Assembly: GCF_019837165.1 (NCBI RefSeq)
Contig: NZ_JAGYHC010000001.1
Coordinates: 2,604,001 to 2,668,000, forward strand
Direction of reading: 5' to 3'
Source of the DNA: Virgibacillus sp. NKC19-3
GTDB taxonomy: Bacteria; Bacillota; Bacilli; Bacillales; Amphibacillaceae
Length of the DNA stretch: 64,000 nucleotides
The translations under genes and the position numbers were made by a program. This document shows, piece by piece, positions 1-64,000 of the stretch (position 1 is the first letter of the stretch; each line of letters begins with the position of its first letter). A model generated the notes under the pieces. That model was given only the letters and a program-made list of their open reading frames with translations. It searched no databases and was not told the origin of the DNA.

Positions 1-465
1 AAAAAATGGCTGTTGAAAATGTGGAGATACGTGGATAACAGGTTGGCTTTTTAAATTACTTTTTTCCCCGATTATTCCAATAAGAATTCCCTTTATCGCC
101 CATACACCTCCAGTTGCTACTCCAGTAGTACCTGCATCTCCGGTTCCGCCTTTAGTGATCCATTTTAGTTTATGGAAGTACGTGTTTTTTAGTATGTAAT
201 TTACAAGAGGATTTAATTCCTGTAATAAGTGAACGGCTAGACGCAAATCCCCCTGAAACGAATCAAAATTTATCTCCTTATGAGTTTCATGATCCATCGT
301 GATAGCTGCCTTCTTTTGATACAAACGAATACGATACATGGAAACAGCAATTGAAAAAGACTGCTCACGTTGCGTATACGTAATCGTAGATGTAAAAGTT
401 ATCCGTGAAGATAATAGAATTAAAATGATAAGCATGAGGGCAACACTTAATAAGATCCATAGCAT
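1..465 (-). CDS. ytfI: DUF2953 domain-containing protein (YtfI-like), 3' part cut by window edge
   Basis: Reading the minus strand from the ATG at 465 gives 155 uninterrupted codons that run off the left edge. The protein opens with a hydrophobic segment (about residues 3-19), so it is probably membrane-anchored. It carries the GTGDAG..TGV..G pattern, with P.I.V.P.F further on, typical of the DUF2953/YtfI family of Bacillaceae. An AGGAGG lies about 9 nt upstream of the ATG. In B. subtilis ytfI is a neighbour of the second NAD kinase gene and of the sporulation protein gene ytfJ, so its place next to nadK fits. The function of the family is not established. The C-terminus lies outside the window. 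Confidence 0.75.
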   Translation of the reverse strand, partial: MLWILLSVALMLIILILLSSRITFTSTITYTQREQSFSIAVSMYRIRLYQKKAAITMDHETHKEINFDSFQGDLRLAVHLLQELNPLVNYILKNTYFHKLKWITKGGTGDAGTTGVATGGVWAIKGILIGIIGEKSNLKSQPVIHVSPHFQQPFF

Positions 466-593
466 TACGCAACTCCTCCTACACTTATTTTGCTACAACT
501 TTCCAATTTTAATCCATTAATCTCACTTTCATGGGATAATTTCGATAAAAATGCTAAAATATAGACAACCCTAATGAATGTGGAGGTAATGGT

Positions 594-1394
594 ATGCCAA
601 ATAGAAGAAATATGTTTTTTTATTATCACAAGGATGAAACGATTGAAGATAAATTACAAACTTTATTCGATCTAGCAAAGGAAAATAATTTCAATGTGGT
701 AGACAATGCAAATGACGCCAGTATTATCGTAAGTATTGGTGGAGACGGAGCTTTCCTGCAAGCTGTAAGAAAAACAGGATTTCGTCAGGATTGTTTATAT
801 ACGGGAATAACTTATTCTGATGAATCAGGTTTATATTGTGATTTTAACATGGACAACTTTCAGCAAATGCTTGATACTATGTTATATGCAGAAATGGAAG
901 TGCGCCGCTTCCCAGTTATAAAGGTAGTTATAAACGGCGAATCTGCGTTTTATTGCCTTAATGAATTAAGTGTACGATCAACGATTATTAAATCCATCGC
1001 TATTGATGTACATATAGATGACCTTCATTTTGAAACCTTCCGTGGAGATGGTTTAATTGTAGCAACCCCTACTGGTAGTACAGGGTATAATAAGTCAACA
1101 AACGGGGCAGTTATTGATCCATTAATTCCCAGCTTTCAAGTATCGGAGCTTGCATCCCTGAATAATAACCGGTACCGTACACTCGGCTCATCATTTGTTC
1201 TAAGCAAAGATCGCAAGTTAGGATTGGATGTCATTCAAGACGGAAATGATTATCCAATTATTGGATTGGACAATGAAGCATACTCTATTCGAAATATCAA
1301 AGATATAACCATCACATTAAGTGATAAGATAATTAAAACTGTTAAATTGAAAAATAACTCTTACTGGGATCGTGTGAAACGTACGTTTCTTTAG
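594..1394 (+). CDS. nadK: NAD kinase (YtdI/PpnK2 type)
   Basis: Phosphorylates NAD to NADP in the cytoplasm. The 266-residue protein has the family GGDG motif at residues 49-52, the NE pair near 123-124, and the second conserved block GDGLIVATPTGSTGYN at 151-166. These are the NAD- and phosphate-binding loops of NAD kinases. The length matches the shorter of the two kinases found in Bacillus (YtdI type). The start is supported by GGAGG 7 nt before the ATG. It is divergent from the DUF2953 gene and convergent with the spore protein gene, so it is probably monocistronic. The family and reaction are clear; which of the two Bacillus paralogues it represents is inferred from gene order. Confidence 0.93.
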   Translation: MPNRRNMFFYYHKDETIEDKLQTLFDLAKENNFNVVDNANDASIIVSIGGDGAFLQAVRKTGFRQDCLYTGITYSDESGLYCDFNMDNFQQMLDTMLYAEMEVRRFPVIKVVINGESAFYCLNELSVRSTIIKSIAIDVHIDDLHFETFRGDGLIVATPTGSTGYNKSTNGAVIDPLIPSFQVSELASLNNNRYRTLGSSFVLSKDRKLGLDVIQDGNDYPIIGLDNEAYSIRNIKDITITLSDKIIKTVKLKNNSYWDRVKRTFL

Positions 1395-1502
1395 ACATCC
1401 AATATCAGAAGTCATGTTGGTATAAATTAGAAAATATCTGATTTCCATTATCTTAATCTTTTCCGTTCATTTTTTCCCTATTTCATTGCAAATATAAAGA
1501 TA

Positions 1503-1533
1503 AAGGGTTATTCCTATAATAGGAATAACCCTT
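1503..1533 (-). terminator. Rho-independent terminator of the spore protein gene
   Basis: A perfect 13-bp stem (AAGGGTTATTCCT against its complement) with a 5-nt loop lies just past the minus-strand stop codon at 1550. A T-rich stretch follows on the minus strand. It may also stop plus-strand nadK transcripts. Confidence 0.8.
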
Positions 1534-1549
1534 AGCCATTCATATTTAT

Positions 1550-1753
1550 TTAATATTGTTGACCACCAAATTGTTGTTCAGCCATTTGAACCAGACGTTT
1601 TGTGATTTCTCCCCCAACAGAACCGTTCGAACGAGAAGTTGAATCAGCACCAAGTTGCACGCCAAATTCTTGTGCAATCTCTGTTTTCATTTGGTCCAAT
1701 GCTTGTTGAACACCAGGTACTACTAATTGGTTTGAGTTATTATTATTTGCCAT
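1550..1753 (-). CDS. sspA: Alpha/beta-type small acid-soluble spore protein
   Basis: A DNA-binding SASP that coats and protects forespore DNA and is degraded at germination by the GPR protease. The 67-residue protein has both signature blocks: the TEIAQEFG segment around the GPR cleavage site, and the [15 protein letters not shown] block near residues 42-56. An Asn-rich head, [10 protein letters not shown], precedes them. AAGGAGGTGAAC lies directly before the ATG. A forespore-type promoter precedes it and a strong hairpin follows, so it is monocistronic. It shows that the organism is an endospore former. Its place beside thiI matches sspA of B. subtilis, which is why that symbol is used. Confidence 0.95.
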
Positions 1754-1781
1754 GTTAGTTCACCTCCTTGCTTGGTACTTA

Positions 1782-1811
1782 TAGAATGTGTCACAAGAAG
1801 GAAAACCATGC
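1782..1811 (-). promoter_or_regulatory. Sigma-G-type promoter of the SASP gene
   Basis: On the minus strand GCATG (1807-1811) is followed after 18 nt by CATTCTA (1782-1788), close to the forespore sigma-G pattern GHATR-N17/18-CATNHTA. It lies about 30 nt upstream of the SASP start codon. The elements are seen in sequence; assignment to sigma-G rests on known control of SASP genes. Confidence 0.6.
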
Positions 1812-1857
1812 ATGATTTTAATTGGTAGATGTTGTTAGATTAGCTTTTTTTACCATG

Positions 1858-3060
1858 TTATAATAAGTCATCAAATACGGACGCTGACTCTCTTTGGTCA
1901 CTCACTTTAACGACTTCTGCTTGGTTTACTGCTTCTTCAATCAAATTTGTAAAATCTTTGTTGGATTCAAATTGATTTACTTTTTCACGAGTCGGCCTGG
2001 TTTTAGGTGATTTCGGAACAAATATCGTGCAACAGTCTTCATAAGGCAGAATGGAGGTATCATATGTGTCAATTTCCTGTGCAATCTTTATGATTTCCTG
2101 TTTATCCATGGTGATTAATGGCCTTAGGATTGGATAATTAGTGACTTCATTAATCGTGTGCATACTTTCCATCGTTTGGCTGGCAACCTGACCAAGATTT
2201 TCACCTGTTGTTATCGATAAGATCGATTCGCTTTCGCTGATTTTTTCACTGATACGCATCATGATACGGCGCATAATTGTCATTGCATAGCCATCAGGCA
2301 TTTCACGAAAAATTTCCTGTTGCAGTTTTGTAAATGGTACCACATGAATCTTGATCGAATTTCCGTATTTCGTCAACGTTTCCGCCAAATCAATTACTTT
2401 CTGTTTAGCCCGCTCACTAGTAAATGGTGGGGAGTGAAAGTGGATTGCCTCAATCTGGACACCACGCTTCATTGCTAAATACCCTGCCACTGGACTATCA
2501 ATTCCACCAGACAGCATCAAAAGTGATTTTCCTGATGTTCCCACAGGTAGTCCACCAAGTCCTGGTATCACTTGTGATGTAATATAAGTGGCTTCTGACC
2601 GAATTTCCACGTTGATTTCCATATCGGGCTGATGCACATCCACAGCATAGCCATCTGTATTTGACAGCAGGTGACCTCCTAACACTTGATTCATCTCTTG
2701 GGATCCTATAGGAAAATCTTTATTTACCCGTTTTACAGTTACCTTAAATTGATGAACATCAACACTGTTTGTCAATGCATACAATGCTCCGTCCTTAATT
2801 GCATCAACATCATTCTCTACCTTTATCGCCAGACTCAAGCTTTGAATACCGAAGACATTCTTACATTTGTCTATAACTTGTTCCGGGTCATGTCCATGTA
2901 ATAAAACGAACATTCTCCCCTGTGTACGTTTCACCTTTATATGTGCAAATTCTTTTAATTTATGCTGGATATTTTCCTGTAATCGGCTAATAAATTTATT
3001 CATGTTTTTTCCTTTTAAAGCCATTTCGCCATAGCGGATTAAAATATGATCATATTGCAT
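1858..3060 (-). CDS. thiI: tRNA 4-thiouridine synthase ThiI
   Basis: ThiI transfers sulfur from a cysteine desulfurase to uridine 8 of tRNA and can also feed thiazole synthesis. The 400-residue protein has an N-terminal ferredoxin-like/THUMP region (about 60-165) and the PP-loop SGGIDSP at 184-190 that binds ATP. The catalytic domain follows, with the pair DCC near the C-terminus. It ends without the C-terminal rhodanese domain found in enterobacterial ThiI, as is usual in Bacillus. The start codon lies 6 nt after the stop of the cysteine desulfurase gene nifZ. The two therefore form a sulfur donor-acceptor operon, as in B. subtilis. Confidence 0.96.
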   Translation of the reverse strand: MQYDHILIRYGEMALKGKNMNKFISRLQENIQHKLKEFAHIKVKRTQGRMFVLLHGHDPEQVIDKCKNVFGIQSLSLAIKVENDVDAIKDGALYALTNSVDVHQFKVTVKRVNKDFPIGSQEMNQVLGGHLLSNTDGYAVDVHQPDMEINVEIRSEATYITSQVIPGLGGLPVGTSGKSLLMLSGGIDSPVAGYLAMKRGVQIEAIHFHSPPFTSERAKQKVIDLAETLTKYGNSIKIHVVPFTKLQQEIFREMPDGYAMTIMRRIMMRISEKISESESILSITTGENLGQVASQTMESMHTINEVTNYPILRPLITMDKQEIIKIAQEIDTYDTSILPYEDCCTIFVPKSPKTRPTREKVNQFESNKDFTNLIEEAVNQAEVVKVSDQRESASVFDDLL

Positions 3061-3066
3061 CGTTAT

Positions 3067-4206
3067 CTACTCCATTACTTCTTTAAATTGGTTAATTGCT
3101 TTTTCTATAGCTTGAAGAAATACGGTAATATCATCCCTTGTTGTTTGATAGGATAAGCTAACGCGCAACGCGGAAGTTGAACGTGCTTTATCAAATCCAC
3201 AAGCAGTAAGCACTTTGCTCTCATCCTTTTGTTTTGAAGAGCAAGCGGATTTGGTTGAAATAAAGATATTTTCCTCCCCAAGCATATGAATAATTACTTC
3301 CGGTTTCGCGCCCACGACTGAAAAATTGATAATGTGTGGAGCTGCATGATCTGCCGTATTTACCTCAACACTAGTCAATTGCTGCAATTCACTTTTTAGA
3401 TAATCACTTAATTCATACAAACGATGGACTTCCTTTTTCTCCCTCTCTTTAATGAAACGAAGTGCTTTAACCATTGCTACAGCACCAGCTAGATTTTCAG
3501 TTCCTGAGCGAATACCCTGTTCCTGACTTCCCCCATGTAATAAGGGAAATAATTTTGTACGATTTCCTACATATAAAATACCCGTTCCTTTTAATCCATG
3601 AATTTTATGAGCCGAAAATGTACATAGATCAATACCGCTATCTCTTAATGGAAGCGGTACTTTCCCTATCCCTTGTACATCATCTACATGGAAAAAAAGT
3701 TTTGGATGCCGCTTGGCTATTTCTCCAATCTCTTTAATCGGTTGTATCGAACCCAGTTCATTATTTACATGCATCAAACTAATTAGAATCGTGTCATGCT
3801 TAATTGCGTTTTCCACATCTTCTACAGTGATTACACCGGCCTGATTAACGGGCAAATAGGTGATGTCAAATCCCAACGATTCTAAACTTTGACATGCATC
3901 GTGAACAGATGGATGCTCAATTTCTGAGGTAATAATATGCTTCCCTCTCTCCTGATGTTCCAATGCAATTCCTTTAATGGCTGTATTATTTCCTTCTGTT
4001 CCTCCGGATGTAAATACAATTTCATCGGGACTGACTTTTAGGATAGATGCAGCTTGTTTTTTAGCTTGTTTTAATAATTTTTCTGTTTCACCGCCAAGCT
4101 GATGAATGGATGACGGATTTGCAAAATATTGACTGGAAACCCGTTCAAAACTTTTCAGCACAGCTGGATCTGGTTTGGTTGTTGCGCTATTATCTAAGTA
4201 AATCAT
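3067..4206 (-). CDS. nifZ: Cysteine desulfurase NifZ (NifS/IscS family), partner of ThiI
   Basis: A PLP-dependent class V aminotransferase-fold enzyme that removes sulfur from cysteine as a persulfide. Visible features are the N-terminal YLDNSATT block, the HVDDVQ segment, the PLP lysine in SAHKIHG and the catalytic cysteine in KSACSS. The start is placed at the ATG at 4206 (MIYLDNS) because AAGGAG lies 8 nt upstream of it. An in-frame ATG six codons earlier overlaps that ribosome-binding site. The product is then 379 residues, normal for the family. It is the first gene of nifZ-thiI, downstream of ezrA and separated from it by a terminator. Confidence 0.95.
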   Translation of the reverse strand: MIYLDNSATTKPDPAVLKSFERVSSQYFANPSSIHQLGGETEKLLKQAKKQAASILKVSPDEIVFTSGGTEGNNTAIKGIALEHQERGKHIITSEIEHPSVHDACQSLESLGFDITYLPVNQAGVITVEDVENAIKHDTILISLMHVNNELGSIQPIKEIGEIAKRHPKLFFHVDDVQGIGKVPLPLRDSGIDLCTFSAHKIHGLKGTGILYVGNRTKLFPLLHGGSQEQGIRSGTENLAGAVAMVKALRFIKEREKKEVHRLYELSDYLKSELQQLTSVEVNTADHAAPHIINFSVVGAKPEVIIHMLGEENIFISTKSACSSKQKDESKVLTACGFDKARSTSALRVSLSYQTTRDDITVFLQAIEKAINQFKEVME

Positions 4207-4250
4207 TGTTGAAAACTCCTTCATTCTATGCGAAAAAATACGAAAAAGGC

Positions 4251-4302
4251 AAGGCTGACCTTAGGAAAAGAATAATATTATTCTTTTCCTAAAGACAGCC
4301 TT
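4251..4302 (-). terminator. Terminator between ezrA and nifZ
   Basis: A perfect 32-nt palindrome at 4261-4292 is flanked by AAGGCTG and CAGCCTT arms. This forms a long hairpin followed on the minus strand by a T-rich run. It should end ezrA transcripts. Confidence 0.8.
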
Positions 4303-4312
4303 TAGTCCTTGT

Positions 4313-6016
4313 TTATGATGAATGGGTTACTTCTACTTCCTGGTATGCTTCTATTCGTTTAAGGGCGCCCGGTTCTATTTCTTCTACAGCCTTTGCTGCT
4401 TTTTCTAGAGCTAATTCATATTCATAAGATCTAAACAAGCGCTCAGACTCACTGAGTTGGGCTGCAAGAAGTGGATACTGACTACGATATCTATTTGCAT
4501 ATTGAATAACCTGTTCTGTTAAATATGCCTGTTCTAACATCATATCCGTTTGCTCTATCACATTATCAATCGCTTTTTTGGATTCGTTCAAAGCGTGTTG
4601 AACTTCAGCCATATCCAATGGTTGTTTTTCCAATGCCTTCACAACACGGCTGTTTTTCTCTGAGGCGGTCTCTATCATATTCCAGATGAAAGTTGGAACA
4701 CCAGGGATATTGCTTTTTTTCAACTTTCGACTTGTGTCGTAAAGCTCTCCCCTCATTTCCCGTAATTTCTCTTTTGCCTCTATTTCATCCTTACGCAAAT
4801 TTTGAATTCGCTTTTTGAATTCTTCATGATTCTGTTGCAGTTCTTCTATTTGAACAAATCCGTTTTCAAGCTCTTCCCGTAACTGGGAATGAGATATATC
4901 CGCGGTTTCCATATCATTGGATAACTCTTCCAATTGACTTTTTAACGAACTAATTCTTTTATCCAAGGCTAAATAACTTTCCATATCACTGTCTTCAAAG
5001 TAATAGGTTTGTTTTAATTGTTCTACTTCTGTTTTCGTGTCTTGGAATGTATTGCTTAATTGATCTACTGAATCTCGAAAGCTTGGCATTTGACTTTCTA
5101 CATAGTTCTTCGCAATTGCTTCTTTTTCCAAGAGCTGATACATCTCTTTAACTCTTTCATCAATTTCCGTAACCATTTCTTCAATTCCGGATGTATCCCC
5201 ACTTTCCAACTTATTGACAGTATCTAAAAGTTGCTCCTTATACGCACGTATCTCCTTTTCAAAGGCAAGATGGTCCACACGATATCCATCCTTTTTCATC
5301 TCTTTTAGGCCGGCGTATAATTCATCAAGTTGCGTGGGCAATTCGTGTCTGCACATCTTATAAATAGCCGGAAACTCATCAATCTGTTGTTCTAGCCCTT
5401 CCAAACTAACCTTAAGGTCATCAATGGTTTGCTTCGCTTCATAATAATCTCCGGTTGACACTAAATCATAATATGTCGCCAGTTTTTCTTCTAATTCATC
5501 AATTTTTAGATCAAAATAACGTTCTGCTTTCCCGTATTGATATCGATTTTGGGAGAGAGCCTTACGTAAAGCTTTTATATTTGGCTCTATGTTTGTTGCC
5601 TCGGTTCGGCTTGTTTCTTCAGATTCAAGGAGATCATCGACTTCCTTCAACATTTTTTCAATATCATTTTCAATCGAATATAATACCTTCTCTGTATTAT
5701 TTAATGTTTTTTTCGCTTTGGAAAACCGATAGCGATCTGCCGCTTCTTCTGCATCAAACAAATGTTCTTCGATATCCGGTAATTCTTTTGTTAGGATGAA
5801 TTCTAATCGCTCTTTCCAAGCTTCGAATTTTTCCTGCGTTTCCCCTGATAAATTCAGACTTTTAATACGTCCAAGCTGCGAAGCAATGTTCCGGTCCATA
5901 ATGTCCATTTTCCAGGCTTCATATTTATCCACAACATCATATACCCTCTTGCGTAAGATAAGTCCAATAATAATTAATGCGATAATAACTAGTATAATTC
6001 CAATGATGTATGCCAT
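4313..6016 (-). CDS. ezrA: Septation ring formation regulator EzrA
   Basis: A membrane-anchored coiled-coil protein that interacts with FtsZ and limits Z-ring formation away from midcell. The 567 residues begin with a single transmembrane segment (about residues 3-21, IIGIILVIIALIIIGLIL) with the N-terminus outside. Almost uninterrupted charged helical repeats of spectrin-like type follow. The length is the usual one for EzrA. AGGAGG precedes the ATG by 8 nt. Its position between nifZ-thiI and refZ matches B. subtilis, where braB and hisJ may intervene; neither is present here. Confidence 0.95.
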   Translation of the reverse strand: MAYIIGIILVIIALIIIGLILRKRVYDVVDKYEAWKMDIMDRNIASQLGRIKSLNLSGETQEKFEAWKERLEFILTKELPDIEEHLFDAEEAADRYRFSKAKKTLNNTEKVLYSIENDIEKMLKEVDDLLESEETSRTEATNIEPNIKALRKALSQNRYQYGKAERYFDLKIDELEEKLATYYDLVSTGDYYEAKQTIDDLKVSLEGLEQQIDEFPAIYKMCRHELPTQLDELYAGLKEMKKDGYRVDHLAFEKEIRAYKEQLLDTVNKLESGDTSGIEEMVTEIDERVKEMYQLLEKEAIAKNYVESQMPSFRDSVDQLSNTFQDTKTEVEQLKQTYYFEDSDMESYLALDKRISSLKSQLEELSNDMETADISHSQLREELENGFVQIEELQQNHEEFKKRIQNLRKDEIEAKEKLREMRGELYDTSRKLKKSNIPGVPTFIWNMIETASEKNSRVVKALEKQPLDMAEVQHALNESKKAIDNVIEQTDMMLEQAYLTEQVIQYANRYRSQYPLLAAQLSESERLFRSYEYELALEKAAKAVEEIEPGALKRIEAYQEVEVTHSS

Positions 6017-6191
6017 ATCCAGATGCCTCCTAAAGATACTTCTATATAAGAGGGTGAAGCCTCTTGAAGAAAGAACAGGTAGTAGTATAAGATCGTAATT
6101 ACATAATATAGTATCTATGATACCATGTTAAGAGCAATTTTGGCTAAAAAAATACAAATTAATTAAGAATTCGTGCCTTTTTTTATGATTT

Positions 6192-6821
6192 TTATTTCAT
6201 TTCAGCAGTTACATCTTTTTGATCCATAATAAAATCCAACCAATAATGGATTGTTTTTACATATTTTTTTGCGAATACGTTATGGGAGTATTCACCCACC
6301 ACTTGATCTTTCCATTCATTCTGCAGAACATACGGAGTGAGCAACATTCCCTTAAGCTGCATTAATAAAAACTGTCTGTCCACTTCGCTTTTCTCAGGCA
6401 CATGTAACGCATCGAAAAACGTATTACTGATAATATGATTTTCCTTTGCCAGATAAGTCACAGCCATTTCTCTTACAAAAATGGAATCAAGCGATAATTC
6501 CCTGTGAATAAAACTGGAAAATTGATGATTATGCTGTTTATATTGTATAATGACAGAGATTAATTCTTTTAATTTTTCCAATGGAGTTAACGATTCTGTT
6601 TCCTCTAATGTCTCTTCCATGATTCGTAAATATGCTTCATAATACTGAGTGACCGCATATTCCAAAAGGCCTTGCTTACTCTTAAAATAATAGCTGATCA
6701 ATGATACGTTTACATCGGCCTTTTCAGCGATATCTCTTACAGATGTGCCGCTGAACCCTTTTTGAAAAAACAGGGAAGAAGCAGCATCGATAACTTTTTG
6801 TTTAGATGGATTCTTTTTCAT
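6192..6821 (-). CDS. refZ: TetR-family regulator RefZ (YttP-like), FtsZ regulator
   Basis: The 209-residue protein has a TetR-type helix-turn-helix near residues 25-50 (TSVRDIAEKADVNVSLISYYF) and an all-helical ligand/dimer domain. Gene order ezrA - this gene - ytsP matches yttP/refZ of B. subtilis. RefZ there binds sites near the origin and modulates FtsZ during sporulation. AAGGAG lies about 10 nt before the ATG. A MITE-like repeat begins only a few bases upstream of that ribosome-binding site, so its promoter must lie within or beyond the repeat. The TetR assignment is certain; the RefZ identity rests on synteny and overall resemblance. Confidence 0.8.
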   Translation of the reverse strand: MKKNPSKQKVIDAASSLFFQKGFSGTSVRDIAEKADVNVSLISYYFKSKQGLLEYAVTQYYEAYLRIMEETLEETESLTPLEKLKELISVIIQYKQHNHQFSSFIHRELSLDSIFVREMAVTYLAKENHIISNTFFDALHVPEKSEVDRQFLLMQLKGMLLTPYVLQNEWKDQVVGEYSHNVFAKKYVKTIHYWLDFIMDQKDVTAEMK

Positions 6822-6840
6822 ATCTACTCAACTCCTTAGT

Positions 6841-6997
6841 GGGGTGTTCAAAAAGGAGAATAAAAAAGACCGAGAAGTTCGAGGCGGCATAGCTTTAAAG
6901 CGCAACGGAACGTATACAATTAATACGTGAGTAGCGAAAAAGCAACCTTTCGTGCGAAATTCGTTGTCATTTTTTACCGGACTTTTTGAACATCCTC
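6841..6997. repeat. MITE-like element with TGTTCAAAAAG terminal inverted repeats
   Basis: A 157-nt segment bounded by the inverted ends GGGGTGTTCAAAAAG and GAGGATGTTCAAAAAG (11 bp perfect core). It lies between refZ and ytsP. It encodes no plausible protein; the apparent minus-strand reading frame across it is a by-product of the repeat. No second copy occurs in this window. No clear target-site duplication is visible. Confidence 0.6.
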
Positions 6998-7045
6998 TTA
7001 CATTATCCATTACGACAAAGAGACTAATTATCCTGCATTTTTTTC

Positions 7046-7070
7046 TCGACAAATCTCTCTGGATTGTCGA
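7046..7070. promoter_or_regulatory. Inverted repeat upstream of ytsP (possible operator)
   Basis: TCGACAA (7046-7052) and TTGTCGA (7064-7070) form a perfect 7-bp inverted repeat with an 11-nt spacer, 28 nt before the ytsP start. It could be a regulator site overlapping the ytsP promoter. The neighbouring TetR-type gene is one candidate binder, but this is inference. Confidence 0.35.
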
Positions 7071-7097
7071 AATAGTTATAAGAAAAGAGGAAGATTT

Positions 7098-7583
7098 ATG
7101 GTTCAAACAACTACGTATGCTGAAAACAAAATGAAAGACTATGAATTAATGATCAAACAGCTGGATGCACTTAGTAACGACGAGATGGATCACATTGCGC
7201 TGCTGTCCAATGCATCTGCATTACTAAACCAATTCTTAACAGAAATTAATTGGGTTGGTTTTTACATTTGGAGAAATCATGAGTTAGTTCTCGGCCCTTT
7301 CCAAGGACTACCTGCATGTATTCGAATCGCGTATGGCAAGGGTGTCTGCGGTACTGCCATGAAAGAGCGTGAAACGCAGCGTGTCGCTGATGTAAACCAA
7401 TTTCCTGGACATATTGCTTGTGACGCCGCTAGTCAATCCGAAATTGTTGTGCCAATTTCCTTAGAGGATAATCTTTATGGTGTACTCGATATTGATAGCC
7501 CAATTATAGATCGGTTTGATGAAATGGATCAACATTATCTTGAAAAATTCGTTCGTGTGTTAGAAAGACATTTAAACAAATGA
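7098..7583 (+). CDS. ytsP: Free methionine-(R)-sulfoxide reductase, GAF domain (YtsP)
   Basis: Reduces free methionine-R-sulfoxide and so protects the methionine pool from oxidation. The 161-residue protein is a single GAF domain. It has the three cysteines characteristic of the fRMsr family at residues 74 (LPAC), 84 (KGVCGTA) and 108 (HIACD), all near the ligand pocket. AGAGGAAG lies shortly before the ATG. It is transcribed alone, divergent from refZ, as ytsP is next to yttP in B. subtilis. The family call is strong from the cysteine pattern. Confidence 0.9.
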   Translation: MVQTTTYAENKMKDYELMIKQLDALSNDEMDHIALLSNASALLNQFLTEINWVGFYIWRNHELVLGPFQGLPACIRIAYGKGVCGTAMKERETQRVADVNQFPGHIACDAASQSEIVVPISLEDNLYGVLDIDSPIIDRFDEMDQHYLEKFVRVLERHLNK

Positions 7584-7656
7584 CACGTTTTGTGACGAAT
7601 AAATTTCTTTCTTCATTGTAACATGGAATACGAGATTGACAGGCATAAATAAATAG

Positions 7657-7685
7657 TTGACTTTTCGCTGTATAACTTATATACT
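7657..7685 (+). promoter_or_regulatory. Sigma-A promoter of rpsD
   Basis: TTGACT (7657-7662), a 17-nt spacer and TATACT (7680-7685) form a near-consensus housekeeping promoter. It implies an untranslated leader of about 200 nt before rpsD. Confidence 0.75.
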
Positions 7686-7691
7686 ATTTTT

Positions 7692-7894
7692 TGTGTAAAA
7701 TAATAAAAGTAGCCTATGTGAATTTGCGCTTGAACCCATTGTGTTCCTCGTTTTACTGGATTTTTAAGCACAGATAAAGAGGTGTATCGTGTAACTCTCT
7801 GCTGCTGGAGCGATGGTACATGAAAACATAATGGACAACGTAGTGTTCACGCGCGTTTATTTTATGCAAAATAAACTAAGAAGGAGAAATTTAT
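7692..7894 (+). promoter_or_regulatory. Long rpsD mRNA leader, probable S4 autoregulatory target
   Basis: About 200 nt lie between the rpsD promoter and its AAGGAG ribosome-binding site, with no reading frame of note. In B. subtilis the rpsD leader binds S4 protein and represses its own translation. The length and place fit. The pseudoknot was not verified by folding. Confidence 0.5.
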
Positions 7895-8497
7895 ATGTCA
7901 CGCTATACTGGATCCGTATGGAAGAAGTCACGTCGGTTTGGCATTTCATTAACGGGAACTGGTAAGGAATTGGATAAACGCCCTTACGCTCCTGGTCAAC
8001 ATGGTCCTAACCAAAGAAAGAAAATGTCTGAATATGGCCTACAACTACAAGAAAAGCAAAAATTGCGCTTCACTTACGGATTAAATGAACGTCAATTCGT
8101 TAACTTGTTTGAAAAGGCTGGAAACATGAAAGGTATCCATGGTGAAAATTTCATGATTCTACTTGACTCACGCCTTGATAACATGGTTTACCGCATGGGG
8201 CTCGCCCGTACACGTAAACAAGCACGTCAGCTAGTTAATCATGGTCATGTTACAGTAGATGGTAAACGTGTTGATATTCCATCTTATACCTTAGTACCAG
8301 GGCAAGTTGTCGGTTTACGTGAAAGATCGAAAAATCTCGACATCATTAAAGAGGCTCTTGAAGTAAACAACTTTGTACCGGAGTATATAACATTTGATGA
8401 AGATAAAATGGAAGGAACATACACGCGTTATCCTGAGCGTTCCGAACTTCCAGCTGAGATTAATGAAGCGCTAATTGTTGAATTCTACTCTCGTTAA
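7895..8497 (+). CDS. rpsD: 30S ribosomal protein S4
   Basis: A primary 16S-binding protein that starts assembly of the 30S body. The 200-residue protein has the N-terminal ribosomal S4/S9 region ([14 protein letters not shown]) and the S4 RNA-binding domain from about residue 92 ([19 protein letters not shown]). The C-terminal tail is typical of Bacillus S4. AAGGAG lies 7 nt before the ATG. It stands alone between a strong promoter and a terminator, near tyrS as in B. subtilis, rather than in the alpha operon. Confidence 0.98.
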
Positions 8498-8512
8498 AAT
8501 TAATCGGATTTT

Positions 8513-8552
8513 AAACCCTAGAAATGAGGTCACACCATTTCTAGGGTTTTTT
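8513..8552 (+). terminator. rpsD terminator
   Basis: A 14-bp stem (AAACCCTAGAAATG with its complement, loop about 9 nt) is followed by a run of six T. It lies 16 nt past the rpsD stop. Confidence 0.9.
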
Positions 8553-8775
8553 ATGCATTCTACACTTGCGGGTATAAGCTATTTTCTTTTCCATAATCCA
8601 AACGGAAGACCTCCCTATTTTTATTTCCTTCATACATTTACAACTCAGTCACACATTAACACAGACATTCTCATACACCCCCATAATAGAACCAGCTTTT
8701 TAATAGTGAAGCGCATATGGCTTGCGTCGTATAAACAGGAGAAAAATTTTATTTAAAAAAATCTGTTCCAAAAAA
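8553..8775. other. Intergenic stretch without recognised features
   Basis: Nothing supportable is seen between the rpsD terminator and the next promoter. Short reading frames here lack both a ribosome-binding site and recognisable sequence. Confidence 0.5.
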
Positions 8776-8804
8776 TTGAATACGGAAATAAAGAATGCTA
8801 TAAT
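8776..8804 (+). promoter_or_regulatory. Sigma-A promoter of the GlcG/HbpS-like gene
   Basis: TTGAAT (8776-8781), 17 nt, TATAAT (8799-8804). The start codon is about 95 nt downstream. Confidence 0.65.
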
Positions 8805-8901
8805 ATGAATTAATTTAATTATTTGAATAAAAATAATTAATACTTCAATTCATTATTTTGAAACAAGAACATGTAATTTCTATGAAAGGGAGGAATGTTC
8901 A

Positions 8902-9330
8902 ATGGGAAAAATGAATCTAGAAATTGCTACGAAAATTATGGAACAAGCTGAGGCCGAAGCATCAAAGCTAGGCGTCCAAATGGTTATTTCCGTTTTAGAT
9001 GAAGGTGGTAACCTCGTTGCAACGCACCGTATGGATGATGCTTGGTTGGCAAGTATTGACATCGCTCAGAATAAAGCATGGACGTCTGTAGCTTTAAAAA
9101 TGCCTACTTCTAACCTCGAAGAAGCTACAGTACCGCATGCGGAACTGTATGGACTTAATACAACCAACCAGGGACGTATTGTCGTATTTGGTGGTGGTTT
9201 TCCACTTGAGAAAGATGGAAAAGTTGTAGGTGCAATTGGGGTGAGTGGGAGTACGGTTCCCAACGATGTAAAAGTAGCAGAAGCAGGTGTTAATGCATTC
9301 AATGAGCTTCATTTAGAAAACATGAGATAA
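8902..9330 (+). CDS. GlcG/HbpS family (DUF336) protein
   Basis: The 142 residues match the small alpha/beta GlcG/HbpS family: an N-terminal helix, VVISVLDEGGNLVA-type strand-turn, the R-M-D-D segment, and the C-terminal GG.P....G..VGAIGVSG block. Members include a secreted haem-binding protein of Streptomyces and proteins encoded in glycolate, diol and other catabolic operons. This one has no signal peptide, so it is likely cytoplasmic. GGGAGG lies about 9 nt before the ATG. It is a lone gene with its own promoter and no metabolic neighbour, so its substrate cannot be inferred. Confidence 0.8.
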   Translation: MGKMNLEIATKIMEQAEAEASKLGVQMVISVLDEGGNLVATHRMDDAWLASIDIAQNKAWTSVALKMPTSNLEEATVPHAELYGLNTTNQGRIVVFGGGFPLEKDGKVVGAIGVSGSTVPNDVKVAEAGVNAFNELHLENMR

Positions 9331-9367
9331 CGACAAAGAAGGAATATGTCGATAACAAAAGCTCGAT

Positions 9368-9467
9368 GAGGCTGGAACAAAAGTGATTTTAACAAATAAA
9401 TTCCGGACATATATCGCTTCGGAAATGTTCGTTTTCTTAGTTAAAACCGTTTGTTTGTCCCAGTCTC
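9368..9467 (+). repeat. MITE-like element, family GAGGCTGGGACAAAA, copy 1 (short form)
   Basis: A 100-nt element with ends GAGGCTGGAACAAAAG and, in reverse, GAGACTGGGACAAAC. The internal ATATCGCTTCGGAAAT segment is shared with the copy at 63211. It lacks the central part of the long copy. It sits just after the GlcG/HbpS-like gene. Confidence 0.7.
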
Positions 9468-9540
9468 TCTTTTCCGGTACGTAACGAAATTCAACGAGCC
9501 CGAAAAGGGACCAGGACCCATGGTATGTATGAAAATAGCA

Positions 9541-9628
9541 AATGTGCTCATTCGTGTAGAATAAAATAATTCTATGGTACATCGTTTTGCATAATGTGCT
9601 CATTCATGTAGGATAGAAGGGTTCTATG
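9541..9628. repeat. Pair of imperfect 36-nt direct repeats
   Basis: Unit 9541-9576 is repeated at 9593-9628, separated by 16 nt. Each begins AATGTGCTCATTC and ends TTCTATG. There are only two copies, and no reading frame is supported. Confidence 0.6.
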
Positions 9629-9843
9629 AGGCTGTAGTTAGTCGACCTACCTTTCCAAGCAATCCGACATGTGCTTTCACTCGCAAGCTAACGTTTAGAC
9701 CAAGCTTTTGCCGAAACCATCCGTAATTTTACCCACGGGGCAAAGTTAATACTTTACTTCTGTCTATGGCCCGCAATCAGCAAGTCTTCTTTATCATGTG
9801 GGGTGTGCTCCAGTTTGGAGAATCGCGACCCTAACAGAATTTT
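9629..9843. other. Unassigned sequence bordering the truncated PTS gene
   Basis: About 215 nt with no supported gene. Its composition is somewhat unlike the neighbouring AT-rich spacers. It abuts the point where PTS EIIC homology stops at 9844. It may be the remnant end of an inserted element, but no family was recognised. Confidence 0.3.
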
Positions 9844-10278
9844 CTAATGTTGTTGTATCATCTGCTGATTGGCAATCGGCACACCCAAACTGAGCGTGTA
9901 GTCAACCAAGCCGGCACTGAAACTAAATCCGGCGGTCCACTCAAACATTGCTGCAATAAATAAAGATAGACCTGTCAATGCTGCGTGTACCACATACAAT
10001 ACAGGAGCCAGGAACATGAATGAGAATTCAAGCGCCTCTGTAACACCGGTAAAGAATGATGCGAACGCAGCTGCCATTAAGAGAGAAGCAGCTTGCTTTT
10101 TCCGCTTCGTTTTGGCCGTATGATACATTGCCAGCGCTGCTGCTGGTAATCCAAACATCATAATCGGGTAAAAACCTGCCTGATAACGACCGGTAATACC
10201 TTGTTCCCCTTCACTGGCCCAGAAGTTAGCAATATCATTGATACCTGCAACGTCAAACCAGAAAATGGAATTGAATCC
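9844..10278 (-). pseudogene. PTS EIIC remnant (glucose/N-acetylglucosamine type), both ends missing
   Basis: About 140 codons are open on the minus strand. They match the central-to-late part of a PTS EIIC of the glucose/GlcNAc class: an SIFWFDVAGINDIANFW block, YQAGFYPIMMFGLPAAALAM, and the TGVTEALEFSFMFLAP signature around the substrate-binding Glu. Upstream the frame meets a stop and homology ends abruptly near 10278. Downstream the protein ends after IANQ, before the EIIB domain expected in NagE-like proteins. About 70 nt separate it from the intact EIIA gene, so a former EIIA-EIICB locus appears to have been broken. A functional product is unlikely. Confidence 0.8.
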
Positions 10279-10347
10279 GCTTACAAAATAATATAAAGAT
10301 AATACCTATTGATATAGGCATCATGCATTTATTTCATGTGCTGGTTA

Positions 10348-10848
10348 TCACCTTTTAGAGACTGTGATGATAATCGTTTCTCCTAGCTTTCCTTCTTTTT
10401 CATCCGTCATTTTGAACGCTTTGTCTATTTCCTTTTCATTCGTGATAACAATAGGGGTAATATCACTTTCTGCATTATTTTGGATGTATTCCAAATCGAA
10501 ATCCATCAATGGCTGACCAACAGATACCTCATCTCCGGTATTGACATGAACATTAAAGCTTTTTCCGTTAAGTGTGACTGTCTCCAGTCCTATATGAATC
10601 AGAATTTCAATTCCATCCTCCGTGCGCAGTCCGATAGCATGTTTGGTTTCCGGGATCTGAGCAATTTTACCATTAACCGGAGAATAAATATTTCCTTCTG
10701 ACGGCTTGATAGCTATACCATCTCCCATCATTTTTTGACTAAAAACCGGATCAGGTACTTCCTCTAATGGAATAATTTCACCGGTAATAGGTGCATAAAT
10801 TTCTGCAGTCTGCCCCTCCTTTTCCTTTTTGAACCAATTTTTGAACAT
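10348..10848 (-). CDS. crr: PTS glucose-type EIIA component
   Basis: A cytoplasmic phosphocarrier that receives phosphate from HPr and passes it to EIIB. The 166-residue protein is a complete PTS_EIIA_1 domain. It has the two active-site histidines H70 (ETKHAIG) and H85 (EILIHIG) and the opening IYAPITGEI. AAAGGAG lies 9 nt before the ATG. Its likely membrane partner next door is a pseudogene, so it may now serve other PTS permeases, as free-standing EIIA(Glc) proteins do. The symbol crr is by analogy; a Bacillus ypqE/gamP-type origin is equally possible. Confidence 0.88.
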   Translation of the reverse strand: MFKNWFKKEKEGQTAEIYAPITGEIIPLEEVPDPVFSQKMMGDGIAIKPSEGNIYSPVNGKIAQIPETKHAIGLRTEDGIEILIHIGLETVTLNGKSFNVHVNTGDEVSVGQPLMDFDLEYIQNNAESDITPIVITNEKEIDKAFKMTDEKEGKLGETIIITVSKR

Positions 10849-10906
10849 GGCAGATATCTCCTTTCTTATAGTAACTGTGGATCTTCTTTAATACGAGGCA
10901 TTTGTT

Positions 10907-10949
10907 TGAAAAGGCATGGGAGGCATTACTTTCAAAGACCACCATGCCT
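10907..10949 (-). terminator. Hairpin between tyrS and crr, possible terminator
   Basis: AGGCATGG (10912-10919) pairs with CCATGCCT (10942-10949), followed on the minus strand by TTTTC. The loop is 22 nt. It could end tyrS transcripts or act as a leader structure for crr. Confidence 0.45.
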
Positions 10950-11058
10950 GATACAATTAATATTTATTTTATCCAAATATAGCTTATCATGTAAGATGTC
11001 TAACGACAATAAATCTGGTTTTTCACCTAATGTTTGTAGAATCCCCCTTTATGTGTTT

Positions 11059-12330
11059 TTATTCAAAACGTATTAAGAAGTATTTTTTCTTTCCGCGACG
11101 AATAATAGTAAATCTATCTTCCACACGATCAGCAGCAGTTAGCTTGTACGCTAGATCTTGCTGTCTTTCCCCGTTAATATAAATCGCGCCATTGTTGATA
11201 TCTTCCCTAGCTTGCCTTTTGGAGGAGGAAATGGAGGCATTTACTAACAAATCAATCAAACCTGTTTCCTCATGTGATGCCTGGTAGGTAGGAACATCTT
11301 TAAAACCTTGTTCAATATCACTGGCTGAGAGTTGCTTCAAGTCGTCACTAAATAGGGCGTGAGATATTTTTTGCGCTTGCTCTAGCGCTGATTGACTATG
11401 AACATCCCTTGTCATCTCTTCAGCTAAACGTTTTTGTGCCGCACGGTTTTCCGGTTGGTTGATCAATTCATCTTCCAGTTGCTGTATTTCTTCTTCAGAA
11501 ATAAAGGTGAAGTAACGCAAGAATTTCAACACGTCACGATCATCTGTATTAAACCAGAATTGATAAAATTCATAGGGAGTTGTTTTTTCCGGATCTAGCC
11601 AAATAGCGCCGCCTGCAGTTTTCCCAAATTTCGTACCATCTGCTTTTGTAATTAAAGGGACAGTTAAACCAAAAACTTCTGTGTCCGTATTCTCATTTTC
11701 CCTTGAACGTCGAATTAATTCCATCCCTGCTGTAATGTTTCCCCACTGGTCACTACCACCAATTTGTAATGTACAATTCTCCTGTTCATACAGTTTGAGA
11801 TAATCAAGTGATTGTAAAATCATATAACTAAATTCTGTAAATGTAATTCCCTGTTCAATACGTGCTGAAACCGATTCTTTTGACAGCATATAATTGATAC
11901 CGAAATGTTTACCAGCATCACGCAGAAAATCAATGACCGTCATACTTGCCAGCCAATCATGATTATTTCTGGCAACAACAGGATTTTCACCTTTATCAGA
12001 TTCAACCAGTCTGGCAATTTGCCGCTCTACTTTTTCACTGTATTCTTTAACGACACTGTCTTCATTTAAAGATCGCTCACTCGTGCGCCCACTGGGATCA
12101 CCAATCATGCCTGTGCCGCCACCAACAAGTGCAATCGGTTTATGGCCAGCTTTTTGAAATCGCTTCAGCATCGTAATTGGCACCAAATGACCTATATGCA
12201 GGCTATCTGCAGTTGGATCAAACCCACAATACAATGTTACCTGATTGGCTGATAAATGTTGTTTTAACCCCTCAAAGTCTGTTGTCTGTTGAATTAAACC
12301 ACGCGTTTCTAAATCTTGCAAAATATCCAT
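11059..12330 (-). CDS. tyrS: Tyrosyl-tRNA synthetase
   Basis: A class Ic synthetase charging tRNA-Tyr. It has the HIGH motif in ADSLHIGHLVP (about residues 45-48), the KFGKT form of KMSKS in ADGTKFGKT, and a C-terminal S4-like RNA-binding domain. The start is placed at the ATG at 12330 (MDILQDLETRG, 423 residues). A GGAG lies about 10 nt upstream. An in-frame GTG three codons earlier sits too close to that site. A tyrosine T-box precedes it. Its position next to rpsD matches B. subtilis. Confidence 0.96.
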   Translation of the reverse strand: MDILQDLETRGLIQQTTDFEGLKQHLSANQVTLYCGFDPTADSLHIGHLVPITMLKRFQKAGHKPIALVGGGTGMIGDPSGRTSERSLNEDSVVKEYSEKVERQIARLVESDKGENPVVARNNHDWLASMTVIDFLRDAGKHFGINYMLSKESVSARIEQGITFTEFSYMILQSLDYLKLYEQENCTLQIGGSDQWGNITAGMELIRRSRENENTDTEVFGLTVPLITKADGTKFGKTAGGAIWLDPEKTTPYEFYQFWFNTDDRDVLKFLRYFTFISEEEIQQLEDELINQPENRAAQKRLAEEMTRDVHSQSALEQAQKISHALFSDDLKQLSASDIEQGFKDVPTYQASHEETGLIDLLVNASISSSKRQAREDINNGAIYINGERQQDLAYKLTAADRVEDRFTIIRRGKKKYFLIRFE

Positions 12331-12368
12331 TCTCTTCACACTCCATTCTAATTGTTTTAGTCAATATA

Positions 12369-12595
12369 AAAAACTCCTCCCTGAAAATAAGGGACGAGTT
12401 TACACGCGGTACCACCCTTGTTGCACATAAGTGCCACTTGGGGTTGTTAACGATGTTTATCACCGTTTCTTTAAGGATAAAGAAAATGCTCCAGATTGTA
12501 ATTCGCCTGCAAATATATACCAGCTTGCACCCGCCGCCGGCTCTCTATAATAGGGAAATGCATAACTACTAATTCTTTCTACGCACGGTTTAGTT
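12369..12595 (-). promoter_or_regulatory. T-box leader of tyrS (Tyr specifier)
   Basis: The minus strand carries the conserved T-box core GGGTGGTACCGCG (12405-12417). A terminator hairpin follows (AACTCGTCCCT pairing with AGGGAGGAGTT, then T-run, about 12369-12402). A GAAT-TAC-AAT segment further upstream fits a tyrosine UAC specifier. Uncharged tRNA-Tyr would favour the antiterminator and read-through into tyrS. The class is certain; the specifier codon is inferred from position. Confidence 0.9.
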
Positions 12596-12667
12596 ATTAT
12601 TTATATTCATACCATATTCCCATCTGAAAAGCAATACTTACTCCCCTATATACCAAAATACAATTAT

Positions 12668-12675
12668 GCTATAAT
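12668..12675 (+). promoter_or_regulatory. Extended -10 promoter of the PBP gene
   Basis: TGC directly before TATAAT (12670-12675) gives an extended -10 without a good -35. It lies 31 nt before the TTG start codon. Confidence 0.4.
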
Positions 12676-12705
12676 TTAACCATGGTATGATAGGAGGTTT
12701 TTCAG

Positions 12706-15294
12706 TTGGACGTTAAGCAATTATATCATAAATATAAGAAAAAAATAAAGAAAGCCTGGATTACCGGCGATATCCAACGCTCATCACGGGTTACATATGA
12801 TGTAACTTGGAATGTTATCTTGTTCTTTCTTATTATAGGATTCATTGGCTTATTTTTTGCTGGTGGTATTGGTGCAGGATATTTCGCTTCCCTTGTAAAG
12901 GATGAACCTGTATTAAGCTATGAATCTATGGAACAGGATATATATAATTATGAAGAAACATCGGAATTATATTTTGCAGATGAGCAGTCTCTTGGTGATA
13001 TTCGTTCAGATCTCCATCGCGAAGAAGTTGATTTGGAAAACATCTCTGAAACATTAATTCACGCGGTAATCGCTACCGAGGATGAATATTTCAATGAACA
13101 TGAAGGCGTTGTTCCAAAAGCAATTCTCCGTGCAGTCGTACAGGAAGCAACAAATGCAGATAATCAGTCAGGTGGCAGTACGTTAACCCAACAACTTATT
13201 AAAAATCAGGTTTTAACAGATGAGGTTTCCTTTGAACGAAAAGCAAAGGAAATACTGCTGGCACTTCGTTTGGAACGATTTTTTGATAAAGGTGAAATTC
13301 TGGAGGCTTATTTAAATATCGTTCCATATGGCCGTGATGCCTCTGGTAGAAATATTGCCGGAATACAAACGGCCGCAAAAGGGATATTCAACCTTAACGC
13401 AGATGAGGTTAACTTACCACAAGCCGCTTACTTAGCAGGGCTTCCTCAAAGTCCTTCATCCTACACCCCTTTTTCCAATCAAGGTGATCTAAAAGATGAA
13501 GACGATTTAAAGGCTGGGCTGAACCGTATGAAATCTGTGCTACAACGGATGTATGACGAAGGATACATTACAAACAGCGAGTACGAAGAAGCACTTGATT
13601 ATGACATTGTTGGAGATTTCGCTGATAAATTTCAATCACCGATCGAACAATATCCATCCCTTACCTTTGAATTACAGGATAGAGCAACAGATATTATTAT
13701 GAAACATATTGCGAATGAAGATGGTTATACCTCTGAGGATCTGAATAATGATGCAGATCTTAGGAAGGAATATGAGGAATTAGCGGAGCGTGACCTGCGA
13801 CGTAGTGGATATCAAATTCACTCCACGATCGATAAGGATATTTTTGATACCATGCAAGAAATCACGGAGAAATTTGATAACTTTGGACCTGATACAGTAA
13901 CAACGGTTGAACTAGAAAACGGGGAAGAGACTGAGATCACACAACAAGTGCAAGCAAGCGGTATATTAATAGAAAATAGCTCAGGCAAAATTATTAGTTT
14001 TGTTGGGGGCCGCGAATACAATGAAGATAACCAGCTAAATTATGCTACTAATGCAGTTAGATCAAATGGCAGTACGATTAAACCACTGCTGGTTTATGCT
14101 CCAGCAATGGAAAAGGGTATCATTCAGCCGGGATCACCAATTGCTGATGTCGATCTGCCAATTGGTCCACAAGAATGGGAACCAAGCAACTACAGCGGTG
14201 CACATTATGGTATAATTCCGGCGCGAAAAGCATTATCTAATTCCTATAATGTTTCCACAGCCAGGATTTATTCTCAAATGATAGAAGATGACCCAGGTGA
14301 ATATATTAAAAAGATGGGAATTACAACCATAGCAGATGAGGAATTCGAGAATCCATCATTATCAATCGGAGGCACTACCACTGGTGTAACCTTAGAGGAA
14401 AATACAAATGCCTTTGCCACTTTTGGAAACAATGGACAATTCGCTGATGCCTATATGATTGATAAAATAACAACGAAAGATGGAGAAACCATTTATGAAC
14501 ACGAAAATGAAACAGAAGATGTATTCTCTCCGGAAACAAATTATTTAACGATAGATATTTTAAGAGATGTTATGGACGATGGAACAGGAACTCATGTTAA
14601 CAGCCAACTGGCAAACACGAGCGTTGATTGGGCTGGCAAAACTGGTACTTCACAAGATTGGGAGAATGCTTGGTTTGTAGCAACGAATCCAAATGTAACG
14701 TTTGGAACATGGATGGGCTATGACATACCGGATTCCCTATACCGTTCATCAGACCCTCAGGGCTATAGCTACAGGGTACAACAATTTTGGGCAGAGCTGA
14801 TAAATGGTGCTGCAGAAAGAAATCCAGATTTAATTAATCCTTCATCATCCTTCGAGCAGCCTGATGGTGTCGTTGAACAAAGTTATTGTTTAATATCCGG
14901 AATGCTCCCTTCAGACCTCTGTGAAGAAGTTGGCCTTGTTCAAACCGATTTATTTAATAAAAAATTTGTACCGGAAGAAACCGACGATAGTCTGATAAGA
15001 GCTGGAAGCAATGTAACGGTAAATGAAAATGACTCAGATACATCCAGTGAGTTTGTTGAAGGTAATGGAATTACTTTCAATCCTGAATTCCTAGAACAAA
15101 ATAACTACGACCGGCTAAATGATATTACAGAACTTTATCCACGTACAAATCGAGAGCGATGGGAAAAAATCGGTTTTCCTACCGGGGAGAATTTGATTGA
15201 GGAAGATCAAATTGAAGATGAAAACGATAATAACGATGACGATGGGAACAATGACGATGATGATAATGATGAAGATGATGAAGACGATGAATAA
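12706..15294 (+). CDS. Class A penicillin-binding protein (PBP1A family)
   Basis: A bifunctional enzyme that polymerises and cross-links peptidoglycan at the outer membrane face. Domain order in 862 residues: basic cytoplasmic head; transmembrane anchor about 36-60; GT51 transglycosylase with catalytic Glu125 in ATEDEYF and the GGSTLTQQLIKNQ block; transpeptidase with active Ser456 in STIK, SYN at 513-515 and KTG at 645-647. The last 30 residues are almost all Asp, Glu and Asn. It starts at TTG, supported by AGGAGG 7 nt upstream. It lies between tyrS and acuA, the place where B. subtilis has acsA. The exact B. subtilis orthologue was not decided. Confidence 0.93.
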   Translation: MDVKQLYHKYKKKIKKAWITGDIQRSSRVTYDVTWNVILFFLIIGFIGLFFAGGIGAGYFASLVKDEPVLSYESMEQDIYNYEETSELYFADEQSLGDIRSDLHREEVDLENISETLIHAVIATEDEYFNEHEGVVPKAILRAVVQEATNADNQSGGSTLTQQLIKNQVLTDEVSFERKAKEILLALRLERFFDKGEILEAYLNIVPYGRDASGRNIAGIQTAAKGIFNLNADEVNLPQAAYLAGLPQSPSSYTPFSNQGDLKDEDDLKAGLNRMKSVLQRMYDEGYITNSEYEEALDYDIVGDFADKFQSPIEQYPSLTFELQDRATDIIMKHIANEDGYTSEDLNNDADLRKEYEELAERDLRRSGYQIHSTIDKDIFDTMQEITEKFDNFGPDTVTTVELENGEETEITQQVQASGILIENSSGKIISFVGGREYNEDNQLNYATNAVRSNGSTIKPLLVYAPAMEKGIIQPGSPIADVDLPIGPQEWEPSNYSGAHYGIIPARKALSNSYNVSTARIYSQMIEDDPGEYIKKMGITTIADEEFENPSLSIGGTTTGVTLEENTNAFATFGNNGQFADAYMIDKITTKDGETIYEHENETEDVFSPETNYLTIDILRDVMDDGTGTHVNSQLANTSVDWAGKTGTSQDWENAWFVATNPNVTFGTWMGYDIPDSLYRSSDPQGYSYRVQQFWAELINGAAERNPDLINPSSSFEQPDGVVEQSYCLISGMLPSDLCEEVGLVQTDLFNKKFVPEETDDSLIRAGSNVTVNENDSDTSSEFVEGNGITFNPEFLEQNNYDRLNDITELYPRTNRERWEKIGFPTGENLIEEDQIEDENDNNDDDGNNDDDDNDEDDEDDE

Positions 15295-15303
15295 AAGTAA
15301 AAT

Positions 15304-15346
15304 GGGAGGCAAGGCCGATTTCCAGGCCCCTCCCCTTCTTTTTTAT
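15304..15346 (+). terminator. Terminator of the PBP gene
   Basis: GGGAGG..GGCC pairs with GGCC..CCTCCC around a short loop, followed by CTTCTTTTTT. It lies 10 nt past the stop codon. Confidence 0.8.
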
Positions 15347-15390
15347 TTTATTTTTTTCTCGAATCACTAAAATTTCAATCAAATATGCTG

Positions 15391-15415
15391 TATAATGAAT
15401 GTGAAAGCGCATTAA
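15391..15415 (+). promoter_or_regulatory. acuABC promoter with cre-like site
   Basis: TATAAT (15391-15396) is followed by TGAAAGCGCATTAA (15402-15415), which matches the CcpA operator pattern TGWAANCGNTNWCA with two mismatches. The site would sit over the transcription start. In B. subtilis the acu operon is under CcpA control and ccpA is close by in both genomes. No good -35 is seen. Confidence 0.5.
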
Positions 15416-15437
15416 TTCCTCTACAGGTGGTGAAATA

Positions 15438-16091
15438 ATGAAGCATACAAAGACCTACCATTCTTTAATACGTGAAACTGCTAGTGAACGGATTACAATG
15501 GAGGGCCCATTGAATCGGGAAACATTAAAAAAGTATGATTTTCATGAAGATCTCATTGCATTCCGCCCTGCAAAGAAGCAATTTGAGGCATTGTTAAACA
15601 TTGCTGATCTCCCGGAAGGACGCATTATCATTGCGAGAACAGAGGATACGATTATTGGATATGTTACATATATACACCCGGATCCTTTAGAAAGATGGTC
15701 AACATTTCGCATGGATGATTTACTTGAATTAGGAGCTATTGAGGTCATTGCTGACTACCGTGGCGCAGGGATTGCTTCTGGATTGTTAAACGTTTCTATG
15801 AGAGATGATTACATGGAAAATTATATCGTTATCTCAACAGAATATTACTGGCACTGGGACTTGGAACAAACCAAATTAAGCATTTGGGACTATCGTAAAG
15901 TGATGGAAAAAATGATGGCTGCAGGAGGGCTTTCACCGGCACCTACCGATGACCCTGAAATCATATCTCATCCAGCAAACTGTCTGATGGTGCGAATTGG
16001 AGAAAATGTATCAGAAGAATCAATCAAGCAATTTGATCAACTTCGATTTCTAGGGAGAGAGCAAAACCGACATATGAGGGAGGGGTTTTAA
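15438..16091 (+). CDS. acuA: Protein acetyltransferase AcuA (GNAT)
   Basis: In B. subtilis AcuA acetylates and inactivates acetyl-CoA synthetase AcsA. The 217-residue protein has a GNAT core with the acetyl-CoA loop near residues 105-115 (DYRGAGIASGLL) and the AcuA-specific segment EYYWHWDLE..KLSIWDYRK that follows. AGGTGG lies about 6 nt before the ATG. It is the first gene of acuABC; acuB starts directly after its stop codon. The usual target gene acsA is not at its conserved neighbouring site here and must lie elsewhere if present. Confidence 0.95.
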   Translation: MKHTKTYHSLIRETASERITMEGPLNRETLKKYDFHEDLIAFRPAKKQFEALLNIADLPEGRIIIARTEDTIIGYVTYIHPDPLERWSTFRMDDLLELGAIEVIADYRGAGIASGLLNVSMRDDYMENYIVISTEYYWHWDLEQTKLSIWDYRKVMEKMMAAGGLSPAPTDDPEIISHPANCLMVRIGENVSEESIKQFDQLRFLGREQNRHMREGF

Positions 16092-16742
16092 ATGCTAGTG
16101 GAAGAAATTATGAAAACACAAATCATTACCTTATCACCTACGGCATCAATAGCTGAGGCATTACAGCTATTACAGAAACACCGGATCAGACATATTCCTA
16201 TTGTAAATGAGACATTTAACATTGTAGGTATTGTCTCTGACAGGGATGTACGTGATGCCAGTCCTTCCATTTTTTATAGAGATGCGGATAAAAGTGAACT
16301 GGAAAATGATATCCAATCCATCATGAGCAGCCCGGTTGTAACCATTCATCCACTTGACTTTGTAGAGGAAATTGCTCGTATATTTTATGACGAGGAATTT
16401 GCTGCGCTCCCTGTTGTTAAAGAAAATATCCTTGTAGGAATGGTTACTGAAAAAGATATGCTGGATACATTAATACAATTGACGGGAACCAACGTACAAG
16501 GCTCCCATATAGAAGTAAAAGTTCCACACCAGCCTGGTATATTGCCTGAAGTAACATCTATCATAGGGGGAAGAAAAGCAAATATTATTTCTGTATTGGT
16601 CTATCCATGTACAGATGATCCAAGGTTTAAAATACTGGTATTTCGTATTCAAACAATGAATCCAATGCCTGTCATACACGATTTAAGAAATGCTGGATTT
16701 GAATTAATGTGGCCAAATAATATCTCGGAGCCAAAACTATGA
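16092..16742 (+). CDS. acuB: AcuB, CBS-pair plus ACT domain protein
   Basis: A regulatory protein of the acetoin/acetate utilisation operon. The 216 residues contain two CBS motifs (about 7-60 and 78-133, each with an IPIVN/LPVVKEN..VG.V..... D pattern) and a C-terminal ACT-like domain from about 140 (VKVPHQPGILPEV). Such architecture usually binds adenine nucleotides and amino acids. Its exact biochemical role in AcsA control is not established. It follows acuA without a gap and overlaps acuC by 4 nt (ATGA), so translation is coupled. Confidence 0.93.
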   Translation: MLVEEIMKTQIITLSPTASIAEALQLLQKHRIRHIPIVNETFNIVGIVSDRDVRDASPSIFYRDADKSELENDIQSIMSSPVVTIHPLDFVEEIARIFYDEEFAALPVVKENILVGMVTEKDMLDTLIQLTGTNVQGSHIEVKVPHQPGILPEVTSIIGGRKANIISVLVYPCTDDPRFKILVFRIQTMNPMPVIHDLRNAGFELMWPNNISEPKL

Positions 16743-17896
16743 CAGGTAAGGCTGCTTTTATTTACTCAGACGCATTACTAAACTATCATTTTCATCCGGA
16801 TCATCCTTTTGATCAGAAACGGGTCATATTAACAAAAGAATTAGTAGAGGCTGCAAATCAATTACATCCAAATGAGATTGTAGAACCTCGAATGGCCACA
16901 GAAAATGAATTGGCCCTTTTTCATGATCGCGCATATATTGAAGCCCTTAAAAAAGCCAGTAAGGGCCATTTAAGCGAAAATGAAGGATTGGAGTTCGGAT
17001 TAGGAACTGAAGATACACCGATGTTTTTAGGGATGCATGAAGCATCTGCTTATTTGGTTGGTGGCAGCTTGACAGCGGTGGATACTGTATTGGAAGGAGA
17101 TTTCTACCATGCTGTCAATGTGGGAGGTGGTCTCCACCATGGATTTAATCGACGAGCGTCTGGCTTTTGTATCTATAATGACGGTGCAGTAGCTATTAAA
17201 TACATTCGAAAAAAATATGATTTGAAAGTTTTATATGTTGATACAGATGCCCATCATGGAGATGGAGTGCAATGGGCTTTCTATGATGACCCGAATGTTT
17301 GCACATTTTCAATACACGAAACCGGGAGATATCTCTTTCCCGGAACAGGAAATGTCAATGAACGAGGTATTAAAGAAGGTCATGGTTATGCATTTAACCT
17401 ACCTATTGACGCTTTCACTGAAAATGAATCTTTCTTGCAGGGATATGAAACTGCCTTTAAAGAGATTGCAGCATTTTTCAAACCGGACGTAATCATAACG
17501 CAAAATGGTGCGGATGCCCATTGTTTTGATCCATTAACCCATTTATGCGCAACCATGGATATCTATGAAAGGATACCAGCATTAGCCCATGAATTAGCCC
17601 ATCAGTACTGTAATGGAAAATGGATTGCATTAGGCGGCGGAGGTTATGATATTTGGAGAGTAGTCCCCCGTGCATGGGCGCAGGTTTGGAATGTGATGAA
17701 AACTGGAAAACCAGCGAAAGGAAATATCCCTGTGACCTGGTTAAAAAAATGGCAAGAGAAATCGCCCGTTACATTACCAGCAAAATGGCAAGACCATAGC
17801 GATATCGTTCCAACGATTCCAAGAAAAGCGGACATAACCGAAAAAAACGGGAAGCTCCTGCAAAATTTGCTCAAGTATACAAATCCTATTAAATAA
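16739..17896 (+). CDS. acuC: AcuC, zinc-dependent protein deacetylase
   Basis: An arginase/deacetylase-fold enzyme of the histone deacetylase superfamily. In B. subtilis it removes the acetyl group placed by AcuA on AcsA. The 385 residues include HHGFNRRASGFCIYND (active-site loop), DTDAHHGDG (zinc-binding Asp/His) and the late GGGGYD block. It overlaps the acuB stop by 4 nt. It is the last gene of acuABC and converges on the decayed motS. No clear T-tailed terminator follows; instead there is a repeat-rich, potentially structured spacer. Confidence 0.95.
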   Translation: MTGKAAFIYSDALLNYHFHPDHPFDQKRVILTKELVEAANQLHPNEIVEPRMATENELALFHDRAYIEALKKASKGHLSENEGLEFGLGTEDTPMFLGMHEASAYLVGGSLTAVDTVLEGDFYHAVNVGGGLHHGFNRRASGFCIYNDGAVAIKYIRKKYDLKVLYVDTDAHHGDGVQWAFYDDPNVCTFSIHETGRYLFPGTGNVNERGIKEGHGYAFNLPIDAFTENESFLQGYETAFKEIAAFFKPDVIITQNGADAHCFDPLTHLCATMDIYERIPALAHELAHQYCNGKWIALGGGGYDIWRVVPRAWAQVWNVMKTGKPAKGNIPVTWLKKWQEKSPVTLPAKWQDHSDIVPTIPRKADITEKNGKLLQNLLKYTNPIK

Positions 17897-17909
17897 ATGC
17901 AAAGACGCC

Positions 17910-18075
17910 AGCTCAGACGGAAGGGCTATAGGATGTATGGTCAGTGCAGAATTGCGACAAATGACTTCGGTGGGATGAGCATTTATGCGCAATCCCAAAT
18001 GGCTTCGGTAGGGGGAGCATTTATGCGTAGTCCCTAGACGTCGCAATCTTAGCCAGACTTCCTTGCTATAACAAG
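17910..18075. repeat. Structured spacer with a 38-nt tandem duplication inside inverted arms
   Basis: Two 38-nt direct copies lie end to end (17959-17996 and 17997-18034, each with CTTCGGT and GCATTTATGCG). They are flanked by ATTGCGAC (17951-17958) and GTCGCAAT (18040-18047). Outside these, CAGACGGAAGGGCTATA is loosely mirrored by the TAGCCAGACTTCC..GCTATA region. It could fold into a branched hairpin that ends convergent transcripts, or it may be an intergenic repeat. Confidence 0.6.
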
Positions 18076-18081
18076 AGGGGA

Positions 18082-18330
18082 CTACTGAGTGTCAGCCCCT
18101 TTCTCTGTACCTCTTCCATGATCTAATATCACAATCTCGACTATGCTATTTTGACCTTTTATTCTCTGAATGAGTATTTATATAAGTTCCTGCAGTACTA
18201 ATCGCTCTGTTCTGTCCGTGGATATCAAATTATTTAGATCATGTTCATCTAAGTATTTTTCAATATCGTCCATTAATGTTTGTATATGTTTTCTTAATTT
18301 TGCGTATCATCACTATGATCCAGTAATGCT
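18082..18330 (-). pseudogene. motS: motS remnant (sodium-driven flagellar stator subunit B)
   Basis: On the minus strand a fragment reads LRKHIQTLMDDIEKYLDEHD and then DLNNLISTDRTERLVLQE. This resembles the periplasmic linker to OmpA-domain junction of MotS. It then meets a TAA and continues in the same frame to NSIVEIVILDHGRG and a stop at 18082. The VEIVI tail matches the end of MotB/MotS proteins. The N-terminal membrane segment and most of the OmpA-like domain are missing. The position between acuC and ccpA, on the ccpA strand, is exactly that of motS in B. subtilis. Confidence 0.75.
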
Positions 18331-18409
18331 GTTGAAGCGTCACATTCATTTGAAGTTTCTCATTTTCCATATGGTTTGAACAATGACCTTTCATTCCTCG
18401 TACAGGTGC

Positions 18410-18487
18410 TTATTCACCGACCACGATCATAAACATAATAAGATCTAACGTAATGCCGACAGGAGTCAATATATCTATTTTCTTCAT
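18410..18487 (-). pseudogene. motP: motP remnant (sodium-driven flagellar stator subunit A), N-terminal stub
   Basis: Twenty-five codons after an ATG with GGGGAGA upstream read MKKIDILTPVGI and a hydrophobic stretch, then TAA. The opening closely resembles the start of MotP. The remaining roughly 240 residues are gone, and the motS remnant follows. This marks a deletion that fused the leftovers of a motP-motS operon downstream of ccpA. Confidence 0.7.
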
Positions 18488-18535
18488 ATATATTTCTCCC
18501 CTATAAAGAAGTTACTCTTTATATCGGCATTACAT

Positions 18536-19531
18536 TTATTTTGTTGAGTTTCTTTTTTCAATTCGATGCGGTAAAACGACTTTTTTGTCAGTAACTTCCT
18601 CTTTATTCATATATTTTGTTAATAACCGCATGGCTACTGCTCCGATATCGTACATTGGCTGAACGATTGTAGATAACGTTGGACGTACCATCGAAGCCAA
18701 CCTTGTATTATCAAACCCTACTACTTCAACATCATCTGGTACGTTATACCCCATATCTTGTGCTCCGTGGATTACACCTAATGCCATTTCATCAGATGCC
18801 ACAAATATGGCGGTGGGTTTGTTTGGTGAATTTAAAAGCTCCTGTGCCGCTTCTATACCGGAATCATACGTGTATTCGCCTTTAATAATCAGATCTTCGT
18901 TAATTACAGCCGATGACTCTTCTATTGCACGCATATAGCCGTTATATTTTTGCTGATTAATTTGTGTATCTGCTTGTCCGGAAATAAATGCCGGGTGCTC
19001 ATTTCCATTATCAATCAGGAATTTTGTTGCTTCATATGCTGCTTCTTGATAATCAATGTTTACCGACGGAATGGCCCCACTCTCATCATATGTGGCTGCT
19101 AGTACAACAGGTACGGAAGAACTTTGGAATTGGTTTACATGTTCCTCTGTTATATTACCTCCCATGAACAAAATACCATCCACTTGTTTTTCAAGCATCG
19201 CATTGATCAGCTGCAATTCCTTGTCTTTGTTTTGATCCGAATTGCTCAAAATCATATTGTATTTATACATTGTTGCAATATCTTCTATCCCTCTCGCTAA
19301 TTCCGCAAAAAAGATACTGGATATATCAGGAATAATCGCCCCTACTGTCGTGGTTTTCTTACTTGCCAACCCTCTTGCTACTGCATTTGGACGATATCCT
19401 AATTGCTCGATTGTATTTAACACTTTCTTACGAGTCGTGGGTTTTACGTTCGGGTTTCCATTAACCACCCGTGAGACTGTTGCCATTGATACGTTTGCTT
19501 CTCTTGCTACATCATATATTGTTATTGTCAT
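18536..19531 (-). CDS. ccpA: Catabolite control protein A (LacI family)
   Basis: The global carbon regulator. With HPr-Ser-P it binds cre sites. The protein has a LacI-type helix-turn-helix at residues 4-23 ([20 protein letters not shown]), the hinge helix [13 protein letters not shown], and a periplasmic-binding-protein-like core. The start is the ATG at 19531 (MTITIYDVA), preceded by AGGAGG at 9 nt. A longer in-frame reading starting upstream has no ribosome-binding site and runs through this one. The product is 331 residues, normal for CcpA. It follows aroA as in B. subtilis. A cre-like site occurs at the neighbouring acu operon. Confidence 0.96.
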
Positions 19532-19620
19532 TTTACTTTTCCTCCTATAATATTTATTTCCTAAAGTTAACGTCTCCATTTTCTATATGATACGCTATCA
19601 AAGGAAAAATTACAAAAAAT

Positions 19621-19653
19621 TTAAGGCTGATACATCCTAGGATGACCAGCCTT
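19621..19653 (-). terminator. Terminator between aroA and ccpA
   Basis: AAGGCTG..CATCCTAGGATG..CAGCCTT folds into a hairpin directly after the aroA stop. A T-rich stretch follows on the minus strand. Confidence 0.75.
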
Positions 19654-19657
19654 ACCC

Positions 19658-20734
19658 CTATTTTAAACGTTGCTGCATATTATTTAAAGCCTCAATAAAC
19701 GTATTGAACGTTGGAATATCCATTTGCTGTGCTGAATCTGAAAGAGCAACTGCCGGATCCGGATGAACCTCAGCCATAATACCATCTGCTCCGATTGCCA
19801 GTGCGGCCTTAGCAGTAGGAAGTAATAAATCCCGTCTTCCTGTTGAATGCGTCACATCAACCATAACCGGCAAATGAGTTTCTTGTTTTAAGACAGGTAC
19901 AGCAGAAATGTCTAATGTATTTCTGGTCGCTTTTTCATACGTTCGAATACCTCGTTCACATAAAATGATATTTTTGTTTCCACGGGAGATAATGTACTCT
20001 GCAGCATTGATAAATTCAGATATCGTAGCTGAAAGACCTCGTTTCAGTAAAACTGGCTTATCTACATCTCCTGCGGCTCTTAGCAATTCAAAGTTCTGCA
20101 TATTGCGCGCGCCAATTTGAATAACATCCACATAGTCCAGTGCTTGTTCGATATGTGCAGGATTTATAATTTCACTAACAACAGCTAAATCATGCTCATC
20201 TGCAGCACGCTTTAAGATTTCCAGTCCTTCTACTCCCAGCCCTTGGAAATCATATGGCGATGTTCTTGGTTTAAAGGCTCCACCGCGTAATAATTTAATT
20301 CCTTGCTCACTTACAGCCTCTGCAACACTTGATACCTGTTCGTAACTTTCAACAGAACATGGCCCCATAACAAATTGGGTGCTGCCATTTCCAATTTGAA
20401 CACCTTTTACGTCAACGACTGTATCTTCTGGCTTCTTCTTCCTTGAGACAAGCAATGCTTTACGGTGATCATCCATTTGCAACTCCAAACCTGCTTTAAA
20501 AATCTCCTTAAAAATATGTTCAATTGTTGAGTTTTCAAAAGGTCCATCATTATGTGTGGTTATTTGATTTAACATCGTTCTTTCCCGTACCGGGTCAAAT
20601 CGATTCATGCTTTGTTTACTTTTCACCTGGCCGATATCCTGCACAAGCTTTGCACGACGATTGATCAGTTCCAATATTTCCAGATTTACATCATCCAACT
20701 GTTCTCTTAATAGATCCATTTCATTTTGGCTCAT
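19658..20734 (-). CDS. aroA: Bifunctional chorismate mutase / DAHP synthase
   Basis: Catalyses the first step of the shikimate pathway (PEP plus erythrose-4-phosphate to DAHP). The fused chorismate mutase domain confers feedback sensing. Of 358 residues, about 1-85 form the AroQ-type mutase helix bundle ([20 protein letters not shown]). The rest is a type I-beta DAHP synthase with [32 protein letters not shown] and [12 protein letters not shown] blocks. The same fusion lies next to ccpA in B. subtilis under the name aroA (aroG elsewhere). The gene follows ytxGH on the same strand, separated by a terminator. Confidence 0.95.
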
Positions 20735-20846
20735 TTTCCTATACCCCCTGTTTCAAATTTTTTAATAATAGTCACTATTATATAGAAAAATTGCTTGGTT
20801 GTCATCAAAAATTTTAAAATTTGTCGATTTAACTATTAGAAAACTT

Positions 20847-20874
20847 GGCATTTGCCACGCTTTGAGCAAATGCC
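20847..20874. other. Stem-loop upstream of aroA
   Basis: GGCATTTGC and GCAAATGCC (9 bp, 10-nt loop) lie 110 nt before the aroA start. No T-run directly follows on either strand. Role unknown; possibly a leader structure. Confidence 0.4.
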
Positions 20875-20928
20875 TTAGTTGCACTTATGCAGTAAGAAGG
20901 TAGTTATACTTTCTTAACTGTCAAAAAA

Positions 20929-20958
20929 ACAGGCACCGTGTTATGCACCGCTGCCTGT
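20929..20958 (-). terminator. ytxGH terminator
   Basis: ACAGGCA and TGCCTGT form the stem base with a 16-nt loop. On the minus strand seven T follow at once. It lies 14 nt past the ytxH stop. Confidence 0.85.
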
Positions 20959-20972
20959 CCTAATTTTATTTT

Positions 20973-21425
20973 TTATTTTTCTTCTAACTCCTTAGCAGCA
21001 TCTTCCACTGCTTCTGCAACATTTTCAGCAGCTTGTAAAGCTTCATCTTCTTTATTACGTTTTTCTTGTAATTTTCCCTGTACAGATTCTGTTAACTCTT
21101 TTGTTTTTTTAGAGGCATTTTTTGTTAGTTCCGATGTTGTATCCATCGCCTTTCTTTTTAAATCAGAACCAGTCGTGTAGGCTTTTTCTTTCCAATCTGC
21201 ACCTTTTTCCTGTGCGATATCTTTAATATCGTAGGCACGGTCCTTCACCTGATGAGTTACTTGTTGTGCCCCTTCGTTAATATCTCCTCTTAATTCTCTT
21301 CCAGATTTCGGTGCAAATACTAAAGCTATAGCTGCGCCTACGACACCACCTATCAGCGTACCAATCATAAAGTCCTTGCTGTTAATATTTGTGTCATTAT
21401 TATTGCTATTGTTATTCTCTCCCAT
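20973..21425 (-). CDS. ytxH: YtxH family general stress protein
   Basis: The 150 residues start with an Asn-rich head. Next comes a short hydrophobic Gly/Ala segment (about 20-40, MIGTLIGGVVGAAIALVFAP) ending in the family signature APKSGRELR. A long charged helical tail of late-embryogenesis-like character (KDRAYDIKDIAQEKGADWKEKA) follows. It is probably membrane-associated. In B. subtilis ytxG-ytxH-ytxJ is a stress-induced operon of unknown biochemical role. Here ytxJ is absent and aroA follows the terminator. It lies 28 nt behind ytxG. Confidence 0.88.
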   Translation of the reverse strand: MGENNNSNNNDTNINSKDFMIGTLIGGVVGAAIALVFAPKSGRELRGDINEGAQQVTHQVKDRAYDIKDIAQEKGADWKEKAYTTGSDLKRKAMDTTSELTKNASKKTKELTESVQGKLQEKRNKEDEALQAAENVAEAVEDAAKELEEK

Positions 21426-21453
21426 TTCAAATTCCTCCTTATATTATTTTTAT

Positions 21454-21864
21454 CTATTTCTTTTTCTTATTCCATAAGTCCATGATTGCAGATCCCCACT
21501 TGACTGCCTGCGATACTTTCTCCTGATTTTGCGCGGATGTTTGTGATATACTATTTGAAAGTTGTTTTAATGAATCATTAAAATCTTTTAGCGTCTCACC
21601 AATACCTTTTGCACCATCAAAAAGTCCATTTAGTTTCGTGGATTTTTGATTGACATCATCCGCTAATTGATTCGTTTTTGTTAATAATTCTGTCGTTTCT
21701 GTGGTGATTCCTTGCATTTGCTTTTCAAGACCTTGTAATGTATGTGACACGTCATTTAAGGTGCTTTTTGTCGCTTTTAAGGTAATTGCTAAATATACAA
21801 CTAGTACCACAAAAGCTACTGCAGCAATCAATGCCGCAATATATAGCATGATTTCCATTTTCAA
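21454..21864 (-). CDS. ytxG: DUF948 family protein YtxG
   Basis: A 136-residue protein with an N-terminal transmembrane segment (about 5-27, ending VVLVVYLAITLKATK). A helical tail rich in Thr, Leu, Lys and Asp follows, typical of DUF948 proteins, which resemble coiled-coil adaptors. AAGGAG lies 6 nt before a TTG start at 21864; an ATG two codons later is also possible. It is the first gene of ytxGH. Function unknown; the B. subtilis orthologue belongs to the general stress response. Confidence 0.85.
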   Translation of the reverse strand: MKMEIMLYIAALIAAVAFVVLVVYLAITLKATKSTLNDVSHTLQGLEKQMQGITTETTELLTKTNQLADDVNQKSTKLNGLFDGAKGIGETLKDFNDSLKQLSNSISQTSAQNQEKVSQAVKWGSAIMDLWNKKKK

Positions 21865-22136
21865 TTATCACTCCTTATATTATCGTATTTTTGTAATTAG
21901 TGCAAAAAGGGGTAACATAAAATAAACGTCATATGTATCATAACATAGATGTTTGTACTAATAATACCCATTATATACGAACATAAACATATGTAGGAAA
22001 TATTATAGTAATAATTCGACAAAATACTGTAAAATCCTTTATTTTTTCTATAAAAATATGTAGTTCCATGAAAACGCTTTTCTTTCATAGCAGATAGGTA
22101 AGCACAAGACTCCCCTACCTGCACGTTCAGCAGTGT

Positions 22137-23441
22137 CTATTTATTAATTTTGATTTTCTCTTCATAGGCATTCTGGAATTTCTGAATATCACCAGCACCC
22201 ATAAAAATTAAAACACTATCGACATATTCCTGCAATATATCCGGATAGGACAACTCTAATATCGAACTATCAGGAACTAACTTTTGCAAATCAATAATAG
22301 TCATTTTCCCAGAATTTTCTCTGGCAGAACCGAAAATATCACATAAAAACACCGCATCTGCAAGATTTAGACTATCAGCAAACTCTTGCAAGAATGTTTT
22401 TGTCCTGCTAAACGTATGTGGTTGAAAAATAGCAACAACCTCTTTTTCCGGGTATTTCTTTCGAGCCGATTCAATGGTTGCCATAATTTCTTTGGGATGA
22501 TGTGCATAATCATCAACTAAAATCTGGCTTCCCACTTTTTTCTCTGTAAATCGGCGTTTAACTCCTTGAAATGTACGGAGACTCTGTATATCTTCCGCTT
22601 TTATGCCTTCATAATGGCAAATCGCTATTGTTGCTAAGGCATTAAGAACGTTATGATTGCCATACATCGGAATCATAAATGTATAATAGTAAGTATTTCT
22701 TACAAAAACATCAAATTCCGTTCCATGCTCTGTTTCTACTACATTTTGTGCTTGAAAATCATTGGTAGCCGCAAATCCATAATAAACAACAGGAACTTTC
22801 GCCTGTATTTGCTGCAGCTGCTCATCATCACCACATGCGATAATTCCTTTCTTAACGCGATCTGCCATGGATTGGAATGCGTTGAACACATCATCGATAC
22901 TCGTAAAATAATCCGGATGGTCAAAGTCAATATTGGTCATGATCGCATAATCTGGTTCATAACTCAAGAAATGGCGACGATACTCACATGCTTCAAATAC
23001 AAAATACTCACTATCCACATGTCCATTACCAGTCCCATCACCGATTAGATAAGAAATCGGAAACGTATCATTTAGCACATGTGCCAGTAACCCTGTTGTA
23101 GATGTCTTTCCATGAGTTCCTGTGATCGCGATACTAGTATATTGCTTCAACCATTCTCCAAGAAATTCATGGTACCTGTAAAAGGTTAATCCTTTTCTTT
23201 TGGCTTCTTTAATTTCAATATGATCATCTGAAAATGCATTGCCTGCAATAATCGTATAATTATCTTTGATATTTGTCTCTGAAAAAGGAAAAATGGGAAT
23301 GTTTTTTTCTTCTAACGCATCCTGTGTGAAAAAATGTTTCTCAATATCAGAGCCCAGCACTTTTTCCCCAGAATCATGAAGTATTTGTGCCAGTGCGCTC
23401 ATTCCAGTTCCCTTAATACCAATAAAATGGTAAGTTGTCAT
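22137..23441 (-). CDS. murC: UDP-N-acetylmuramate--L-alanine ligase
   Basis: Adds the first amino acid of the peptidoglycan stem peptide in an ATP-dependent cytoplasmic reaction. The protein opens with the MurC glycine loop [14 protein letters not shown]. It has the ATP-binding GTHGKTST near residue 110, the [10 protein letters not shown] block, and the C-terminal Mur ligase domain with DDYAHHPKE. The start is the ATG at 23441 because GGAGG lies 8-9 nt upstream. An ATG 18 codons earlier has no such site. The product is 434 residues, usual for the family. It sits between the NAD salvage gene and ytxG, matching the murC position near sftA in B. subtilis. Confidence 0.96.
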
Positions 23442-23571
23442 AAAAAGAACCTCCAAAATTCGCCTGAAAGGAGGATTAGCCTCCCTGAGTTTCATGCTTT
23501 CATTATTAAAATCCGTAATATTTAACCATTATAGCAAACCTACATACATATGAAAATAATATGTTTCTTAC

Positions 23572-24684
23572 CTAAGATTTTGCGAAATATTCAACTTCTT
23601 TCAATCTAGGGTTTGGACGGTACCTTCGCCCTTCTTTTGCTGAATGTGTACCATTCAGCAAAACATTGTCACCCGTAAAACCAATGTTAATCCGTAGTAG
23701 ACTTCGACCTACACCATACATATCTACAGGCACACCCATTTTTTCATAATAGGTAATACGATCCTCTGTGAATCCACCGCTAGCCATAATCTTAACATGG
23801 GAATAGCCTTCATCGTTCAAGGCCTTTCTAAGCGCAAAAAGGAGCTCCGGGTTCACACCTCTTGGATCGAATGTACCCATCAAATGGTGGTTTCTCAGAA
23901 AATACTTATCAACAAGATTTCCTGATGTATCAACTCTTACAGATTTTAACTCTTTTCCAAATTCCCGAGCTACTTTTAATGAATCCGTGATAACATCATT
24001 ATTGTAATCTACAAGTGCTGCAATATCATCCTCGGGATACATTTCGTGATAGGCTTTCGTTGCCGCTACAATGTCCCCACGAAACATTTGAATAAGCGCA
24101 TGCGGCATGGTTCCCATGCCTTCTTTTCCCCACCATTCATTCATTGCATGTGTCGCTTGGGCAGTGGAACCACCGATAAAAGCTGCATACCCATCTCCTG
24201 CCTGTTGTGTATAATGGTCATCGCGATCACCCATGAAAATAACCGGTTTTTGTTTGCCGGAAGTTCGAGCTGCTTTTACGACATTGTATACATTCGTCGC
24301 TACCGATGTTCTTCTTCCCAATATTCCATCAATAATTCCTTCCAAAAAACCAAACTGCTGATAAGCACCGGATATTGTCAGTACAGATTCATATGGACGG
24401 ATCTTATCCCCATCTTTTAGTGAATGTATCTCCAATGTTTCCGGGCTATCTGCAAAGGTGTGCAGTAAGGCAATGGCTTCATCCGTTCCGCATAATACCG
24501 CATCGGATTTTTGGAAAAATTGCATGGTTACATGATTGGAGCCTAATTTTTTTTCAACGATTTCTTTTGTCTTGAGAAAATAAACAGCTGAAAACCAGCC
24601 TTCTTTTATACGTTCATCAAATTTGAAGGTTTTATTTGTTAGACGCTCTATTTTTCCTGCCAGCTTTTGATCGATTTCTTTCAT
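23572..24684 (-). CDS. pncB: Nicotinate phosphoribosyltransferase (short form)
   Basis: Salvages nicotinate to nicotinate mononucleotide with PRPP for NAD synthesis. The 370-residue protein has the type II PRTase fold with GDRDDHYTQQAGDGYAA, SGGFTEDRI and VDMYGVGRSL segments that bind the phosphoribosyl moiety. The start is the ATG at 24684 (MKEIDQKLAGK) with GGGAG 9 nt upstream. Upstream in-frame codons add a basic tail without a ribosome-binding site. It is shorter than the roughly 490-residue YueK type. It lies between sftA and murC, an insertion relative to B. subtilis. Confidence 0.9.
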   Translation of the reverse strand: MKEIDQKLAGKIERLTNKTFKFDERIKEGWFSAVYFLKTKEIVEKKLGSNHVTMQFFQKSDAVLCGTDEAIALLHTFADSPETLEIHSLKDGDKIRPYESVLTISGAYQQFGFLEGIIDGILGRRTSVATNVYNVVKAARTSGKQKPVIFMGDRDDHYTQQAGDGYAAFIGGSTAQATHAMNEWWGKEGMGTMPHALIQMFRGDIVAATKAYHEMYPEDDIAALVDYNNDVITDSLKVAREFGKELKSVRVDTSGNLVDKYFLRNHHLMGTFDPRGVNPELLFALRKALNDEGYSHVKIMASGGFTEDRITYYEKMGVPVDMYGVGRSLLRINIGFTGDNVLLNGTHSAKEGRRYRPNPRLKEVEYFAKS

Positions 24685-24749
24685 AGTAAGTTTCTCCCTT
24701 AATATTCTTTTCCCTATCATATATAAATTCTATAGAGGAAACAAGATTT

Positions 24750-26960
24750 TCACATTTCTTCAAGCTGTGTTTTGGCTACAAGAACCTCTCTTGGTTTGCT
24801 CCCATTTTGACCAGAGATGATCCCCCTGTCTTCTAATGAATCGATAAGCCGTGCAGCTCGGTTATATCCGATTTTAAAATGGCGCTGCAGAAGGGAGGTA
24901 CTTGCATTATTTTGTTCTAAAACAAAAGCTATTGCTTCCTGTAATAGACTATCTTCTTCTTCATCCATGGTTACCTGTTCGAGTAACTGTTCCTGCTCAA
25001 ACAAATAATGTGGTGTATCAATCGTTCTTGCATGATTGGTTACCCGTTCTATTTCATCATCGGAAACAAAAGGTCCCTGCAGCCTGATACTTTTTCCTGC
25101 GCCATTTTCAACAAACAGCATATCCCCTTTTCCTAAAAGCTTCTCGGCACCACTTGTATCAATTATTGTTCGTGAATCTACCTGTGACGATACGCTAAAG
25201 GCAATTCTTGTAGGAATGTTTGCTTTAATCAAGCCTGTTATCACATCAACAGAAGGACGTTGTGTTGCGACAAGCAAATGGATGCCACATGCACGCGCTT
25301 TTTGAGCAATTCGACTTATCGCATCTTCCACATCCTGTGGAGCAACCATCATTAAATCTGCTAATTCATCGATTACAATAACGATGAAAGGCATTTTTTC
25401 ATTGACGCGTCCTTGATTTTTGATTTGTTGATTATAACGTTCAATATCACGTACACCTTCCTGCACAAATTTCTCATAACGATCTTCCATTTCTGCAACA
25501 GCCCATTTTAATGCGGCTGTTGCAGCTTTAACATCCGTAATAACAGGTGAAACTAAATGTGGTATGCCATTATAGGGAGCCAGTTCTACCATTTTAGGAT
25601 CAATCAATAAAAATTTCACATCCTCGTGATTTGCTTTATATATTAAACTGATCAAAATCGTATTGATACATACACTTTTTCCGGATCCAGTTGCACCTGC
25701 AATTAATCCATGAGGCATCTTTTGAACATTCGTAACCAGTGGCGATCCTTCGATACTTAAACCTAAAGCAATACTTAAAGGTGATTTACTGTCTTTAAAT
25801 TGTTCTGTTTCAAAAATCCCTTGTAGGCCAACCATTTGCGCCTTCGGATTAGGCACTTCAATCCCAATTGTATTTTTACCAGGGATGGGGGCTTCAATCC
25901 GAATATCCTTGGCAGCCATATTTAGTTTTAAATCATCACTTAAGTTTTTCACTTTACTAACCTTAACACCTAATTCAGGATGTACCTCAAATCGTGTAAC
26001 AGAAGGCCCTTGTGTCGCCTTGACTACACTTGCTCGTACATTAAAATGTTTTAATGTTTGTTCCAATAATTGCTGCTGATGCTGTACCCATTTGTGATCT
26101 TCATTGCTTTTTTGCTGTGGATCATCCAACAGATGATATGGAATACTTTCTTGATGTTTTTCCTGATGAGGCGTGGGTGTATTCACCGCTGCTTTTTCTT
26201 TTTCTAATCTATTCTTTTTATCTCTAGGTGTCATGATGACATTGTAAGGGATCTGGCTTGCATTTTCCTTCTCCCTGTCCACCTTTTTGTTGTGTTTCTG
26301 CCTAGAAGAAGTAGGCTTATTCTCTTCAATTGATTGCGTGTTTTGATTTTCTTTGCTTTTATCTAAATGGAAACCAGATTCTGGAACTTCCTGATTCGAC
26401 TGCTCTACTTCTTCCACCGTGTTATCCACTTCACTATGTACGATTTCATTGGTAGCTGCTGACTGCGCCTCCCCTTCATCTACTTGACTTGGTTGCTCCT
26501 CTGTATCTATCACTTGTGACGTAATTTTTTCATCTGTCTTCTGTTCTTTTCGTGTAAATGCCGGTATATTTTCGATGTTTTTTTCTTGATTCTTTCGATG
26601 ATATCCATAAATAGGGGAAGGTACCTCCGTAGGCTGAAAAGGCACATCCTCATTCTTTTTATATACTTTATTATTCTGCTCTTGTTCATTTTTTAAAGGC
26701 TGAGTTTGCTTTCTTTCCTGTTCTCTGCCCGTATTTTTCTTTCGCCTAAAGGCGGGAGTATCGAAAGTTATTTCTGTTTTTTCCTCCTGATCCGGAATTA
26801 CCGGAAACCTGAATGCCTTCTTGTCCGGATACTGATACATCATTTTGGCCTGTAGATCCTGCTTTTTAGGTCTAGGTCTCAGTTCAGGTTTTTCTTCCTC
26901 TTGTTCATACTCTACTTCCTCTACTTCACGAGTAAAAAAATCCTTTATTTTCTCCCACAC
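24750..26960 (-). CDS. sftA: DNA translocase SftA (FtsK/SpoIIIE family)
   Basis: A soluble septum-associated translocase that moves trapped chromosome DNA before septum closure. The 736-residue protein lacks N-terminal transmembrane helices, which separates it from SpoIIIE. A long low-complexity Gln/Glu/Lys region (about 20-280) leads to the FtsK motor with Walker A GATGSGKS (about residue 420), Walker B-type FIVIVIDELADLM and the ATQRPS block. It ends with the winged-helix gamma domain (SLLQRHFKIGYNRAARLI) that reads KOPS/SRS sequences. Its place between murC and ytpR is that of ytpT/sftA in B. subtilis. The ribosome-binding site is weak. Confidence 0.94.
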   Translation of the reverse strand: MWEKIKDFFTREVEEVEYEQEEEKPELRPRPKKQDLQAKMMYQYPDKKAFRFPVIPDQEEKTEITFDTPAFRRKKNTGREQERKQTQPLKNEQEQNNKVYKKNEDVPFQPTEVPSPIYGYHRKNQEKNIENIPAFTRKEQKTDEKITSQVIDTEEQPSQVDEGEAQSAATNEIVHSEVDNTVEEVEQSNQEVPESGFHLDKSKENQNTQSIEENKPTSSRQKHNKKVDREKENASQIPYNVIMTPRDKKNRLEKEKAAVNTPTPHQEKHQESIPYHLLDDPQQKSNEDHKWVQHQQQLLEQTLKHFNVRASVVKATQGPSVTRFEVHPELGVKVSKVKNLSDDLKLNMAAKDIRIEAPIPGKNTIGIEVPNPKAQMVGLQGIFETEQFKDSKSPLSIALGLSIEGSPLVTNVQKMPHGLIAGATGSGKSVCINTILISLIYKANHEDVKFLLIDPKMVELAPYNGIPHLVSPVITDVKAATAALKWAVAEMEDRYEKFVQEGVRDIERYNQQIKNQGRVNEKMPFIVIVIDELADLMMVAPQDVEDAISRIAQKARACGIHLLVATQRPSVDVITGLIKANIPTRIAFSVSSQVDSRTIIDTSGAEKLLGKGDMLFVENGAGKSIRLQGPFVSDDEIERVTNHARTIDTPHYLFEQEQLLEQVTMDEEEDSLLQEAIAFVLEQNNASTSLLQRHFKIGYNRAARLIDSLEDRGIISGQNGSKPREVLVAKTQLEEM

Positions 26961-27046
26961 ATGTCTTCACTCATTTCTATCCATCTGATCATTGCTTCTA
27001 TTTTAACAGGTATCAGCGAAAATGGTAGCTTTTCCTGAATAAAAGA

Positions 27047-27083
27047 AAAACAACCCGCTTATAAAAAACTTAGGCTGTTTTTT
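27047..27083 (-). terminator. Terminator after ytpPQR
   Basis: AAAAACAGCC-type and GGGTTGTTTTT-type arms form an imperfect stem just past the ytpR stop. A T-rich tail follows on the minus strand. Confidence 0.5.
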
Positions 27084-27087
27084 CTGT

Positions 27088-27693
27088 TTACACATTAAAT
27101 GCTTCTCCCACAGTATAAGAATCCTCAAGAATCAAGATACCTTTTTCTTTCGAGGCATGTGGTAACCCTAATTCTTTTCGGGAACACATCATACCATTCG
27201 ACGCGATTCCTCTTAATTCTGTCGGTTTAATTTTTAATCCACTTGGCATTATCGCTCCTACTTTTGCGACAACCACCTTTTGATTTTCTTCTACGTTCGG
27301 GGCACCACACACAATTTGCAGTTGCTCCGAATCTCCCACATCAACTTGGCATACACTGAGATTATCAGCGTTGTCATGCGCTGCTTTATGTGTAACATAG
27401 CCTACAACAAATTTGGGGCTTAAATCAAAATCAAGGTCATCATCTAAATTACTTTTTTGAAATAACACTTTGATTTGGTTCAACAATTCCTCCGTCAGTA
27501 TTATTTTTCCTTCCTCATTGAATGTAAGATGTTTGGACGCATCGAAAATATTATACCCAAGAACTTCATGTTTGCTATTCATTATTGTTGTAATAGGGCC
27601 TGTTGTTTCATGTATTAAGTCATACCGGTCGCCATCCTTCAATGGTATAATCAACACATCACCAATACCCGTTGCATTATAGAAAACGAACAT
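27088..27693 (-). CDS. ytpR: YtpR family tRNA-binding domain protein
   Basis: The 201-residue protein has an N-terminal DUF4479 region (to about 95). An EMAP/Arc1-type OB-fold RNA-binding domain (about 95-195) follows, with the [18 protein letters not shown]-like and [16 protein letters not shown] blocks. These are shared with the N-terminus of phenylalanyl-tRNA synthetase beta. Free-standing members bind tRNA or structured RNA; the physiological role is unsettled. The start is set at the ATG at 27693 (MFVFYNATG). A GTG three codons earlier overlaps the ytpQ stop and is also possible. It is the last gene of ytpP-ytpQ-ytpR. Confidence 0.88.
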
Positions 27694-27698
27694 ATCGA

Positions 27699-28514
27699 TC
27701 ACTCTTTTCTACTTTTTTTCGGACGATTTTTTGCAAGAATAAAAATTGGCGTTAATTGTCTATCCTCATAAATAAATGCAAGGGATGTAATAGGAATTCG
27801 TCCTTCTGCAAAAAACTTCATCGTCATCTGTGCTAATATATCATATCCTGTTTTGTTTTCGATGTCAGCTAGTATAAGTACATCCTGATGCGGTACAGCT
27901 ACAGCTAATTCACCTTTCGCATTTGCTTTCATTTCCTCCAAAAACGCCTCATTGAGAATGTGGCTTGCGTCATAACCATCTTGTTTGGCTACAAAATAAA
28001 AATCATTTTCCGCCACACGGTCCTTTTTATAATCCATGTCCAGAGAACGGAGATTAAATGTAGCAATTTCATCAATTCTACTTAAAGTCCAACCTTCGTC
28101 TTCCAATAATTTTTCATCAATTAATTGATAGGATTTCCCTAAGTCAAGTGCATAATAGACACGTGTTTCCGCTGTATGTTCCTTCGATACTAGATTGAGT
28201 CCCGATTTTGTCTCTGTTGGAAAAGATGTGGCACGGATAACTGGGAAAATGCTCTTTTCCCTTCCCGTTAATTGCAGATCTTTATTCATAATTCGAAGGG
28301 CTTCTATGATATGATCGACCAATTCGTCAATCGCTTTTTCCCCACGTTCATTATATTTTGATATCACATTTGGTAGTGTAATCGTCATCCCTTGCTTTGA
28401 TTCTTTCCATTCAATACGAAATGTGTCCTTGTCTCTATTATAAGATGTCTGATAATCCTCATGGGAAAGCCTATCTTCCAGGATTTTTTTCAGTTTTAAA
28501 CTAGTCATCTCCAT
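27699..28514 (-). CDS. ytpQ: DUF1444 family protein YtpQ
   Basis: Function unknown. The start is placed at the ATG at 28514 ([13 protein letters not shown]), with AAGGAGG 8 nt upstream. A longer frame reaches back over the end of ytpP and has no ribosome-binding site. The product of about 271 residues has the even alpha/beta composition and conserved FPVIR and YALDLG segments of DUF1444. It is cytoplasmic, with no membrane segments. It lies between the thioredoxin-like ytpP and the RNA-binding ytpR, the same trio as in B. subtilis. Confidence 0.88.
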
Positions 28515-28536
28515 TTCCCAGCCCTCCTTGCGTAGT

Positions 28537-28854
28537 TCAGTTGCTAAGTCCTTGAATAAACTGCTCGATTTCTTCTCTTGTCTTTCTATCCTTACTGACA
28601 AACCTTCCTGCTTCTTGTCCATCTCGGAAGGCTAGAAAGCTCGGTATACCAAATATATCATATTCCTGACACAGCGCAATAAACTGGTCACGATTAACTT
28701 CTACAAATGTATATTCCGAAAATTCCGCCTCGATCTCAGGTAATTCCGGTTCAATCACACGACAATCGGGACACCAGTCTGCCGTAAATATCATAATTAC
28801 TTGTTCATTATTTTTAAGGTTATTAAATTGTTCAACCGTCTCCAGTAATTTCAT
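28537..28854 (-). CDS. ytpP: Thioredoxin-like protein YtpP
   Basis: A 105-residue thioredoxin fold. The active-site CxxC lies in TADWCPDCR (about residues 27-34) and the cis-proline segment in GIPSFLAF. It probably acts as a dithiol oxidoreductase; members of the YtpP group have been linked to bacillithiol chemistry in other Firmicutes, but the substrate is not evident here. It is the first gene of ytpPQR. A potential structured RNA and a -10 element lie upstream. The ytpQ ribosome-binding site begins shortly after its stop codon. Confidence 0.9.
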   Translation of the reverse strand: MKLLETVEQFNNLKNNEQVIMIFTADWCPDCRVIEPELPEIEAEFSEYTFVEVNRDQFIALCQEYDIFGIPSFLAFRDGQEAGRFVSKDRKTREEIEQFIQGLSN

Positions 28855-28929
28855 TTTATATCATCTCCAACCTTATCATAGTTTTCTTCTTATTTCATTT
28901 CAATTATCAAGGATTATACGCAAGGAAGC

Positions 28930-29013
28930 AAGAAAAAGAGACAGGTCCGAAGCCCCAACCAACCAGCACAGATTATGAAATGTCGTAGCGCCTTATTCCT
29001 GTCTCTTATTATA
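28930..29013 (-). ncRNA. Candidate small RNA or attenuator upstream of ytpP
   Basis: On the minus strand TATAAT (29008-29013) is followed within 1 nt by AAGAGACAGG. That segment pairs perfectly with CCTGTCTCTT 52 nt later, and TTTTCTTG follows at once. So a promoter-like -10, a closed stem and a terminator-like T-run are lined up over about 80 nt between divergent genes. No good -35 is visible. It could be a free small RNA, or a leader attenuator of ytpPQR. Confidence 0.35.
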
Positions 29014-29118
29014 CAGATAACACTAAAATTCGCGTCATAATAGTTCCATTTCTTTGCAGGTTATCCTGTAATTGTTTACAATAGGTAGTAGAAGCTAAAA
29101 AGTGCTGGAGGGATTGTC

Positions 29119-29559
29119 ATGGAGTTAACAGTATATTTAGCTGGTCAAATTCACGATGACTGGCGAAATCAACTACAACAAAAGGCAAAAGAAAAAAATC
29201 TTCCATTATCATTTGTTGCACCACAAACCAACCATGATCGCTCAGATGACATTGGAGAAGCCATTTTAGGAAAGCAGCCTGAAAATGTATATCGGGATGA
29301 TGCGGCTTCAAGTATCAATAATTTTAGAACGCAGGTTTTAATGCAAAAATCGGATGTTGTTATTGCTTTATTCGGCGAACAATACAAGCAATGGAACACC
29401 GCAATGGACGCAAGTGCGGCAATCACCATGAATAAACCTACGATTCTCATACGACCAGAGTCCTTAATTCATCCGCTAAAAGAGCTCTCCAATAAAGCCA
29501 ATGTGACTGTAGAAACGGTAGATCAGGCATTGGATGTATTACATTATATATTTGAGTAA
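29119..29559 (+). CDS. ytoQ: YtoQ family protein
   Basis: A 146-residue protein of the YtoQ family, a Rossmann-like fold related to nucleoside 2-deoxyribosyltransferases. Visible blocks are the N-terminal YLAGQIHDDWR, the NNFRTQVLMQKSDVVIALFG segment, and QWNTAMDASAA, which would line a nucleotide pocket. The enzymatic activity is not known. GGAGGGATTGTC precedes the ATG. It is a single gene between the divergent ytpP and a convergent DUF84 gene, ending in a strong terminator. The same position is occupied in B. subtilis. Confidence 0.9.
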   Translation: MELTVYLAGQIHDDWRNQLQQKAKEKNLPLSFVAPQTNHDRSDDIGEAILGKQPENVYRDDAASSINNFRTQVLMQKSDVVIALFGEQYKQWNTAMDASAAITMNKPTILIRPESLIHPLKELSNKANVTVETVDQALDVLHYIFE

Positions 29560-29565
29560 AATGGC

Positions 29566-29600
29566 AGCAGCGAAGACGAATAAGCTTCGCTGCTATTTTT
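29566..29600 (+). terminator. ytoQ terminator
   Basis: AGCAGCGAAG pairs with CTTCGCTGCT over a 9-nt loop, followed by ATTTTT. It lies 7 nt after the stop and overlaps the end of the convergent DUF84 gene. Confidence 0.9.
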
Positions 29601-30102
29601 ATGCCCAATATTCCCATTGCCCTCGCAACAATCTTACAACATGGGCAAACATTTCATGTCTTGAAATAAGCCCACCAGTAAAAATGCCGATAGCGCCTTC
29701 CTTCTTCCGTACGCCAATCTTTTTTGCATACCGATCCATCATATCGCCCAGTTCCATCCCGTTCTTCAATGGTTCCGCAAATTCCTGCGGTAAAATAATC
29801 CTTGCACCACTGGCTGTGTAAATAGCGCCATTTGGTGAAACTAGAGCTCCCCAATTGCTTAAATATAGTTGATTGTCCACATCCATCACGCCGCCCTCCA
29901 AGCCAATTCCGATTACATTTTTCGGGTTAGACGTCGCACATTGTAATGCTCGATTAATGGCTCCTTCTCTCGTTTCTTCATCCGAAAATGGCTGTGGAGA
30001 TACCTTCGATAGTACATGTTTGGGTGTGATTGAATAACTCGGAAAAACGTCTTGTGCTGCTTTTATTTTTGCAGGGTTCATTGAACCGACTAGTATATTC
30101 AT
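29599..30102 (-). CDS. DUF84 / YjjX-type inosine-xanthosine triphosphatase
   Basis: A 167-residue protein with the opening VGSMNPAKIKAAQDVF, which forms the nucleotide loop of the NTPase I-T family. It has the conserved EGG pair in GIGLEGGVMD and a late GAIGIFTGG segment. Family members (E. coli YjjX) hydrolyse ITP, XTP and possibly other non-canonical nucleotides to protect nucleic acids. The clear domain match supports the family; activity is inferred. No good ribosome-binding site motif stands out beyond AGGAGTG near the ATG. It is transcribed alone and converges with ytoQ. Confidence 0.85.
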   Translation of the reverse strand: MNILVGSMNPAKIKAAQDVFPSYSITPKHVLSKVSPQPFSDEETREGAINRALQCATSNPKNVIGIGLEGGVMDVDNQLYLSNWGALVSPNGAIYTASGARIILPQEFAEPLKNGMELGDMMDRYAKKIGVRKKEGAIGIFTGGLISRHEMFAHVVRLLRGQWEYWA

Positions 30103-30190
30103 CTTTAAACACTCCTTGAATAATCTGTCTATATATCATAAAGAATCGCTAACATACTTGATTATACTGATTTTTTCCACGTATCAAACA

Positions 30191-30320
30191 GAGGCTTGGA
30201 CAAAACAAACGTGTTTAACTAAAAAAACGAATATTTCCAAACTCAACGTAGGAAATATTCGTAGACCGACGAGAGAAAAGGCATCGGTGAGACATTTAAA
30301 AACACTTTTGTCTCAGTCTC
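30191..30320 (-). repeat. MITE-like element, family GAGGCTGGGACAAAA, copy 2
   Basis: 130 nt with ends GAGGCTTGGACAAAAC and, in reverse, GAGACTGAGACAAAAG. Read on the minus strand, its body (GTCTCACC.ATGCCTTTTCTC, ATTTCCTACG, AACACGTTTGTTTTG) matches the right half of the copy at 63211. It lies between the DUF84 gene and dtpT. It includes the spacer that would otherwise hold the dtpT terminator. Confidence 0.75.
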
Positions 30321-30354
30321 TAGATGTTCCTCTTGTTTTCAACTATGCATAAAT

Positions 30355-31851
30355 CTAATTAATACCTCTCATGAACTTCTTCAGTTTTGGCGAGATAATT
30401 AACAATATAATTCCAAGTAATATGGCAACTCCACCAATAACGCCAAAGTATAGCGCTTCTGTTTCTTCCGAATAAAATCGAACAACCTGCGCATTAATGG
30501 CCTGTGCGGAAGCATTAGATAAATTCCAAAGGCTCATCATCTGTGCAGCGAAAGCAGCTGGTGCGAGCTTTGTTGACGCCGAGAGACCAACAGGTGACAA
30601 GAGCAGTTCCCCAATAACGACAAGAAAGAAGCTAAGTACGAGCCAAAGTGGGCTTACTAAACTTTGTGTTCCATTAAGCACCGCCGGGAAAATCATAACG
30701 ATAAATGAAAGTCCCGCAAACATTAAACCCAGGGAAAACTTCTGTGGTGTACTTGGTTGACGATCTCCAAGCTTCACCCAAAGCCAAGCGAAAACAGGTG
30801 CAAATGCAACAATGAACAATGGGTTTAATGACTGAAACCAGGATGATTGAAGTTCAAACCCAAGAAAGGACAGTTGCGTCCGTTCATTCGCATATGTGGC
30901 AAGTATATTTGATCCCTGCTCTTGTATAGCCCAGAACATCATTGCCGCTATAAATAATGGAATATACGCAAGTAAACGAGAACGCTCGTCTGCTGTCGAC
31001 TTTTTACTACGGTACATCGTGATGAAATATATCGCTGGAATAATTACCCCAAGAATACTTATGAAAAAGATAACTCGTTCAATCGTTAACCAGCCGCTAG
31101 AAGTTCCAATCCAGAGGATAACAGCAAGGATCACTACTGAAGGGATAATTATCTTTCCTATTTTCTTTTTATTTGCTGATGTCAGTGGATTTGGCACGGT
31201 AGTACCAGCAAGTCCAAAATATTTTTTCCGTGTACCTAGATACACAACCAATCCAATGAACATACCAACCGCTGCAAGCGCAAAACCCAGATGGAAATTA
31301 TACGTTTGTCCAACTGTTCCCACAATTAATGGTGCAATAAATCCACCCATGTTAATTCCCATATAATAAATACTGAAACCAGAATCTCGGCGCAGATCCT
31401 TTTGGCTATATAACTGACCGACCATACCTGCAACATTTGGCTTTAGTAGTCCTGTACCGATAATAATAAATAACATGGAAGTAAGTAATCCTGTAAGTTG
31501 ACTGCCCGGCAGGGATAAAATGATATGACCAATCATAATTAAAACTCCGCCATAGAATACAGTACGATTCATTCCAAGAACACGGTCAGCAATCCATCCC
31601 CCGATAATTCCCGACATGTATACGAGTGATCCATAAATAGCCATAATAGAGTTGGCAGTTGTTCGGTCCAGCCCCAAACCTCCATTTGTAACTTCGTAGT
31701 ACATATAGTAAAGTAGAATAGCACGCATTCCGTAATACGAGAAACGTTCCCAAAACTCTGTAAAAAACAGTGTAGATAAACCTTTTGGATGCCCGAAAAA
31801 TCCTCTTTGTGGGACGGTTTTCAGTATGTCATCCCTGTCTCCTGAACTCAT
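30355..31851 (-). CDS. dtpT: POT-family proton-dependent di/tripeptide transporter
   Basis: A membrane symporter importing di- and tripeptides. The 498 residues form about 14 hydrophobic segments. The family signature FFTEFWERFSYYGMRAILLYY near residues 30-50 carries the ExxER proton-coupling motif. The second POT block, GLLKPNVAG.VGQLY followed by FSIYYMGINMGGF, is also present. GAGGAGG lies about 10 nt before the ATG. It is monocistronic, between the DUF84 gene and ytoP. The family is certain; the substrate range is from family knowledge. Confidence 0.93.
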   Translation of the reverse strand: MSSGDRDDILKTVPQRGFFGHPKGLSTLFFTEFWERFSYYGMRAILLYYMYYEVTNGGLGLDRTTANSIMAIYGSLVYMSGIIGGWIADRVLGMNRTVFYGGVLIMIGHIILSLPGSQLTGLLTSMLFIIIGTGLLKPNVAGMVGQLYSQKDLRRDSGFSIYYMGINMGGFIAPLIVGTVGQTYNFHLGFALAAVGMFIGLVVYLGTRKKYFGLAGTTVPNPLTSANKKKIGKIIIPSVVILAVILWIGTSSGWLTIERVIFFISILGVIIPAIYFITMYRSKKSTADERSRLLAYIPLFIAAMMFWAIQEQGSNILATYANERTQLSFLGFELQSSWFQSLNPLFIVAFAPVFAWLWVKLGDRQPSTPQKFSLGLMFAGLSFIVMIFPAVLNGTQSLVSPLWLVLSFFLVVIGELLLSPVGLSASTKLAPAAFAAQMMSLWNLSNASAQAINAQVVRFYSEETEALYFGVIGGVAILLGIILLIISPKLKKFMRGIN

Positions 31852-32097
31852 TGATGTTAATCCTCCTCTAAGATGTCGAATGATAAACTCGAATATAATT
31901 TTTCCATTATTCTATTAGAATGGTGTAATAAATGATGAAAAAATTATATCAAATATGTTTCCTATAATAAAATGATTGATCTTTCCAATTTAACGATAAT
32001 CAACCAGCATTTTACATTTATCAGCTTGATTACAGGGGCTAAAGTGATTGTTTATCACCTATATGATCATGTAATCTCTCTCTTAAATGGCAATTAT

Positions 32098-32132
32098 AAA
32101 AAGTAGCTGTCACCATAGATAACAGCTACTTT
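32098..32132 (-). terminator. ytoP terminator
   Basis: AAAGTAGCTGT pairs with ACAGCTACTTT over an 11-nt loop. On the minus strand a T-rich run follows. It begins 3 nt after the ytoP stop. Confidence 0.88.
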
Positions 32133-32135
32133 CGA

Positions 32136-33203
32136 TTAACTGGATTTTCGAATCTGCTCCACTGTGTTCTGATCGGTTTCTTTTACAAGCTTCACAATTA
32201 ATTCTTTTGCCGCCATGTAGTCATCTACATGAATGATCGAAGCAGAGGTATGAATATAACGAGAACAAATACCAACAACTGCTGAAGGGACACCATCGCC
32301 TGAGGTATGGACACGGCCCGCATCCGTGCCGCCTTGCGAAATGAAATATTGGTATGGGATATTATTTGACTCTGCTGTATCAAGAACAAAATCCCGCATG
32401 CCGTGATGGGTTATCATCGATCGATCAAAGATGCGCAGTAGAGCTCCCTTCCCTAATTGTCCAAATGCTTCCTCATCTCCATCAGCATCATTTGCTGGCG
32501 ATGCATCCAACGCGTAAAAGATATCCGGTTGAATCATATTTGCCGCAACAGTCGCTCCCCGTAAACCAACTTCTTCTTGTACTGTTGCTCCGGAAAATAG
32601 CTGATTTGGAACAGTTTCACTTTGCAATTCCTTTAATAATTCAATCGCAAGACCACAACCATAACGATTATCCCATGCCTTTGCTAGAATTTTTTTACTG
32701 TTGGCCATTGGCGTAAATGGAGTAATCGGTACGATAAACTGTCCAGGTTTTACACCGATCGTTTCTGCATCTTCTTTATCATCTGCTCCAATATCGATGA
32801 CCATGTTTTTTATTTCCATTGGCTTCTTGCGTTGTTCTTCTGTTAGATTATGAGGTGGAACAGATCCAATAACGCCGATGACCGGTCCATTATCCGTTAT
32901 AATTTGCATTCGCTGTGCCAATAAGACCTGATTCCACCAGCCGCCCAGTGGTTGAAAACGGATCATCCCATTTTTTGTGATCTTTGTAATCATAAAGCCA
33001 ACTTCGTCCATATGACCAGCTACCATAACTTTCGGTCCATTCCCCTGTTTCACCCCGAACACGCCACCAAGATTATCCTGTATAATCTCCTCGGAGTACT
33101 TTTCTAATTCTTTTTTCATAAAGGACCTGACCAAATGTTCGTTTCCTGGTGCTCCCTGTAATTCTGTCAGATTTTTAAATAAATCAAGCGTGTCTTGTTT
33201 CAT
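32136..33203 (-). CDS. ytoP: M42 family aminopeptidase (YtoP)
   Basis: A metal-dependent cytoplasmic aminopeptidase related to glutamyl aminopeptidase. The start is the ATG at 33203 ([12 protein letters not shown]) with GGAGGG 6 nt upstream. A longer frame upstream lacks a ribosome-binding site. The 355-residue product has the M42 metal ligands in [23 protein letters not shown] and ALDASPAND, and a late [12 protein letters not shown] with a metal-site histidine. The active-site Glu pair lies in QEEVG. It forms large oligomers in relatives. It is single and divergent from ytzB, as in B. subtilis. Confidence 0.94.
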
Positions 33204-33380
33204 TTTTTTCCCTCCACCAATATATGTACTATATTTAGTATACGGAATGTGTTTTTCTATTTCCAGCATTGGCTTGAATTTTAGTTGTTTGATTTTATAT
33301 TTTGTCCAATTTCAGTTATACTGTACATGAGAAGAGTATGATATGGTAGCATTAAAACTAGAGAGTAAGAGGTGAAGATA

Positions 33381-33695
33381 ATGGGTACAAAAAGAGTAAT
33401 TCTAGCTGCAGGACTTGGCATAGCTGCAGGTTATTTAGCTAAACAGCAAGTGGATACGTATCAAAAAGTAACACCGGAAAAAGCACTAAAACAAGCCAAA
33501 GAATCATTTAAGAAAAAAGGCCCGATAAGCGGTTCGTGGATCTATATGAAACCAGAGGAAATTGAAAAAAATGGCTTACTTTATAACGCATACCGAGGTG
33601 GCGTAACCCGAAATATAGACGGGGAAAATAAACAATATGAATTTTATGTTGATGTAGATACTGGCGCTGTAGTCGATGCAGTCCAAACTACATAA
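33381..33695 (+). CDS. ytzB: PepSY-domain small protein (YtzB-like)
   Basis: A 104-residue protein with a short hydrophobic N-terminus (about 6-20, VILAAGLGIAAGYLA) that could be a signal anchor. One PepSY-like domain follows (VTPEKALKQAKE...FYVDVDTGAVVDA). PepSY domains often inhibit or sense proteases; the exact role is unknown. The start is the ATG at 33381 with GAGGTG 6 nt upstream; a GTG three codons earlier is less well placed. It lies divergent from the aminopeptidase ytoP, as ytzB does in B. subtilis. A terminator follows. Confidence 0.8.
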   Translation: MGTKRVILAAGLGIAAGYLAKQQVDTYQKVTPEKALKQAKESFKKKGPISGSWIYMKPEEIEKNGLLYNAYRGGVTRNIDGENKQYEFYVDVDTGAVVDAVQTT

Positions 33696-33747
33696 TCTTT
33701 ATTGGCCAGCTTAGAAGAAATCGGCGAGATAGTTGACCTACTACAAA

Positions 33748-33778
33748 AAAAGCCGCTCCCATGGAGCAGCTTTTTTTG
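33748..33778 (+). terminator. ytzB terminator
   Basis: A GC-rich stem (AGCCGCTCC against GGAGCAGCT, one mismatch) has A-rich and T-rich flanks, and a run of seven T follows. Confidence 0.85.
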
Positions 33779-33920
33779 CTATACTCGTTACGTTCACATT
33801 TTACTTGATCGACCTTCCCCAAAACAATTATACTTCTGTACGGGCAATCAATTATGGATCCGGAACAAAACGTTCGATAATGAACGAACAATTATGAATT
33901 CATACCAACAAATAGGCCTT

Positions 33921-34559
33921 TTATACAAATTCTGTGCGACAACGATAAATTGACTGCCCTTTAGCGGAAAACTTCTCTTCGTATTCTGTCATTACATTAT
34001 ATGGATCCTGCAAATCATGCAAATCCAAATTAACTTCCAGCAATGTCATACCAAACTTGGAAAAACTAACTAAAGAATATTCGAATAATCCCTTATTATC
34101 CGTTTTAAAAACAATCTCACCAGAAGGTTCTAAGATGGCGCGATACAAATCAAGGAATGTATGATAAGTCAATCTTCTCTTTTCATGCCTATTTTTAGGC
34201 CATGGATCCGAAAAGTTTAAATAAATACCGGACACTTCCTTATCGACAAAAACTTCCCTCAAATGAGCTGCATCTTCCTTTATCAGTACTATATTTTCCA
34301 ATCCTGAATCCGCCACTTTTTGTCCCGCAGTAACAATAATATTTTTTTCAATTTCAATTCCAATAAAGTTACAATTTGGAAATTGCCTTGCCATTCCTGT
34401 AATAAACTGACCTTTTCCGGTACCAATTTCTATATAAATCGGATTATTATTTCCGAATATGGATTGCCAATCCCCTTTATGTTCAGCTGGATTTGGAATG
34501 ATAATATGACGGTGGCTCTTTAAAAAATCATCAGCCCATGGCTTGTGACGTTGACGCAT
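33921..34559 (-). CDS. trmB: tRNA (guanine-N7-)-methyltransferase TrmB
   Basis: Methylates G46 of tRNA using SAM. The 212-residue protein shows the Rossmann SAM motif EIGTGKGQFI, the conserved NFIGIEIE strand, and the family-specific NFSDPWPKNRHEKRRLT segment near the active site. The C-terminal TEYEEKF block follows. Length and motifs are standard for TrmB/YtmQ. It is divergent from ytzH and lies in the ytmQ-ytzH-ytmP neighbourhood of B. subtilis. The preceding spacer (33779-33920) holds nothing recognised. Confidence 0.96.
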   Translation of the reverse strand: MRQRHKPWADDFLKSHRHIIIPNPAEHKGDWQSIFGNNNPIYIEIGTGKGQFITGMARQFPNCNFIGIEIEKNIIVTAGQKVADSGLENIVLIKEDAAHLREVFVDKEVSGIYLNFSDPWPKNRHEKRRLTYHTFLDLYRAILEPSGEIVFKTDNKGLFEYSLVSFSKFGMTLLEVNLDLHDLQDPYNVMTEYEEKFSAKGQSIYRCRTEFV

Positions 34560-34638
34560 AGCTTATACTACACCTTTCTAATGTTAATAATGGAATAGAA
34601 TTTTTATAAAGACAGAAACTAGTTCTTGAGGTGATACA

Positions 34639-34926
34639 ATGGCTCTTACCATAAATAATCAATTACTATTATTACACGATATTTTAGAAGAACAAACAAC
34701 AGACAGTATTGGCAGTGTCTCTGAATACCAGCAAATTAAACGCTTAGTACAAAAACTAACAGAAGATAACAGGATAACCGATGAACAATTACTCCAATTA
34801 CTACCGGAAATTTATAATTATGGAGAACAAGGCGAAATGAACCAGCATCATTCCGATCATATTACAACAAATAAGCAAAATATCGAAAATTGGTTGCATG
34901 CAATACAACGAACTACCTTAGAATAG
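34639..34926 (+). CDS. ytzH: YtzH-like protein
   Basis: A 95-residue, acidic, all-helical small protein with no signal or membrane segment. It matches the YtzH family of Bacillaceae in size, character (LLLHDILEEQ near the N-terminus) and position between trmB and ytmP. TTGAGGTG lies shortly before the ATG. Its last 14 nt overlap the 3' end of the convergent ytmP gene. Function unknown. Confidence 0.8.
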   Translation: MALTINNQLLLLHDILEEQTTDSIGSVSEYQQIKRLVQKLTEDNRITDEQLLQLLPEIYNYGEQGEMNQHHSDHITTNKQNIENWLHAIQRTTLE

Positions 34927-35731
34927 TTGTACCGATATGCGCATTAAAATCTTGTATATTCTCCAGTCGTTCCTCCATTTTCACTTGTTCTCTGCGTTCA
35001 CTATGCCAGCTTAAATAATGGAGGGAATCCAGTAAAAGATACCAGTACATGCGTTCAATTAAATATTTATCCTTGTCTACGCCATAATTCAAAAGCCAAG
35101 TGTCCCAATCTTCTTGTGGTATATATGATTTCATCACCATGCCAAAATCTGTAACAGGGTCGGCAATGATCGCATTATCCCAATCAATCAAAAATAAATT
35201 TCCTTCATTTGTCAGGACTAAATTATTATGGTTCAAATCACCATGACAAACAACCTGTTTCTGTTCTCTCGTAATTGGCAATAACCGTTTTAAATAAGTT
35301 AATGCTAAATGGATATCATTATACGATGATAGAAGTCCCGACGCATGTAAACGCTGCTGTATAGTGACAAAACTATCATCTGACGTGACAGGTTTTTTCC
35401 CTAAACGCATAAGCATATGTAACAATTCAGTGGAATGGTGAATCTTGTGCAGGATTTCAGCTACTTGAGGCTGTTGCATTTCGGCCGGTTTCAGTTCTCG
35501 TCCTTCCAGCCATTCCTGTGCCGTAATTACATCACCATTATCCATTCGCTTTGTCCAAACAAGCTTCGGAACAATTCCTTCTGCTGATAATACAGCCAGA
35601 AATGGAGATGAATTCCGTTTGAGAAACAATCGCTTATTATCTTTTTCTGCAACATATGCATCCCCAGTTAATCCGCCGGCCGGGGTTACTTTCCAACCCT
35701 TGCCTAATACTTTTTCAAACCAATCCACCAT
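34913..35731 (-). CDS. ytmP: Phosphotransferase-family protein YtmP (APH/choline kinase fold)
   Basis: A small-molecule kinase-like protein of unknown substrate. The fold motifs are visible: a glycine-rich opening, AEKDNKRLFLKR with the ATP lysine, the Brenner-type HGDLNHNN catalytic loop, and LIDWDNA with the metal-binding Asp. The start is taken at the ATG at 35731 (MVDWFEKVLGKGW, 272 residues) by similarity to the start of B. subtilis YtmP. ATGs 4 and 11 codons upstream are possible alternatives. It lies in the trmB-ytzH neighbourhood and overlaps ytzH tail to tail. Confidence 0.87.
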   Translation of the reverse strand: MVDWFEKVLGKGWKVTPAGGLTGDAYVAEKDNKRLFLKRNSSPFLAVLSAEGIVPKLVWTKRMDNGDVITAQEWLEGRELKPAEMQQPQVAEILHKIHHSTELLHMLMRLGKKPVTSDDSFVTIQQRLHASGLLSSYNDIHLALTYLKRLLPITREQKQVVCHGDLNHNNLVLTNEGNLFLIDWDNAIIADPVTDFGMVMKSYIPQEDWDTWLLNYGVDKDKYLIERMYWYLLLDSLHYLSWHSERREQVKMEERLENIQDFNAHIGTTILR

Positions 35732-35966
35732 AATTCCCCACATCTTTCGAAAATTAACGTTCAATTATACATTTTATAGCTATCCCAAGAAAAATACAAC
35801 TATACCATTAATCCAATATGGTTACACCTTGTCACGAATTGGAGACGGAAGTAGAGATGAGCTTACGTTTTTGGTAAAACCACATATTGTAGTTTTTGTA
35901 TTGGAAAAATAGCATCCTTCCTGGACAACATCGTTTTCTAAACAGGAGACCATAATCCTGCATTTA

Positions 35967-36548
35967 TCAACTGTATGTTTTCTTTCTCTTCTTGCACAAT
36001 CTAAAATTTGCGACTACTTCATACTTCACTGACCTTCTTGGATGAATTTGATATAAAACCACTTCTTCTACAGCCATTGTTTGTACATGCGAAAATTGTT
36101 TTTTCATATCTTCCAGAAAAATAGTAGACGATCCACCTGCCCATTTCTTGGCTAGTGTTATATGCGGGCGGTAAACTCGAGTTTCTTTTGAAAATCCTAA
36201 GTTGGACGCTAGATCCTCTACTTTTTGCTGAAGGCTAGTTAGAAGCGCTGTTTTATCAACACCCGCCCATAAGACGCGTGGTTTTTCAGGATTTCCGAAA
36301 GTTCCTAATCCACCCACCTCTATGGAGAATGTTTGTGTGTGTTCAATTATTTTCAGTTTTCTCCTCAATTGCTGTATCTTACTATCATCAACCGCACCTA
36401 GGAATTTCAGGGTAATGTGTAAATCCTCATAATGCGGCCATTGCTTATAAGCTAAATGCGTTTTTAGCCTGTCTTGCCAGTAGGACAAATACTCCTTTAA
36501 TGGCGCTTGTAGTGGTATAGCAATGAAATAATGAGGATTTGTTGTCAC
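35967..36548 (-). CDS. thpR: RNA 2',3'-cyclic phosphodiesterase (2H family)
   Basis: A 193-residue member of the 2H phosphoesterase superfamily. The two HxT motifs are in DLHITLKFLG and RPHITLAKK, about 90 residues apart. Relatives hydrolyse 2',3'-cyclic phosphate ends of RNA, or were first described as tRNA ligases (LigT). The start ATG overlaps the stop of the upstream pseudouridine synthase gene by 4 nt, so the two are translationally coupled RNA-related genes. The B. subtilis counterpart is ytlP. Confidence 0.9.
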   Translation of the reverse strand: MTTNPHYFIAIPLQAPLKEYLSYWQDRLKTHLAYKQWPHYEDLHITLKFLGAVDDSKIQQLRRKLKIIEHTQTFSIEVGGLGTFGNPEKPRVLWAGVDKTALLTSLQQKVEDLASNLGFSKETRVYRPHITLAKKWAGGSSTIFLEDMKKQFSHVQTMAVEEVVLYQIHPRRSVKYEVVANFRLCKKRKKTYS

Positions 36549-37279
36549 TTAAAGCCCTCCATTTCGTTGTTAGTGGGACGTAAATAGTATAACTCATTCT
36601 CGGTTAATTCTCGGTATGTTCCTAATTGAAGTGTTTCGTCTAAAATTAATCCACCCATGCTTATCCTTCTTAAGTACATTACTTTTTTGCCGACAGCCTC
36701 AAACATGCGTTTCACTTGATGATATTTCCCCTCCGTTATCGATACCTCAACTTCTGAAATAGCATCACGTTTAAGAATACGCAATTGGGCTGGTTTGGTC
36801 TTATACCCATCATCCAATACTACTCCTTTTGTAAACGCCTCTGTATCTCCTTCTGTTACGTTTCCTTGAACCTGCGCATAGTATACTTTTTCAATATCTT
36901 TTTTTGGTGAAGTTAATTGATGCGCAAGCTCTCCGTCATTCGTAATTAACAATAGCCCCTCTGTGTCCTTGTCTAATCTGCCAACAGGGAAGGCCTTAAA
37001 TCGTTGCAGATCCGTTGTTAAAAGATCTATAACTGTCTTATCTTTCATGTCCTCCGTTGCGGAGATAACCCCTTTTGGTTTGTTCATCATGAGATAAATA
37101 TACTTTTGATAGTGTACAGCATGATCCCCGACTTTTATAAAGTCTATCTCAGGATCCACGTGGACACTACTGTCTTTTACAACAGAATCATTAACGGTTA
37201 CTCGTTTTTGCTTCAACAGTGATTTTACATCTTTTCTACTTCCATAGCCGGAATTTGCTAATAACTTATCAAGACGCAT
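36545..37279 (-). CDS. ytzG: RsuA-family 16S rRNA pseudouridine synthase (YtzG-like)
   Basis: Converts uridine to pseudouridine in rRNA. The 244 residues hold an N-terminal S4 RNA-binding domain (MRLDKLLANSGYGSRKDV, 1-60) and a catalytic domain with the active-site Asp in FPVGRLDKDTEGLLL near residue 100. The KPKGVISA and EGKYHQVKRM blocks are typical of the RsuA/RluB/RluE/RluF group. The exact target base is not determined from sequence. It lies 14 nt behind the lipid flippase gene and overlaps thpR by 4 nt. Confidence 0.92.
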   Translation of the reverse strand: MRLDKLLANSGYGSRKDVKSLLKQKRVTVNDSVVKDSSVHVDPEIDFIKVGDHAVHYQKYIYLMMNKPKGVISATEDMKDKTVIDLLTTDLQRFKAFPVGRLDKDTEGLLLITNDGELAHQLTSPKKDIEKVYYAQVQGNVTEGDTEAFTKGVVLDDGYKTKPAQLRILKRDAISEVEVSITEGKYHQVKRMFEAVGKKVMYLRRISMGGLILDETLQLGTYRELTENELYYLRPTNNEMEGFK

Positions 37280-37293
37280 GGCAATCCAATCCC

Positions 37294-38913
37294 CTATCTA
37301 CGAAAAATCTTATCAAGCACTCGTACACGATCTCCAAGTGTTCTCTCCAACAATGTTGATTCGTACGCAAGCCATATATATACGACCCCACCTGATCCAA
37401 CACCTAAGGTGAGCATGACAATGGCTGCCCATCTTTCCTCTTCATATGGGATAAACATACCAAACACGGCTTTTACAATCCAAATGACAATACACATGAT
37501 AAAGGCGAAAATAATGATCAACATGGTACGTTTGATCAGTTGTTTATACGGAAAGTGTATCGCACTTTTAACACGCCATAAATTTAATGTTACCGCAGTA
37601 CCCACGGCAAGGGCAGTTCCCAGTATTGCTCCCTTTGATCCGAACATATGAATTAACTGTATATTTAATAATATTTTCAAAAGGAGGCCTGCAGATAAAC
37701 TGATAACCGCAAACCGCTGCTGGTTGATTCCCTGCAGCAGTGAAGAAGAAACGGTAAATAAAGCAAAAAGCAGCCCGACTGGAGCGTACCAGCTTAAGAG
37801 AGATCCTGTTATTTCAATATTTTCCAGGCCATATAATGCCCCGTAAGCTTCATTCGATAAAAAGGATAAACCAACAACAGCTGGTATGACAAGTACCATC
37901 ACAATTTGCAATGCCTGATTAATTTGCTCATACAATAATGAACGATTATTTTGTGTAAATGACTCGGTTAAAGCGGGTAGAATAGCTAAGGACAACCCTA
38001 TCGCTAATGTTACCGGTATAATAACAAGTTTATGTCCATAAAAGTTAATAGCAGAAAAGGCAATATTCCAGATATCTCCATTACCTGCAGCCACCATTGC
38101 CCGCTCAAAGGTAAATTGATCTACTAATTGATACAGCGATGTGGCAAGCCCTACTAAAACAAAAGGACCCGCATAACTGAGTAATTCCATAAATAAGTCT
38201 TTCATCGGTATATTATTTGTATAGGTTTGCTCCTGTACATATAGATCAAGATGTGTTTTTCGTTTCCGCCAGTATACCCATAATACAATTACAGAAGCTA
38301 TTCCACCAATAAAGGCAGCAAATGTTGCAAAACCGACCGCTGTAACAATATCGCCATCCAAGACAACCATAACGATAAATGCTGCAGTTAACAAAAACAT
38401 AATGCGCACAATCTGTTCCACAACCTGGGAAACCGCTGTTGGCCCCATTGAATGATACCCTTGGAAAAAGCCCCGTACAATGCTCATGGCAGGAATAATA
38501 AGAAGAGCAAAACTAACCATACGAATAACATATGTCACGTCCCCTACGGCTATACTACCTGCATCCTCATTCGTTACATAATTACCAGCCAACCATTCAG
38601 CTCCAAAAAACAAAGCTAAAAAGGCTATAACCCCGGTAATCATCAACAATGTAATTCCAGCTTTAAACATGCGTCTTCCCGTTTCATAGTCACCCAACGC
38701 ATTGTATTTGGAAACAAATTTTGAAACAGCCATCGGAACACCTATGGTCGAAATACTAAGTATTATATTATACGGGGTATAAGCAAAACTGAATAACGTC
38801 CCTCCCGTTTCACCAACCATTGCATTAAACGGGATAACATAAATCATCCCTAAAAATTTTGATAAAAATGAAGCTGTCGTCAGCAACATTGCTCCTCTTA
38901 CGATATTCGACAT
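37294..38913 (-). CDS. ytgP: MurJ/YtgP-type lipid II flippase (MOP superfamily)
   Basis: A polytopic membrane protein of 539 residues with about 14 hydrophobic segments of the polysaccharide-biosynthesis/MATE fold. YtgP (MurJ) of B. subtilis flips lipid II for wall synthesis; SpoVB and YkvU are paralogues. The opening IVRGAMLLTTASFLSKFLGM and the gene order ytzG-ytgP-ytfP point to YtgP rather than the sporulation paralogue. It is the first gene of the ytgP-ytzG-thpR unit and divergent from ytfP. The transport direction and substrate are from family knowledge. Confidence 0.9.
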   Translation of the reverse strand: MSNIVRGAMLLTTASFLSKFLGMIYVIPFNAMVGETGGTLFSFAYTPYNIILSISTIGVPMAVSKFVSKYNALGDYETGRRMFKAGITLLMITGVIAFLALFFGAEWLAGNYVTNEDAGSIAVGDVTYVIRMVSFALLIIPAMSIVRGFFQGYHSMGPTAVSQVVEQIVRIMFLLTAAFIVMVVLDGDIVTAVGFATFAAFIGGIASVIVLWVYWRKRKTHLDLYVQEQTYTNNIPMKDLFMELLSYAGPFVLVGLATSLYQLVDQFTFERAMVAAGNGDIWNIAFSAINFYGHKLVIIPVTLAIGLSLAILPALTESFTQNNRSLLYEQINQALQIVMVLVIPAVVGLSFLSNEAYGALYGLENIEITGSLLSWYAPVGLLFALFTVSSSLLQGINQQRFAVISLSAGLLLKILLNIQLIHMFGSKGAILGTALAVGTAVTLNLWRVKSAIHFPYKQLIKRTMLIIIFAFIMCIVIWIVKAVFGMFIPYEEERWAAIVMLTLGVGSGGVVYIWLAYESTLLERTLGDRVRVLDKIFRR

Positions 38914-39062
38914 TTTTTCACCTGCATTTGATCACTATTTATATACACAGTCATTATTTTATCATAGATGATCTCCATAAGTATTACAAAATGTATTACA
39001 AAATTATTAATGGGATTTTCCGATAGATAATGATAAGATACATATGAAAGGACTGAAGAAAT

Positions 39063-40313
39063 TTGAACTATGATGTAGTCGTTATAGGTGGGGGACCATC
39101 CGGTCTAATGGCCGCTATCGCTGCTGCAGAGCGCGGGAGAAACACCATGTTAATAGAAAAAGGGAGAAAATTAGGGAAAAAACTGGCTATCTCCGGGGGT
39201 GGTCGATGCAATGTAACAAATCGCCTTCCGCAAGAAGAAGTCATCCGACATATACCAGGTAATGGGAAATTTTTATATAGTCCATTTTCTGTATTTAATA
39301 ACTATGATATCATCGATTACTTTGAAAACTTAGGTGTTGCATTGAAGGAAGAAGACCATGGAAGAATGTTCCCTGCATCCAATTCTGCCAAAACAGTTGT
39401 TAACGCATTAATCAATCAATTAGATGAATATAAGGTAGACGTACATTTAAATACCACTGTGAAAACAGTGAATTACGACGAAACCGGACATACGATAACG
39501 TTAAATACTTCAGAAGAGATCACTACGAAAGCCATTGTTATTGCAGTTGGAGGCAAAGCAGTCCCACATACCGGATCAACGGGGGACGGTTACGCCTGGG
39601 CGCAAAAAGCAGGCCATACAATAACTAAACTATATCCGACCGAAGTAGCCCTTACATCTGAAGAAAGCTTTATCATAAATAAGAGCCTACAAGGATTGTC
39701 ACTAAGAGATGTCGCTTTAACCGTCTTAAATAAAAAGAATAAACCCATTATTACTCATCAAATGGACATGATTTTTACCCATTTTGGAATATCCGGCCCT
39801 GCCGTATTACGTACCTCACAATTTGTTGTGAAAGAACTTATGAAAGGAGCCCATAACGTTCCAATGGCCTTAGATGTATTGCCAAATGAGCCAGAAGATA
39901 CATTGTACAAAAGAATACATCAATTAATAGAGAAAAGCCCCAGAAAAGCAATTAAAAATATCATGAAAGGAATCGTTCCAGAACGTTTTTTAGATTATAT
40001 ATTATCAATAAATAATATTCATGAAGAACAAAAAGCGGCAACCATTTCCAAAGAGACAGTCCGCCTTATTATTCATTCCATTAAACATTTTACATTTTCC
40101 GTGCATGGTTCCCTCCCACTTGATAAAGCGTTCGTAACTGGAGGGGGTGTATCCATCAAAGAAATTGTTCCAAACACCATGCAATCTAAATTCATGCCGG
40201 GGCTTTATTTTTCCGGAGAAATTTTGGATATCCATGGGTATACCGGCGGATACAATATTACATCAGCCCTCGTTACCGGCCGAGTCGCAGGGATGCATGC
40301 AAGCCATCATTGA
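39063..40313 (+). CDS. ytfP: FAD-dependent oxidoreductase YtfP (HI0933/BaiN-like)
   Basis: A 416-residue flavoprotein with an N-terminal dinucleotide fold ([23 protein letters not shown]), the HI0933 signature [14 protein letters not shown], and a C-terminal [15 protein letters not shown] block that closes over FAD. Substrate unknown; relatives include a bile-acid reductase and proteins of unclear role. It starts at TTG 39063, with AAAGGA about 11 nt upstream. It is divergent from ytgP, the same arrangement as in B. subtilis. A hairpin follows the gene. Confidence 0.9.
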
Positions 40314-40336
40314 ACAAAGCTTATAATAGTCCGTCA

Positions 40337-40366
40337 AGCCGCATTTCCCTTTTGAAAAATGCGGCT
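40337..40366 (+). terminator. Hairpin after ytfP, probable terminator
   Basis: AGCCGCATTT pairs with AAATGCGGCT over a 10-nt loop, 24 nt past the ytfP stop. The T-tail is poor. Confidence 0.5.
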
Positions 40367-40372
40367 GTTAGA

Positions 40373-40460
40373 AAGGGGAGGTTCCTTTCGTAGGAGCGCT
40401 GAACGCATCGGGCTATTACGCCGAACCTTCCCCTATTTCGAAATAAAGGGGAGTCCTACA
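40373..40460. other. Second, larger inverted-repeat structure
   Basis: AGGGGAGGTTC (40374-40384) pairs, with one bulge, with GAACCTTCCCCT (40423-40434). AAGGGGAG recurs just after. The region is more GC-rich than its surroundings and encodes nothing. It may be an intergenic repeat or part of a double terminator; no second copy is seen here. The stretch to 40557 is otherwise featureless. Confidence 0.45.
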
Positions 40461-40557
40461 GCTAGTTACATTGCGATATAAAGTCCTTAAAATGCCGTTA
40501 ATGTACCTGGGTTACGCTCTCCTATTTCCCTCATCTGAACTCACCTAAATCACACCC

Positions 40558-41115
40558 TTATACCTGTTCATTGCTTAACGTAAACGAGCGACGGGAAGCA
40601 TGAAATAGCACATGCTGACGTAACCAACTATCTTGATGAACGTTTGGGTGCTCGAATGTTTTCATAAAGTTCATTCCTATTTTTTGCATTACGCTTTTCG
40701 ACGGGGCATTGACTTCGGCCGTAAAGCTATAAACATCCTGCAAATTTAATGCTGTAAAACCATATTGCAAGCAGGCTGTTGCCCCTTCTGTTGCATAGCC
40801 TTTGCCCCAAACTTCTTTTTTCAATCGCCATCCTATTTCTATACACGGTGTAAAGTCTGCCTCAAATTGTGCATGTTGAAATCCGATAAAACCAATAAAT
40901 GCCCCGCTTTGCTTTTCTTCTACCGCATATAAGCCAAATCCATATTCATGAAACGCTGTTCTAATGGTTTTATACAACGCATAGGTTTCTTCGGGCAATA
41001 ACGTTTTAGGAAAATATCTCATCACTTGCTCATCCGCATTTAATCGAACAAATGGATCTATATCTGTTGCTTTCCAATCACGTAATTGCAATCTTGCTGT
41101 TTCTATATATATCAT
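40558..41115 (-). CDS. GNAT N-acetyltransferase (RimJ/RimL type)
   Basis: A 185-residue GNAT enzyme of the ribosomal-protein or small-molecule acetylating subgroup. It has the opening IETARLQLRDWKATDIDPF, the IGWRLKKEVWGKGYATEG acetyl-CoA block near residue 95, and the late ..NAPSKSVMQKIGM segment that is standard for RimJ/RimL proteins. The substrate cannot be deduced. It is a single gene on the minus strand, not part of the B. subtilis order, so possibly a lineage-specific insertion. No convincing ribosome-binding site beyond GAGGAAG was noted. Confidence 0.85.
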   Translation of the reverse strand: MIYIETARLQLRDWKATDIDPFVRLNADEQVMRYFPKTLLPEETYALYKTIRTAFHEYGFGLYAVEEKQSGAFIGFIGFQHAQFEADFTPCIEIGWRLKKEVWGKGYATEGATACLQYGFTALNLQDVYSFTAEVNAPSKSVMQKIGMNFMKTFEHPNVHQDSWLRQHVLFHASRRSFTLSNEQV

Positions 41116-41327
41116 TGATCGTCTTCCTCTCCTCGCATTTATTTCGATTCACACATGTGACCATGAGCACATACATATGTACGGGCCAATGGTAACGACG
41201 ATAGATCGTTGATTACTGCCGGATATCATCTATATCCATGTATAAGCGCTTTTTACAGAGATCTCATGTAGATACTTCCAGATTATGGTGCACGGAAACA
41301 CCTCATGATATTGGTAGATGATCCCTT

Positions 41328-41356
41328 GTATGAATCCAAACGTTTGTATCATCCTA
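41328..41356 (+). promoter_or_regulatory. Forespore-type (sigma-G/F) promoter
   Basis: GTATG (41328-41332), 17 nt, CATCCTA (41350-41356) fits GHATR-N17-CATNHTA. It lies 37 nt before the start of the small gene at 41394. The same kind of promoter precedes the SASP gene in this window. Confidence 0.5.
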
Positions 41357-41393
41357 ATACTGTCTGGAAGCACTAGAGAAAGGGTTGATTTGT

Positions 41394-41582
41394 ATGCAAA
41401 TGAACGGAATGTGGTTACCGTTAGTTGCCTCGGTCGGCATGGGAGCGGCAACTTATTATGCAATGACCAAAAATAACCAAAATTTTGGACAAGCCATGCA
41501 AAAAATGATTCCGGTTGTAGCTCAAATGAATGGGAATCAAAGTGGAAGAGGAAGTAATCCGCAGCAACTCGACATGAGCTAA
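41394..41582 (+). CDS. Small hypothetical protein, probably sporulation-expressed
   Basis: A 62-residue protein with a short hydrophobic Gly/Ala stretch (about 7-24, WLPLVASVGMGAATYYAM). A Gln/Asn/Ser-rich tail containing two MIPVVAQM-like turns follows. AAAGGG lies 9 nt before the ATG at 41394; a second ATG two codons later is possible. A forespore-type promoter precedes it and a strong terminator follows, so it is a complete, independent transcription unit. It resembles small Bacillaceae-only families such as DUF3918 but was not securely assigned. Minus-strand frames across it are shadows. Confidence 0.65.
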   Translation: MQMNGMWLPLVASVGMGAATYYAMTKNNQNFGQAMQKMIPVVAQMNGNQSGRGSNPQQLDMS

Positions 41583-41589
41583 CAGACAG

Positions 41590-41622
41590 TGAAAAAGCGC
41601 ATCTATCATAGATGCGTTTTTC
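41590..41622 (+). terminator. Terminator of the small 41.4-kb gene
   Basis: GCGCATCTATCATAGATGCG forms a near-perfect stem with A-rich and T-rich flanks, 10 nt past the stop. Confidence 0.88.
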
Positions 41623-41780
41623 TACATACGAAAGGCTACTCAAATGACACCGTTCAGTTATCAAGTGCAACAAGTCAATCAGGTTCTCTGTCAAATGTAG
41701 TGGTGACGAATGAACGCCATCCTCTTTTTGAAAAGATAAGAAAGTATAGAATTTGGGTGGTACTAATCTTACGAATAGCG

Positions 41781-41992
41781 TAAGCCACGTCCGGCTCCAG
41801 CGCCCAGCAACTAGCAAACTTCACACTCCTCCACTACGATAAGTCAACATCGGCTCACTTGACAAAGGAAGGCCAACTAAGAACGGCCTTGCCGGCCAAC
41901 GTCGGCATACCCCTGATGCAGGGGGCATGTTTCCTTTATCTCATTACAGAGTGCTCCAGTTTGTACGTTGCTACCCGGGCGCTTGCGCCTTT
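41781..41992. repeat. Probable intergenic repeat, GC-richer than flanks
   Basis: A non-coding block from GCCACGTCCGGCTCCAGCGCC to CCCGGGCGCTTGCGCC, with roughly inverted ends (CAGCGCCC / GGGCGCTT). It contains several small inverted repeats such as GGCCTTGCCGGCC and CCCCTGATGCAGGGG. Its composition and hairpin content resemble the dispersed intergenic repeats of Bacillaceae. No other copy is in this window. Confidence 0.45.
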
Positions 41993-42261
41993 GTTCTGAA
42001 GCTGTTTTTGCCTTTTTGTTGCCCGTACCACCGCAGCTTGGCATACCCTACACTTTTTCGCGGTGACCTGTAAGCCTTCTCAAACGGTCGTTCTACGAGA
42101 TTCTGCACGTGTTCTCTCTCTTTTGCCTTTTTGTTGTGTCCCAACTTTAGAATATCAATTAGCGTGCATGTTTTATATTCTGCTGAACACGGGAAAACCA
42201 CGACATTTATGATAGAGGCAAACATCGTTGGTGATAATATACACTATATTTTCCATACAGA
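41993..42261. other. Spacer downstream of the rRNA operon, no supported gene
   Basis: A minus-strand frame of about 85 codons spans much of this stretch. It has no ribosome-binding site, a basic low-complexity product and extends into the repeat, so it is not called. Nothing else is recognised. Confidence 0.5.
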
Positions 42262-42301
42262 AAAGAGCTGGAATGCGATTTGCTACATTCCAGCTCTTTT
42301 C
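42262..42301 (-). terminator. rRNA operon terminator
   Basis: AAAAGAGCTGGAATG pairs with CATTCCAGCTCTTTT over a 10-nt loop, just past the 5S 3' end. T-rich sequence ends the stem. Confidence 0.92.
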
Positions 42302-42305
42302 GTAA

Positions 42306-42421
42306 GCCTGGCGGCGTCCTACTCTTGCAGGGGCAAAGCCCCAACTACCATCGGCGCTGGAGAGCTTAACTTCTGTGTTCGGCATGGGAACAGGTGTGAC
42401 CTCTCCGCTATAACTACCAGA
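42306..42421 (-). rRNA. rrf: 5S ribosomal RNA
   Basis: The reverse complement begins TCTGGTAGTTATAGCGGAGAG and ends GTAGGACGCCGCCAGGC, the standard Bacillus 5S ends with complementary termini. About 116 nt. It is the last gene of the 16S-23S-5S operon, followed directly by its terminator. Confidence 0.96.
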
Positions 42422-42615
42422 CCTAATGTCCTTAAGTGGTTCTGTGTCGTTGCAAAGCATGAACCATTTGAACAGAACTTCTTTATTAAATTTAGTGACA
42501 ACCAATATTATAATGGTTTCCAGAAAAAAATCAAGTATTTTTCATAAATATGTATGAATTTATACCCTAAAAACTAAATAAGAGTGTTCGTAACGTACAT
42601 CTAAAAGCCATTTAG

Positions 42616-47276
<4,661 letters not shown>

Positions 47277-47488
47277 AAACTCACTTTTGGTTCTTTCAAA
47301 AGTGTAGTTGTACTTGTGCAAATAAGAACTCGTTCGTATTTGCCATAAAATAATGAAGTTTGTCTATCATTGACACCGATCAATGATATATCTTCGCTTT
47401 TCACATGGTTTCAAGGGGTGAAATCGACCGTCCAGATGAACCATCGGACTTCGTGATTTCTTTCCTCTACCATCTGTTTGACATACTG

Positions 47489-47517
47489 GTTGTTTTGTTC
47501 AGTTTTCAAAGAGCAAA
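47489..47517 (-). promoter_or_regulatory. boxA-like antitermination region of the rRNA operon
   Basis: The minus strand reads TGCTCTTTGAAAACTGAAC between the promoters and 16S. This is the usual place and form of the boxA/Nus site in Bacillus rRNA leaders. Confidence 0.6.
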
Positions 47518-47549
47518 TGCATATGTTGCGTTAAATTTGCAACTTTTTA

Positions 47550-47579
47550 ATTATACCAAATCCAACTCACGAAAGTCAA
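47550..47579 (-). promoter_or_regulatory. rRNA promoter P2
   Basis: On the minus strand TTGACT (47574-47579), 18 nt, TATAAT (47550-47555). Confidence 0.8.
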
Positions 47580-47686
47580 TAACTTTTTGTTCTTCGTTTA
47601 AAAGCTCACCATTTATTAGAAAACGTCAAAACATAAAGTGTGAATAAAAATATGAAATTCGACATTTCCTTAACTAATGGAAAGTT

Positions 47687-47715
47687 ATTATAGCATTTTC
47701 ATGAATGCTTGTCAA
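47687..47715 (-). promoter_or_regulatory. rRNA promoter P1
   Basis: On the minus strand TTGACA (47710-47715), 17 nt, TATAAT (47687-47692), a full consensus. Two tandem promoters are usual for Bacillus rRNA operons. Confidence 0.88.
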
Positions 47716-47871
47716 TAACGCGATACTATAGATTTTCTACGAATAAGTGCCTTAGCCTACATGTACAAAACAATAGGTGTGTTTCAGACAGCAAGATCCA
47801 TAATACAATCACATTATCAGCATGTCAACAGTATTTTTTACGATAATTTTATTTTTTCTAGGATAAAACGA

Positions 47872-48180
47872 TTATACAACAACTTCCCCTTCCCATTTAA
47901 GCATGCCTCCAGCCATATTTGAAACCCGATAACCTTGTTCATCCATAAAAGAGGCTGCTTTCATACTTCTTCTCCCTGATCTGCATACAAAAACATAATG
48001 TTTACTTTGATCTAAATCATCCTTTAACTCAGGAATTTTAGCTAATGGAATATGTTTTGCATTATCAATCATTCCCTGAGCAACTTCTTCATCTTCTCGT
48101 ACATCGATCACAACTAAATCATTTTCCTTTTTCATACGATTTTCCAATTCATTTGGTATGATCTCATTTATATGTCCCAT
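47872..48180 (-). CDS. ytwF: Rhodanese-domain protein YtwF
   Basis: A single rhodanese domain of 102 residues. The catalytic cysteine lies in FVCRSGRRS (near residue 69) and the early block is VVIDVREDEE. It probably carries persulfide sulfur in the cytoplasm. The B. subtilis counterpart ytwF is likewise a neighbour of leuS. It is transcribed alone on the minus strand, between the rRNA operon promoters and a divergent secreted-protein gene. The ribosome-binding site AAGGATGG is modest. Confidence 0.9.
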   Translation of the reverse strand: MGHINEIIPNELENRMKKENDLVVIDVREDEEVAQGMIDNAKHIPLAKIPELKDDLDQSKHYVFVCRSGRRSMKAASFMDEQGYRVSNMAGGMLKWEGEVVV

Positions 48181-48287
48181 ATATAAACCATCCTTATTAT
48201 CTGTTTACATCAATCATACTTTTTAAAAGAATAGTATGCAACCTTCTAACACAAAATAACAAGTACTAAACAAGAGGAGCGTTTATC

Positions 48288-49034
48288 ATGAAATTTGTTA
48301 TCTACTTCACTTTATTCCTGTTATTCATCATGCATCCAAACGCAGTGGGAGCTGAAAGTAATACAGAGCCTGTCCTTATCGAAACCTATGAAGCAGATGT
48401 CACAGGTGATGGCCAAAGCGAGATTATCGAATTAAAAGGAATTTTATTTTCCAGTGACACGAATTATTATCGAGAAGTATGGATTGATATCACAAGTGTA
48501 CATGACGAACAGTGGACAATTACGTATGAAGGTGGATATGATCCGGCCATTCAATTTATTGATTTAAATCATGATGAGGTGCAGGATATTTTTTACCAAA
48601 GTGCTACCGGCGGAAGTGGTGGGCTGTATAATTACCAGCTGCATACACTAAAAAATGAAAAGGTAAAAGAGATTCCATTACCTGAACAGCTACATCTTAG
48701 AGGAAAATTTATGGATGACTTTAAAATTGAGATCCAGCTCTCTCCAGATAGTGAACCATATATTGTAGATGTTCGTGATCGATCAGAAGAATATATACAA
48801 CTTGACATTTACGATGATGAAGGAAGGTTACTGGAGGCTACTTCGGTCATGATAGATCCAATCGCCTTTTTCGAGCCTGTTTTGCTAAGTAAAAGTAAAG
48901 GGTATGGCTTAAAAAGTTATCAACAAATCAGTGGTGCTTACCATGCGGATCAACTAGGAACGGTGGAGACGCTATGGTATTACGAAAATGATGAATGGAT
49001 TATTTTACAGACCGAATGGGTGCCATCAAAATAG
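48288..49034 (+). CDS. Secreted protein with a DxTGDG calcium-loop (FG-GAP-like) motif, function unknown
   Basis: The 248 residues start with a signal peptide (basic MKF, a hydrophobic core to about residue 18, then AVGAES as the likely cleavage site). The mature part has an early DVTGDGQSEI loop and a later DLNHDEVQDIF loop. Both are of the type seen in FG-GAP/VCBS repeat proteins that bind calcium. The rest is beta-rich and acidic. GAGGAG lies about 7 nt before the ATG. It is the sole gene between ytwF and the leuS terminator. No close family was recognised. Confidence 0.7.
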   Translation: MKFVIYFTLFLLFIMHPNAVGAESNTEPVLIETYEADVTGDGQSEIIELKGILFSSDTNYYREVWIDITSVHDEQWTITYEGGYDPAIQFIDLNHDEVQDIFYQSATGGSGGLYNYQLHTLKNEKVKEIPLPEQLHLRGKFMDDFKIEIQLSPDSEPYIVDVRDRSEEYIQLDIYDDEGRLLEATSVMIDPIAFFEPVLLSKSKGYGLKSYQQISGAYHADQLGTVETLWYYENDEWIILQTEWVPSK

Positions 49035-49038
49035 AATG

Positions 49039-49079
49039 AAAAAAGGATCTCCTCTTATTAAGTAAGAAGAAATCCTTTT
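49039..49079. terminator. Bidirectional terminator between the secreted-protein gene and leuS
   Basis: AAAAAAGGAT and ATCCTTTTC arms with TCTTATT/AAGTAAGA inside form an imperfect hairpin with T-rich flanks. It serves two convergent genes. Confidence 0.7.
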
Positions 49080-49084
49080 CCCAT

Positions 49085-51499
49085 TTAGTTTGCTACAATA
49101 TTTACCAGTTTTCCGGGAACAACAATTACTTTTCGGATTGTTGTTCCATCGGTTAGCTCTTGAATTTTTTCGTCTGCAAGTGCTTGCTTTTCCAGTTCAT
49201 CTTTGGTGATATCTTTGGCTACATTTATTTTGGATCGGACTTTACCCATAATTTGTACGGCGATTTCAACTTCATCTTCTACCAATTTCGATTCATCAAA
49301 GGTTGGCCAAGGCTCGTAGCTAATCGTTCCCGGATTTCCAAGACGAGACCACAATTCTTCGGAAATATGTGGTGCAACTGGAGACAGCATCTTAACAAAA
49401 CCTTCTATATAATTCTTTGGAAGTACGTCTACTTTATTTCCTTCATTTACGAAAATCATCATTTGTGAAATACCTGTATTGAAATGCAGATTTTCAAAGT
49501 CCTCTGTTACCTTTTTCACTGTTTCATTATACACTTTATCTAAAGATGGATTACTCCCCTCCACTACTTTATCAACAAGTGTACCATCGTCATTTATAAT
49601 CATGCGCCATACACGATCAAGAAAACGCCTTGCACCATCAAGTCCATTTGTTGACCAGGCAACTGCAGCATCAAGTGGCCCCATAAACATTTCATAGAGG
49701 CGCAGTGTATCTGCACCATGAGAAGCAATGATATCATCCGGATTCACAACATTTCCCTTGGATTTACTCATTTTTTCATTGCCTTCACCGAGTATCATGC
49801 CTTGATTATACAATTTCATAAATGGTTCTTTCGTTGGCACAACGCCAATATCATACAAGAATTTATGCCAAAAACGTGCATATAGTAAATGGAGTACAGC
49901 ATGTTCTGCACCGCCAATGTAGATATCAATTGGAAGCCATTCTTCCATTGCTTTCGGATCGGCCAGTTGCTCTGTATTATGCGGGTCAATAAATCTTAAG
50001 AAATACCAGCAGCTCCCGGCCCATTGTGGCATTGTACTTGTTTCCCGGCGTCCTTTCATCCCCGTGTTTGGATCTGTCACATTAACCCAGTCCTTATTAT
50101 TGGCAAGTGGAGATTCCCCTGTCCCAGATGGTTTTATCTCTGACATGACAGGTAGCTCTAGTGGAAGCTCCTCTTCTGGAATAGCTGAAGTTGTTCCATC
50201 CTCCCAATGAATAATTGGGATGGGCTCACCCCAATAACGTTGTCTGGCAAATAACCAATCACGCAACCGATACGTAACTTTCCTTTCCCCATGTTTATTT
50301 GCTTCGAGCCATTCAATCATTTTTACTATGGCATCATCGGTATACAACCCATTGATGAAACCAGAGTTAACATGCTCTCCATCATCAACATATGCTTCTT
50401 TGGAAATGTCTCCACCTGCAACAACTTCTAAAATCGGAAGCTCAAACTTCGTAGCGAATTCATAATCCCGTTCATCATGAGCTGGAACGGCCATAATTGC
50501 TCCAGATCCATAACTCATCAGTACATAATCAGCAATCCAAATCGGTATTTTTGATTTATTGACCGGGTTAATCGCATACGCCCCCGTAAATACGCCTGTT
50601 TTATCTTTGGCAAGATCTGTACGTTCCAGATCAGATTTGGTTTGGACTTGATCCAAATAGGCATCAACGGCTTCTTTCTGTTCCTGGCTCACTATTTTTT
50701 CTACAAATGGATGCTCTGGCGCTAATACGGCATAGCTTGCACCGAATAATGTATCTGGTCGTGTTGTAAATACTGTAAATTCCTCATGATATCCATCAAT
50801 GGTAAACGTCACTTCAGCTCCTTCTGAACGACCGATCCAGTTTCGCTGCATATCTTTAATGCTCTCCGGCCAATCGACTTCTTCCAGATCTTTCAGCAAA
50901 CGATCGGCATATGCAGTGATTTTTAACATCCACTGTTTCATCGGCTTACGAACAACCGGATGTCCGCCACGCTCACTTTTTCCATCAATCACTTCTTCAT
51001 TGGCAAGTACCGTGCCAAGCGCTGGACACCAATTAACCGCTACTTCGTCCATATAGGCTAACCCTTTTTCATATAATTTGGTGAAAATCCATTGTGTCCA
51101 CTTATAGTAATTTGGATCTGTTGTACTTATTTCGCGATCCCAATCATAGGAAAAACCAAGTTCTTGAATTTGTCGCTTAAATGTTGCTATGTTTTGCTCC
51201 GTGAATGCCGCGGGGCTGTTCCCAGTATCAATCGCATATTGCTCGGCAGGAAGCCCGAAAGCATCCCAACCCATGGGGTGCAACACCTCAAAACCTTGCA
51301 TACGCTTCATTCGGGAAAAAATATCTGTTGCCGTATACCCTTCCGGATGTCCCACATGCAGACCAGCTCCAGATGGGTATGGAAACATATCCAGTGCATA
51401 TACCTTCGTTTTTTTCGAATACGTATCTGTTTTAAATGTTTTATTTTCTTCCCAATACGCTTGCCATTTGTTTTCGATTTCTTGATGATTAAAACTCAT
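49085..51499 (-). CDS. leuS: Leucyl-tRNA synthetase
   Basis: A class Ia synthetase charging tRNA-Leu. The 804-residue protein has the HVGH form of HIGH in [16 protein letters not shown] (near residue 45). A CP1 editing domain (about 220-430, with TTRPDTLFG) and [11 protein letters not shown] near 580 follow, and it ends in an anticodon-binding and C-terminal domain. The start is the ATG at 51499 (MSFNHQEIE) because AAAGGAGG lies 8 nt upstream; an in-frame ATG 12 codons earlier runs over this site. A leucine T-box leader precedes it. Confidence 0.96.
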
Positions 51500-51529
51500 T
51501 CCAGCGTCCTCCTTTGTTATCATAAAAAA

Positions 51530-51755
51530 AACCACTCATCCCTAGAAAGGGACGAGAAGCTTATATCTCCCGCGGTACCACCCAAATTAACGCATATCTG
51601 CGATCACTTATATCCTTAACGTGGATTTACGGCAGGAACTACCTAATTCATCCCTGCAACATTAAAGGTGAGTTCATACATTTTTCAGGGGCAATTTCCA
51701 CCAACCATTGCCTCTCTATACCTGAAGTAACCTATTACTAATCCTTTGCAAAGTC
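51530..51755 (-). promoter_or_regulatory. T-box leader of leuS (Leu specifier)
   Basis: The minus strand has the T-box core GGGTGGTACCGCG (51571-51583). A terminator stem follows (CTCGTCCCT against AGGGATGAG, then a run of T). Upstream, GAA-CTC-ACC fits a leucine CUC specifier. Leucine starvation would favour read-through. Confidence 0.92.
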
Positions 51756-51867
51756 GTTACATTATTTATATAGAATAGTAATGAATGACGCGCGCTTTGT
51801 CAAGGCAATTCCTTTCTTTATCTGGTAAAATAAGCATATTCTCATTTGTAAGGAGCAGATCTCAAAC

Positions 51868-52428
51868 ATGCTAAAAGGAATACTAAACGTTGCACATGAT
51901 CTATTGGAAGCTTCCATCCAAAAAGGGGAAACCGTTATTGATGCCACTTGCGGAAATGGCAATGACACGTTGTTTTTAAGTCAAATCACTGGTAAAAGCG
52001 GTCACGTACTTGCTTTTGATATTCAAGATCAAGCCATAAAAAAGACAAAGCAGTTACTAAACGAAAATGACCGGAGCAATGTGACACTTATTCATGACAG
52101 CCATGCTAACATTTCGAATTATCTAGCTGCAGACGAACAAGTTGGTGGGGCTATATTTAATCTCGGTTATTTACCCAGAAGTGATAAATCTATTATCACA
52201 AAAGGAGAGTCCACAATAACTGCTCTCAACACGGGTTTACACCATCTTAAAAAAGACGGGCTTATCGTCATTGTAGTATACCATGGCCATGATGGAGGCA
52301 AACAGGAAAAAGACAGTTTATTAAAACATGTCGCCCACCTTAATCAAAAAGCATATACTGTTTTACAACACGGATTCATTAACCAACAAAATGATCCCCC
52401 TTTTATTTTGGCCATCCAGAAAAAATAG
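51868..52428 (+). CDS. mnmM: tRNA wobble-uridine methyltransferase MnmM (YtqB)
   Basis: A 186-residue SAM-dependent methyltransferase with motif I in VIDATCGNGNDT, an FDIQDQAI strand, and the family NLGYLP and VYHGHDGGK blocks. YtqB of B. subtilis has been identified as MnmM, which methylates the aminomethyl group at wobble uridine 34 of certain tRNAs. AAGGAG precedes the ATG by about 11 nt. It is divergent from leuS, with ytpB convergent, as in B. subtilis. The family is certain; the substrate follows from orthology. Confidence 0.88.
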   Translation: MLKGILNVAHDLLEASIQKGETVIDATCGNGNDTLFLSQITGKSGHVLAFDIQDQAIKKTKQLLNENDRSNVTLIHDSHANISNYLAADEQVGGAIFNLGYLPRSDKSIITKGESTITALNTGLHHLKKDGLIVIVVYHGHDGGKQEKDSLLKHVAHLNQKAYTVLQHGFINQQNDPPFILAIQKK

Positions 52429-52509
52429 AAAACGCTCAGATTCCTGCCCTATGATATGCTTCTTTTAACCTGTCAACATCAAAGAGAGCATATCACTATC
52501 CGGGCATAT

Positions 52510-53589
52510 TTATCGTTTATATTTATAGTACAGCCTTGTATTCCAATGGAAAAATCGAGCCTGATAGCCACTTGCTCTCAACAAGTCCCTAGTTATACTA
52601 ATTCCATTATCCAATTTTTTCACCTTTGGGTCGCCCAAATACAAGCCAACCAAACCTTGATAGATCATTTTATGAAATGAACGATTCGATAAGCCATCAA
52701 TATGTTTATCCGACTGTTCGATAAAATAATGCAGCCGTTTTCTCATCATTTCCTCATTCGAATAATAGCTACAAAAATTTAAATCTGCTTCCTCTATATC
52801 CTCCTGCTGATCAATATAATAATCCAGTAAAATATGTAGGCCCTGCATATATGGGAAATACCCAGTATAAATTTCCTGCGCTAGATTATCATTCATATTA
52901 TCTCCAAGTGCATACGAAACAAGGCAAAAAATTCCGAGTGTCGACCCTGCAGCAGCGGAGAATTCATACCAGCTTAACCCGGGGGCACAAGCTTTATACC
53001 AGTCATACCAGCTTGTTAGACGTGGAATTCGCTCTTCTACTTTGACATGTTTATGCACTTGTAGATCAGCATATAATCCCTCTAACTTCATCACGTAATC
53101 TTCTATGACAGAATAATGATCAAGCTTTCGCAACATTTTTTGACATGTCCGAACAAGATCAGCCAAGTATTCCCCATCTCGTTGCTCATTCCGCCGTTCA
53201 TAATAATTTTTAATCGGATCTCCTGGTGTCAAAGCATCATGCATAGCCTCATGTAATAACCGAAAATCTTCTGGATCCATCGATGTGCTCCGGTCACATA
53301 AGTTATCTAAGTAATCACTTATCGTTTGATAGGCCACAATAAAGCGGATGGCTTCTCTCTCATTATGATCCGCAAGCAATGCATACACAGCTCCTCCCTG
53401 ACAGTGGAACCTTTTCGCTTCTATACTTGCTAGTGCCTGCGTCCGAAGCTCCGCGTTTGGGATTTGAATCGCGCGATTTTTCCAATGGGACAATTCCTCA
53501 TCCACGGCTGGAAGAATTCTCCGATATACAGCGTTCATTAAAGACACTGCCGTTGTAGGTATACGCTTTGCCAAAGTCATTCTCTCCAT
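52510..53589 (-). CDS. ytpB: Tetraprenyl-beta-curcumene synthase family protein (YtpB)
   Basis: A 359-residue all-helical terpene synthase of the DUF2600 family. YtpB of B. subtilis cyclises tetraprenyl diphosphate to tetraprenyl-beta-curcumene, a precursor of sesquarterpenes found in spore or vegetative membranes. Visible here are the CQGGAVYALL block, the acidic ISDYLDNLCDR stretch and the YFPYMQGLHILLDYYIDQQED segment, which supply metal-binding acidic residues. The start is uncertain: ATG at 53589 or at 53580, neither with a clear ribosome-binding site. ytpA, its operon partner in B. subtilis, is missing; ytoA follows divergently. Confidence 0.88.
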   Translation of the reverse strand: MERMTLAKRIPTTAVSLMNAVYRRILPAVDEELSHWKNRAIQIPNAELRTQALASIEAKRFHCQGGAVYALLADHNEREAIRFIVAYQTISDYLDNLCDRSTSMDPEDFRLLHEAMHDALTPGDPIKNYYERRNEQRDGEYLADLVRTCQKMLRKLDHYSVIEDYVMKLEGLYADLQVHKHVKVEERIPRLTSWYDWYKACAPGLSWYEFSAAAGSTLGIFCLVSYALGDNMNDNLAQEIYTGYFPYMQGLHILLDYYIDQQEDIEEADLNFCSYYSNEEMMRKRLHYFIEQSDKHIDGLSNRSFHKMIYQGLVGLYLGDPKVKKLDNGISITRDLLRASGYQARFFHWNTRLYYKYKR

Positions 53590-53645
53590 TCATGGAACTT
53601 TTTGTTATACTATATATATCACCATACTACCCTAGGAGGATTCAA

Positions 53646-54161
53646 ATGATAAGCCATTATAAACATATAACCCCTTCCATTCATGAAACAGCATTTATCG
53701 CAAAAGATGCGATGATAAATGGCGATGTAACCATTGACGAAGCGTCTAGTATATGGTTTAAAACTGTTATTCGCGGAGATGTTGCACCAACACGAATAGG
53801 AAAAAGAGTTAGTGTTCAGGATCTATCCATGCTTCATCAAAGTCCAAATAGTCCCTTAATTATTGAAGATGATGTAACCATTGGCCATCAGGTTACTTTA
53901 CATTCCGCAACCATCCGTAAAAACGCATTAGTCGGTATGGGGTCAATTATTTTGGACGGGGCTGAGGTGGAGGAACATGCATTTATTGGTGCAGGAAGTC
54001 TGGTTCCTCCAGGGAAAAAGATCCCTGCATACACATTAGCGATGGGTAGACCCGCAAAAGTTGTACGTGATTTATCGGAAGAGGATTATACTGAAATGGA
54101 GCGGATAAGAAAATCATATGTAGAAAAAGGACAGTATTATAGGAATTATACGGATTTATAG
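53646..54161 (+). CDS. ytoA: Gamma carbonic anhydrase-like hexapeptide protein YtoA
   Basis: A 171-residue left-handed beta-helix protein made of hexapeptide repeats (VTIDEASSIWFKTVIRGD, then VGMGSIILDGA and IGAGSLVPPG). It ends in a helix. The trimer-forming gamma carbonic anhydrase family includes YtoA/YrdA-type members that may be inactive; the histidines in LHQS, GHQVTLH and EEHAFIG sit at the usual metal positions. The start is the ATG at 53646, with AGGAGG 7 nt upstream; longer upstream frames overlap ytpB and lack this. An extended -10 (TGTTATACT) lies about 35 nt before it. Confidence 0.92.
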   Translation: MISHYKHITPSIHETAFIAKDAMINGDVTIDEASSIWFKTVIRGDVAPTRIGKRVSVQDLSMLHQSPNSPLIIEDDVTIGHQVTLHSATIRKNALVGMGSIILDGAEVEEHAFIGAGSLVPPGKKIPAYTLAMGRPAKVVRDLSEEDYTEMERIRKSYVEKGQYYRNYTDL

Positions 54162-54180
54162 GGCGTTGGCTTAGTGCGGG

Positions 54181-54345
54181 TTGTCTTCCAGTTTGGAGTG
54201 AGTCTCTCCCGTTTCGGAGTGCCTCACTCCCGATTTAGCGGGGGATGTCCCGGTTTGAAGAGGTCCCCTCCCGTTTCGGAGTCCTCCCCTCCCGATTTGA
54301 AACGGCCGTCTCCCGTTTTGAAATGCTTCTCTCCCGGTCGTGGAG
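54181..54345. repeat. Degenerate 21-nt tandem repeat, about eight units
   Basis: Units anchored on CTCCCGTTT or CTCCCGATTT recur with CCCG at 54208, 54229, 54249, 54270, 54291, 54312 and 54333, with a weaker unit before. Spacing is 21 nt, with 20 nt in one or two places. The three-codon-multiple period produces repetitive peptides (SRFE..PSRFG) in some frames. These lack ribosome-binding sites and are not called as genes. It lies between ytoA and the convergent DnaA-domain gene. Confidence 0.85.
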
Positions 54346-54407
54346 TTCGCTACCTAAATTTCCGGATTCAGCATTTATGATCGACACATTTTCATTTATC
54401 GTCATTC

Positions 54408-54818
54408 TTAATTTGAATTGCGTTCTAACATATTCATAATTTTATCTAATTTTGTTTTTATATTTTCTATTTCTTTTTCCAAGCGATCTAAACGAACAGA
54501 TTCACTATACTCGGATCGGTTTCGATTATATAGGCTGGTTGTTCTATTACCTGCATGAAATGACCTCACAGGCTTTTCTTCAACGATTAATTTTACTTCG
54601 GGCAGTTCATTTGTTGTTTCATAGATGGCATCCTTGATGAGAGATTGATAGTTCGACGCTACCCATTCCTTAGCAAATTCATTTGACAAAATTATATTCC
54701 AGCCATCTTTTTCAATCTTTAACCTACTAGTTTTAATCCAAGTATCAAAAGATGGCAGGCTAATTTGCTCCCTAATATAATCCAGTACCTCATTCCAAAT
54801 ATAAATTTCATTTTTCAT
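54408..54818 (-). CDS. Stand-alone DnaA N-terminal-domain-like protein with coiled-coil tail
   Basis: The 136 residues begin with about 83 that align throughout with domain I of DnaA: IYIWNEVLDYI, SLPSFDTWIKTSR, IILSNEFAKEWV, SLIKDAIYE. The landmark Trp, Pro-Ser-Phe and NEFA..W positions are all kept. Instead of the AAA+ and DNA-binding domains, a short basic linker leads to a heptad-like helix (about 108-133, LDRLEKEIENIKTKLDKIM). AGGGAG lies 8 nt before the ATG. DnaA domain I binds DnaD, SirA and the helicase and self-associates, so this could modulate initiation. That role is inference; no function is assigned. It lies beside a wrecked Rpn gene. Confidence 0.8.
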   Translation of the reverse strand: MKNEIYIWNEVLDYIREQISLPSFDTWIKTSRLKIEKDGWNIILSNEFAKEWVASNYQSLIKDAIYETTNELPEVKLIVEEKPVRSFHAGNRTTSLYNRNRSEYSESVRLDRLEKEIENIKTKLDKIMNMLERNSN

Positions 54819-54861
54819 TTCATAATCTCCCTTGTACTTGGCTGTTTTTATACACTTTATT

Positions 54862-55182
54862 ACTATAATGCTAGACTTTCCTTTTTACCGCTTTCTTTCC
54901 CCCTCTCAATTCCCTTCTGCTCATAGGAAATTAGGATCTACATAATTTTATCCGCTTCGGCCATTTATTTGATTTCATCCATCAATGCGGTCTCCTCCTC
55001 TTCATTCAGTTTTAAATATATTTCAAGAAAACATTGATAAGCCGTTGTTTCGCGGGATCTAGTTCCATTGTCACTAACATCCTCAAGAATTCTATTTTCA
55101 CCTGTAGTATCCATTCCTTGAATAGTTGGTCATGTCGGATATAATCTGTAGGCTTTCCTTGACCAGAAGCTAGGGGTATATT
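54862..55182 (-). pseudogene. Rpn-family recombination-promoting nuclease/transposase remnant
   Basis: Minus-strand pieces read PTDYIRHDQLFKE, then directly KIEFLRMLVTMELDPAKQRL. After a frameshift comes FLEIYLKLNEEEETALMDEI, a stop, MAEADKIM, another stop and YEQKGIERGKESGKKE. These are the start and the C-terminal helical third of an Rpn/PD-(D/E)XK putative transposase, with the central nuclease part deleted. GGGAGGTG precedes an ATA where a start codon would stand. Clearly dead. Confidence 0.75.
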
Positions 55183-55310
55183 AGCACCTCCCTCATAGTT
55201 TTATATGGGGTTTTCCGAGGTGTATTTCTGACTGTAGTATACTAAAAAGTAAGATAATTAAAAATCGCTTATATTATGGTATCTAGATTCCTCGTTCCTT
55301 ACCTAAAAGT

Positions 55311-55343
55311 TATACCATACGGCCCCAACAGCCGTATGGTATT
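55311..55343 (-). terminator. metK terminator
   Basis: ATACCATACGG pairs with CCGTATGGTAT over a 9-nt loop, 4 nt beyond the metK stop. Confidence 0.82.
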
Positions 55344-55346
55344 ATT

Positions 55347-56558
55347 CTAAACGTTGTTATATTTTTCCGCCAATGCCTTTAATTCCGCAATCTTATCTGT
55401 TTTTTCCCAAGGAAAATATATATCTGTTCTGCCAAAATGGCCATAGGCAGCTGTACTTCTGAAAATTGGCTTTTGCAAGTCAAGCATACGAATAATCCCG
55501 GCAGGTCGTAAGTCAAATATCTCCCGAATAGCTGCCACGAAGTTTTCTTCGCTGACAAGGCCGGTACCAAATGTATTGACCGCAATAGAAACGGGCTCCG
55601 CAACACCTATAGCATAGGCGAGCTGTACCTCACACGTTTTAGCCAAGTCAGCCGCAACAATATTTTTGGCCACATAACGAGCTGCATATGCTGCCGAACG
55701 ATCTACTTTCGTTGCATCTTTCCCACTGAATGCTCCTCCTCCATGACGGGCGTATCCACCGTATGTGTCTACCATAATTTTACGACCTGTTAATCCTGCG
55801 TCCCCTTGAGGCCCTCCAATCACAAAGCGCCCTGTTGGATTGATGAAATAATTCGTGGTTTCATCCAATAAATGCCCAGGAACAACCGGGCGAATTACAT
55901 GTTCAATGATATCTTTTTCAATTTGATCTCCTGTAATGTCTTGGTGATGTTGTGTTGAAATAACAATCGTATCCACCTTAATTGGGTTATCTTTTTCATC
56001 GTATTCAACGGTTACTTGTGTTTTTCCGTCCGGGCGCAGATAGGCAAGAACTTCTTCTTTTCTCATGTCTGACAGGCGTTTAGCTAACTTATGTGCAAGA
56101 GAAATTGGTAATGGCATTAGCTCCTCGGTCTCATCACATGCATAACCAAACATTAGCCCTTGGTCTCCTGCACCAATGGAAGCTATCTCTTCTTCACTTA
56201 TTTTCCCCTGGCGTGCCTCTAGTGCAGTATCAACGCCACCTGCAATATCTGGTGATTGTTCATCGATTGCGGTTAATACCGCACAAGTTTCAGCATCAAA
56301 TCCATACTTTGCTCTCGTATACCCTATATCTTTAATCGTTTGACGAACAATAGCCGGAATATCTGCATACGTACTGGTTGTGATTTCTCCTGATACTAAC
56401 ACAAGTCCTGTCGTCACTGTTGTCTCACAAGCAACACGTGCATGTGGATCATTTTTTAATATTTCATCCAGAATCGCATCTGACACTTGATCAGAGATCT
56501 TATCCGGATGCCCTTCTGTTACAGATTCAGATGTAAATAAACGACGATTTGCAGCCAT
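55347..56558 (-). CDS. metK: S-adenosylmethionine synthetase
   Basis: Makes SAM from methionine and ATP in the cytoplasm. The 403-residue protein has the opening [20 protein letters not shown] with the methionine/ATP-binding His, the [12 protein letters not shown] loop, [14 protein letters not shown] and the P-loop-like [16 protein letters not shown] block. GGGAGG lies some 10 nt before the ATG. It is preceded by a SAM-I riboswitch and a sigma-A promoter, giving feedback by SAM. It is divergent from pckA, the same pair as in B. subtilis. Confidence 0.97.
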
Positions 56559-56721
56559 ACGGCTAAATCCTCCCTTTAATGATGTTACGGAACTCTGTTT
56601 ATCATTCTATGCATATTATTATTCAAAGTACCAAACGAACAAAGGCGCAGGGCGCCCGCGCATCACGAGTGGCTCAATGTTGCCACGCAAAGTGGCGGTT
56701 TTACCTTCTTATCTTATAAAA

Positions 56722-56873
56722 AAGCCCTTCCTACAATCATGAGGAAAGGGTATGTATCCTTTCGCTCTTATTGTTCAAGGAGTGTCCTTGCATCAGGTGA
56801 GCACCTTTTCACCGCAGTGATGGTTGCTGGGTTTCATCGGGGCTGTCCCTCCACCAACTCTGAATAAGAGAGT
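56722..56873 (-). promoter_or_regulatory. SAM-I riboswitch (S-box) of metK
   Basis: On the minus strand the aptamer reads CTCTTATTCAGAG, GGTGGAGGGAC, CCGATGAAACCCAGCAACC, then a second arm ending AATAAGAG that closes P1. A terminator hairpin follows (CCCTTTCCTC paired with AGGAAGGG, then CTTTTTT, about 56722-56752). High SAM would stabilise the terminator and stop metK transcription. Confidence 0.95.
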
Positions 56874-56888
56874 ATCCGTTCGCAATTT

Positions 56889-56917
56889 AGCTTATCGAAA
56901 GAGATCTTTTCTGTCAA
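56889..56917 (-). promoter_or_regulatory. metK promoter
   Basis: On the minus strand TTGACA (56912-56917), 17 nt, TAAGCT (56889-56894), just upstream of the S-box. Confidence 0.65.
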
Positions 56918-56972
56918 CTAGATAGTCTCAAGGAGGAGAAGTAAAATTTTCGAAAAAAACTCTTGAATAGTA

Positions 56973-57034
56973 TGGACTAATTTAATAAATGTGTTATACT
57001 ATTTGTGAATTGATGCATATGATAATGTTATATT
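56973..57034 (+). promoter_or_regulatory. pckA promoter with two CcpN-like operators
   Basis: TGGACT (56973-56978), 16 nt, TATACT (56995-57000) with an extended TGT. TGTGTTATACT (56990-57000) matches the CcpN operator TRTGHYATAYW fully and overlaps the -10. AATGTTATATT (57024-57034) matches with one change. In B. subtilis CcpN represses pckA and gapB under glycolytic conditions through paired sites of this kind. The site assignment is inference; the regulator gene is not in the window. Confidence 0.5.
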
Positions 57035-57062
57035 AAAAAACATCGGAAGGCGGGTATTTCAT

Positions 57063-58649
57063 ATGAAAACGTTAGAGAACACATTATTCAAAACTATATC
57101 CTCTCATAAAAACCTGAAGCAAAATGCAGCTGTTTCACAATTGGTCGAGAATATATTATCACGAAATGAAGGTGTTCTTACTGAAACTGGAGCTGTTCGC
57201 GCAACAACAGGAACCTATACTGGACGTTCACCAAAAGATAAATTTATTGTTAAGGATGAAATTTGTGAAGACTTTATTGATTGGGGACCCGTTAATCAAG
57301 CAATCGACGAGGAATCCTTTAATAAGCTTTATGAAAAAGTATGCATGTATTTAGAGAAAAAAGAGGTGTTATATCAATTCAAGGGATTTGCTGGAGCGGA
57401 TCCTGCTTACCGTCTACCGATTCAAGTCATTAATGAATATGCATGGCATAATTTATTTTCCCGCCAACTGTTCATTAACCCGACTGACGAGGAACTTGCC
57501 TCACATCAAGCGGAATTCACAGTAGTATCAGCACCGGATTTCAAGGCAGATCCAGCAATTGACGGCACCAATTCAGAGACGTTTATAATTATTTCCTTTA
57601 AAAAACGTGTCGTTTTAATCGGTGGAACGGAATATGCTGGGGAGATAAAAAAATCTATTTTTTCGGTTATGAATTATTTATTGCCAAGGCAAAATATTTT
57701 ATCAATGCATTGTTCAGCGAATGTTGGACCAGAAGGCGATGTTGCTTTATTCTTTGGCCTCTCGGGAACTGGAAAAACAACATTATCTGCTGATCCATAC
57801 CGCAGGCTAATCGGTGATGATGAACATGGGTGGAGTCCAAACGGTGTATTTAATATTGAGGGCGGCTGTTATGCAAAGTGTATTAATCTATCTGAGAAGA
57901 AGGAACCTCAAATTTTTAATGCGATCCGATTTGGATCCGTATTGGAAAATGTAGCGATCGATGAAGCAACACGGTGCTTGGACTATGATAATGTATCCTT
58001 AACAGAAAACACACGAGCAGCATATCCATTGGACAATATCGATAATATTATCGAGCCAAGCGTGGCTGGTCATCCGAATACGATTATTTTTTTAACAGCA
58101 GATGCCTCCGGGACCTTGCCGCCGGTTAGTAAATTAACAAAAGAACAGGCCATGTACCACTTTTTAAGTGGATACACAAGTAAATTAGCAGGTACAGAGC
58201 GCGGAGTGACAGAACCTCAAGCTACATTCTCAGCATGCTTTGGGGCGCCATTCCTTCCTCTGGCACCATCCACTTATGCAGAAATGTTGGGAGAAAAAAT
58301 TGACCACCATCGTTCTAATGTCTTTTTAGTCAATACTGGCTGGACCGGCGGGCCCTATGGTATTGGAACACGAATGAAATTATCGCACACCCGTGCCATG
58401 ATTCATTCCGCTTTAGAGGGCGAATTGAACAATGTTGAAACAACAAAAGATACGATTTTCGGTCTTGAAATTCCCCTACACGTACCAGGGGTACCTGATG
58501 ACGTACTTGTTCCAAAAACAACATGGGAAGATAAAAATGCTTATACAGCTGCCGCTCAATCACTTGCCATGAAATTTCATGAGAACTTCGCGAAATTCTC
58601 ACAGGCAAGTAACGCTATTAAGCAGGCAGGACCAATCTATAAAGCATAA
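57063..58649 (+). CDS. pckA: Phosphoenolpyruvate carboxykinase (ATP)
   Basis: Converts oxaloacetate and ATP to PEP and CO2, the first committed step of gluconeogenesis. The 528 residues contain the oxaloacetate-binding block [11 protein letters not shown] near 53-63, the P-loop [11 protein letters not shown] near 236, the metal-binding DDEHGWS, and [19 protein letters not shown] lies about 8 nt before the ATG. It is monocistronic, divergent from metK, with a terminator after it. CcpN-like sites at the promoter fit glucose repression. Confidence 0.97.
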
Positions 58650-58722
58650 AACGTATTGTTTCCTTATCCCAAAGGATTTTATTTATATATGAAACAGCGC
58701 AGCGTGCAAAACCGCTTGCGAC

Positions 58723-58754
58723 AACCGATCTCCCTAATGGAGTTCGGTTTTTTT
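58723..58754 (+). terminator. pckA terminator
   Basis: AACCGATCTCC pairs with GGAGTTCGGTT over a 4-5 nt loop, followed by TTTTTT. Confidence 0.92.
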
Positions 58755-58929
58755 CTATTTCTGCTCCCAAGTTGATTTCTAACTCCAGTCAACTCCCATA
58801 TTCTCCGGTTGATATTTCCCTGATTCTCTTAGAGAATTTTCATCTCTCAAACTAGGCATTCACACATTTTTTCCGAAAATCATAAACTGTTTTGACATAT
58901 CATTACTGAAATTGAAAGGGTCGAACTGT

Positions 58930-59919
58930 ATGAAAAAAACAAAGCTTATCGCTGTTATTTCAATTATGCTGCTCCTTTTCCTTTCCGCATGTAATTCAAA
59001 TGGAAATACGTCTATTCAACTTGCCGAAGTCACCCGTTCCGTTTTCTATGCACCGCAGTATGTTGCCATTGAAAAAGGATTCTTTGAAGAAGAAGGGTTG
59101 GATGTGGAATTGCAGACTACATGGGGTGGTGATACAACAATGACAGCTCTGTTATCAGATGGTGCTGATATTGCCCTTGTCGGTTCGGAAACTTCTATGT
59201 ACGTATATGGGCAAGATTCCAAGGATTATGCTGTTAACTTTGCACAATTAACAGCTACAGATGGAACATTTCTTGTTGCCAAGGAACCTAATCCTGACTT
59301 TACATGGGATGAACTTAGAGGAAGCGAATTTTTAGGACAGCGTACAGGTGGTATGCCGCAGATGGTTGGTGAATTTGTATTAAAAAGTCACGATATTGAT
59401 CCACATACTGATTTGAATTTAAACCAGAATATTGATTTTGCCAATATCCCAGGAGCATTTTCATCAGGTGACTATGAATATGTCCAATTATTCGAGCCAA
59501 CAGCAAGTGTTTTTGAAGAAGAAGGGAACGGCCATATTGTTGCTTCCTTCGGGGAAGAGTCCGGGAAAGTACCTTACACTTCCTATATGGCGAAAGAAAG
59601 TTACTTCGATGAGAATGAAGAGGTACTCAGCAAGTTTACAAGTGCAATCTATCAAGCACAGCAGTGGGTACAGGAAAATAATGCTGAGGACATCGCAGAA
59701 GTCATCCAGCCTTATTTCGAGGATACCGAAGTGGATATGTTAGCGCAAGCAATCGATCGTTATAAAAATCAGGATTCCTTTTCGACAGATCCAACCATGG
59801 ATGAAGAAGAATGGGATAACCTAAAGGCTATTATGGAAGAAGCAGACGAACTCCCAGCAGATGTACCATACCAGGAGCTGGTAAATACGGAAATTGCCGA
59901 GGAAGTCACTACTAACTAA
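58930..59919 (+). CDS. ytlA: ABC transporter substrate-binding lipoprotein (NMT1/THI5-like, YtlA-type)
   Basis: The extracytoplasmic binding protein of an importer. The 329-residue protein starts at ATG 58930 (GAAAGGG 9 nt upstream; an in-frame start six codons earlier is less likely). It has a lipoprotein signal, LLLFLSACNS, with the lipobox Cys near residue 21. The mature part resembles NMT1/THI5 and SsuA-type proteins (APQYVAIEKGFFEEEGLDV). These bind thiamin precursors, sulfonates or nitrate. Genes for the ATPase and permease follow in the same operon, as in ytlA-ytlC-ytlD of B. subtilis. The substrate is not evident; the short leader has no recognised riboswitch. Confidence 0.88.
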   Translation: MKKTKLIAVISIMLLLFLSACNSNGNTSIQLAEVTRSVFYAPQYVAIEKGFFEEEGLDVELQTTWGGDTTMTALLSDGADIALVGSETSMYVYGQDSKDYAVNFAQLTATDGTFLVAKEPNPDFTWDELRGSEFLGQRTGGMPQMVGEFVLKSHDIDPHTDLNLNQNIDFANIPGAFSSGDYEYVQLFEPTASVFEEEGNGHIVASFGEESGKVPYTSYMAKESYFDENEEVLSKFTSAIYQAQQWVQENNAEDIAEVIQPYFEDTEVDMLAQAIDRYKNQDSFSTDPTMDEEEWDNLKAIMEEADELPADVPYQELVNTEIAEEVTTN

Positions 59920-59935
59920 GGAAGGGGGTTTTATT

Positions 59936-60736
59936 TTGTCTTTTCTAACCTTAGATCAAGTAACGCATCATTACTTTTCTAAACATAGCTTTACAAAAGC
60001 ATTGGATAATATCTCACTATCTGTGAAAGAAGGTGAATTCGTAGCTCTGCTCGGCCCAAGCGGTTGTGGGAAATCAACAATCCTATCGATAATTGCAGGT
60101 ATTATGAAGCAAACTTCCGGGCATGTACTTTTGCAGCAGAAACCGATAAGTGATTCCGAATTAGCAATTGGCTACATGCTACAGCAGGACTATTTATTTC
60201 CATGGAAAACAATCATGAGCAATGTATTATTAGGACCTAAAATCAACAACGACAACACCGCGGAAACGAAAGAAAAAGCATTAGAATTACTTAACAACGT
60301 TGGTCTTCCAAACGTCGCAGATGCTTACCCTAGCGCACTTTCAGGTGGAATGCGTCAACGGGTTGCACTTGTTCGAACATTAATTAATGACCCGAAAATA
60401 TTTCTATTAGATGAACCATTTTCAGCTCTGGATTATCAAACAAAACTCAAATTGGAGGATCAAGTATCCGATTTACTAAACATGTATCATAAAACAACGG
60501 TTCTCGTTACACATGATATAGGAGAAGCAATTGCCATGGCTGACCGTATTTGTATTATGAAGGCCAATCCAGGGGGTATTGATAAAATTTTCGAAGTTCC
60601 TATTGAATTGCGTGATGAAAAACCATTTAGCGTACGCAGACATCCCAAATATCAAATCCTCTTCGATAAAATATGGGAAACCTTGGAACATGAGGATACA
60701 GATCCATCCGAATCAAAGGTGGTGTCAAGAAAATAA
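59936..60736 (+). CDS. ytlC: ABC transporter ATP-binding protein (YtlC-type)
   Basis: The 266-residue NBD of the importer with Walker [10 protein letters not shown] (about residues 39-47), Q-loop [10 protein letters not shown], signature LSGGMRQR and Walker [13 protein letters not shown], followed by the H-loop in VTHD. It belongs to the nitrate/sulfonate/taurine group. The start is taken at TTG 59936, with AAGGAAGGGGG 7 nt upstream; the longer frame back into the ytlA end has no such site. It is second in ytlA-C-D; the permease start overlaps its stop by one base. Confidence 0.92.
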
Positions 60737-61542
60737 TGGAAACGAAATCCGATTACCATCTTTATGAATCCTACAAAAATCAGTTAAAGCGTGAAAAGAA
60801 AGTTGTTTTTGCTTGGCAAATCAGTATATTAGTCATTTTTATTGCCCTTTGGGAAATTGCTAGCAGATTATATTGGATTGACCCCTTGATATTCAGTTCG
60901 CCAACCAAAATTGTTCATATATTAGTTGATCGATTTACAGGTGGTTCCATGGTTACGCATATCCAGGTAACATTGTTTGAAACAGTGCTTGGTTTCATTA
61001 TTGGAACAGTTCTGGGTATCGTCATGGCCACATTACTTTGGTCATCAACCCGATTTTCCAAAATCATGGATCCCTATCTTGTTATTATGAATGCAATGCC
61101 CAAAGTAGCACTTGGCCCCATTATTATTGTCGCCATTGGGCCTGGTTATTTTTCAATTATTACGATGGGAGCCATCATTTCCGTGATCATTACGACACTT
61201 GTTGTGTACGCGGCTTTCAATGAAGTTGATCCTAACTATGAAAAAGTCCTAATAAGCTTCGGTGCCACGAGGTGGCAGCGTTTTAAGGAAGCTATTTTTC
61301 CGGCAACACTTCCGGTAATGATTTCTACATTAAAAGTAAATGTAGGACTCTCATGGGTTGGTGTCATCGTTGGTGAGTTTCTTGTTTCCAAACAAGGGTT
61401 AGGTTATTTAATCATTTATGGATTCCAAGTATTTGATTTTTCACTGGTTATGTCTAGCTTAGTTCTCATCGCCATATTTGCTGCGATTATGTATAAAATC
61501 GTAGAAAAGATTGAAAAATGGTTGATTAAACATTCCACGTAA
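60736..61542 (+). CDS. ytlD: ABC transporter permease (YtlD-type)
   Basis: A 268-residue inner-membrane component with about six transmembrane segments. The binding-protein-dependent transport EAA loop lies in [19 protein letters not shown]. It is the only permease in the operon, so the channel is probably a homodimer. AAGGTGGTG lies about 10 nt before the ATG, which overlaps the ytlC stop (TAATG). A strong terminator follows. It completes the ytlACD importer of unknown substrate. Confidence 0.92.
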
Positions 61543-61556
61543 GAAAAACCCCACAG

Positions 61557-61594
61557 AAAAAATCGCCTATAAGCTAAAATAGGCGATTTTTTCT
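61557..61594 (+). terminator. Terminator of the ytlACD operon
   Basis: AAAAAATCGCCTA pairs with TAGGCGATTTTTT over a 10-nt loop, 14 nt after the stop. Confidence 0.92.
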
Positions 61595-61697
61595 AAGTTC
61601 ATAGCTCTTTTTGTTCGTATTGCTACTTTTCATCTTCGCGGTTTACACCCTTTTGTGCCGCAAACACCAATTTTGATAAAACAGCTTATATAAGAAA

Positions 61698-62195
61698 TTA
61701 ATGCTTTCGTGATTTTGCTCCCGCGATAAGCCACGTATTTCGAATATGTTTCATACAATAATCCAAGACGCCGTCCTTCATAATAAAACTATATAAATGA
61801 TTATCCTTTACGTTGGACGGGATTGTTTTTAACAAGAATGGCCCATTTGTTTCAAAATAGGTGTCCCGCTGGATGAGTTGATCAATTTGAGCGAAATAAA
61901 CATTTTTAATAATGGTTTCCGTTTTTCCGGCGACATAATATTGGCCTATATAATGGATATCTTCCACTTTTCCACCGGTCTCTTCCATGACTTCTCGAAT
62001 AGCAGCCTGTCTAGCTGTTTCACCCTCCTCCACATTACCTCCGGGGAATTCATAGCCTCTCCCTTTATGCTTCGTTAAAAGCCAATCATCCTTGTACCGG
62101 CAAACAACCCATACATGTTTTGGCGAAGTCGAAAACGGATGGTTATCGAAAGAAAGTTTCACTTCATTGTTATAGTAATCTCTGAATGTATACAT
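61698..62195 (-). CDS. ytkD: Nudix hydrolase YtkD
   Basis: A 165-residue Nudix enzyme with the box GGNVEEGE...REVMEETG near residues 52-74. It matches YtkD of B. subtilis in length, in the MYTFRDYYNNEVKLSF opening and in location. That protein hydrolyses 8-oxo-dGTP and also removes 5' phosphates from RNA in vitro. It acts in the cytoplasm. It has no close operon partner; the neighbours on the same strand are unknown genes. Confidence 0.9.
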   Translation of the reverse strand: MYTFRDYYNNEVKLSFDNHPFSTSPKHVWVVCRYKDDWLLTKHKGRGYEFPGGNVEEGETARQAAIREVMEETGGKVEDIHYIGQYYVAGKTETIIKNVYFAQIDQLIQRDTYFETNGPFLLKTIPSNVKDNHLYSFIMKDGVLDYCMKHIRNTWLIAGAKSRKH

Positions 62196-62213
62196 GTTGT
62201 CAACTGCCTTTAC

Positions 62214-62723
62214 TTAACTAATGCTTATATTTGTTATCTTCCATTTGTTCTCAAAAGTAAACTCTATTTCAATTTCATATTCATCATAGAAAAAGCTTTG
62301 ATTCTCCTGGATGAGTTTTACTTGTGTTTCATTCAATTGTATCATATCATATGCGTTTTCTTCCATGAACCACGGTGGTGTTTCCGTTGGAAGAATGTAT
62401 AAACCATCTGCTTCTTCTCTATAAAAATAATCAACATAAGGTTTAGCAGTTTCCCTAGTCGTTACATCTTCAAAAGCCTGAAGCAATTCCTCTTTTGTAT
62501 CATAGTTTACCACTTTATAATTTTCATCTACATCTTGTACCAGCATTTCCATAAACGCATCCGTCAAAGAAATAACCGCTTCATGTGGAATATGTTCTTC
62601 TTTTTGCTGATCCTCTTCTGCGCCCACGATTTTCAGATCATTGGTGTTAATCAATGTAAATAATAATAAAATAATTCCCAGCCCTAAAATCCAATGCTTT
62701 TTCTTGAAACGTTTGCTTCCCAT
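62214..62723 (-). CDS. Membrane-anchored hypothetical protein
   Basis: The 169-residue protein has a basic head (MGSKRFKKKHW) and one hydrophobic segment (about 12-25, ILGLGIILLLFTLI). An acidic extracellular portion rich in Glu, Tyr and Asp follows, ending in a predicted beta strand KWKITNISIS. The topology suggests an exported, membrane-tethered domain. GGGGGC before the ATG is the likely ribosome-binding site. No family is recognised. It lies 18 nt behind the ytkD start on the same strand, so cotranscription with ytkD is possible. Confidence 0.7.
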   Translation of the reverse strand: MGSKRFKKKHWILGLGIILLLFTLINTNDLKIVGAEEDQQKEEHIPHEAVISLTDAFMEMLVQDVDENYKVVNYDTKEELLQAFEDVTTRETAKPYVDYFYREEADGLYILPTETPPWFMEENAYDMIQLNETQVKLIQENQSFFYDEYEIEIEFTFENKWKITNISIS

Positions 62724-62780
62724 TTGAAATAGCCCCCTTATGTATAACTATTCCTCTAAACCTGGAAAGATAAACCAAAA

Positions 62781-62813
62781 ATAGGAATAGAACATAATTT
62801 CATTCTATTCCTA
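62781..62813 (-). terminator. Terminator between two unknown genes
   Basis: ATAGGAATAGAA pairs with TTCTATTCCTAT over a 9-nt loop. On the minus strand T-rich sequence follows. It ends the gene at 62820. Confidence 0.85.
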
Positions 62814-62819
62814 TCTTTT

Positions 62820-63143
62820 TCATATATGATTGTCCCTTAAAATTCCCATCTCTTTAATATGCGATTTTGCTCGCTCATCACCACAGTCATATAACATCTG
62901 GAATGTTTCCATCATATTGCTGTCATAATCATCATTTGGTTTATCGTGATGGTAAGGCATAATTGGTACATGGGCCCGCCAAAATGAATGGAAGCTTGCA
63001 TCATGCAAATTCTCCAGCTTGGAACGTAATAAGCTGACCTCATCATCTGTTGCGTGAATGACAAATTCCTCATTGTTATCATATTTAATTTGAGAAATTT
63101 CTCCAGATCCGATATTTACGTAATACTTTTTCTTTTCCAACAC
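62820..63143 (-). CDS. Hypothetical Bacillaceae protein
   Basis: The start is taken at the GTG at 63143, which has AGGAGGTG 5-7 nt upstream and gives a 107-residue protein beginning EKKKYYVNIGSGEISQ. Longer in-frame sequence upstream runs into the repeat element at 63211 and repeats peptide text seen over another copy of that element. It is therefore not part of the gene. The protein is hydrophilic, with a DDEVSLLR helix and a HVPIMPYHHD segment rich in His. It has no signal or membrane segment. Function unknown. Confidence 0.75.
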   Translation of the reverse strand: MLEKKKYYVNIGSGEISQIKYDNNEEFVIHATDDEVSLLRSKLENLHDASFHSFWRAHVPIMPYHHDKPNDDYDSNMMETFQMLYDCGDERAKSHIKEMGILRDNHI

Positions 63144-63210
63144 TGCACACCTCCTAAGCTTAATTTGCCTAAAAAGTATAAAAAGCATGCATGAAAATTC
63201 GTTTAAAAAA

Positions 63211-63483
63211 GAGGCTGGGACAAAAGTATTTTTAACAAATAAAATCCGAACATACATCGCTTCGGAAATATACTTCGCGCACCTTAGGGCGGCTGGTGAT
63301 CCCCCTTGTGCTCGTCGTATTGCAAGCGACTTCGAGGGGAAGCACTCCTCGCAAAAAAGATTGCTATCGCACTTCGGTGTCTCACCTATGCCTTTTCTCC
63401 CGCTGGAGTCTCCGCATATTTCCTACGCTAAGTTTGATAATGTTCGTCTTTTTAATGAAACACGTTTGTTTTGTCCCAACCTC
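63211..63483 (+). repeat. MITE-like element, family GAGGCTGGGACAAAA, copy 3 (long form)
   Basis: A 273-nt element with ends GAGGCTGGGACAAAAG and, in reverse, GAGGTTGGGACAAAAC. The left part matches copy 1 (AACAAATAAA.TCCG, ATCGCTTCGGAAAT) and the right part matches copy 2. It sits between the unknown gene at 62820 and the siderophore ATPase gene. Confidence 0.8.
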
Positions 63484-63491
63484 AAATCTCA

Positions 63492-64000
63492 TTAGGAAGT
63501 TATTGCTGTTTGTTGATTTTGGTTGGCAAATACACAGCGCCCTTTACCATGTGGAATACACATTGGTGTCCCAAACCTTGGATCATAAGTTACATCACAT
63601 TTCATTTGAAAAACATCATGAACTAAATTACATGTAACAATTTCCTCCGGTTTTCCTTTTGCATAAACCTGTTTATCTTTAATGGAAACAACATGGTGCG
63701 CGTAGCGGCATGCAAGATTTAAATCATGCAATACCATGATGATCGTACGTCCGTCTTTTTCATTCAAATCAAATAATAAATCAAGTACATCAATTTGATG
63801 CGCCATATCTAAATAAGTTGTCGGTTCATCAAGTAGGATCGCATCCGTCTCCTGCGCCAATGTCATGGCAATCCAAGCACGCTGACGCTGACCACCGGAT
63901 AAGGAATCAACAGGGCGATCCTTTAAATCAAGCATGTTTGTTGATTCAAGTGCGTGATGAACAGCATCTTCATCTTCTTTAGACCATTGTTTTAGGAAAC
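63492..64000 (-). CDS. Iron-siderophore ABC transporter ATP-binding protein, N-terminus outside window
   Basis: The reading frame runs on the minus strand from the right edge to 63492. The visible 169 residues contain the signature LSGGQRQRAWIAM, Walker B AILLDEPTTYLDMAHQ and the H-loop IMVLHDLN. They end in the GKGRCVFANQ-type tail. The FLKQWSKEDEDAV and TYLDMAHQI blocks are typical of the FecE/FhuC/YusV group that powers ferric-siderophore uptake. Walker A and the partner genes lie outside the window. No Fur box is visible here. Confidence 0.9.
   Translation of the reverse strand, partial: FLKQWSKEDEDAVHHALESTNMLDLKDRPVDSLSGGQRQRAWIAMTLAQETDAILLDEPTTYLDMAHQIDVLDLLFDLNEKDGRTIIMVLHDLNLACRYAHHVVSIKDKQVYAKGKPEEIVTCNLVHDVFQMKCDVTYDPRFGTPMCIPHGKGRCVFANQNQQTAITS

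Follow-up and report, generated by a model that had tools for sequence, protein, structure and literature searches.

The stretch of DNA analyzed here, 64,000 nucleotides from Virgibacillus sp. NKC19-3 (the window), encodes a small protein in which a free-standing DnaA domain I is joined through a short linker to a C-terminal coiled coil (Table 1). Our preferred interpretation, which is tentative and drawn from sequence and predicted structure, is that it may be a functional, reduced DnaA-like paralogue that dampens initiation by binding DnaD, DnaA domain I or both. The gene product would then be a domain I hub on a short coiled coil, with neither an ATPase nor a DNA-binding domain.

Table 1. 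Features of the domain I gene and its surroundings (window coordinates).
Feature	Position	Strand	Remarks and basis
CDS, DnaA domain I + linker + C-terminal coiled coil	54408..54818	-	136 aa, ATG start
DnaA domain I, residues 1-79	54582..54818	-	Pfam match (residues 7-65), phmmer, AF2, Foldseek
Linker, residues 80-98, probably flexible	54525..54581	-	AF2 low confidence
Single C-terminal helix, residues 99-135, heptad repeat	54414..54524	-	AF2 and shuffle test
RBS-like AAGGGAG, 8 nt before ATG	54827..54833	-	read from sequence
Rpn-type PD-(D/E)XK nuclease gene, decayed, C-terminal part with stops and frame changes	54875..55107	-	protein search with the L038 Rpn as query
Rpn remnant, N-terminal piece in another frame; middle of gene missing	55115..55190 (approximate limits)	-	by eye against the intact L038 copy
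Hexapeptide-repeat (gamma-carbonic-anhydrase-like) protein, locus flank	53568..54161	+	profile search; same gene in sister species locus L054
metK, S-adenosylmethionine synthetase, other locus flank	55347..56558	-	profile search; same gene in L054
SAM riboswitch upstream of metK	56765-56870	-	RF00162, 68.9 bits; ordinary

The window protein matches the Pfam family DnaA_N (PF11638) with an E-value of 1.2e-13 (51 bits, against a gathering cut-off of 24.6). Across the whole genome (4.05 Mb, two contigs), PF11638 is found in two places only, dnaA and the window gene (51.9 bits). The closest match of a phmmer search against PDB sequences is domain I of B. subtilis DnaA (4tps_B, residues 1-79, E=4.2e-15); for E. 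coli 2e0g the E-value is 0.0065. An AF2 model, built from an alignment of 39 DnaA N-termini with the window protein, L059 and L069 (42 sequences; L numbers denote loci throughout), has a mean pLDDT of 86.5 and a pTM of 0.56. The predicted elements (helices 4-18, 21-28, 47-56 and 58-69; strands 32-36, 39-44 and 75-79) follow the order α1-α2-β1-β2-α3-α4-β3 of the KH-like fold of DnaA domain I, and are succeeded by a helix at residues 99-135. Foldseek superposes the model on 4tps_D with an rmsd of 1.2 Å (E=3.5e-8, target TM 0.82). Confidence is low in the linker, where the mean pLDDT is 61 at residues 81-90 and 47 at residues 91-100, and residues 88-99 fall below 50.

The coiled-coil assignment of the tail rests on the predicted helix together with a heptad shuffle test. 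Seven successive a/d positions (L110, L113, I117, I120, L124, I127 and L131, with the heptad lettering read from the sequence) are all I, L, V or M (p=0.00025, 20,000 shuffles). Neither the AAA+ domain III (PF00308) nor the DNA-binding domain IV is matched at E≤1, and the protein ends after the coiled coil. A profile search gave no SirA-family match in the window protein, and a PADLOC scan of it gave none either. Because the profile, fold and heptad results agree, the preliminary description of this gene, as a free DnaA domain I with a heptad tail and no AAA+ or DNA-binding domain, proved right. A consensus scan revealed no promoter or terminator on the strand of the gene, the total being no more than in shuffles, which is weak evidence.

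Compared to domain I of B. subtilis DnaA (4tps), the window protein is 39% identical over 75 alignment columns and shares both its fold and its docking residues; it differs from B. subtilis DnaA in having a short linker and a coiled coil in place of domains III-IV. The partner-binding face persists, with all ten docking residues listed for it (S20, P22, S23, T26, W27, N47, E48, F49, A50 and W53 in B. subtilis numbering) present. In the numbering of the window protein itself, T26 and W27 keep their numbers, and the others named below are N46, F48, A49 and W52. In B. subtilis DnaA, the substitutions T26A, W27A and F49A are described as lethal and as stopping DnaD recruitment (PMC10201431), and the same three residues are given as the core of the SirA interface (PMC4285326). 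DnaB is described as contacting a surface that overlaps the DnaD/SirA face (PMC13326638). K17, E55 and H60, named as residues of the DnaD patch (PMC6393240), are E, A and S in the window protein. Its helix α1 also keeps W8 and L12, the counterparts of W6 and L10, which in E. coli DnaA belong to the self-association patch. The genome that contains the window also encodes both DnaD and SirA.

These features suggest how the protein could act. The coiled coil would form a dimer or higher oligomer and thereby present the DnaD/DnaB/SirA docking face in multivalent form, away from oriC. Most simply, the oligomer might bind DnaD or mix with DnaA through domain I, and so compete with origin-bound DnaA for helicase recruitment. 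Damping is the direction that we would tentatively expect, a brake rather than a helper: SirA and DnaD are reported to compete for DnaA domain I, and blocking this face to reduce initiation (PMC10201431). The core contacts that a DnaD/SirA-binding decoy would need, T26, W27 and F49, are present in the window protein. Such a modulator would probably be kept or lost according to lifestyle.

These residues could also belong to a decoy for SirA, which by sequestering it would postpone the block that sporulation places on initiation. The presence of SirA in the genome and of T26, W27, F49, N47 and A50 in the window protein fits such an antagonist. However, the same residues bind DnaD, so that the data do not single out SirA, and we consider this role highly improbable.

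To place the protein among its relatives, 159 genomes of the family were searched with the window protein and 397 genomes of the order, taken to be Bacillales from the named relatives, with a 12-row profile. Genomes with more than one match were re-searched, and two or more matches were found in 29 of 31 in one re-search and in 53 of 53 in another. At least 84 ORFs other than dnaA (83 distinct), from 82 loci, carry a DnaA domain I; the set combines the loci retrieved with L059, L069 and three plasmid loci, every ORF having been recruited by its similarity to the window domain. It is not a census, because some second matches, such as fragments of dnaA at contig ends and several stop-containing rows, were left out. 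Among the matches listed, a second match occurs in six of the seven genomes of genus g58 and in all four of g119.

The architectures of these relatives are diverse. By eye, domain I followed by a C-terminal coiled coil is found in the window protein, in the g25, g58 and g119 groups, and in L048, L049, L239, L240 and others, while in L253 and L281, for example, the coil is placed before domain I. A triple domain I repeat with a coiled coil is encoded at L051:6013-6963(+) (316 aa) and L052:6043-6999(+) (318 aa); each gives three profile matches, and L052 has three PF11638 stretches. Five proteins combine domain I with an AAA+ core but have no domain IV, and mostly end in a coil: L059:6001-7011(+), L245:7122-8165(-), L268:4758-5783(+), L278:4853-5941(+) and L244. 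PF00308 is present in all five, and L244 seems by eye to keep part of the lid. Fusions to other domains also occur. L245:2944-3939(-) joins domain I to a Uma2 nuclease (PF05685, E=8.4e-32), and at L237:4763-5383(+) domain I is followed by HTH_3 (PF01381, E=1.6e-13). At L283:2798-3637(-), an ACT domain (PF01842, E=3e-7) is in frame with domain I, an unusual fusion whose C-terminal part, as we take it, resembles PheB. In the initiators L053, L056, L057, L058 and L250, domain I stands at the C-terminus after a helix-turn-helix; these proteins match PHROG 26369, 'replication initiation protein', with E-values from 9.7e-26 to 6.1e-56. Separately, L233:4713-5183(-), L234:4601-5074(+) and L235:4857-5327(-) (genomes G086, G095 and G094) share an N-terminal stretch of about 75 residues before domain I, for which no Pfam match was found in L234.

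The heptad run exceeds that of shuffles at p≤0.05 in 26 of 46 C-terminal tails and shows no excess in the other 20 (ORFs shorter than 260 aa with tails of at least 25; the p-values are uncorrected and the tails are not independent). No neighborhood is common to all loci within about 5-6 kb on each side (less at contig ends). Neighbors are shared within genera or families (g25, g58, g119, f16), and Rpn is shared in one branch.

The docking face is largely retained in this set, as judged from counts in B. subtilis numbering with gaps left out and from ORFs whose recruitment by similarity to the domain biases them. W27 is kept in 83/83 of the non-DnaA ORFs, W53 in 81/83, Y58 in 76/83, T26 in 72/83, N47 in 71/84 and F49 in 68/84. 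K29 (40/83) and P46 (23/84) drift, and A50, which shapes the docking face and is present in the window protein, is found in 28/84 relatives. The 77 canonical DnaA proteins used for comparison were chosen by a pattern that fixes S20, P22, T26, W27 and others.

Domain I with a coiled coil is under purifying selection in three lineages. Pairwise Nei-Gojobori dN/dS values, calculated without a significance test, are 0.08-0.34 in g25 (15 pairs), 0.05-0.19 in g58 (15 pairs) and 0.11-0.21 in g119 (6 pairs), and both halves of the proteins stay at or below 0.35 wherever they could be computed. Values of 0.32, 0.18 and 0.25 come from three more single pairs, in two of which the C-terminal half is less constrained (0.57 in L274/L286 and 0.44 in the triple-repeat pair). 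The g25, g58 and g119 proteins lie outside the tree group of the window protein; therefore, these values indicate that the architecture can be selected, and selection on the window copy is not thereby shown. The grounds named for dropping the preliminary description, a missing profile match or a recent dnaA truncation with no conservation, do not apply: the architecture recurs, and several lineages show purifying selection.

A recent truncation of the chromosomal dnaA was ruled out as the source, given only 33% identity between the window domain and domain I of the DnaA of the same genome, and the recurrence of the architecture in other genera. Among the matches listed, the best relatives of the window protein are L037 (51%), L059 (48%) and L038 (43%). 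In L059, from Bacillus sp. FJAT-50079, domain I and a linker precede a DnaA AAA+ core (PF00308, E=5.8e-55; 39% identity to the DnaA of the same genome over 297 aligned columns). After this core comes a coiled coil, and the lid and domain IV are both missing.

Two sets of related loci illustrate possible steps in the loss of this core. In genus g20, L039 encodes domain I followed by broken AAA+ pieces, and L037 encodes domain I, a linker and a coil with no AAA+; a shared membrane gene (75% identical over 366 residues) lies downstream of both, and their upstream genes differ. In family f16, beside sat (ATP-sulfurylase), L278 has domain I, AAA+ and a coil, and L242 and L285 have domain I without AAA+; these three loci have three neighbor genes in common and their domains group at 100/100. 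Relatives at two loci thus differ by the presence of AAA+, and on at least two occasions the core appears to have been lost while domain I persisted.

In a tree of the domain (97 rows and only 88 columns, with many forks open and the bootstrap not settled), the window domain joins 16 others at a bootstrap of 94 and an SH-aLRT of 97, just under the firm mark. The group includes L059, L244, both L245 proteins, L268, L037-L041 and the initiators, and L278 falls outside it. Its domain I tentatively groups with that of the DnaA-like proteins L059, L268 and L245:7122-8165 (94/97), which by eye also have a coiled-coil end; the window protein differs from them in that they keep PF00308, and in that an 'LSxxEKExLF'-like linker, seen by eye in L059 and L245, is absent from it. 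The window protein probably descends from a paralogue of this DnaA-like branch that lost its AAA+ core, and not directly from dnaA.

The initiators in this group suggest a different role, in which an extra, multivalent domain I would bridge DnaA molecules or store DnaD/DnaB and promote helicase loading, or would load the helicase for another replicon. As they carry the same domain at their C-termini (94/97 grouping with that of the window), the domain probably recruits helicase loaders elsewhere, and DnaA domain I is described as able to act positively via HobA/DiaA (PMC5448010). The window protein itself has no DNA-binding or Rep region, so that only another protein could direct it to an origin, and we regard a helper function as very unlikely.

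Phage cargo was also considered as an origin and found unsupported, as pattern scans of IMG/VR gave no relative, although such patterns may miss distant ones. Only distant domain I matches were obtained from five phage records and 11 plasmid records; the four plasmid records inspected comprise one dnaA and three initiator-type proteins.

The history of the window copy was examined in the three available genomes of the genus. Both flanks match in the two other species. G002 has only a remnant, which matches residues 97-135, the coiled-coil end (69% identity), and G001 has 210 bases between the matched flanks, where a protein search of that genome for the window gene gave dnaA only. Because the flanks match and G002 keeps the tail, the gene was probably present in the ancestor shared with G002 and was later lost. 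Given its absence from G001 and the tail-only state in G002, the gene may be in the course of being lost from the window as well.

This history raises the question of whether the gene is a decaying relic of a mobile or dispensable unit (a DnaA-like protein plus Rpn), with an ORF still open because the loss is recent and with no present function. Consistent with a relic, the Rpn neighbor has decayed, G002 retains only the 3' end and G001 nothing, and related loci are broken: AAA+ remnants at L039, remnants after domain I at L040, one TGA in L041 and one TAA in L043. Over the 30 codons that can be compared with the G002 remnant, there are seven non-synonymous and four synonymous differences. Against this, the window ORF is intact, with a good RBS, a full predicted fold, all ten docking residues and an unbroken heptad, and purifying selection acts on comparable genes of three other lineages. 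We consider a relic somewhat unlikely and tentatively retain the reading of a functional paralogue.

The neighboring Rpn gene had been called dead in the preliminary description, and the pieces at 54875-55107(-) (G000:C1:2658875-2659033 and 2659021-2659107), the sole matches in the genome to the L038 Rpn, bear this out. The intact Rpn adjacent to L038 was used as a query against 12 genomes, 10 of which carry a related DnaA-I or DnaA-like gene. An Rpn lies on the same strand within 200 bp in three of the 10 (the window remnant, L038 and L245; P about 2e-7 under random placement), and within 3 kb in four, including L039 (P about 7e-8 under random placement); for both P-values, the genomes and distances were chosen after the loci had been seen, the genomes are not independent and the Rpn copies were counted by hand. 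The Rpn is upstream of the window gene; at L038 and L245 it is downstream. The link is absent in six of the 10 genomes, and Rpn copies also occur with no DnaA-I neighbor. When the L038 Rpn was used in a blastp search, it gave no match in the L059, L040, L041, L268, L278, L244 and L037 loci, and the L038 and L245 Rpn proteins score below their Pfam cut-offs. With its post hoc choice, the six genomes that have no link and the differing gene order, the association is a lead only.

Other nucleases occur near these genes as well. A PDDEXK_2 protein of another kind (L037:8425-9690(-), E=8.4e-58), outside the link counts, is encoded on the strand of the L037 domain I gene, about 2 kb away. The Uma2 fusion at L245, located about 3 kb downstream of the DnaA-like gene and its adjacent Rpn, matches the PADLOC defence candidate PDC-S03 (E=8.3e-56). 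Domain I could thus be an adaptor that brings a PD-(D/E)XK nuclease (Rpn, Uma2) to DnaD/DnaA complexes, either to defend against mobile DNA or to help it spread, with a partner that is dead in the window. The adjacent same-strand Rpn of one subfamily in three of 10 genomes (four within 3 kb), the PDDEXK_2 protein near the L037 gene and the Uma2 fusion would agree with this role. It is quite unlikely, given the post hoc choice, the six unlinked genomes, the varying order, the Rpn genes elsewhere with no DnaA-I and the sub-cut-off scores at L038 and L245. A broader proposal, which we also judge unlikely, would combine both themes in a hitherto undescribed set of DnaA-derived adaptors of Bacillales: paralogues that lost DNA binding, and often the ATPase, would display free domain I on coils (once as a triple repeat), as helicase-loading decoys and, in one branch, as parts that target PD-(D/E)XK nucleases (Rpn adjacent, Uma2 fused) to initiation complexes.

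Several known systems resemble parts of this picture. Initiators with DnaA_N are already known, such as the 'DnaA-like protein' (DALP) that is described as carrying DnaA_N on a Rickettsia plasmid (PMC4316617). Plasmid and phage initiators and DALP resemble the window protein in using DnaA_N as a module outside DnaA. However, a DALP-type Rep has an N-terminal Rep or helix-turn-helix part and a C-terminal DnaA_N, whereas the window domain is N-terminal (starting at residue 7 or before) and alone. NCBIfam NF005206 (PRK06672, 'hypothetical protein') and PHROG 26369 contain a DnaA_N-like stretch and match the window protein at E=2.2e-11 and 3.1e-10; these models have 341 and 347 positions, and the window protein reaches 43 bits against the NF005206 cut-off of 416. 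SirA is likewise a small protein at the domain I/DnaD interface, but it binds the DnaA side and is not a domain I homologue.

HdaB/GafY of Caulobacter, reportedly the subject of Frandi and Collier in 2020, is another small DnaA-related protein, and its overexpression affects replication. It was dropped as a homologue: HdaB/GafY is described as DnaA-related (PMC9632790), and the homologous N-terminal part of GafA is likened to the DNA-binding domain of DnaA, not to domain I (PMC6363796). The window protein has no Pfam match to a DNA-binding-domain-like region of this type.

In the open-licence literature searched, we found no description of a stand-alone domain I/coiled-coil protein, and no description or name for DnaA-like proteins that end in a coil after the AAA+ core. 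This agrees with the earlier statement that no function had been described for such a protein in Bacillaceae; none was found in that literature beyond Rep/DALP. DnaA domain I is the site at which helicase recruitment in Bacillus is switched on (DnaD, DnaB) or off (SirA). A natural free domain I, probably oligomeric, would be a control element of a kind undescribed in the papers covered here and could serve directly as a competitive inhibitor of this interface. Regulation by DnaA fragments in bacteria becomes directly testable through the wider set, in which there are DnaA-like proteins with no domain IV, matching loci where AAA+ was lost, a triple domain I and a nuclease fusion.

Beyond the end of the gene, the window contains a short intergenic repeat at 54171-54340, with a period of about 21 at 54183-54232. 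It belongs to a dispersed family that matches a number of other places in the two sister genomes, G002 having more of them than G001.
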